A stretch of DNA of 22,524 bases from a virus: positions 1 through 22,524 of IMG/VR virus record IMGVR_UViG_3300032220_000171; one strand, given 5' to 3'. Of the stretch, positions 1 to 22,524 are shown one piece after another (within the stretch, counting starts at the first letter, position 1; the number at the start of each line of letters is the position of its first letter). A model generated the notes under the pieces. That model was not told where the DNA came from. It saw only the letters and a list, made by a program, of their open reading frames with translations, and made no database searches. A program made the translations under genes and the position numbers.

Positions 1-135
1 CTTGATGAAACCGGCGGCAAGAAGATCACGGGTAGCATCGTGATCAACTCCACCGAATACGGCGCCACCGTCGGCGAGCTTGAGATGGTGACGATCAACT
101 TCACCATGAACGGAACAATCACTCTTGGTATCTGA
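1..135 (+). CDS. Tail tube (major tail) protein, C-terminal fragment
   Basis: An open frame enters from the left edge and gives 44 residues before TGA at 133-135. The fragment is rich in beta-strand-forming residues and ends in NGTITLGI. Identity is inferred mainly from position: in lambda-like tail operons the gene directly before the G/GT chaperone pair is the tail tube protein, and the alternating Thr/Ile/Val ending fits a tube subunit. The stop overlaps the next start by one base (TGATG). The start and most of the protein lie outside the window, so no domain can be confirmed. Confidence 0.6.
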   Translation, partial: LDETGGKKITGSIVINSTEYGATVGELEMVTINFTMNGTITLGI

Positions 136-491
136 TGCCTGCTACAACCCGCACCGTTGACCTGCTCACCGGTGCTTTTGATCTGACGCAACGTCGGCGG
201 TTTGACGTGAAGAAAGAGGATGGCACGGTGGTGCTGTCGCTCTACTTCACGCCAATCACCCGCGCTGACCGCAAGCGTGCCACAGGATTGTCTGGCACCG
301 ATGAGGCGCTTGACATCAGCACGCAGATGCTGTGCCACAAGGCTGAGCTTGAAGACGGCACCAAGGCATTCGCCGCAGCTGATGCGGTGAAACTGCAACG
401 GGAACTGCCGGAGCAGGTGCTGAATGAGCTTGAGTTGTTCCTGTTTGGCCTCGGCCAAGCTGAATCCCTGGAGACAGCAAAAAACGACTAG
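135..491 (+). CDS. Tail assembly chaperone, short form (lambda gpG-like)
   Basis: This 118-aa protein sits between the tail tube and tape measure genes, the conserved place for the tail assembly chaperone that binds the tape measure during tail polymerisation. It is mostly helical, rich in Glu and Leu in its second half, and ends in ETAKND. ATG at 135 overlaps the preceding stop. The decisive clue is at the 3' end: codons AAA AAC at 480-485 preceded by A form a perfect -1 slippery heptamer three codons before the stop, with an open frame behind it. Sequence similarity to lambda G is not obvious by eye; the call rests on context plus the frameshift design. Confidence 0.85.
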   Translation: MPATTRTVDLLTGAFDLTQRRRFDVKKEDGTVVLSLYFTPITRADRKRATGLSGTDEALDISTQMLCHKAELEDGTKAFAAADAVKLQRELPEQVLNELELFLFGLGQAESLETAKND

Positions 492-667
492 AAGCCGACA
501 GCTGGCTCTTTTTTGAGTTCTTCCTAGCGACTGAGCTAGGCAAGACCGTGAGCCAGCTGCGGCAGGAGTTGACCGATGATGAGTTCGTGCATTTCGCCGC
601 CTACTACGAGGTAAAAGGCAAGCGCGAGCAACAGGAGATGGACAAGGCAAAACGCCGCAGCCGGTAG
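135..667 (+). CDS. Tail assembly chaperone, frameshifted long form (gpGT-like)
   Basis: A -1 slip at 479-485 joins codons 135-485 to the frame restarting at 485, which runs to TAG at 665-667. The fusion is 177 aa: 117 from the first frame and 60 from the second. The added part begins RLEADSWLFFEFF and ends in a lysine/arginine-rich KAKRRSR tail, with helical, strongly protein-like composition. It has no plausible start codon of its own. In lambda the equivalent GT protein bridges the chaperone and tape measure and is made at a few percent of G. Coordinates span both parts; base 485 is read twice. Confidence 0.82.
479..559 (+). promoter_or_regulatory. Programmed -1 ribosomal frameshift signal
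   Basis: The slippery heptamer AAAAAAC occupies 479-485, phased as A AAA AAC in the zero frame. Thirteen bases later a perfect 10-bp stem can form between 499-508 (CAGCTGGCTC) and 550-559 (GAGCCAGCTG). It encloses a second perfect hairpin, 523-528 (CCTAGC) with 535-540 (GCTAGG), loop 529-534. A weaker 4-bp stem 493-496/504-507 starts 7 nt after the heptamer and competes with the long stem. Heptamer and downstream structure together are the standard architecture; pairings were read by eye and no folding energies were computed. Confidence 0.85.
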
Positions 668-693
668 ACTGACCTCAAAGGTCGGTTCCTGCT

Positions 694-3063
694 GTGGCTG
701 TTGCTGTTGTTGACGTACGGGTAGATAGCTCGTCGGCTGTACGCAATCTGCAGCAGGTTGCCGCATCGTCTAAGCAGGCGGAATCCGCAGCGCAGCAGCT
801 TACGCAGTCAGTCAATGGCACAACAGTCGCCTTGACTAAATCCGGCAAGGAGCTGCATACTGCCGCCAATGGCATGCAGTATTTCATCGATGCTGCTGGA
901 CGCGCACGCAAGGTCAACGGTCAGTTCGTCACTAGCGCCGAGGCTGCAGCAGCTGGGCTTCAAAGACAGGCTTCGGCTGCCCGAAACGCCGGGAGTGCCA
1001 GCGGTTCTGCGCAGTCCGGCATTACTGCGCTTGCTGGCGCGTTTGGACCATTGCTGGCTGCATTCAGCGCAGTGCAAGCTGCGCAGTTTGTCTTTGCCAA
1101 GACTGCCGAGCTTGAAACGCAGACGCGCAGCATTCAGACATTGACTGGCAGCGCACAGCAAGCCAAGCAAATCATTTCTGAGTTGCAAGCCCTTGGCGCA
1201 GTCACGCCATTCACTAGCACCGAGCTAATCGACGCCGCCAAGCGGCTACAAGCGTTTGGTGTTGAGGCAAAGAACGTCGTCGCAACCACCAGGAGACTTG
1301 CGGATGTCAGCGGCGCTACTGGTGCCGAGCTGCAAGGACTGGTCACCGCCTACGGGCAGGTGCAAGCAAAGGGCAGACTCCAAGGAGAAGAACTACTTCA
1401 GTTTCAAGAACGTGGCATCGCGCTGCAAGGCGAACTGCGGAAGATGTATGGCCTATCTGGAGATGAGTTCCAGAAAGCGCTGAGCAAGGGGCAGATCAGT
1501 GCGCAGGCTGTAGAGGTCGCAATTGTCCGACTGACAGAGAAGGGTGGCAAATACGCCAATGGCGCCATCGCGCAATCTGACACGCTGGCAGGCAAGTTCA
1601 GCACGCTGCAAGATGGCATTGATCAGGTTGCAAGAGCTGTCGGCACCAGCCTGACACCAGCACTGAAAGGTGCCTTAGACGTTGCCATTGATCTTGTGAC
1701 CCGAATGGGACAAGCATTTGCAGCATCATCCATAACAGAGAAGGAAAAGCAAGCGATGCTTTCGCGCACACAACAAGCAGTGACGCGAGACTTCGGTCCA
1801 ATGCCTGGCGGCGCATTTGGCATGGGTGAAATCCAGATGAAGTTTGGAGGCAAGGTATATCGTGGACAACCTGCAGAGGTAACAGCGCAGATTACTAATG
1901 CAATGATCAATGCCGAAGTTGCGCGACGTGCGCAAGTCGGACTAACTCCAACACCCACGGCACCAGCCAACACCACTCCTCCGCCGATGCTTGCGCCAGG
2001 TGGAAGCGGTGGAGGCGGGGGCGGAGGCGGTAAGACCGCGTCCAGGGATGCAGAGCAGACGAGGACTGAAAGGCTGCGTGAATCCAGCATTCAGCTGAAG
2101 CTGGCACGCGAGCAGTATGACCTCGAAGGCAAGATCATCGCGGCTCGTCAAGCTGGCTATCAGCCGCTGGTGCTTGCCCGCGAGGCACAGGCCAAGCTGC
2201 TGCAGATCACCCACGACGCCAACAAGGTGGCGATGGACAAGACATTGCCTGCAGCACGGAAGGAAAACGAACTGGCCGTGCTGAAGATCCAAGCTCAAAC
2301 CGTGGCGCGACAGCTTGCAGTTGATGTGCTCACCTATGAGCAAGAGCGCGTCAAAGCAGCGGCTGGCGCGATGCAATCACTGGAGGATGAACTCGGGATG
2401 CAAAACGCCAAGCTGCATGGCGTCGAAGCTGAATACATGCTCAACATTCAAATCCGTGATCTCAAGGCGCAATATCCGGCGCTCAACGAAGCCGACATCC
2501 GCTCAACCATCACCAAGACGAATGCGCTCAAGCAACAGGTCAGTGCTGCCGAGGAATTGAAGTCGCTCTATGCCGACATCGGCATGTCTATCAAGTCCGG
2601 CGTTGTTGATGCGATCCAGTCCGCCATCGACGGCACCAAGAGCCTGCAGCAGGTTGCTGCTGACCTGCTCAACAGCATCGCCAACAAGCTGCTTGACGTG
2701 GCCATCAACATGGCATTGTTCGGTGCCATGTCAGGCACCGGCACCGGCGGCGGCTTGCTTGGTGGGTTGTTCAAGCCTTCTCCAACTCCTCGCGCTCGCG
2801 CCCAAGGCGGCAGCGTCACCGCTGGCCAGCCGTATCTCGTCGGCGAGCGTGGACCTGAGCTGTTCATGCCAGGTCGCAGCGGTGGCATTGCACCAACCGG
2901 CAGCTTTGGTGGTAGTGGCGTCAACGTCACCGTCAACGTGACTACCGGCGGCAGCAGCGTGCAAGGTGATCAGGCGCAAGGCAAGCAACTGGGGTTGGCA
3001 ATTTCGGCAGCGGTACAATCAGAGCTGATCAAGCAGAAACGGCCTGGAGGGCTGCTCGCCTGA
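694..3063 (+). CDS. Tape measure protein
   Basis: At 789 aa this is one of the longest genes here and follows the chaperone pair, as tape measures do. Its length sets tail length; the usual scaling of about 0.15 nm per residue would suggest a tail near 120 nm. Residues about 135-195 carry the tape-measure N-terminal domain signature (TPFTSTELIDAAKRLQAFGV). A Gly-rich linker lies near residues 433-442. A hydrophobic segment near 670-700 precedes the common C-terminal motif around 704-730 (GGSVTAGQPYLVGERGPELF). The start is GTG at 694; AAAGG at 677-681 lies 12 nt upstream, rather far for a ribosome site. The stop overlaps the next start (TGATG). Confidence 0.95.
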   Translation: MAVAVVDVRVDSSSAVRNLQQVAASSKQAESAAQQLTQSVNGTTVALTKSGKELHTAANGMQYFIDAAGRARKVNGQFVTSAEAAAAGLQRQASAARNAGSASGSAQSGITALAGAFGPLLAAFSAVQAAQFVFAKTAELETQTRSIQTLTGSAQQAKQIISELQALGAVTPFTSTELIDAAKRLQAFGVEAKNVVATTRRLADVSGATGAELQGLVTAYGQVQAKGRLQGEELLQFQERGIALQGELRKMYGLSGDEFQKALSKGQISAQAVEVAIVRLTEKGGKYANGAIAQSDTLAGKFSTLQDGIDQVARAVGTSLTPALKGALDVAIDLVTRMGQAFAASSITEKEKQAMLSRTQQAVTRDFGPMPGGAFGMGEIQMKFGGKVYRGQPAEVTAQITNAMINAEVARRAQVGLTPTPTAPANTTPPPMLAPGGSGGGGGGGGKTASRDAEQTRTERLRESSIQLKLAREQYDLEGKIIAARQAGYQPLVLAREAQAKLLQITHDANKVAMDKTLPAARKENELAVLKIQAQTVARQLAVDVLTYEQERVKAAAGAMQSLEDELGMQNAKLHGVEAEYMLNIQIRDLKAQYPALNEADIRSTITKTNALKQQVSAAEELKSLYADIGMSIKSGVVDAIQSAIDGTKSLQQVAADLLNSIANKLLDVAINMALFGAMSGTGTGGGLLGGLFKPSPTPRARAQGGSVTAGQPYLVGERGPELFMPGRSGGIAPTGSFGGSGVNVTVNVTTGGSSVQGDQAQGKQLGLAISAAVQSELIKQKRPGGLLA

Positions 3064-3407
3064 TGGCTACCTTCCCTTCCACACCAGCACCTGCCTACGG
3101 CGCCGAGAAGCGCAGCAGGCCAGCGGTTCGCAGCGTCAAGTTCGGCGACGGCTACGAGCAGCGCTTGACATTTGGATTGAACCAGAACTCGAAGTCATGG
3201 GCACTGGCATGGAACAACATCTCCGAAGCGGACTGCGACACGCTTGAAGCGTTCCTTGATGCACGCGCAGGCCAGGAATCCTTCGATTGGACGCCGCCCG
3301 ATGCGGCAACGTCCTACAAGTGGGTTTGTCGGGAATGGAGCAAGGCGATCCCGTACACCGGCAGGGCCAACCTATCGGCAACGTTTGAGCAGGTGTTCGA
3401 GCCATGA
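3063..3407 (+). CDS. Minor tail protein M-like (tail tip)
   Basis: This 114-aa protein matches the phage minor tail protein family typified by lambda gpM: an N-terminal SVKFGDGYEQR motif, a central region about how long the element is, and a FDWTPP loop followed by Trp-rich strands and a FEQVFEP ending. In lambda, M acts with L, K, I and J at the tail tip, capping the tube near the end of the tape measure. Its ATG overlaps the tape measure stop by one base and its own stop overlaps the next start by four (ATGA), implying translational coupling. The length is normal for the family. Confidence 0.92.
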   Translation: MATFPSTPAPAYGAEKRSRPAVRSVKFGDGYEQRLTFGLNQNSKSWALAWNNISEADCDTLEAFLDARAGQESFDWTPPDAATSYKWVCREWSKAIPYTGRANLSATFEQVFEP

Positions 3408-4297
3408 GCTTCACGGCATGGGCCGCCACTACTGCGTTCGTCGTCGGTGATGTACGCCGCGCCACGACTCTGCAGACCAGTGGCCTTGTCTTCCGTTGCA
3501 CCGTCGCAGGCACCAGTGCCAGCACTGAGCCGGCCTGGCCGACCGACATCGGCAGCGCCATCACCGATGGCACGGCTACCTGGCAGGCGATCAGCAGCGT
3601 CTACGAAGAACTGGCCGCACTGGCACCCAATGCCATCATCGAGCTATTTCAACTCCAGCTGGTCGCTGCACTCCACGGCAGCTCTGACACCTACTATTTC
3701 CATGCAGGCGCCAATGCTGGCGTCACTGGCAACATCGTATGGAACGGTCAGACCTACATCCGTCTGCCGATCCAGGCTGAGGGTTTCGAGTATGGCAATA
3801 CAGGCACCCTGCCGCGTCCGACGCTCAGCGTCGCCAACCTCGGCGGTGAGATCAGCGCCCTGCTGCTGATGGCCAATGCTTTCACGCCAGGCAACGACCT
3901 CGGTGGCGCAGTCGTCACCCGTATCCGCACGCTGAAGAAATTCCTTGATGGTGAGGCGACCGCAGATCCGCACGCGAAGTTCCCAGACGAGATCTGGTAC
4001 ATCGACCGCAAGAGCGCCGAAACCCGCGACGTGGTGCAGTGGGAACTAGCCAGCAAGTTTGACTTAGCTGGTGTAATGCTGCCCAAGCGGCAGATCATCG
4101 CCAATATATGCCAATGGCAGTACCGCTCTAGTGAATGCGGCTACACCGGCAGCAGCTACTGGAACGCCAAGGATGAACCCGTCGGCACCCTCGGCGCTGA
4201 CAAGTGCGGTAAGCGGCTCAGTTCATGCAAGCTGCGCTTCGGCGCCACGGCTGAGCTTCCGTTTGGCTCCTACCCAGGCGCGGGGCTGACGCAATGA
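3404..4297 (+). CDS. Minor tail protein L-like with Fe-S cysteines and an added N-terminal module
   Basis: Residues about 85-297 follow lambda gpL: QAEGFEYG and PRPTLSVANLGGE near the middle, and a C-terminal cysteine domain with C236, C245, C268 and C275 in the contexts CQWQYRSSECGY and DKCGKRLSSC. Lambda gpL binds an iron-sulfur cluster through equivalent cysteines, so the same is expected here. Residues 1-70 are extra compared with lambda: WAATTAFVVGDVRR, then FRCTVAGTSASTEPAWP and DGTATWQA, a small carbohydrate-binding-like module often found in phage tail fibres. Four-base overlaps link both neighbours. The function of the added module is inferred from resemblance only. Confidence 0.92.
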   Translation: MSFTAWAATTAFVVGDVRRATTLQTSGLVFRCTVAGTSASTEPAWPTDIGSAITDGTATWQAISSVYEELAALAPNAIIELFQLQLVAALHGSSDTYYFHAGANAGVTGNIVWNGQTYIRLPIQAEGFEYGNTGTLPRPTLSVANLGGEISALLLMANAFTPGNDLGGAVVTRIRTLKKFLDGEATADPHAKFPDEIWYIDRKSAETRDVVQWELASKFDLAGVMLPKRQIIANICQWQYRSSECGYTGSSYWNAKDEPVGTLGADKCGKRLSSCKLRFGATAELPFGSYPGAGLTQ

Positions 4298-5007
4298 ACC
4301 TAAGCGAACGCCTCAAAACCGAGATCCTGGCTCATGCCAAGGCGGAGGATCCTCGCGAGTGCTGCGGCTTGATCGCCGTGGTGAAGGGTCGGCGTCGGTA
4401 CATCCCCTGCCGCAACATCGCTGCCACACCAGATGAGCACTTCATCCTCGACCCTGCCGACTACGCCGCCGCCGAGGATCAAGGCGAGATCATGGCCGTG
4501 GTGCATAGCCATCCAACCACCCAACCAACGCCATCCCTTGCTGATCGTCTTAGCTGTAACGCCACAGGTCTGCCGTGGATTATCGTCAACCCCAAGATCG
4601 AGGCTTGGGGCGGCTGCGAGCCTGAACATTTCGAGTTGCCCTACGTCGGCAGGGAGTTTGTATTTGGTGTCGTCGATTGCTACTCACTGGTGCGCGACTG
4701 GTATGCCCGCGAGTGGAACCTTCAACTGACCAACTTCGAGCGCCGTGACCTGTTCTGGGAACGCGGCGAAAACCTCTACCTCGACAACTACAAAAGCCAG
4801 GGCTTTCGCCAAATCCCCTTCGCCGAACTCGAGCGCGGCGACTCCGTGCTTATGCAACTTGGCGCGAACCTGCCAAACCACGCCGCCATCTACCTAGGCG
4901 ACCAGCAAATTCTGCACCACGTTCAAGGCAGGCTGTCAAGCCGGGACGTCCTTGGCGGCTACTATGTGAAGAACACGGCCATGGTCCTACGGCATGAAAG
5001 TCGTTAA
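4294..5007 (+). CDS. Tail tip protease K-like (JAB/MPN plus NlpC/P60)
   Basis: The 237-aa protein has the two-domain structure of lambda gpK. Residues 5-115 form a JAB/MPN metalloprotease-like domain with E22 and the zinc motif H71-S-H73-P followed by S81 and D84. Residues about 120-237 form an NlpC/P60 peptidoglycan peptidase domain with the catalytic cysteine at 129 (VVDCYSLV), histidine at 196 (NHAAIYLG) and possible third residue among H208/H209. Both active sites look intact. In lambda-type phages K is needed for tail tip assembly and is thought to help local cell wall cleavage at DNA entry. The end overlaps the next gene by 14 nt. Confidence 0.95.
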   Translation: MNLSERLKTEILAHAKAEDPRECCGLIAVVKGRRRYIPCRNIAATPDEHFILDPADYAAAEDQGEIMAVVHSHPTTQPTPSLADRLSCNATGLPWIIVNPKIEAWGGCEPEHFELPYVGREFVFGVVDCYSLVRDWYAREWNLQLTNFERRDLFWERGENLYLDNYKSQGFRQIPFAELERGDSVLMQLGANLPNHAAIYLGDQQILHHVQGRLSSRDVLGGYYVKNTAMVLRHESR

Positions 5008-5653
5008 GGTCTACGGCGCACTCCGTAAGCTCCTTGGCGGACGATGCCGTTTCGAGTTTGAGGCTGACACACCAGCTCAAGCACTGAAGGCTTTGTGCGT
5101 CAACTTTCCCGACCTCGGCAAATGGTTGATCGACCGCGAGGCTGATGGGATGCACTTTCGTGTCACTGTTGGCCGCGAGAAGATCACCACCGCATCAGCC
5201 GATGGTCTGCTGCTCCCCTGGAGCGAACGCGAAGTATTCAGCATCACACCTGTGATTGCGGGTGCAGGCAGAGGATTGACATCTGTACTTATCGGTATCG
5301 GCCTTATTGCGCTCTCGTTTATTCCATTTGCTGGCGGTGCTTTTGCTGGGGTGGCCGCAGCCGGTGGAACGTTTGGTGGTGCCGCAGCCGCTGGAGCAGC
5401 CATTCCCTTTGCCAGTAACGCCCTATTCGGTATTGGCGCAAGCCTCGTCCTAGGTGGCGTCGCCCAAATGATCTCACCTCAGCCGCAGCTCGGCCTCAAC
5501 ACCGGCAAGGAAGCGGCACGCCTTGAGAGCTTCACCTTCTCAGGCATCGTCAACACCAGCAAGCAGGGAATGCCGGTTCCGATCGCCTACGGACGAGTCT
5601 TTACCGGCTCAGCCGTCATTAGCTCTGGCCTCGACGTGGATCAACTCGTATGA
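4994..5653 (+). CDS. Tail assembly protein I-like
   Basis: The 219-aa product matches the lambda tail I family. Residues 1-90 form a ubiquitin-like beta-grasp segment (KVYGALRKLLG, FEFEADTPAQALKAL, REKITTASADGLLLPW). A Gly/Ala-rich hydrophobic stretch at about 90-160 could insert in or cross a membrane, and a short conserved C-terminal region follows with QGMPVPIAYGR. The beta-grasp domain next to a JAB/MPN protein is the standard K-I pairing of lambda-like tail tips. The start ATG at 4994 lies inside gene K and the stop overlaps the J start (ATGA). Confidence 0.92.
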   Translation: MKVVKVYGALRKLLGGRCRFEFEADTPAQALKALCVNFPDLGKWLIDREADGMHFRVTVGREKITTASADGLLLPWSEREVFSITPVIAGAGRGLTSVLIGIGLIALSFIPFAGGAFAGVAAAGGTFGGAAAAGAAIPFASNALFGIGASLVLGGVAQMISPQPQLGLNTGKEAARLESFTFSGIVNTSKQGMPVPIAYGRVFTGSAVISSGLDVDQLV

Positions 5654-8600
5654 GCTACCTCACTCGCGGCACTCCCGCACACCAACTTATTCGCGGCGCA
5701 GGTGGTGGCGGTGGTGGCAAGGGTGGTGGCGGTGGCCAGCACACACCAACCGAGTCCGATGACTCGCTTCAGTCGGTCCAATACGGCACCGTCCTTGACC
5801 TGATCAGCGAAGGTGAAGTTCAGGGCCTAGACGATGGGCTCAAAAGCGTCTACCTTGACGGAACGCCGATCACGGGCGCTGGCGGCGCCGCCAATTTCAC
5901 CGGCTACACGACTGAATTCAAGTCAGGCACGCAGGCGCAAGCCTACATCGCTGGCACGCAAGGCACTGAGTCGGAAAACTCAGTCAACGTTGAAGCTACC
6001 TATCCAACACCCGTCGTTCGCACGATCACTGACACCGACGTGGATCGGGTGCGCGTCACCGTCCAACTGCCAGCACTCCAGATCATTGAAGACGATGGCG
6101 ACATCGTTGGTCATTCGGTGCGTGTGCAGATCCAGGTGCAGTACAACGGCGGCGGATACAGCACCGTCAAGGATGACACGATCAGCGGCAAAACCACCAA
6201 CAGCTATCAGCGTGACTACATCATCCCGCTGACTGGTGCGTTTCCCGTTGACATCAAGCTGGTGCGCGTCTCGACTGATGAAACCAGCGCCCGGCGCCAA
6301 AACCGCACCTACTGGTTCAGCTACACCGAGATCATCGACGAGAAGCTGCGTTACCCAAACAGCGCCCTTTCTTACCTGCGCTTTGATTCGCGCCAGTTCA
6401 ACAACATTCCACAGCGCAAATATCTAATTCGTGGCATCAAGGTACGCCTTCCCTCCAATGCCACCGTCGATACCACCACCTACAAGGGCCGCGTCACTTA
6501 CAGCGGTGTATGGGATGGCACTTTTAGCGCTGCTACATGGTGCGCTGATCCAGCGTGGTGCCTATGGGACCTTCTCACATCCACCCGCTACGGCGCATCT
6601 ATTCCAGAAGCCAGCCTCGATCGTTATGACTTCTACTCGATAAGTCAATACTGCAACGAGCTGGTCAGCAATGGCTTTGGCGCACAAGAGCCGCGCTTCA
6701 TGTGCCATGTGCTGTTGAACAACCGGGAGGAGGTCTACAACATCATCCAAGAGTTCGTCTCGATCTTCCGGGGCATCGCCTATTACGGCGCAGGCTCCAT
6801 GGTGATCCTGAGCGACAGGCCAAGCGATCCGCAGTACATCCTCGGCCCAAGCAACGTCATCGACGGCAACTTCTCCTACAGCGGCAGTTCGCAGAAGGCA
6901 CGCCACACCACTGCCACGGTTGCGTACCAGTCCTACGAAACCCTCGGTGAAGTTGAGTTCGAGTACGTCGAAGACTCCGATGCGGTCAGCAAGTACGGCG
7001 TCATCAACAAGGATCTCAAGGCCTTTGGGTGCTACAGCCGTGGCCAAGCGCATCGCCTCGGCAAGTGGGCGCTGCTGACCGAGCAGAACCTTACCGAGAC
7101 CGTCAGCTTCGGCGTCAGCATCGACTCAGGCATCGTGCTGCGGCCTGGCATGGTGGTTGGCATCGCCGATCCGGTGAAGTCCGGCGCCAGGCGGTCAGGT
7201 CGCATCACTTCTGCCACGGCTAGCGCCATCACTGTGGACAGCATCAGCGGGCTGCCCACCAACCTCAGCGGTGATCCGACCATCTCGGTGCTCCTGCCGA
7301 CTGGCATTGTCGAAACACGCACCATCAGTGCCATCACTGACAACGTGTTCACGGTCGCCTCAGCATTCAGCGAGGCACCTAATCCGGCTAGTGTCTTCCT
7401 GATCGAAACCACAGATATTCAAAGCAATCTGTTCCGTGTGCTTACTGTGGTCGAGGGCGAGGATGGCGCGTTCTCAGTGACGGCACTGTCATACAACGAC
7501 TCGCTCTATGCCGCAATTGAATCTGACCTGAGCCTGGAGTTCCGGGACATCAGCAACCTGTCGGCCATCCCCGAGCCGCCGAGCTCGATCACCGCCACCG
7601 AGCACCTTTACGTCGATGGCCAGAGCGTGCTTACTGCCGTCGAGCTCAGCTGGATTAGTCCGGTGCAGCGCGTCGATGTTTTCCGCGTCGAGTACCGGCT
7701 GGACAACAACAACTGGAGCCAGCTCGAAATACCATCGCCATCGGTGCGGCTGACTGGCCTCAAGGCTGGCACGCTCTACGTCCAGATCCGCAGCGTCAAC
7801 AGCATCGGCGGTCTGAGCCCGGCTGCCATTGCTGATTTCCCGCTGGTTGGCAAGACAGCGCCTCCAGGTGACGTGCAGAACCTGACGATCGAGGCAATTA
7901 GCGCCAACAGCGCACGGCTGCGGTGGGATCAGACCGTAGACCTTGACGTGAAGACCGGCGGGCGCATCCACATCCGCCACAGCAACCTGACCGATGGCAC
8001 CGCCACATGGAGCAATAGCGTTGATCTGATCCCCGCCAAGAGCGGCGCCGCGACCGAGGCCATCGTGCCATTGGTAGAAGGTGAGATCCTCGTCAAGTTC
8101 GAGGATGACGGCGGCAGGCAGTCGCTAAATGAAACCAGCGTCATCGTTGATTTCCCCGATGCGCTCGGCTATCTTGTCGTCGATGCACGGCGAGAGGATC
8201 AAGACGCGCCACCATTCCAGGGCGCCAAAACGGATGTTTTCTACAGCTCCGACTTTGACGCGCTGACCCTCGACGGCGACGGCAACTTCGATGCCATCCT
8301 CGATCTGGACCTCGTGCCCAGCTTCGACTACCTCGGCAGCATCGTCACACAAGGCGAATACGCCTTTGCCAGCACCCTGGACCTTGGCGCTGCCTACGCC
8401 CTGGACCTCAAGCGCTACTTCGTGACTCGCGGCTTCTACCCGAACGACACGATTGACGCCCGCCTTGACTTGATGGATAGCTGGAACGACTTCGATGGGT
8501 CGGTGGTTGATCAGGTCAACGCCAAACTGCTGCTGCGTTCCACAAATGACAACCCCTCAGGCTCGCCGACGTGGACGAGCTGGCAGGAGTTCGTCAATGG

Positions 8601-8964
8601 CACCTTCCGAGGGCGTGCGTTCCAGTTCAAGGCGCAACTGGAGAGCAGCAACGCCAGCCAGAACATCTTGATTGATGCGCTCGGCTACGAGGCCACCTTC
8701 CAGCGCCGCACCGATCAAAGCACCGCCACGATCGCCAGCGGCGCAGGGGCCAAGTCCGTCACCTTTGATCATCCCTTCTACACGCTCGGCAGCACGGTGT
8801 TTCCGACGATCGGGATCATGGCGCAGAACATGGCCAGCGGTGACTTCTACGAGGTCACCAGCATCAGCGGCACCGGCTTCACGGTGACGTTTAAGAACAG
8901 TGGCGGCACGGCGGTCAACCGTAACTTCACCTACAGCGCAACCGGCTACGGCAAGCAGGTGTAA
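5650..8964 (+). CDS. Tip attachment protein J-like (host specificity protein)
   Basis: This 1104-aa protein is the lambda gpJ equivalent, forming the trimeric tail tip and usually determining receptor contact. The N-terminus has a Gly-rich stretch (residues 17-29) typical of gpJ, then SLQSVQYGTVLDLISEGEVQ, the conserved start of the hub domain. Tyr- and Trp-rich sequence around residues 280-420 (WDLLTSTRYGA, EFVSIFRGIAYYGAGSM) fits the central hub. Two fibronectin type III-like units follow at about 640-733 and 740-835. The C-terminal 200 residues are an Asp/Gly-rich beta region expected to be strain-variable. It is coupled to gene I by ATGA. The family call is firm; the receptor role is inferred. 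Confidence 0.95.
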   Translation: MSYLTRGTPAHQLIRGAGGGGGGKGGGGGQHTPTESDDSLQSVQYGTVLDLISEGEVQGLDDGLKSVYLDGTPITGAGGAANFTGYTTEFKSGTQAQAYIAGTQGTESENSVNVEATYPTPVVRTITDTDVDRVRVTVQLPALQIIEDDGDIVGHSVRVQIQVQYNGGGYSTVKDDTISGKTTNSYQRDYIIPLTGAFPVDIKLVRVSTDETSARRQNRTYWFSYTEIIDEKLRYPNSALSYLRFDSRQFNNIPQRKYLIRGIKVRLPSNATVDTTTYKGRVTYSGVWDGTFSAATWCADPAWCLWDLLTSTRYGASIPEASLDRYDFYSISQYCNELVSNGFGAQEPRFMCHVLLNNREEVYNIIQEFVSIFRGIAYYGAGSMVILSDRPSDPQYILGPSNVIDGNFSYSGSSQKARHTTATVAYQSYETLGEVEFEYVEDSDAVSKYGVINKDLKAFGCYSRGQAHRLGKWALLTEQNLTETVSFGVSIDSGIVLRPGMVVGIADPVKSGARRSGRITSATASAITVDSISGLPTNLSGDPTISVLLPTGIVETRTISAITDNVFTVASAFSEAPNPASVFLIETTDIQSNLFRVLTVVEGEDGAFSVTALSYNDSLYAAIESDLSLEFRDISNLSAIPEPPSSITATEHLYVDGQSVLTAVELSWISPVQRVDVFRVEYRLDNNNWSQLEIPSPSVRLTGLKAGTLYVQIRSVNSIGGLSPAAIADFPLVGKTAPPGDVQNLTIEAISANSARLRWDQTVDLDVKTGGRIHIRHSNLTDGTATWSNSVDLIPAKSGAATEAIVPLVEGEILVKFEDDGGRQSLNETSVIVDFPDALGYLVVDARREDQDAPPFQGAKTDVFYSSDFDALTLDGDGNFDAILDLDLVPSFDYLGSIVTQGEYAFASTLDLGAAYALDLKRYFVTRGFYPNDTIDARLDLMDSWNDFDGSVVDQVNAKLLLRSTNDNPSGSPTWTSWQEFVNGTFRGRAFQFKAQLESSNASQNILIDALGYEATFQRRTDQSTATIASGAGAKSVTFDHPFYTLGSTVFPTIGIMAQNMASGDFYEVTSISGTGFTVTFKNSGGTAVNRNFTYSATGYGKQV

Positions 8965-8991
8965 ACTGTGGGAACAGTGTGCGCCTAATCG

Positions 8992-9570
8992 GTGGCAACT
9001 CACGATTACGTCATTGCCAATGGAACAGGCGCCGCCGTACGCAGCGACCTGAATGATGCGCTGGCGGCAATCGTCAGCAACAACAGCGGCGCCACGGCAC
9101 CCGCCACCACCTACGCCTACATGTGGTGGCCAGATACCACCACCGGACTGCTCAAGCAGCGCAACGCCGCAAACTCGGCGTGGATCACGATCGGCACGCT
9201 TAGCACCACGGCTTGGGGCCTAGCTTCGCTTGCTGGTGCGACCTTCACAGGTGACGTGGTCCTGAACACCACCACCGCACTCAAGCTGCCGATCGGGACC
9301 ACCGCTGAGCGTCCGACTGGCGCTAACGGCCTGGTCCGCTACAACAGCAGCCTCACCACCTTCGAGGGCTACAAGAATGGCGCATGGGGCGCCATCGGTG
9401 GCGGTGCAACCGGTGGTGGATCCGATGATGCGTTCTACGAAAACACGCAAACCATCACCACTAACTACACCATCACCACCAACAAAAACGCAATGAGCGC
9501 CGGACCAATTACGATTAACGCAGGAATTATCGTCACCATTCCATCCGGCTCAACCTGGAGCATCGTCTGA
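8992..9570 (+). CDS. Tail fibre/structural protein with conserved N-terminal attachment module
   Basis: This 192-aa protein starts at GTG 8992, 28 nt after J, with no clear Shine-Dalgarno. Residues 1-70 (MATHDYVIANGTGAAVRSDL, then a YMWWPDTTTGLLKQR region) are a module I recognise from memory at the start of many cyanophage fibre proteins, probably a virion attachment domain. The middle (TTAERPTGANGLVRYNSS) is a short connector seen in fibre proteins. The C-terminal 50 residues are Thr/Asn-rich and end in GIIVTIPSGSTWSIV, a beta-structured ending. It lies in the fibre block after J. The exact role is not known. Confidence 0.8.
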   Translation: MATHDYVIANGTGAAVRSDLNDALAAIVSNNSGATAPATTYAYMWWPDTTTGLLKQRNAANSAWITIGTLSTTAWGLASLAGATFTGDVVLNTTTALKLPIGTTAERPTGANGLVRYNSSLTTFEGYKNGAWGAIGGGATGGGSDDAFYENTQTITTNYTITTNKNAMSAGPITINAGIIVTIPSGSTWSIV

Positions 9571-9572
9571 TC

Positions 9573-10010
9573 ATGCCAATCACCATCAATGGATCAGGGA
9601 CACTCACCGGCATCAGCACTGGCGGATTGCCGGATGGCTGCATTGCTACCGATGACCTGGCGAACAATGCCGTCACCACCGCCAAGATGGGCAGCGGTGA
9701 AGCGAGCGGACTGTGCAAGGCCTGGGTGAACTTCAACGGCACTGGCACAGTAGCAATCCGCGCTAGCTACAACGTGAGCTCGATCATCGACAATGGCACT
9801 GGCAACTATACGGTAAACTTCACGACGGCAATGGCAGATGCCAATTTCAGCGCTGTTGCTACTGGCACGCAAGATGGTTTTACCGTCTCAACAAACTCAA
9901 GCGTTGGACTTGGAGGATTAAGTACAACACAAGTTAGCTTTTTATGCAGAAATAACGCAGATACAGCGTATGCGGATTACGCAACTGTCTGCGTCGCCAT
10001 CTTCCGCTGA
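9573..10010 (+). CDS. Tail fibre-associated beta-rich protein
   Basis: The 145-aa protein begins MPITINGSGTLTGISTGGLP, a start shared by many phage fibre proteins as I remember them, followed by an IATDDLANNAVTTAKM linker and then KAWVNFNGTGTVAIRASYNV, a common beta-sandwich entry. The last third of the gene (about 9870-9980) is visibly more AT-rich than the front, consistent with an exchanged receptor-contact tip. It starts 2 nt after the preceding stop, suggesting coupling. No catalytic motif is visible. Confidence 0.78.
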   Translation: MPITINGSGTLTGISTGGLPDGCIATDDLANNAVTTAKMGSGEASGLCKAWVNFNGTGTVAIRASYNVSSIIDNGTGNYTVNFTTAMADANFSAVATGTQDGFTVSTNSSVGLGGLSTTQVSFLCRNNADTAYADYATVCVAIFR

Positions 10011-10016
10011 CCCATC

Positions 10017-10205
10017 ATGAACAACCCTCGCATCCTCTACCCAACCCCAGACGGTGGCGTCGCCATCATCATCCCGACCGGTGAGCTACCCATCGAGGAA
10101 GTCGCCAAGAAGGACGTTCCCGAAGGTGTGCCCTACACCATCGTGGACGCCACCGAGATCCCCGAGGATCGCACCTTCCGCGCTGCCTGGGAGTACCAGC
10201 CATGA
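10017..10205 (+). CDS. Small conserved phage protein in the fibre block
   Basis: This 62-aa acidic protein contains RILYPTPDGGVAIIIPTGEL and a PYTIVDATEIPEDRTFRAAWE ending. It resembles small proteins that accompany tail fibre genes in many phages and is paired with the next gene by ATGA overlap. The paired arrangement and central position suggest a fibre assembly or accessory role, but no function is established here. No signal peptide, membrane segment or cysteine is visible. The start ATG lies 6 nt after the preceding stop. Confidence 0.75.
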   Translation: MNNPRILYPTPDGGVAIIIPTGELPIEEVAKKDVPEGVPYTIVDATEIPEDRTFRAAWEYQP

Positions 10206-10447
10206 GCATCATCATCAACCTCGACAAGGCCAAGGCCATCGGCCATGACATCCGGCGCCAGCAACGCGCTGCGGAGTTTGCCCCACTGGATCAGGTTATC
10301 GCAGCACGCATCCCCGGTGCTGACATCGACGCCCTCGAAGCAGAGCGCCAAGCCATCCGCGAGAAGTACGCTGAGGTTCAAGCAAGCATCGAGGCAGCGC
10401 AAACACCCGATGAAATCCAAGCTGCCCTTCAGGAGGTGATCTCATGA
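10202..10447 (+). CDS. Small helical protein, partner of the preceding gene
   Basis: An 81-aa, charged, almost wholly helical protein: INLDKAKAIGHDIRRQQRAA, a linker (PLDQVIAARIPG), then a coiled-coil-like run of Glu, Lys and Ala (ALEAERQAIREKYAEVQ) and QTPDEIQAALQEV. ATGA overlaps join it to both neighbours, so it is made with the fibre proteins. Similar helical proteins next to phage fibre genes often act as assembly chaperones; that is an inference from position. I do not recognise a named family. Confidence 0.75.
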   Translation: MSIIINLDKAKAIGHDIRRQQRAAEFAPLDQVIAARIPGADIDALEAERQAIREKYAEVQASIEAAQTPDEIQAALQEVIS

Positions 10448-11088
10448 GCTTGCGTCTTAACGGCTCCACCAGCGGCTACACCGAGCTCGATGCTGGTGCG
10501 GTCGCAGGCAACAACACCATCAAGATGCCAACCGCTAACGGCAGCGCCTACCAGGTGCTCCGCAATGGCGCCACCGCAGGCACCACCGAGTTCGCCGACA
10601 AGATCGTCAGCGGCACGGCGGTGGCCAGCACCTCAGGCACGTCGATCGACTTCACAGGGATCCCAGCCTGGGTGAAGCGGGTGACGGTGATGTTTAACGG
10701 GGTGAGCACGAATGGGGCCGGCTCAAGTTCATTTCTTGTGCAGATTGGTTCAGGAAGCATCTCCTCAAGTGGATACATTTCTTATGCCGGAGTAATAACA
10801 AATACAAACACAACAGCAGTATCAAGTTACACTGCCGGGTTTGCGGTAACTTTGGCCATGGGTAATTCGTCGATCATTTACGGCCATGCAATCCTTACAC
10901 TAATTTCATCAAACATTTGGGTTTGTTCCTCTGTGTTTGGCGGCTTGGATGCTGCGTCTTCCGTTATTACCAGACACGGAGGTGGAACGTCTCCAAACCT
11001 CTCCGGCACCCTAGACCGCGTTCGCATCACCACGGTCGGCGGTACAGACACCTTCGACGCTGGCACCATCAACATCCTTTACGAGTGA
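10444..11088 (+). CDS. Tail fibre protein, paralogue A (variable core)
   Basis: The 214-aa protein has three parts. Residues 1-60 are a fibre connector (GSTSGYTELDAGAVAGNNTI, ending in TTEFADKI). Residues about 55-90 (GTAVASTSGTSIDFTGIPAW, then VKRVTVM) and the last 25 (VRITTVGGTDTFDAGTINIL) are nearly identical to the next gene. Between them lies a divergent Ser/Thr/Asn-rich beta segment whose DNA (about 10725-10960) is clearly more AT-rich than its flanks. This layout fits a fibre whose tip module is exchanged or evolves fast for host recognition. It is coupled upstream by ATGA. No enzymatic motif is seen. Confidence 0.82.
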   Translation: MSLRLNGSTSGYTELDAGAVAGNNTIKMPTANGSAYQVLRNGATAGTTEFADKIVSGTAVASTSGTSIDFTGIPAWVKRVTVMFNGVSTNGAGSSSFLVQIGSGSISSSGYISYAGVITNTNTTAVSSYTAGFAVTLAMGNSSIIYGHAILTLISSNIWVCSSVFGGLDAASSVITRHGGGTSPNLSGTLDRVRITTVGGTDTFDAGTINILYE

Positions 11089-11091
11089 GCC

Positions 11092-11658
11092 ATGAGCACC
11101 ATCAACACGACCAACCTCAAGAACCCCAGCAGCGGCAGCAACAACGTCGTGCTGAATGCTGATGGCACGTCCACGCTGACACCCAGCAACATCATCAAAA
11201 GCGGCACTGCCGTCGCCTCGACCAGCGGCACCAGCATTGACTTTACTGGGATTCCCTCTTGGGTGAAGCGGATTACGGTGATGCTTAGTGGGGTGAGTAC
11301 GAGCGGAACAAGCAATCCTCAAGTTCAACTGGGAGATGCTGGCGGCATTGAAACAACTGGCTATTCAGCAACTTCAACAAACCAAAGCGGAACGGTTGCG
11401 TCTTATACTACGGGGTTTGGGGTAAACAATGCAAGTGCATCAGCACTTTTATATGGCAATTTTACATTCACTTTAATTAGTGCGAGTTCTTTTCTGTGGT
11501 CCATGACGGGGGCGATTAGTTTAGGCGCTGGCGGCGGATCATACTATGTGGCTGGATCTAAATCCCTATCCGAAACGCTTACCCAAGTGCGCATCACCAC
11601 CGTGAACGGCACCGATACATTCGATGCGGGCACCATCAACATTCTTTACGAGGGCTGA
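11092..11658 (+). CDS. Tail fibre protein, paralogue B (variable core)
   Basis: This 188-aa neighbour of paralogue A starts 3 nt after it. Its N-terminus is shorter and different (MSTINTTNLKNPSSGSNNVV), but residues about 38-70 (GTAVASTSGTSIDFTGIPSW, VKRITVM) and the last 26 (VRITTVNGTDTFDAGTINIL) match paralogue A. The core (DNA about 11310-11560) is again AT-richer and unrelated in sequence. Two paralogues side by side, with conserved borders and different cores, suggest duplication followed by module replacement, or two alternative receptor binders in one virion. The stop overlaps the next start by one base. Confidence 0.82.
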   Translation: MSTINTTNLKNPSSGSNNVVLNADGTSTLTPSNIIKSGTAVASTSGTSIDFTGIPSWVKRITVMLSGVSTSGTSNPQVQLGDAGGIETTGYSATSTNQSGTVASYTTGFGVNNASASALLYGNFTFTLISASSFLWSMTGAISLGAGGGSYYVAGSKSLSETLTQVRITTVNGTDTFDAGTINILYEG

Positions 11659-11792
11659 TGGCCGTCAAATCCAGGACCGGCACCGCAGCACTGGAACGCA
11701 AGGCCAAGCGCCCCAAGCTCACCAGGCAGGGCCAAGGTACCCGCTCCAAGCCCAGCCACGGACGCAAGAAGACACGCGGCCAGGGTCGCTAG
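11658..11792 (+). CDS. 44-aa highly basic peptide, conserved in cyanophages
   Basis: ATG at 11658 overlaps the fibre stop, and TAG lies at 11790-11792. The product is 44 aa with seven Lys, eight Arg and a single acidic residue (Glu13). It includes KLTRQGQGTRSKPSHGRKK and ends in TRGQGR. Tiny basic proteins with a G-Q-G ... S-x-P-x-x-G-[RK]-K-K ... R-G-Q-G-R pattern are familiar from cyanophage genomes, usually unnamed. Its charge suggests nucleic acid or membrane-surface binding; its place between fibre and lysis genes suggests late expression. The function is unknown. Confidence 0.75.
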   Translation: MAVKSRTGTAALERKAKRPKLTRQGQGTRSKPSHGRKKTRGQGR

Positions 11793-11822
11793 GCTGCTTA
11801 AGTAGAGACCACGCGCCAGGTC

Positions 11823-12092
11823 ATGATTGAGAATCTAATCGTGGGCGTGGCCTGCCTTGTACTTGGTGGTTTCGGCGGTAGTGCATCCCGCTGGGTAAGC
11901 CGTCGCGGTGAGGAAGATCAAGCCGCAAACCTAGCCATCGCCAAGCTATCCGCAGGCGTTGAGCACATCGCCACTGAGCTTACCGCCATCCGCGAAGACA
12001 TGCGCACCGACCGCCGCGAGCTCTTTGGACGCCTTGGTACGGCAGAGCAGCGGATCGCTAGGCTTGAAGCAACCAATCACGCCAACCCATGA
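11823..12092 (+). CDS. Membrane-anchored coiled-coil protein, probable lysis accessory
   Basis: An 89-aa protein with one N-terminal transmembrane helix (residues about 3-24, LIVGVACLVLGGFGG) followed by two arginines and a long charged helix (residues 30-85, with heptad-like IATELTAIREDMRTD and IARLE). This is the shape of phage lysis accessory or holin-like proteins such as the XhlA type, though here the membrane segment is N-terminal. It is followed by a small hydrophobic protein and an endolysin, coupled by ATGA at 12089-12092. The start ATG follows AGG by a few bases. A holin role is possible; the family is not certain. Confidence 0.75.
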   Translation: MIENLIVGVACLVLGGFGGSASRWVSRRGEEDQAANLAIAKLSAGVEHIATELTAIREDMRTDRRELFGRLGTAEQRIARLEATNHANP

Positions 12093-12232
12093 GCATCGAC
12101 GCCAACACCGCAGCAGGCATCGCCATTGCCGTTGCAGCTGCTAGTGAGATCATCGGCATCAGCCCGTTGAAGTCCAACAGCATCATCCAGCTGGTCCTCC
12201 AGTTCCTGCGGCTTGCCTTCCCAAAGCGCTGA
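12089..12232 (+). CDS. 47-aa hydrophobic protein, holin candidate (zero-frame product)
   Basis: The product starts MSIDANTAAGIAIAVAAASE and has two hydrophobic segments (residues 8-24 and 31-44) separated by SPLKSN, ending in the basic FPKR. It lies directly before the endolysin and overlaps the preceding gene by ATGA. Size, two short hydrophobic stretches and a basic tail suit a small holin or pinholin-like protein, but no family could be confirmed by eye. Its last sense codons form a slippery heptamer, so this may be only the shorter of two products. Confidence 0.72.
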   Translation: MSIDANTAAGIAIAVAAASEIIGISPLKSNSIIQLVLQFLRLAFPKR

Positions 12233-12402
12233 CCGTCGGGCCACGGCTCGACGCTGCCATCAAGGATTGGCACGCCACGCAGCCGCCATCCATGCCTGAG
12301 CCGGTGATCGAGCATCACCCGATTGACACTGAGGCGCAAACTGGCGACAGCCACCTACTTGGTGGTCCGATCAGCATCCACTCTCCATGGGAACGTGACT
12401 AA
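12089..12402 (+). CDS. Proposed -1 frameshift extension of the 47-aa membrane protein (104 aa)
   Basis: A -1 slip on CCCAAAG (12220-12226) would replace the last Arg-stop with 58 more residues, beginning ALTVGPRLDAAIKDW and ending PISIHSPWERD at TAA 12400-12402. The added tail is hydrophilic and His/Asp/Glu-rich, so the long form would be a membrane protein with a soluble domain. The extension frame has no Shine-Dalgarno before its only ATG (12292), uses fewer rare codons than the overlapping alternative frame, and stops exactly over the endolysin GTG (GTGACTAA). Its product and role are inferred, not demonstrated. Base 12226 is read twice. Confidence 0.5.
12220..12253 (+). promoter_or_regulatory. 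Candidate -1 frameshift signal in the lysis cassette
   Basis: CCCAAAG at 12220-12226 is phased C CCA AAG in the zero frame, the X XXY YYZ pattern. After a 7-nt spacer (12227-12233) an 8-bp stem can form between 12234-12241 (CGTCGGGC) and 12246-12253 (GCTCGACG), including one G-U pair, with loop CACG. Spacer length and GC-rich stem match known frameshift stimulators. There is no T-run, so it is not a terminator. Slippage efficiency on this heptamer cannot be judged from sequence. Confidence 0.55.
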
Positions 12403-12982
12403 CAACGCACCGATCACGCTGGAACAACTGTTCCGCTTCAATCGTGGAATGCCGCACCAGCTCGCCGCCATTGCCGAGCTTGAGCAGGACATCCTCGTCT
12501 CTGGCTTCAGCGTGGCCATGCGCCGCGATCGGCCATGGTTCAAGACCTGGAGTCAGTCGGGGCAGTTCAAACCTGACAGCCCCTTTGACTTCCGCGTTAC
12601 GCCAAACATTGTTTATGGCGAGTTTGCGCTCTACCAAGAAGTCCGCCGCTTCGACCACCAGTACCAGTGCGACACCGCGCTAAAACTGGCTCAATTCCTG
12701 GAGCGCGTCAGGCTGGCGTTTGGCAACAATACCATCGTCATTACCAGCGGCTACAGGCCCCCGATCGTGAATCGGCAGGTAGGTGGTGCATCATCCTCCG
12801 AGCACCTGTACGACGCCCCCGGAGTCGGGGCAGTTGACTTCTACGTGGAGAAGACCGACATCTATGAAGTGCAGAAGTTTTGCGATCGTATCTGGCCGTA
12901 CTCGATAGGCTATGGAGCGCCCAAGGGCTTTGTGCATCTTGGCATCCGCAAAGGTCAACCTCGCGTACGTTGGGATTATTGA
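12395..12982 (+). CDS. Endolysin, peptidase M15 family (D-Ala-type carboxypeptidase/endopeptidase fold)
   Basis: From GTG 12395 the protein is 195 aa. Its C-terminal half carries the M15 metallopeptidase signature: SGYRPPIVN with R121, then S135-E-H137, D148 in GVGAVDFYV, H181 in GFVHLGI, and a terminal RVRWDY. H137, D148 and H181 should bind zinc. The N-terminal part (ITLEQLFRFNRGMPHQ, RRDRPWFKTW) is a conserved substrate or wall-binding region. It follows the holin candidates and is the lytic enzyme. A longer frame from TTG 12323 exists, but 12395 is preferred because homologues as I recall them begin near ITLEQLF and the start couples to the stop at 12400-12402. The start is moderately certain. 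Confidence 0.88.
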   Translation: MTNNAPITLEQLFRFNRGMPHQLAAIAELEQDILVSGFSVAMRRDRPWFKTWSQSGQFKPDSPFDFRVTPNIVYGEFALYQEVRRFDHQYQCDTALKLAQFLERVRLAFGNNTIVITSGYRPPIVNRQVGGASSSEHLYDAPGVGAVDFYVEKTDIYEVQKFCDRIWPYSIGYGAPKGFVHLGIRKGQPRVRWDY

Positions 12983-13497
12983 TGATCATTCCAGACCATG
13001 AGATCAGAGAATTGTGCATCCATGAAGCCATGGTGCTTCCGTACAATCCAGAGCTTCAGAACCCTGCCAGCCTTGACGTACTGCTCGGCAACAACCTGAT
13101 GCTGGAGGTCAAACACTCGCTGGACCTTCAGCCATACGACATCAGCCATCACACGCAATCCAGCCCCTACTACTTGGCGCCTGGAGAGTTTGTGCTAGGT
13201 GAAACGCAGGAAATCTTCAACCTGCCTGATTTCGTTGCGGCGCAGTTTGTTCTCAAGTCAAGCCGCGCACGCGAAGGGATTGAGCACCTGCTTGCCGGAT
13301 ATTGTGACCCAGGTTGGCATGGCAGCCGGCTGACCTTGGAACTGCACAACAGCCGCAGGTATCACAATGTCGCGCTATGGCCTGGCATGAAGATTGGCCA
13401 GATGGTCTTTCATCATATTGCTGGCAAGCCTGAGCGATCTTATGCGGTCACAGGGCGCTACAACAATGATCTAACCGTTACAGCCTCCCGCGGCTAG
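12982..13497 (+). CDS. dcd: dCTP deaminase (Dcd family)
   Basis: The 171-aa protein has the dCTP deaminase/dUTPase trimer fold signature: KSSRAREG (S93, R97), CDPGWHG, LTLELHN (E120) and PGMKIGQMVF (Q140). S93, R97 and E120 have the spacing of the catalytic S111, R115 and E138 of the E. coli enzyme. The reaction converts dCTP to dUTP, feeding dUMP to thymidylate synthase; ThyX is encoded on the other strand. The C-terminal GRYNNDLTVTASRG differs from the common GKYQGQ, so nucleotide closure may differ. Whether it is also a dUTPase cannot be told. ATG 12982 overlaps the endolysin stop; an in-frame upstream extension is antisense noise. It is unusual in being in the late, lysis-side operon. Confidence 0.9.
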   Translation: MIIPDHEIRELCIHEAMVLPYNPELQNPASLDVLLGNNLMLEVKHSLDLQPYDISHHTQSSPYYLAPGEFVLGETQEIFNLPDFVAAQFVLKSSRAREGIEHLLAGYCDPGWHGSRLTLELHNSRRYHNVALWPGMKIGQMVFHHIAGKPERSYAVTGRYNNDLTVTASRG

Positions 13498-13641
13498 ATA
13501 ATCACGCATCGCCTGCTGGTAGTGCCATTCGGCCTGCCATTGCTGGTGATGCTCTTTGATGCTGTCACCATAGGTAACTCTCCATGTCCCATTGATGTTT
13601 TGAATTGTTGGTATAGACTTGAGATCATGCCTGTCTGTCAT
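13471..13641 (-). CDS. Small hypothetical protein at the convergent junction
   Basis: A 56-aa frame: MTDRHDLKSIPTIQNINGTW, then RVTYGDSIKEHHQQW and a QAEWHYQQAMRDYLAAGG ending. The composition (four Trp, paired helix-forming segments, many Gln) looks like a true protein. Its 3' end overlaps the 3' end of dcd by 27 nt on the opposite strand. It lies about 200 nt beyond the sigma factor gene and could be the last gene of the minus operon. The upstream ribosome site is weak (CAGG). No family recognised. Confidence 0.55.
   Translation of the reverse strand: MTDRHDLKSIPTIQNINGTWRVTYGDSIKEHHQQWQAEWHYQQAMRDYLAAGGCNG
13609..13617 (+). promoter_or_regulatory. Extended -10 promoter candidate
   Basis: TG at 13609-13610, one base, then TATAGA at 13612-13617 make an extended -10 element in a locally AT-rich stretch (TTTTGAATTGTTGG just before it). 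A possible -35, TTGATG at 13592-13597, has only a 14-nt spacer, so the extended -10 would have to carry the activity. It would start transcripts around 13624, about 35 nt before the small plus-strand gene. It lies inside the minus-strand 56-aa frame. Confidence 0.4.
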
Positions 13642-13657
13642 GGCCTGGGGTCAATGG

Positions 13658-13864
13658 ATGGTGGTGAATCTGACGCTTGAAGAGCAACTTGAAATTGAGA
13701 AACAAGTCCGCTGTGCACTGGCTCACCATGACTCGCAATCAGTCGCCAAGCTATGCGCCAGCCTGATCAGGCAGAACGCCTATCAGTCTAGGCTCATCAA
13801 GCAGGCGACTGGTCACATTGCTGAAATTGAGATGACCACACTACTTGCGGAGCGCAATGCGTAG
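13658..13864 (+). CDS. 68-aa helical protein, possibly NblA-like
   Basis: From ATG 13658 (GGGG 7 nt upstream) the product is 68 aa: MVVNLTLEEQLEIEKQVRCA, a short DSQSVAKLCASLIRQ region, NAYQSRLIKQATG, and a helical end. Longer in-frame starts exist at 13619 and 13640, but the ribosome site favours 13658. Two amphipathic helices, the LTLEEQ start and the later LIRQNAYQ segment recall the layout of NblA, the small cyanobacterial phycobilisome-degradation adaptor also carried by some cyanophages. This likeness is weak and unproven. It is the only plus-strand gene after dcd, with its own promoter candidate, and its end overlaps the sigma gene end by 24 nt. Confidence 0.6.
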   Translation: MVVNLTLEEQLEIEKQVRCALAHHDSQSVAKLCASLIRQNAYQSRLIKQATGHIAEIEMTTLLAERNA

Positions 13865-14704
13865 CTTTTGCTGCGCAACCACCATCTTTTGCCTGATCCG
13901 TTCGCGTGATACGCCTTGACGTTCGCCTAGTTCTCTCATGGTTGTGTGTGGCGTATTGTTAAACCCGTATTGACCGGCTATGATGCCTTGCTCTACCGGG
14001 TCAAGAGTAAAAAAAGCCAAATGCAGCTGTTCATAATATTCATTAGTTAGATCCTCGTTGTTGTCGGTATAACTTGCCATCATGTCCATCAATGCACTGC
14101 CATCATCAACTGCCAGCGAATCCAGGCTGGAATGAGACGTATTGCGTTGTAGCAGCATCACCAGTTCATCCATTGGCAAGTTCATAATTTCTGAGGTTTC
14201 CTTGATCGTCGGCGCCCGTCCATGCTCTTGGTAAAACTCGCTTTGGATCCTGGTGATTGAATAGATCCGCTCAACCATGTGCTGCGGCACTCGAATCAGT
14301 CGTTCCTTTGTGTCAATCGCCCGATTGATTGCCTGGCGAATCCACCAGTAGGCATAGGTGGAGAACCTATAGCCCTTGGTTCCATCAAACTTCTCCGCTG
14401 CACGATGAAGGCCGATGGCGCCTTCTTGAATCAGATCCATCATGTCCATGCCATTGTGGCGCAACCTGGAGTTGTAGCGCTTTGCGATATGAACCACCAA
14501 TCGCAGATTGCTGCGGATGATCGAGTCACGCGCACGAGCGCCAACCTTGATCTCACGCTTTTCGCGCATCGTCCGGTCGCCTGGCATTGCCTCCAGTTCC
14601 AGCATTCGATGCACCTGCCGTGACAGCTGAATCTCTTGCTCTGGCGTTAGCAATGGATAGCGGGCAATGGCGTTGAGGTAGTCCCTGAAGTGATCGGATG
14701 TCAT
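13841..14704 (-). CDS. Sigma-70 family RNA polymerase sigma factor (phage-encoded)
   Basis: From ATG 14704 the protein is 287 aa. Region 1.2 spans about 5-35 (DYLNAIARYPLLTPEQEIQL), the cyanobacterial-type start. Region 2 spans 61-131 with LRLVVHIAKRY, DLIQEGAIGLHRAAEKFD and YRFSTYAYWWIRQAI, carrying core binding and -10 recognition. Region 3 lies near 135-210, and region 4 at 225-285 has the -35 helix-turn-helix MRELGERQGVSRERIRQ. All parts appear intact, and it lacks the long region 1.1 of a primary sigma. GGAG 9 nt upstream and an ATGA overlap with the preceding gene fix the start; a longer frame to 14956 runs through the other gene. As a late gene of the minus operon it may redirect host polymerase to later phage genes; that role is inferred. 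Confidence 0.93.
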   Translation of the reverse strand: MTSDHFRDYLNAIARYPLLTPEQEIQLSRQVHRMLELEAMPGDRTMREKREIKVGARARDSIIRSNLRLVVHIAKRYNSRLRHNGMDMMDLIQEGAIGLHRAAEKFDGTKGYRFSTYAYWWIRQAINRAIDTKERLIRVPQHMVERIYSITRIQSEFYQEHGRAPTIKETSEIMNLPMDELVMLLQRNTSHSSLDSLAVDDGSALMDMMASYTDNNEDLTNEYYEQLHLAFFTLDPVEQGIIAGQYGFNNTPHTTMRELGERQGVSRERIRQKMVVAQQKLRIALRK

Positions 14705-15045
14705 GGGATGTGTCTCCAAGCTTTGCGGTTGACGATACGGGATACCGTATTGGGCATGATGCCATAGATTCGAGCAATGTCGCGTTGCAGCACGCCATCT
14801 GCTGCCATCTGTCGCAGTCGGGTCACGTCTTCTTCGGTCAGCACTGATGCGCCGTTGCGTGATCCATTGGCGGCAGGTCCGGACTTCTTTGATCCAGTTG
14901 GCGGCCCTGGCTTTGGGATGAGGTAGGTCTCGATCGTGCGGAAGCTGCCGTCGCATTCAAAGCACCGCAGCCATCGATGGGTGCCATCAGCGCGATGAGT
15001 CACGTGGGCAACTCTGGCCTTGCCGTTGCACCAGCGGCACCTCAT
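14701..15045 (-). CDS. NrdR-like zinc ribbon joined to a helix-turn-helix domain
   Basis: The 114-aa protein begins MRCRWCNGKARVAHVTHRAD with C3 and C6, then C28 and C31 in LRCFECDGSFRTIE. Spacing, the DG and the aromatic/threonine after the last cysteine match the zinc ribbon of NrdR, the repressor of ribonucleotide reductase genes. The ATP-cone that follows in NrdR is absent. Instead a Gly/Ser/Lys linker (44-66) leads to a helix-turn-helix (about 70-110: LTEEDVTRLRQMA, RDIARIYGIMPNTVSRIV, KAWRHI). It is therefore a probable DNA-binding regulator, coupled by ATGA to both thyX and the sigma gene. The target is unknown; a nucleotide-gene target would fit its neighbours. Confidence 0.82.
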   Translation of the reverse strand: MRCRWCNGKARVAHVTHRADGTHRWLRCFECDGSFRTIETYLIPKPGPPTGSKKSGPAANGSRNGASVLTEEDVTRLRQMAADGVLQRDIARIYGIMPNTVSRIVNRKAWRHIP

Positions 15046-15671
15046 GAAGCCTCAAAGGCGGCTTCGGCGATGGTGGGGAATTGCTTGGTAAAGATTGCGC
15101 GGCAGCCTTCGGCGATCAAGCGGTGCTCCAGTTGGGTCTCGGGACCTGTGCGGATCTCAATGTAGTGCAGCCAGCTGCGGAGCGTGCCGTGCATGTACAG
15201 GGTGGTGGGCGTGCAGAGCGGCAGGATCCGGCGTGCCGTCTCCTTGGCCACACCCTGCAGCAGCATGGTCTGGTACGTCATGAAGGCCGCGGCGATCACG
15301 CCACCAGCATCCATCTCCAAGGCCTCGCGGATCTCAGGGTCAAGGTCGTCGGTGCTGTTCTGCCGGTTGGTGGTGTCCTGGCGGCGCAGTGCCGGGATCT
15401 CGGCAGGTGATGTCGTGGCGTAACGAGTGCTGAACTCTTGGAAGCTGAACGACCGGTGCCGCAGGATCTGGGCAGCAATGTCGCGCTCGGTGTCGATCTT
15501 GATGCACAAGGACGCCATCTCGAAGGGTGACCAGTGCCGGTGCCTGATCAGGTACTGCAGCAGCCGCGGCGCCGTTTCGTGGTTGCCTTGATTGGCAGGA
15601 TTGCTCACCCGCGCCATGTCAACGATCAGCTGCTCAGCGTTGGGCGTGCAGTGGATCAGGGTGGTGGTCAT
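15042..15671 (-). CDS. thyX: Flavin-dependent thymidylate synthase
   Basis: The 209-aa protein has the ThyX signature RHRSFSFQEFSTR at residues 71-83 (family motif RHRxxSxxExSxR), H46/W47 and F50-E51 before it, and the C-terminal helix ARRILPLCTPTTLYM with a TLRSWLHYIEIR region. ThyX makes dTMP from dUMP using FAD, NADPH and methylenetetrahydrofolate; the enzyme is a cytosolic tetramer. Length is normal. It shares ATGA overlaps with both neighbours. Together with the dCTP deaminase at 12982-13497 it would turn host dCTP into phage thymidylate. Viral ThyX is frequent in cyanophages because their hosts often use ThyX too. Confidence 0.96.
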   Translation of the reverse strand: MTTTLIHCTPNAEQLIVDMARVSNPANQGNHETAPRLLQYLIRHRHWSPFEMASLCIKIDTERDIAAQILRHRSFSFQEFSTRYATTSPAEIPALRRQDTTNRQNSTDDLDPEIREALEMDAGGVIAAAFMTYQTMLLQGVAKETARRILPLCTPTTLYMHGTLRSWLHYIEIRTGPETQLEHRLIAEGCRAIFTKQFPTIAEAAFEAS

Positions 15672-15952
15672 TCTTCAATAAGTTTGTAGGTGTACCCATC
15701 GCGGTAGACATAGAGCTCTGGCGGTGGTGGTCTGCGCTCCCGCTCAAGCTGCGTCGCCATGCCCATGTAGCCGACACCGTTGAGCATTGACGACCACACC
15801 CTCAGTTCCACATCAGCAGCGAAGTCGGCGGTTTTCTCCATGATGAACCACTGAATCGAAACCGTGGATCCACTGGTGCGCCATTCTTCTTCCCATTGCG
15901 CCATCTCCCGAATGCCTGGCCTGTAGTCGGGATCGGGTCGTGCTTGCTTCAC
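15668..15952 (-). CDS. Hypothetical protein
   Basis: A 94-aa protein starting at GTG 15952, preceded by AGGAGGTG that lies within the last codons of the upstream gene. It is acidic and Trp/Glu-rich at the front (YRPGIREMAQWEEEW), has a central QWFIMEKTADFAADVEL, and ends with RRPPPPELYVYRDGYTYKLI. The ending looks like a beta hairpin. No known domain or catalytic motif is visible, and no membrane segment. Overlapping both neighbours by four bases, it is part of the coupled operon leading into thyX. Confidence 0.75.
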   Translation of the reverse strand: MKQARPDPDYRPGIREMAQWEEEWRTSGSTVSIQWFIMEKTADFAADVELRVWSSMLNGVGYMGMATQLERERRPPPPELYVYRDGYTYKLIEE

Positions 15953-16284
15953 TTGTCCACCTCCTTGGTTGATTGGTATTGCGGCATAAGGTTGCCGTGT
16001 TCATCAATAATTCCTGACTGATGCAGAAACTGTCGAGCAGAAGCAGCATCACCGCTTAACGCACGTTCCAATAAGGTTGGTGCAGCAAGGGCTTCTACCA
16101 TTTCTTCCAGAACACAAGCAGGCACGGAGTAGCTACTTTCGCTATCGGCGTAGGTTGCTTCGGTGTAAACTATGTGCTTAAGCGTGGCTGCAATGCCATG
16201 CCTAATACTTGAGCCGCCAAGCCCCACAGCAGCGCCACACTCAAACTCTTGGATCAACCGTTCAACGCGGGACTCGCTGATCAC
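15949..16284 (-). CDS. Hypothetical protein
   Basis: A 111-aa protein starting at GTG 16284, with GCAGGAGGT upstream. It begins MISESRVERLIQEFECGAAV, has two cysteines (about residues 16 and 57) and a C-terminal part reading ALSGDAASARQFLHQSGII, DEHGNLMPQY. The latter resembles the short tail found in several small phage proteins, of unknown purpose. Its final codons (STKEVDK) contain the AGGAGGTG ribosome site for the next gene. No family recognised. Confidence 0.72.
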   Translation of the reverse strand: MISESRVERLIQEFECGAAVGLGGSSIRHGIAATLKHIVYTEATYADSESSYSVPACVLEEMVEALAAPTLLERALSGDAASARQFLHQSGIIDEHGNLMPQYQSTKEVDK

Positions 16285-16607
16285 TTGCTCACCTCCTGCT
16301 CAGGCAGCGGTAAGTCTTCATGTCGCACCTCTGTCACCCACACAAGATCCGATCCTGCTTTTCGCTCAAAGCGGTACAGAACGCCTTGGCGTGGTTGCGC
16401 CATAGCCATAAACAAGCAATCGGAAAATTGAACCCCGTGAATTGTCCAACAAGCTGTCATGAGATCAAATCCGCAGTCACGGTTTAGCATCCATAACAGT
16501 GTGCGCTTGGGAAATAAAACGACTTGGCATACAGATAGCCACAGTGGCAGGATCTGCCCCACTGAAACGTCCTGTATCAGCCACCGCCAAATAGTGATGC
16601 GGCTCAC
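16281..16607 (-). CDS. Hypothetical protein
   Basis: A 108-aa frame from GTG 16607, with GCAGGAGGTG immediately upstream. The first 60 residues are unusually Trp/Leu/Cys-rich (ISRITIWRW-like start, VGQILPLWLSVCQVVLFP), with a hydrophobic stretch around 16-33 that might touch a membrane. The rest is a soluble region ending in EDLPLPEQEVSK. The final residues are encoded by a 21-bp repeat that also ends the neighbouring gene. The compositional oddness leaves some doubt about the first half, though overlaps and ribosome sites support translation. Confidence 0.65.
   Translation of the reverse strand: MSRITIWRWLIQDVSVGQILPLWLSVCQVVLFPKRTLLWMLNRDCGFDLMTACWTIHGVQFSDCLFMAMAQPRQGVLYRFERKAGSDLVWVTEVRHEDLPLPEQEVSK
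16290..16310. repeat. 21-bp direct repeat, copy 1
   Basis: CACCTCCTGCTCAGGCAGCGG on the plus strand is repeated exactly at 16613-16633. Read on the minus strand it encodes the PLPEQEV gene ending and contains CAGGAGGTG, the ribosome site for the following gene. Confidence 0.85.
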
Positions 16608-17170
16608 CCCTCCACCTCCTGCTCAGGCAGCGGCTGCGTCGAACTTGTAAGAGATACTTGATGGTTGCCCCAGCGGGTAAGGACGGCGCGGGCGTGGTCT
16701 ACGGCATGGCGGTTGAGGATGATGCGCATGACGCCAGCCGCTTGAACGGTAGTTCGGTCAAAACCGGCCATGGCGCGAGCTGCGTTGGCTAAGTCATCAC
16801 GCATTTGCCGTGGCATTAGCTCCATGATCTCTTCATCCGTAGGCGCCACCGGCTCGACAGTAGGGCGGCCCCAGCGAGTTAAGACGGCGCGGGCCAGGGC
16901 CAGGCAAGTTTCATCGGTGGGGACGTGCTCGTATCCCACTGCCTGGGCGGCAGTCTCTAGCAGTTCTTCATCCGTCGGCCCCTGCGGCTCGGGCTGGGAC
17001 AGGGCAGAGCGGGCGTGATCGGCTTGTGCGTGGATCTTTGCAATGTTGCCTGCAAGGTCGTGTTTTTCTTGAAAGTAACTGGAGGCATAGTTGCCCCAGC
17101 CTTCAACATCATCAGCCGCGTCATGCAGGGCAGTAATCAGCTCAGCGCACAGCGCACGAAAGTCAGTCAT
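16604..17170 (-). CDS. Hypothetical protein with internal PTDEE/ARAVLTRWG repeats
   Basis: This 188-aa protein has a helical N-terminal half (FRALCAELITALHDAADDVE, then IAKIHAQADHARSAL) followed by a repeated pattern. PTDEELLETAAQAVG, then PTDETCLALARAVLTRWG, then PTDEEIMELMPRQ, and finally DHARAVLTRWG. The ARAVLTRWG element occurs twice exactly. Such short modular repeats are familiar in cyanophage hypothetical proteins and may grow or shrink by slippage. ATG 17170 overlaps the preceding gene by eight bases (ATGACTGA), with GGAGG 9 nt upstream. No function can be assigned. Confidence 0.78.
   Translation of the reverse strand: MTDFRALCAELITALHDAADDVEGWGNYASSYFQEKHDLAGNIAKIHAQADHARSALSQPEPQGPTDEELLETAAQAVGYEHVPTDETCLALARAVLTRWGRPTVEPVAPTDEEIMELMPRQMRDDLANAARAMAGFDRTTVQAAGVMRIILNRHAVDHARAVLTRWGNHQVSLTSSTQPLPEQEVEG
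16613..16633. repeat. 21-bp direct repeat, copy 2
   Basis: This is identical to 16290-16310 and likewise sits at a gene end on the minus strand, encoding PLPEQEV and supplying the AGGAGGTG site for the gene starting at 16607. A degenerate third version (CCTCCTGCTCAAGC) lies near 17705. Confidence 0.85.
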
Positions 17171-17522
17171 TGGTCAATGCCTCCAGTGCTCTGAGTTGCT
17201 CCAGTGCTTTGCGGATGGTGTCGGTGATCTCAGGCAGGTAGTGAGCGTCACGCTCGATGGTGCCCAGCATCTGCAGGGCGATGCTGTTCAGAGTCGGCGG
17301 CTTGGGGCGGCGGGCAGCGCGGAGTTCTAGCGCAAGACTTTCGCGAAGATCGCGGGCAAAGTAATGGCAGCACGCCTTCAGCTCCTGGTCGGCGCCAGCG
17401 GAATAGGCGCGGTTGATCAGCCAAACTTCTCGGCTAACACCACCATCGCGGTATCGCGGGGCTTGCTCTCGCAACTGCTGCACCAACTCCGGCGGTGGAG
17501 TGAGTGGGTGTTGTTCAGTCAT
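17163..17522 (-). CDS. Hypothetical protein (cyanophage-type RAARRPKPP protein)
   Basis: A 119-aa protein from ATG 17522: HPLTPPPELVQQLREQAPRY, REVWLINRAYSAGADQELKA, CCHYFARDL, then LELRAARRPKPPTLNSIALQ and a helical end. I recall proteins with the LRAARRPKPPxL element from cyanobacterial phages, all unnamed. A longer frame begins upstream at 17648 but would run through the neighbouring gene; the eight-base ATGACTGA overlap favours 17522. No catalytic residues or membrane segments are evident. Confidence 0.78.
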   Translation of the reverse strand: MTEQHPLTPPPELVQQLREQAPRYRDGGVSREVWLINRAYSAGADQELKACCHYFARDLRESLALELRAARRPKPPTLNSIALQMLGTIERDAHYLPEITDTIRKALEQLRALEALTND

Positions 17523-17697
17523 CTTCGTTGGGCAGTATTTCAAGAAGTGATGTGATGCAATGTCCTGTGGTGTTTTCAGCTCCAAGGCAGTAGCGCTCAG
17601 CTTCGCGCAGGGCCAGACGCAGCCGCTCAATAACAGGCCATGGGTCACGCAACTCGGTAGAGAAGTCTTGGAATGGTGCGGTGTGAAAGTCGGTCAT
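17515..17697 (-). CDS. Hypothetical small protein
   Basis: A 60-aa protein: MTDFHTAPFQDFSTELRDPW, PVIERLRLALREAERYC, then ENTTGHCITSLLEILPNEDD. The middle is one amphipathic helix. The start is ATG 17697, preceded by AGCAGGAGG located within the last codons (LEQEAER) of the upstream gene. It ends in the ATGACTGA overlap. The first four residues equal those of the protein starting at 17170, a by-product of the shared overlap sequence. Function unknown. Confidence 0.72.
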   Translation of the reverse strand: MTDFHTAPFQDFSTELRDPWPVIERLRLALREAERYCLGAENTTGHCITSLLEILPNEDD

Positions 17698-18167
17698 CGC
17701 TCGGCCTCCTGCTCAAGCCTCATCAGTGAACCATCAGACCAGCCGTGCGTCTCCCTCAACCACGCCGCCACCTCACGGATCGCGGCGCGGGCTTCATCCC
17801 AGCGATGTCCCTCTTCGTCGTACTCGGCGCTGTCGATGGCAATACCTACCCGCTCCACCAGCGAGCTCCTAATTTGGCTTGGACTAGGAGTTGACTTGGA
17901 GTTTGGTGCCAGCAAATCATTGATCTGCTGCGCTTGCTCCGGCGTCAGCTGTAATGGCTTGCTGATCCCGTCGGCCACCCTCTCTACTAGCGAACTGGCA
18001 AGGACAGGCGCATCGTCTCGATCCTGCGCGATCAGGCGGTCGAGCTTGTTCTGCTGCGCATCCTCCAGCGCCTCGACCCTGGCGCGGAGTTCAAAAACGG
18101 CGCAGACTAAATCATTGCCGCTCAATCGACGATTCTCAAGACTTGCCCATTGCTTAGATGTTGCCAT
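17694..18167 (-). CDS. Hypothetical coiled-coil protein with SSLVERV repeats
   Basis: From ATG 18167, with AGGAGG 7 nt upstream, the product is 157 aa. Residues 1-50 form a likely coiled coil (LVCAVFELRARVEALEDAQQ). The heptapeptide SSLVERV occurs twice (before ADGISKPL and before GIAIDSAEYDEE). The C-terminal region WDEARAAIREVAAWLRE is a helix I have seen in cyanophage hypothetical proteins. A longer frame from 18248 lacks a ribosome site and overlaps the neighbour heavily. It may be a multimerising accessory protein; nothing more can be said. Confidence 0.76.
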   Translation of the reverse strand: MATSKQWASLENRRLSGNDLVCAVFELRARVEALEDAQQNKLDRLIAQDRDDAPVLASSLVERVADGISKPLQLTPEQAQQINDLLAPNSKSTPSPSQIRSSLVERVGIAIDSAEYDEEGHRWDEARAAIREVAAWLRETHGWSDGSLMRLEQEAER

Positions 18168-18417
18168 TGTCAGCCTCCTTCTTGATGTTGATGCAATGCA
18201 GAATCCCGCCACGGAATGCCAAGGTTGCAAAGCAGCGATGAAAGTCACCGGACTTGAGGGCCTTGTTTTGCCATTCGCAGACCTGATCGACGGTTGGTGC
18301 GGCGGTGATGCCGTTGGCGTCCGGTGCAGGAGGCACCAGCTGCCGTTCCATTTCGGCGGCCCATGATGGGTTGCCGTTGTCCTTCAGCCACTGAACAGCG
18401 CGTTCGATGTCAGTCAT
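18154..18417 (-). CDS. Hypothetical protein
   Basis: An 87-aa protein starting MTDIERAVQWLKDNGNPSWA, AEMERQLVPP, with PTVDQVCEWQNKALKSGDF in the middle and a basic, acidic-tailed end (IKKEADNGNI). ATG 18417 follows GGAG by 7 nt and overlaps the DUF3310 gene by eight bases (ATGACTGA). Its own end overlaps the next start, and its AAGGAGG codons supply that gene's ribosome site. No recognised domain. Confidence 0.72.
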   Translation of the reverse strand: MTDIERAVQWLKDNGNPSWAAEMERQLVPPAPDANGITAAPTVDQVCEWQNKALKSGDFHRCFATLAFRGGILHCINIKKEADNGNI

Positions 18418-18631
18418 GGCTGATCTCCGAAATCAGCAGCTTTTCCATGTACCACTGCGCTTTGAGCAGTGATTCGGCACCACCCTTGTGCTGCTCGCGC
18501 CAGATGTACTTCAACGCGTTGCCCTTGCAGAAGCCCCGGAACTCCTCCGGGGTCAGCGCTGCGCGGATGGCGTCAATGCACTCAATCTTTCCCTGCGTGT
18601 AGTGGGCAGGATGGTTCACTGGATCGTTCAT
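18410..18631 (-). CDS. DUF3310 family protein
   Basis: The 73-aa product from ATG 18631 starts NDPVNHPAHYTQGKIECIDA and continues with FCKGNALKYIWREQHKGG and ESLLKAQWYMEKLL, the full pattern of the DUF3310 family. These small proteins are widespread in phages, usually beside replication or nucleotide genes, and their biochemical role is unknown. A 33-nt longer frame (ATG 18664) adds MRLSLNTSSTT, but family members begin at MNDPxNHP. The start lies 122 nt inside the preceding gene in another frame with no ribosome site, so it probably depends on coupling. Confidence 0.88.
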   Translation of the reverse strand: MNDPVNHPAHYTQGKIECIDAIRAALTPEEFRGFCKGNALKYIWREQHKGGAESLLKAQWYMEKLLISEISHD

Positions 18632-18752
18632 GGTTGTCGAGGATGTATTGAGCGAAAGCCGCATGGGTCATCACGGCATGGGTGCCGGGAGGGCGCCCGT
18701 AACTGTCGCGCCACCATTCTTCAAAGGCAGCGCGGATCGCGGTTTCGTTCAT
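18582..18752 (-). CDS. Small hypothetical protein overlapping DUF3310
   Basis: A 56-aa frame: MNETAIRAAFEEWWRDSYGR, PPGTHAVMTHAAFAQYILDN, then a variable tail. The pattern AFEEWWRDSYGRPPG...MTHxAFAxYI is one I associate with cyanophage hypothetical proteins, so I treat it as real although short. Its last 50 nt overlap the DUF3310 gene in another frame. It is coupled by ATGA to the preceding gene; GGAG lies 11-12 nt upstream of its start. Function unknown. Confidence 0.72.
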   Translation of the reverse strand: MNETAIRAAFEEWWRDSYGRPPGTHAVMTHAAFAQYILDNHERSSEPSCPLHAGKD

Positions 18753-18904
18753 TGTCTGGATTCTCCAATTGCTGCGGCTAATGCGTAAATTGCACCACTT
18801 TGTAAATGTGCTGCTATTAGTTCGGGATGCGCTTTTGCGTATCCTTCACCAAAGTTTTCGTCGATGGCGGCAACTGCCAATTCGATGGTATAAGCCAGAT
18901 CCAT
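18749..18904 (-). CDS. Small hypothetical protein downstream of ssb
   Basis: A 51-aa frame: MDLAYTIELAVAAIDENFGE, GYAKAHPELIAAHLQSGAIY, ALAAAIGESRQ. It is Ala-rich and helical. ATG 18904 overlaps the ssb stop by one base (TGATG), and GAGGAG 8 nt upstream, which encodes the Glu-Glu of the SSB tail, is its ribosome site. It overlaps the next gene by ATGA. Its length and composition are typical of small phage operon proteins; no named family. Confidence 0.74.
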   Translation of the reverse strand: MDLAYTIELAVAAIDENFGEGYAKAHPELIAAHLQSGAIYALAAAIGESRQ

Positions 18905-19248
18905 CAGAACGGCTCCTCGGTAGCGGCGGCACCACGTGGCAGGAACTCAAACCGCTGCACGCTCAAGATGTGCTTGCTGCGCTTGGCGCCGGTTTCTTTG
19001 TCGTTCCACTCCTGGCGGCGGATGCTGCCGGTCACCATGATCGAGTCGCCTTTGCTGCATTTGTCGGTGATCACCTCAGCCGACTTGCCCCATGCCTCGA
19101 TGTCGATGGCATTGTTGATCCAGTTGCCTTGCTTGTCCTTGCCTTCCTGGATGCCGCCTGCAAAATTGCAGACCATGGTGCCGCTATCAAATGCGCGGAG
19201 CTGCGGATCAGTGATGATGCGAACGATGCCGGATGCGTAGAGACTCAT
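18904..19248 (-). CDS. ssb: Single-stranded DNA-binding protein
   Basis: The 114-aa protein matches the bacterial/phage SSB OB-fold: SLYASGIVRIITDPQLR, VCNFAGGIQEGKDKQG, WINNAIDIEAWGKSAEVI, KGDSIMVTGSIRRQEW and HILSVQRFEFL. It ends TEEPF, a short version of the acidic SSB tip that recruits partner proteins, with almost no linker. It protects single strands and would work with the annealing protein and exonuclease encoded just upstream. ATG 19248 overlaps the preceding stop by four bases. The SSB fold is clear; the partner contacts are inferred. Confidence 0.93.
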   Translation of the reverse strand: MSLYASGIVRIITDPQLRAFDSGTMVCNFAGGIQEGKDKQGNWINNAIDIEAWGKSAEVITDKCSKGDSIMVTGSIRRQEWNDKETGAKRSKHILSVQRFEFLPRGAAATEEPF

Positions 19249-19457
19249 GAGATGGGAGTGATGTTGTTGGCCTCTTCAAAGGCCAGGACTTGTGAAAGTG
19301 GATACCGGATGCGTGGCGTCCGAGATGGGAACCCGACGCGAGGCATCGTGTAATACGTGGGACCAATGCCGCGGGCGCGTTGGTTTTTGATTGATGAAGG
19401 TTTCATCCCCCAACGCTTCGCTAGCTGGTCATTGGTCAGGTACGGCTCAATCGTCAA
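19245..19457 (-). CDS. Helix-turn-helix protein (MerR/excisionase-like fold)
   Basis: From TTG 19457 the product is 70 aa: TIEPYLTNDQLAKRWGMKPS, SIKNQRARGIGPTYY, then basic PSRTPRIRYPLSQVLAFEEA. It matches the small winged helix-turn-helix seen in excisionases and AlpA-like regulators. TTG with GGAGG 8 nt upstream is preferred to the 54-nt longer frame, because that longer start lies in the RecT gene and adds unrelated residues. The start overlaps the recT end by 11 nt. It may regulate the operon or an early promoter; an excision role is unsupported because no integrase is seen. Confidence 0.78.
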   Translation of the reverse strand: MTIEPYLTNDQLAKRWGMKPSSIKNQRARGIGPTYYTMPRVGFPSRTPRIRYPLSQVLAFEEANNITPIS

Positions 19458-20211
19458 AGGGATCAGCCTCCACGACTGGTGCTGACAGCTTGTCTTCACG
19501 CTCGCAGGCAAGCGCTAGCAGTTGCTGGTACTGCTCATCGCTCAGATCATCCTTGCGAGCCTCCATCCGTGCTGTGACCTCCTCCAGTTTGGTCAGGCTG
19601 TCAGCTTTGGCAATCGCAGCCTTGCCAGCTGCAAACACTTTCGCATCACCATCCTTGGCCGGTAGCGCCGGTGCTGCGGTGGCAGTGACGGTAACAGGCT
19701 CAATGGCCTGCTCCATCTCATCGGTGCTGTAGACGCCTGAGAGGTCAGCAGGGAATGCCTTGCGCAACGCGAGGGCCTCGCTGCACTTGGCGATCATCGC
19801 AGCAGGCATCTTCGACCACAGGCCTTGGCCGGCGTTGTAGTCCGCAAACCGCGCCACACCAACGAATGGATGGCTGGCACCCTTGCGATGAATGATCGTC
19901 TTGGCTGCGGCAGGTGGCTTGCTGCCAAGCCACACGTCAGCCCATTGGCCATCCTCGCCACACCAGTACGTCTCTGAGCCGTCGAGCTGGCCGGTACGTT
20001 CGGCGATGCTGCGGAGGCCGTCGATGCCGGCCTGGATGGTCATCTTGCCGCCACGCTTGATGGCGTAGATCTGCTTTGAGAACGGGTCCAAGCCAGTCCG
20101 CTGGCAGGCATAGGCGAACAGGCGCAGCTCGTCAGCGCTGCACCCTGGCGCAATGGTCGTGCTGATCAGTTGGGTTTGCTCTGGTGTCCAGAGCGCAAGG
20201 CTAGAAGTCAT
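19447..20211 (-). CDS. bet: Phage recombination protein, Bet/RecT-type single-strand annealing protein
   Basis: The 254-aa protein carries the Bet family core: FAYACQRTGLDPFSKQIYAI (residues 32-51), KRGGKMTIQAGIDGLRSIAE (52-71), FADYNAGQG, and AKCSEALALRKAFPADLSGV (141-160). It anneals complementary strands made by its exonuclease partner. Residues 170-254 form a flexible, Ala/Lys/Glu-rich tail with a helical end, finishing ADPFDD. The start lies 11 nt inside the exonuclease gene without a clear ribosome site, so coupled translation is likely. It is the standard exonuclease-annealase pair, followed here by SSB. Confidence 0.94.
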   Translation of the reverse strand: MTSSLALWTPEQTQLISTTIAPGCSADELRLFAYACQRTGLDPFSKQIYAIKRGGKMTIQAGIDGLRSIAERTGQLDGSETYWCGEDGQWADVWLGSKPPAAAKTIIHRKGASHPFVGVARFADYNAGQGLWSKMPAAMIAKCSEALALRKAFPADLSGVYSTDEMEQAIEPVTVTATAAPALPAKDGDAKVFAAGKAAIAKADSLTKLEEVTARMEARKDDLSDEQYQQLLALACEREDKLSAPVVEADPFDD

Positions 20212-20989
20212 CGGATGTCATGGTTGGAGTGGCACTGAGCGCCCATGTAGGCAGCCGCAGTGTTTCGCAGGTGGTGCTGTAGCCAGGCCATTCATCAATG
20301 GCGCGGCAGTCGGCAATGGTTTGCAGGTTCTGGCGCCGTAGCGTCTCACCTGCTTTCATCGCCTCCGCATCAAGCTCATAGACCGCAACGCAGAACGGAT
20401 AGGTCTTCTCCACTGCGATGAAGAGGAAGCGCTCTGCGAAGGTGCCTGCCAGGTAGTGGTTGGCCTGAACATGGTAGCGGAAGGATGCGACGGATCGCGC
20501 AAAGGCTGCCGGGCTGGCGTCCGTGGTGGTCTTGAGGTCAACCACCGTCGAGCGATCAAGCCAGTCCGGGCGGCACTTGCACCGCAAGCCGGACTGCGCA
20601 TCATCAAACCAGAAACTCTGCTCAGCCTTGCCGCTGGACAGCAGCGCCGCGGCGTAGGGATGTTGCCGTACAGCACCAGCCATGGCCATCGCCTGCTCCA
20701 TGTCGGAGGCAGTCACGGCCTCGATGCCGCTGGCTTCCATCTCAGCGGCCATTTCCTTCCCGGCTTTGGTGTTGCGCGGCAGGCAGATGCCGTAGCGCTT
20801 GGCCAGCTCGTCAGGCTCCAGCACGGCGCAATGCACCAGGCTGCCCAGCTTCATCGCTGCTGTCTGCACCGACGGCGGACGACTTGGGTTGAGGAACCGG
20901 CTCCAGTAGTGGTAGGGGCTGGCGGCGACGGCGTGCAGGTGGCTGGCGCTGATGGCCGGATCGGCGTGGTAATCGGCATTGCTGGTCAT
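20201..20989 (-). CDS. RecE-type exonuclease (PD-(D/E)XK fold)
   Basis: The 262-aa protein resembles the C-terminal nuclease domain of exonuclease VIII and its phage relatives. Visible elements are GSLVHCAVLEP (H53), EQSFWFDD (E123), CRPDWLD (D142), VVDLKTTTDASP (D151, K153) and FRYHVQANHYL (Y172, Q175). H53, D142, D151 and K153 fit the metal-binding and catalytic set. It would resect duplex DNA 5' to 3' to feed the annealing protein encoded next. Length is typical of the phage form. ATG 20989 overlaps the preceding gene by ATGA. Confidence 0.92.
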   Translation of the reverse strand: MTSNADYHADPAISASHLHAVAASPYHYWSRFLNPSRPPSVQTAAMKLGSLVHCAVLEPDELAKRYGICLPRNTKAGKEMAAEMEASGIEAVTASDMEQAMAMAGAVRQHPYAAALLSSGKAEQSFWFDDAQSGLRCKCRPDWLDRSTVVDLKTTTDASPAAFARSVASFRYHVQANHYLAGTFAERFLFIAVEKTYPFCVAVYELDAEAMKAGETLRRQNLQTIADCRAIDEWPGYSTTCETLRLPTWALSATPTMTSDDF

Positions 20990-21186
20990 GCCGCCACACC
21001 ATCACGGAGCTGGCGGTGCAGGCGGCTGGCGGTGCCGTAGGTGGCGACCATCTCCGGGAACGCCGCAAGGATGCGGCGCTTGTTACCGGGATCAGCTTTA
21101 AGCCCGGCATGGCCGAGGGCTTGAAAGAAGCTGCCACCGTATTGGATGGCGGTCTCGAAGGTCCAGTAGATGTCGGAGTCGTTCAT
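20986..21186 (-). CDS. Small hypothetical protein upstream of the exonuclease
   Basis: From ATG 21186 the product is 66 aa: NDSDIYWTFETAIQYGGSFF, QALGHAGLKADPGNKRRILA, AFPEMVATYGTASRLH. It is aromatic-rich and helical, a pattern I recall from small cyanophage proteins beside recombination genes. An upstream frame back to 21426 passes through neighbouring genes and reads as low-complexity, so it was not used. ATGA overlaps tie it to both neighbours. Function unknown. Confidence 0.76.
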   Translation of the reverse strand: MNDSDIYWTFETAIQYGGSFFQALGHAGLKADPGNKRRILAAFPEMVATYGTASRLHRQLRDGVAA

Positions 21187-21314
21187 GGCTTCAGCTGTTG
21201 CTGGCAGGCTTGATGATGGCTGGCGGCTGCATTGTCTCTGCCGATGTCGTACGCCATTGCCCACATGGCAAATGCCATGGCGAGGACAGCAGAGCGGTTG
21301 ATCCAGGGATTCAT
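21183..21314 (-). CDS. 43-aa single-pass membrane protein
   Basis: MNPWINRSAVLAMAFAMWAM then AYDIGRDNAAASHHQACQQQ and a short end: one transmembrane helix at residues about 8-22 with a His/Gln-rich soluble tail and a single Cys. It starts at ATG 21314 after a leader with a hairpin (21337-21361) and an ACCCAACCAAGAGAACA box, and overlaps the next gene by ATGA. Small early membrane proteins often alter host physiology; no evidence of specific function here. Confidence 0.65.
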   Translation of the reverse strand: MNPWINRSAVLAMAFAMWAMAYDIGRDNAAASHHQACQQQLKP

Positions 21315-21361
21315 TGTTCTCTTGGTTGGGTTGACGCGCCGGATTGGGTGCGGCTCCGGCG
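21305..21361 (-). promoter_or_regulatory. Leader element: hairpin plus AACCAAGAGA box
   Basis: Between the gene ending at 21374 and the start at 21314, CGCCGGA (21337-21343) can pair with TCCGGCG (21355-21361). On the minus strand the hairpin is followed by CAACCCAACCAAGAGAACA and ATG. It belongs to the leader set also seen at 21602-21635, 21845-21885, 22089-22120 and 22470-22494. Confidence 0.45.
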
Positions 21362-21373
21362 AACCGCGTGGGG

Positions 21374-21601
21374 TCAGGCGGTGGTGTAGCTGGTGCCGCG
21401 CACCACCCAGCGGCTGTAGTGGGCAATGTCGGTGTTGGCGGCGATCAGGGCGTCGGCGCGGCGGACGGCGAGGTGCTCGGCGTAGCCGGCGTCGATGAAG
21501 CGCTGCACGATCATGGCGCGGGTGAACCAGGCGCCCATGTCCATGGCGGTGAAGATGCCGGCGATGACGGCTTTGGCGCGGGGCTTGTCGAGGTAGGTCA
21601 T
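21374..21601 (-). CDS. Small hypothetical early protein
   Basis: A 75-aa protein: MTYLDKPRAKAVIAGIFTAM, DMGAWFTRAMIVQRFIDAGY, AEHLAVRRADALIAANTDIA, then HYSRWVVRGTSY. It is helical and moderately basic; the middle (FTRAMIVQRFIDAGYAEHLAVRRA, split here) resembles a helical DNA- or protein-binding bundle, without a clear helix-turn-helix. The promoter at 21645-21673 would start its transcript about 37 nt upstream of ATG 21601. The AGGAGG in that leader is about 30 nt from the ATG and paired in a hairpin, so it is not an ordinary ribosome site. Confidence 0.72.
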   Translation of the reverse strand: MTYLDKPRAKAVIAGIFTAMDMGAWFTRAMIVQRFIDAGYAEHLAVRRADALIAANTDIAHYSRWVVRGTSYTTA

Positions 21602-21635
21602 TGATCTCGGGTGTGGGGTGGAAGCTCTTGCCTCC
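21602..21635 (-). promoter_or_regulatory. Leader element with sequestered GGAGG
   Basis: In the transcript from the 21645-21673 promoter, GGAGG (plus positions 21631-21635) can pair with CTTCC (21620-21624), one G-U included, around a 6-nt loop. CACCCCACACCCGAGATCA follows directly and then ATG 21601. The 11-nt CACCCCACACC is identical to that at 22096-22106. Confidence 0.5.
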
Positions 21636-21644
21636 TGTCCCCAA

Positions 21645-21673
21645 ACAATACCACCCTATGCCGCCATGGTCAA
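21645..21673 (-). promoter_or_regulatory. Early promoter (TTGACC-17-TATTGT)
   Basis: On the minus strand -35 TTGACC (21668-21673), a 17-nt spacer and -10 TATTGT (21645-21650) are followed by TTGGGG. The -10 is extended (TGG before TATTGT). The same layout with conserved flanks (TTGACCATGG and GGTGGTATTGTTT) occurs at 22129-22157. The -35 overlaps the last codons (LTM) of the upstream gene. The expected start is near 21638. Confidence 0.75.
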
Positions 21674-21844
21674 CCGCTGCACGCGACTGCGGCTGATGCC
21701 CATATGCTCAGCAATCCGGCGCTGGCTCCAGCCGCTGCGACGCAACCGCGTGGCGCGTTCCTCGGTGGTCTCCGTCGCCCATAGCAGCACCACGAGGGGC
21801 AGCATCAGCAGGGCAAGGATCAGGGCGATGGTTGTGGTGGTCAT
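21656..21844 (-). CDS. Membrane-anchored mini helix-turn-helix protein
   Basis: From ATG 21844 the product is 62 aa. Residues 5-23 (TIALILALLMLPLVVLLW) are a transmembrane helix. The rest is basic and ends in a compact helix-turn-helix, GWSQRRIAEHMGISRSRVQR, of the resolvase/Hin-type. A 78-nt longer frame to 21922 adds residues without a ribosome site. Membrane segment plus DNA-binding fold in 62 residues is unusual; it could tether DNA to the membrane or be a regulator held inactive there. That is inference. Its stop lies inside the downstream promoter. Confidence 0.72.
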   Translation of the reverse strand: MTTTTIALILALLMLPLVVLLWATETTEERATRLRRSGWSQRRIAEHMGISRSRVQRLTMAA

Positions 21845-21885
21845 GTCTTTCGGGTTGGGGTAAATGGTGCCGGATGGGCTCCGGC
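21845..21885 (-). promoter_or_regulatory. Leader element: GCCGGA hairpin plus ACCCCAACCCGAAAG box
   Basis: GCCGGA (21869-21874) and TCCGGC (21880-21885) form a 6-bp hairpin with a 5-nt loop. On the minus strand it is followed by ACCATTTACCCCAACCCGAA and AGAC ATG. No promoter was found for this leader, so it may be an internal translation element of a longer transcript. Confidence 0.5.
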
Positions 21886-21896
21886 GGGCCGAGTGG

Positions 21897-22088
21897 TCAC
21901 CAGCACTGAGCGCAGGAGACATTGACGATGGCGTTTTCGATGCCGGAGAGGGAGTCGGCGAGGCGGCGAGCGTCGCGCTCGGCGTAGTAACCGTTAAAGC
22001 GCTCGATCACAACGGTGTCCCAAGGGCGGTCGATGTGCGCCATGGTCACTTTGTGCTCGCAGAAGGCGTGGGCGTGGGTCAGCGCCAT
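21897..22088 (-). CDS. Small hypothetical early protein
   Basis: A 63-aa protein: MALTHAHAFCEHKVTMAHID, RPWDTVVIERFNGYYAERDA, RRLADSLSGIENAIVNVSCA, QCW. Three cysteines and several histidines (C10, C60, C62, H5, H7, H12) might bind metal, but no standard finger spacing is present. The central RFNGYYAERDARRLADSL looks like a helix pair. It is the first gene after the promoter at 22129-22157. Starting at M16 is possible; the full start is preferred because the leader box lies directly before ATG 22088. Confidence 0.7.
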   Translation of the reverse strand: MALTHAHAFCEHKVTMAHIDRPWDTVVIERFNGYYAERDARRLADSLSGIENAIVNVSCAQCW

Positions 22089-22120
22089 GGTTCTCGGTGT
22101 GGGGTGCCGGGTCGTCCGGC
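22089..22120 (-). promoter_or_regulatory. Leader element: GCCGG hairpin plus CACCCCACACCGAGA box
   Basis: GCCGG (22106-22110) and CCGGC (22116-22120) form a 5-bp hairpin with loop of five. It is followed on the minus strand by CACCCCACACCGAGAACC and ATG 22088. CACCCCACACC is identical to the leader at 21610-21620. No Shine-Dalgarno of the AGGAGG kind is present. Confidence 0.55.
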
Positions 22121-22128
22121 TTGATCAA

Positions 22129-22157
22129 ACAATACCACCATCAACAACCATGGTCAA
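22129..22157 (-). promoter_or_regulatory. Early promoter (TTGACC-17-TATTGT)
   Basis: On the minus strand -35 TTGACC (22152-22157), 17-nt spacer and extended -10 TGGTATTGT (-10 at 22129-22134) match the promoter at 21645-21673. A perfect inverted repeat TCAACTGTTGA (22154-22164) overlaps the -35 and could be an operator; it is not in the other copy. The region 22158-22250 upstream contains no gene. Confidence 0.78.
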
Positions 22158-22250
22158 CTGTTGAGAGCGGCCTCCGATACGGTTTCAGATGCGGCCACCG
22201 CGACCGCAGCACCGCGTCCATCCTTACGGGCAGGACCGACCGCTGAGCAA

Positions 22251-22274
22251 TAAAAAAGCCCGCCGAAGCGGGCC
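22251..22274 (-). terminator. Rho-independent terminator
   Basis: On the minus strand GCCCGC (22268-22273), loop TTCG (22264-22267) and GCGGGC (22258-22263) form a 6-bp stem with the very stable UUCG tetraloop, followed by TTTTTTATT. It ends the unit of the gene 22281-22469, six bases past its stop, and separates it from the promoter at 22129-22157. Confidence 0.93.
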
Positions 22275-22280
22275 AGTGCA

Positions 22281-22469
22281 TCACCGTTCCAGGTCGTGCT
22301 CCAGGTCGCCGCAGGCATCCAGCAGATCAGAGAGTGGCCCCGAGCTGCACAGCTCGTCCCACTGCTCTTCAGAGCAGAAATCCCGCAGCGCTTGGAATGC
22401 CGTGACCACTTGCTCAGCAGTGTTGAGCGTCGTGGCCAGTTCCTGCAACTGGGTTGCGAGTGTATTCAT
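22281..22469 (-). CDS. Small acidic hypothetical early protein
   Basis: From ATG 22469 the product is 62 aa: MNTLATQLQELATTLNTAEQ, VVTAFQALRDFCSEEQWDEL, CSSGPLSDLLDACGDLEHDL, ER. It is acidic and helical with three cysteines (32, 41, 53), a profile common among small phage anti-host proteins that mimic DNA or bind host enzymes. That is only a compositional hint. The unit has its own promoter at the window edge and a strong terminator, so it is transcribed alone. A longer frame running to the window edge is not preferred. Confidence 0.75.
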   Translation of the reverse strand: MNTLATQLQELATTLNTAEQVVTAFQALRDFCSEEQWDELCSSGPLSDLLDACGDLEHDLER

Positions 22470-22494
22470 CTTTCTAGGTGCGGTGGATCGCCGC
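22470..22494 (-). promoter_or_regulatory. Leader element: GCGG hairpin plus CACCTAGAAAG box
   Basis: GCGG (22480-22483) and CCGC (22491-22494) form a small hairpin with a 7-nt loop, followed on the minus strand by ACCTAGAAAG and ATG 22469. It is the most degenerate of the five leaders; its hairpin and box overlap. Confidence 0.35.
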
Positions 22495-22513
22495 CATCGC
22501 TGGCGACTTGGAA

Positions 22514-22524
22514 ACAATACCACC
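22514..22524 (-). promoter_or_regulatory. Early promoter, partial at window edge
   Basis: The minus-strand GGTGGTATTGTTT block (13 bases, 22512-22524) is identical to those of the two promoters at 21645 and 22129. The -10 is 22514-22519. Its -35 should lie at 22537-22542, outside the window. Transcription would enter the gene at 22281-22469. Confidence 0.6.

Follow-up and report, generated by a model that had tools for sequence, protein, structure and literature searches.

We analysed a 22,524-nt stretch of DNA (hereafter the window; positions 1 to 22,524 of IMG/VR record IMGVR_UViG_3300032220_000171) from a tailed phage. Judged by the endolysin, the cultured phages nearest to it are the Synechococcus siphoviruses S-CBS3 and S-LBS1. 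The region shown (11,823 to 12,402) contains a gene for a 47-aa membrane protein, preceded by an 89-aa ORF and followed by the endolysin gene (Table 1). The stop codon of the 89-aa ORF overlaps the ATG of the 47-aa ORF (ATGA), and the 89-aa protein was also detected upstream of the 47-aa gene in many relatives. The 3' end of the 47-aa ORF reads TTC CCA AAG CGC TGA and includes the only CCCAAAG on the plus strand of the window, separated from a potential hairpin by a 7-nt spacer (12227-12233). Slippage into the -1 frame at this heptamer would join the first 46 residues of the short ORF to a 58-codon extension, giving a predicted 104-aa long form with the residues PKALTVG across the slip site. 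A first-pass annotation had proposed a programmed frameshift here, and we found the heptamer, 7-nt spacer, 8-bp stem, 58-codon -1 frame and endolysin-start overlap all to be present at the coordinates that it gave.

Table 1. Features at the putative holin-endolysin junction of the window
Feature	Position	Strand	Remarks
89-aa protein	11823..12092	+	N-terminal hydrophobic helix, rest coiled-coil-like
Short product, 47-aa membrane protein, putative holin	12089..12232	+	0-frame ORF; phrog_22542
Slippery heptamer C CCA AAG	12220..12226	+	0-frame slip phase, one codon before the 0-frame stop
8-bp hairpin, possible stimulator	12234..12253	+	12234-12241/12246-12253, one G-U
-1 frame extension	12226..12402	+	58 codons (12226-12399) and TAA (12400-12402)
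Endolysin (Peptidase_M15_3)	12395..12982	+	GTG start at 12395 overlaps the 3' end of the extension

Two further features of the surroundings were noted. A 44-aa Arg/Lys-rich ORF (11658-11792) follows the last tail-region ORF and has a weak match to phrog_516 ('unknown function'). The endolysin of the window carries, after its N-terminal 57 aa, the M15 peptidase domain alone, while those of S-CBS3 and S-LBS1 (L023 4001-5080 and L024 4001-5107) include an additional Phage_lysozyme domain (PF00959), located between the N-terminal part and M15.

Relatives anchored on the endolysin were examined first; in these the extension again lay in the -1 frame, and the heptamer position was occupied by C CCA AAG or A AAA AAG. 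An alignment of the fused proteins was then scanned against viral contigs, giving 574 relatives, of which 80 were kept. Scans with the short domain only and with the extension only supplied further relatives, and three metagenome-assembled bacterial contigs were added. Loci with both parts were identified by HMM searches of six-frame translations, and 109 of them were distinct. The extension was found in the -1 frame in 108 of these and as a separate gene in one (S-CRES1); a 0-frame fusion was found in none. The first-pass annotation had proposed that relatives be checked for conservation of the heptamer, and it was conserved: a V VVA AAR heptamer was located 7 or 10 nt before the 0-frame stop in 107 of the 108 distinct -1 loci (AAAAAAG in 70, CCCAAAG in 32, CCCAAAA in 4 and GGGAAAG in 1), the sole exception (L061) reading A AAG AAG. 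As background, the ends of 5,373 ORFs (minimum length 60 aa) from these loci were examined; such a heptamer stood 7 or 10 nt before the stop at 9 of them (<0.2%), and several of these nine were this gene.

Three heptamer families (A AAA AAG, C CCA AAR and, in S-EIVl, G GGA AAG) swap at one site. When 64 heptamers were tested in E. coli, V VVA AAG types were the most efficient -1 shifters, with C CCA AAG reaching up to 54% shifting in the presence of the IS3 pseudoknot stimulator (PMC4066793). At the A-type sites, the codon before the two lysines ended in A in 45/45 representatives, though it encodes A, G, P, R, Q or E; with a background of A-ending codons of roughly 4-51% by amino acid this corresponds to a log10 P of about -38, which is an overstatement because the representatives share ancestry. 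Among FPK-type genes, CCA AAR followed a C in 18/18 of those with an extension versus 6/15 of those without. Relatives without the extension mostly had no heptamer at that place, and several kept one. The arrangement is present in the cultured phages S-CBS1, S-CBS3, KBS-S-2A and S-EIVl and in the T7-like cyanopodoviruses S-B28, 7B11-B and WH11-B. Other T7-like phages, P60, S-CBP42, S-SRP01 and S-CBP1 (L356, L358, L359 and L360), encode related short membrane proteins with a charged 0-frame tail and no such heptamer.

We found that the -1 frame carries the marks of a coding sequence. Over 43 pairs, 623 of 963 substitutions fell at third positions of the -1 frame, and across the family dN/dS in the extension was 0.14 for this frame versus 1.4 and 2.3 in the other two. 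Stops in the -1 frame of homologues, which according to the earlier annotation would have spoken against a shift, were looked for and none was seen in 146 extensions; the other frames held 474 and 765, a contrast that is descriptive and not a test because the extensions were delimited by their stop. As judged from these comparisons, the -1 frame is coding and under purifying selection. The length of the extension is 58 residues in the window and about 50-95 in relatives. A sequencing error or pseudogene was rejected, given the many independent contigs and the dN/dS.

A coding -1 frame could also belong to a separate small gene with an internal start codon, and this is how the extension is annotated in S-CBS1 (gp22/gp23), S-CBS3 (gp21/gp22) and S-EIVl. 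A related case is offered by S-CRES1, in which the C-terminal motif of the extension (PLGG-M-L-APW) lies in a gene with its own start (gp104; L028 2206-2502) and the short protein continues in frame into a tail of its own. No start codon (ATG/GTG/TTG), however, was present between the heptamer and the -1 stop preceding it in 61 of 63 representatives; in two loci (L016 and L246) that stop abuts the heptamer. The first start codon downstream was beyond codon 25 in 28/63, with none at all in L282, and the conserved residues of the extension begin before these late starts. A separate gene would also leave the conserved heptamer unexplained. Since the starts are missing, we rejected this reading as highly improbable.

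Ribosomes could instead terminate at the UGA and restart in the -1 frame at an overlapping NUG codon (CUG in the window), as a CTG, TTG or GTG overlaps the stop in 46/63 representatives. We consider such reinitiation slightly less probable still: the remaining 17/63 have CTA, GTA or TTA in its place, 62/63 have no Shine-Dalgarno-like motif upstream of the heptamer, and CUG is a poor start codon in bacteria. Conservation of V VVA AAR would be unaccounted for here too, and together with the NTA codons it led us to reject this mechanism. Finally, the A6 runs seen in many relatives would suit slippage of the transcript, rather than of the ribosome, as the source of the long form. Transcriptional slippage normally requires longer homopolymers, though, and 37 of the 108 distinct -1 loci carry C CCA AAR or G GGA AAG, in which runs reach only 3-4 identical bases; because of these loci it was rejected as the least probable of the explanations considered.

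We searched for stimulatory elements around the slip site. The stem of the window is modestly unusual (z = -1.95, 7/200 shuffles). Its five outer pairs are largely kept in ten members of the window's clade, with two positions changed on both sides in a compensatory manner, V-GAC versus I-GAT among them. No uniform stimulatory structure was found family-wide by z-scores, RNAalifold or Rfam, and the other clades are without the window's stem. The first-pass annotation had held that loss of the heptamer or stem from relatives that keep the genes would count against a frameshift: heptamer and extension were kept, but the stem was lost outside the window's clade, so that in this one respect the comparison goes partly against it. 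With the stem confined to one clade, we regard it as a possible local stimulator and not as a defining part of the system.

Taken together, the conserved heptamer, the coding -1 frame and the lack of an own start make it very likely (probability about 0.94), on comparative grounds, that programmed -1 ribosomal frameshifting operates in this gene. The core claim of the first-pass annotation, a -1 shift joining the 47-aa protein to the 58-residue extension, is borne out by the same evidence. What the sequence comparisons support is the slip site itself, a -1 frame that codes for protein, and the absence of an independent start; that ribosomes do shift here, and with what efficiency, is our inference. 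According to the proposed mechanism, the majority of ribosomes would terminate at the UGA at 12230 and release the 47-aa membrane protein. A fraction would slip one base back on C CCA AAG, the P-site pairing moving from CCA to CCC and the A-site pairing from AAG to AAA. These ribosomes would read 58 more codons, producing the 104-aa form with an added tail that is probably cytoplasmic, and would end at the UAA at 12400, atop the endolysin start. The tail may modulate the holin or recruit a partner, and/or the shift may tune coupled endolysin translation.

The identity of the short form was considered separately. AlphaFold predicts two helices (5-24 and 31-43; mean pLDDT 80), and hydropathy is clear for the first helix alone. 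For a representative extension the prediction shows a long helix and, after it, a tail that is poorly determined (mean pLDDT 74, pTM 0.37). Neither protein matched a holin profile; the short form hit phrog_22542 ('unknown function'), with nothing significant in Pfam, and the extension profile gave nothing meaningful against PDB sequences (E 0.38). In T7-like cyanophages its neighbourhood includes the genes for the tail fibre and the terminase small subunit, as does that of holin gene 17.5 in T7. The earlier label 'putative holin' agrees with position and predicted helices, although not with any holin family profile, and on the former two the short form is probably a holin. In three loci (L011, L019 and L022) another small hydrophobic protein (containing VNLTPTPKD) lies directly before the endolysin, as though it had taken the place of the putative holin.

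An endolysin gene lies downstream in 52 of the 61 representatives with enough sequence, and its start overlaps the extension in 50 of these 52, being placed 1-29 nt before the extension stop. This nearly constant overlap suggests that the shift may also tune endolysin translation. A stronger version would make this the main purpose: only shifted ribosomes would reach the endolysin start, so that the holin-to-endolysin ratio is set and the tail is secondary. Such a role is compatible with frameshifting and competes over its purpose only, and it would suit relatives without the extension, in most of which no more than about 25 nt separate the endolysin start from the stop of the short ORF. We think it rather unlikely, as the amino-acid sequence of the extension is under purifying selection and the extension persists in podoviruses with no endolysin detected directly downstream. 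A broader proposal, which we offer tentatively and at less than even odds, is that of a lysis module widespread among cyanophages, whose single shift site would fix how much short holin is made relative to a C-terminally extended form, a regulator or effector, and would also set endolysin translation through the overlapping start. It would act as a translational clock common to cyanosiphoviruses and, as far as the holin forms are concerned, to T7-like cyanopodoviruses.

Most known programmed frameshifts of tailed phages are in genes for tail chaperones or capsid proteins. In the open-access papers searched we found no earlier report of a holin or cyanophage lysis-region frameshift of this kind; an announcement of Streptomyces phages lists computational frameshift predictions near holins (PMC9671017). 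A conserved endolysin-adjacent frameshift across several cyanophage groups would imply that a second product has been overlooked or wrongly annotated in S-CBS1, S-CBS3, KBS-S-2A, S-EIVl, S-B28 and relatives. It would also offer a testable handle on how picocyanobacterial viruses proportion their lysis proteins, which bears on burst and on carbon release in surface waters. The three slippery heptamers that interchange at one site form a natural series.

Several known systems resemble parts of this arrangement. V VVA AAG heptamers, including A AAA AAG and GGGAAAG, are used in dnaX, IS3-family and T7-like gene 10A/10B frameshifts, whereas the present family has no family-wide conserved stem or upstream Shine-Dalgarno stimulator and makes another type of product. 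In MS2, upstream frameshifting (in the coat gene) or termination is tied to expression of the lysis gene, but this is an RNA phage without a conserved fused protein product. The dual-product holins 24.1/24.1* and 26/26* of SPP1, like S105/S107 of lambda, yield two membrane-protein forms from one lysis gene. Their forms differ N-terminally by dual starts, while the putative forms described here differ by a frameshifted C-terminal extension, and the opposing roles of the former are for the latter only a supposition. The tail assembly chaperones (lambda G/GT, P2 E/E+E') offer a parallel in layout: there too a slippery heptamer close to the 3' end of a small ORF yields a short protein and one with a C-terminal extension, and the arrangement is conserved across phage lineages. 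In its position the gene of the window does not fit a G/GT-type chaperone, as it is not between the major tail and tape-measure genes; it lies after the tail genes and immediately before the endolysin. Unlike the chaperones, to which its products are unrelated, the gene encodes a membrane protein, and its neighbour is the endolysin gene or, in T7-like phages, the genes for the tail fibre and the terminase small subunit lie nearby.
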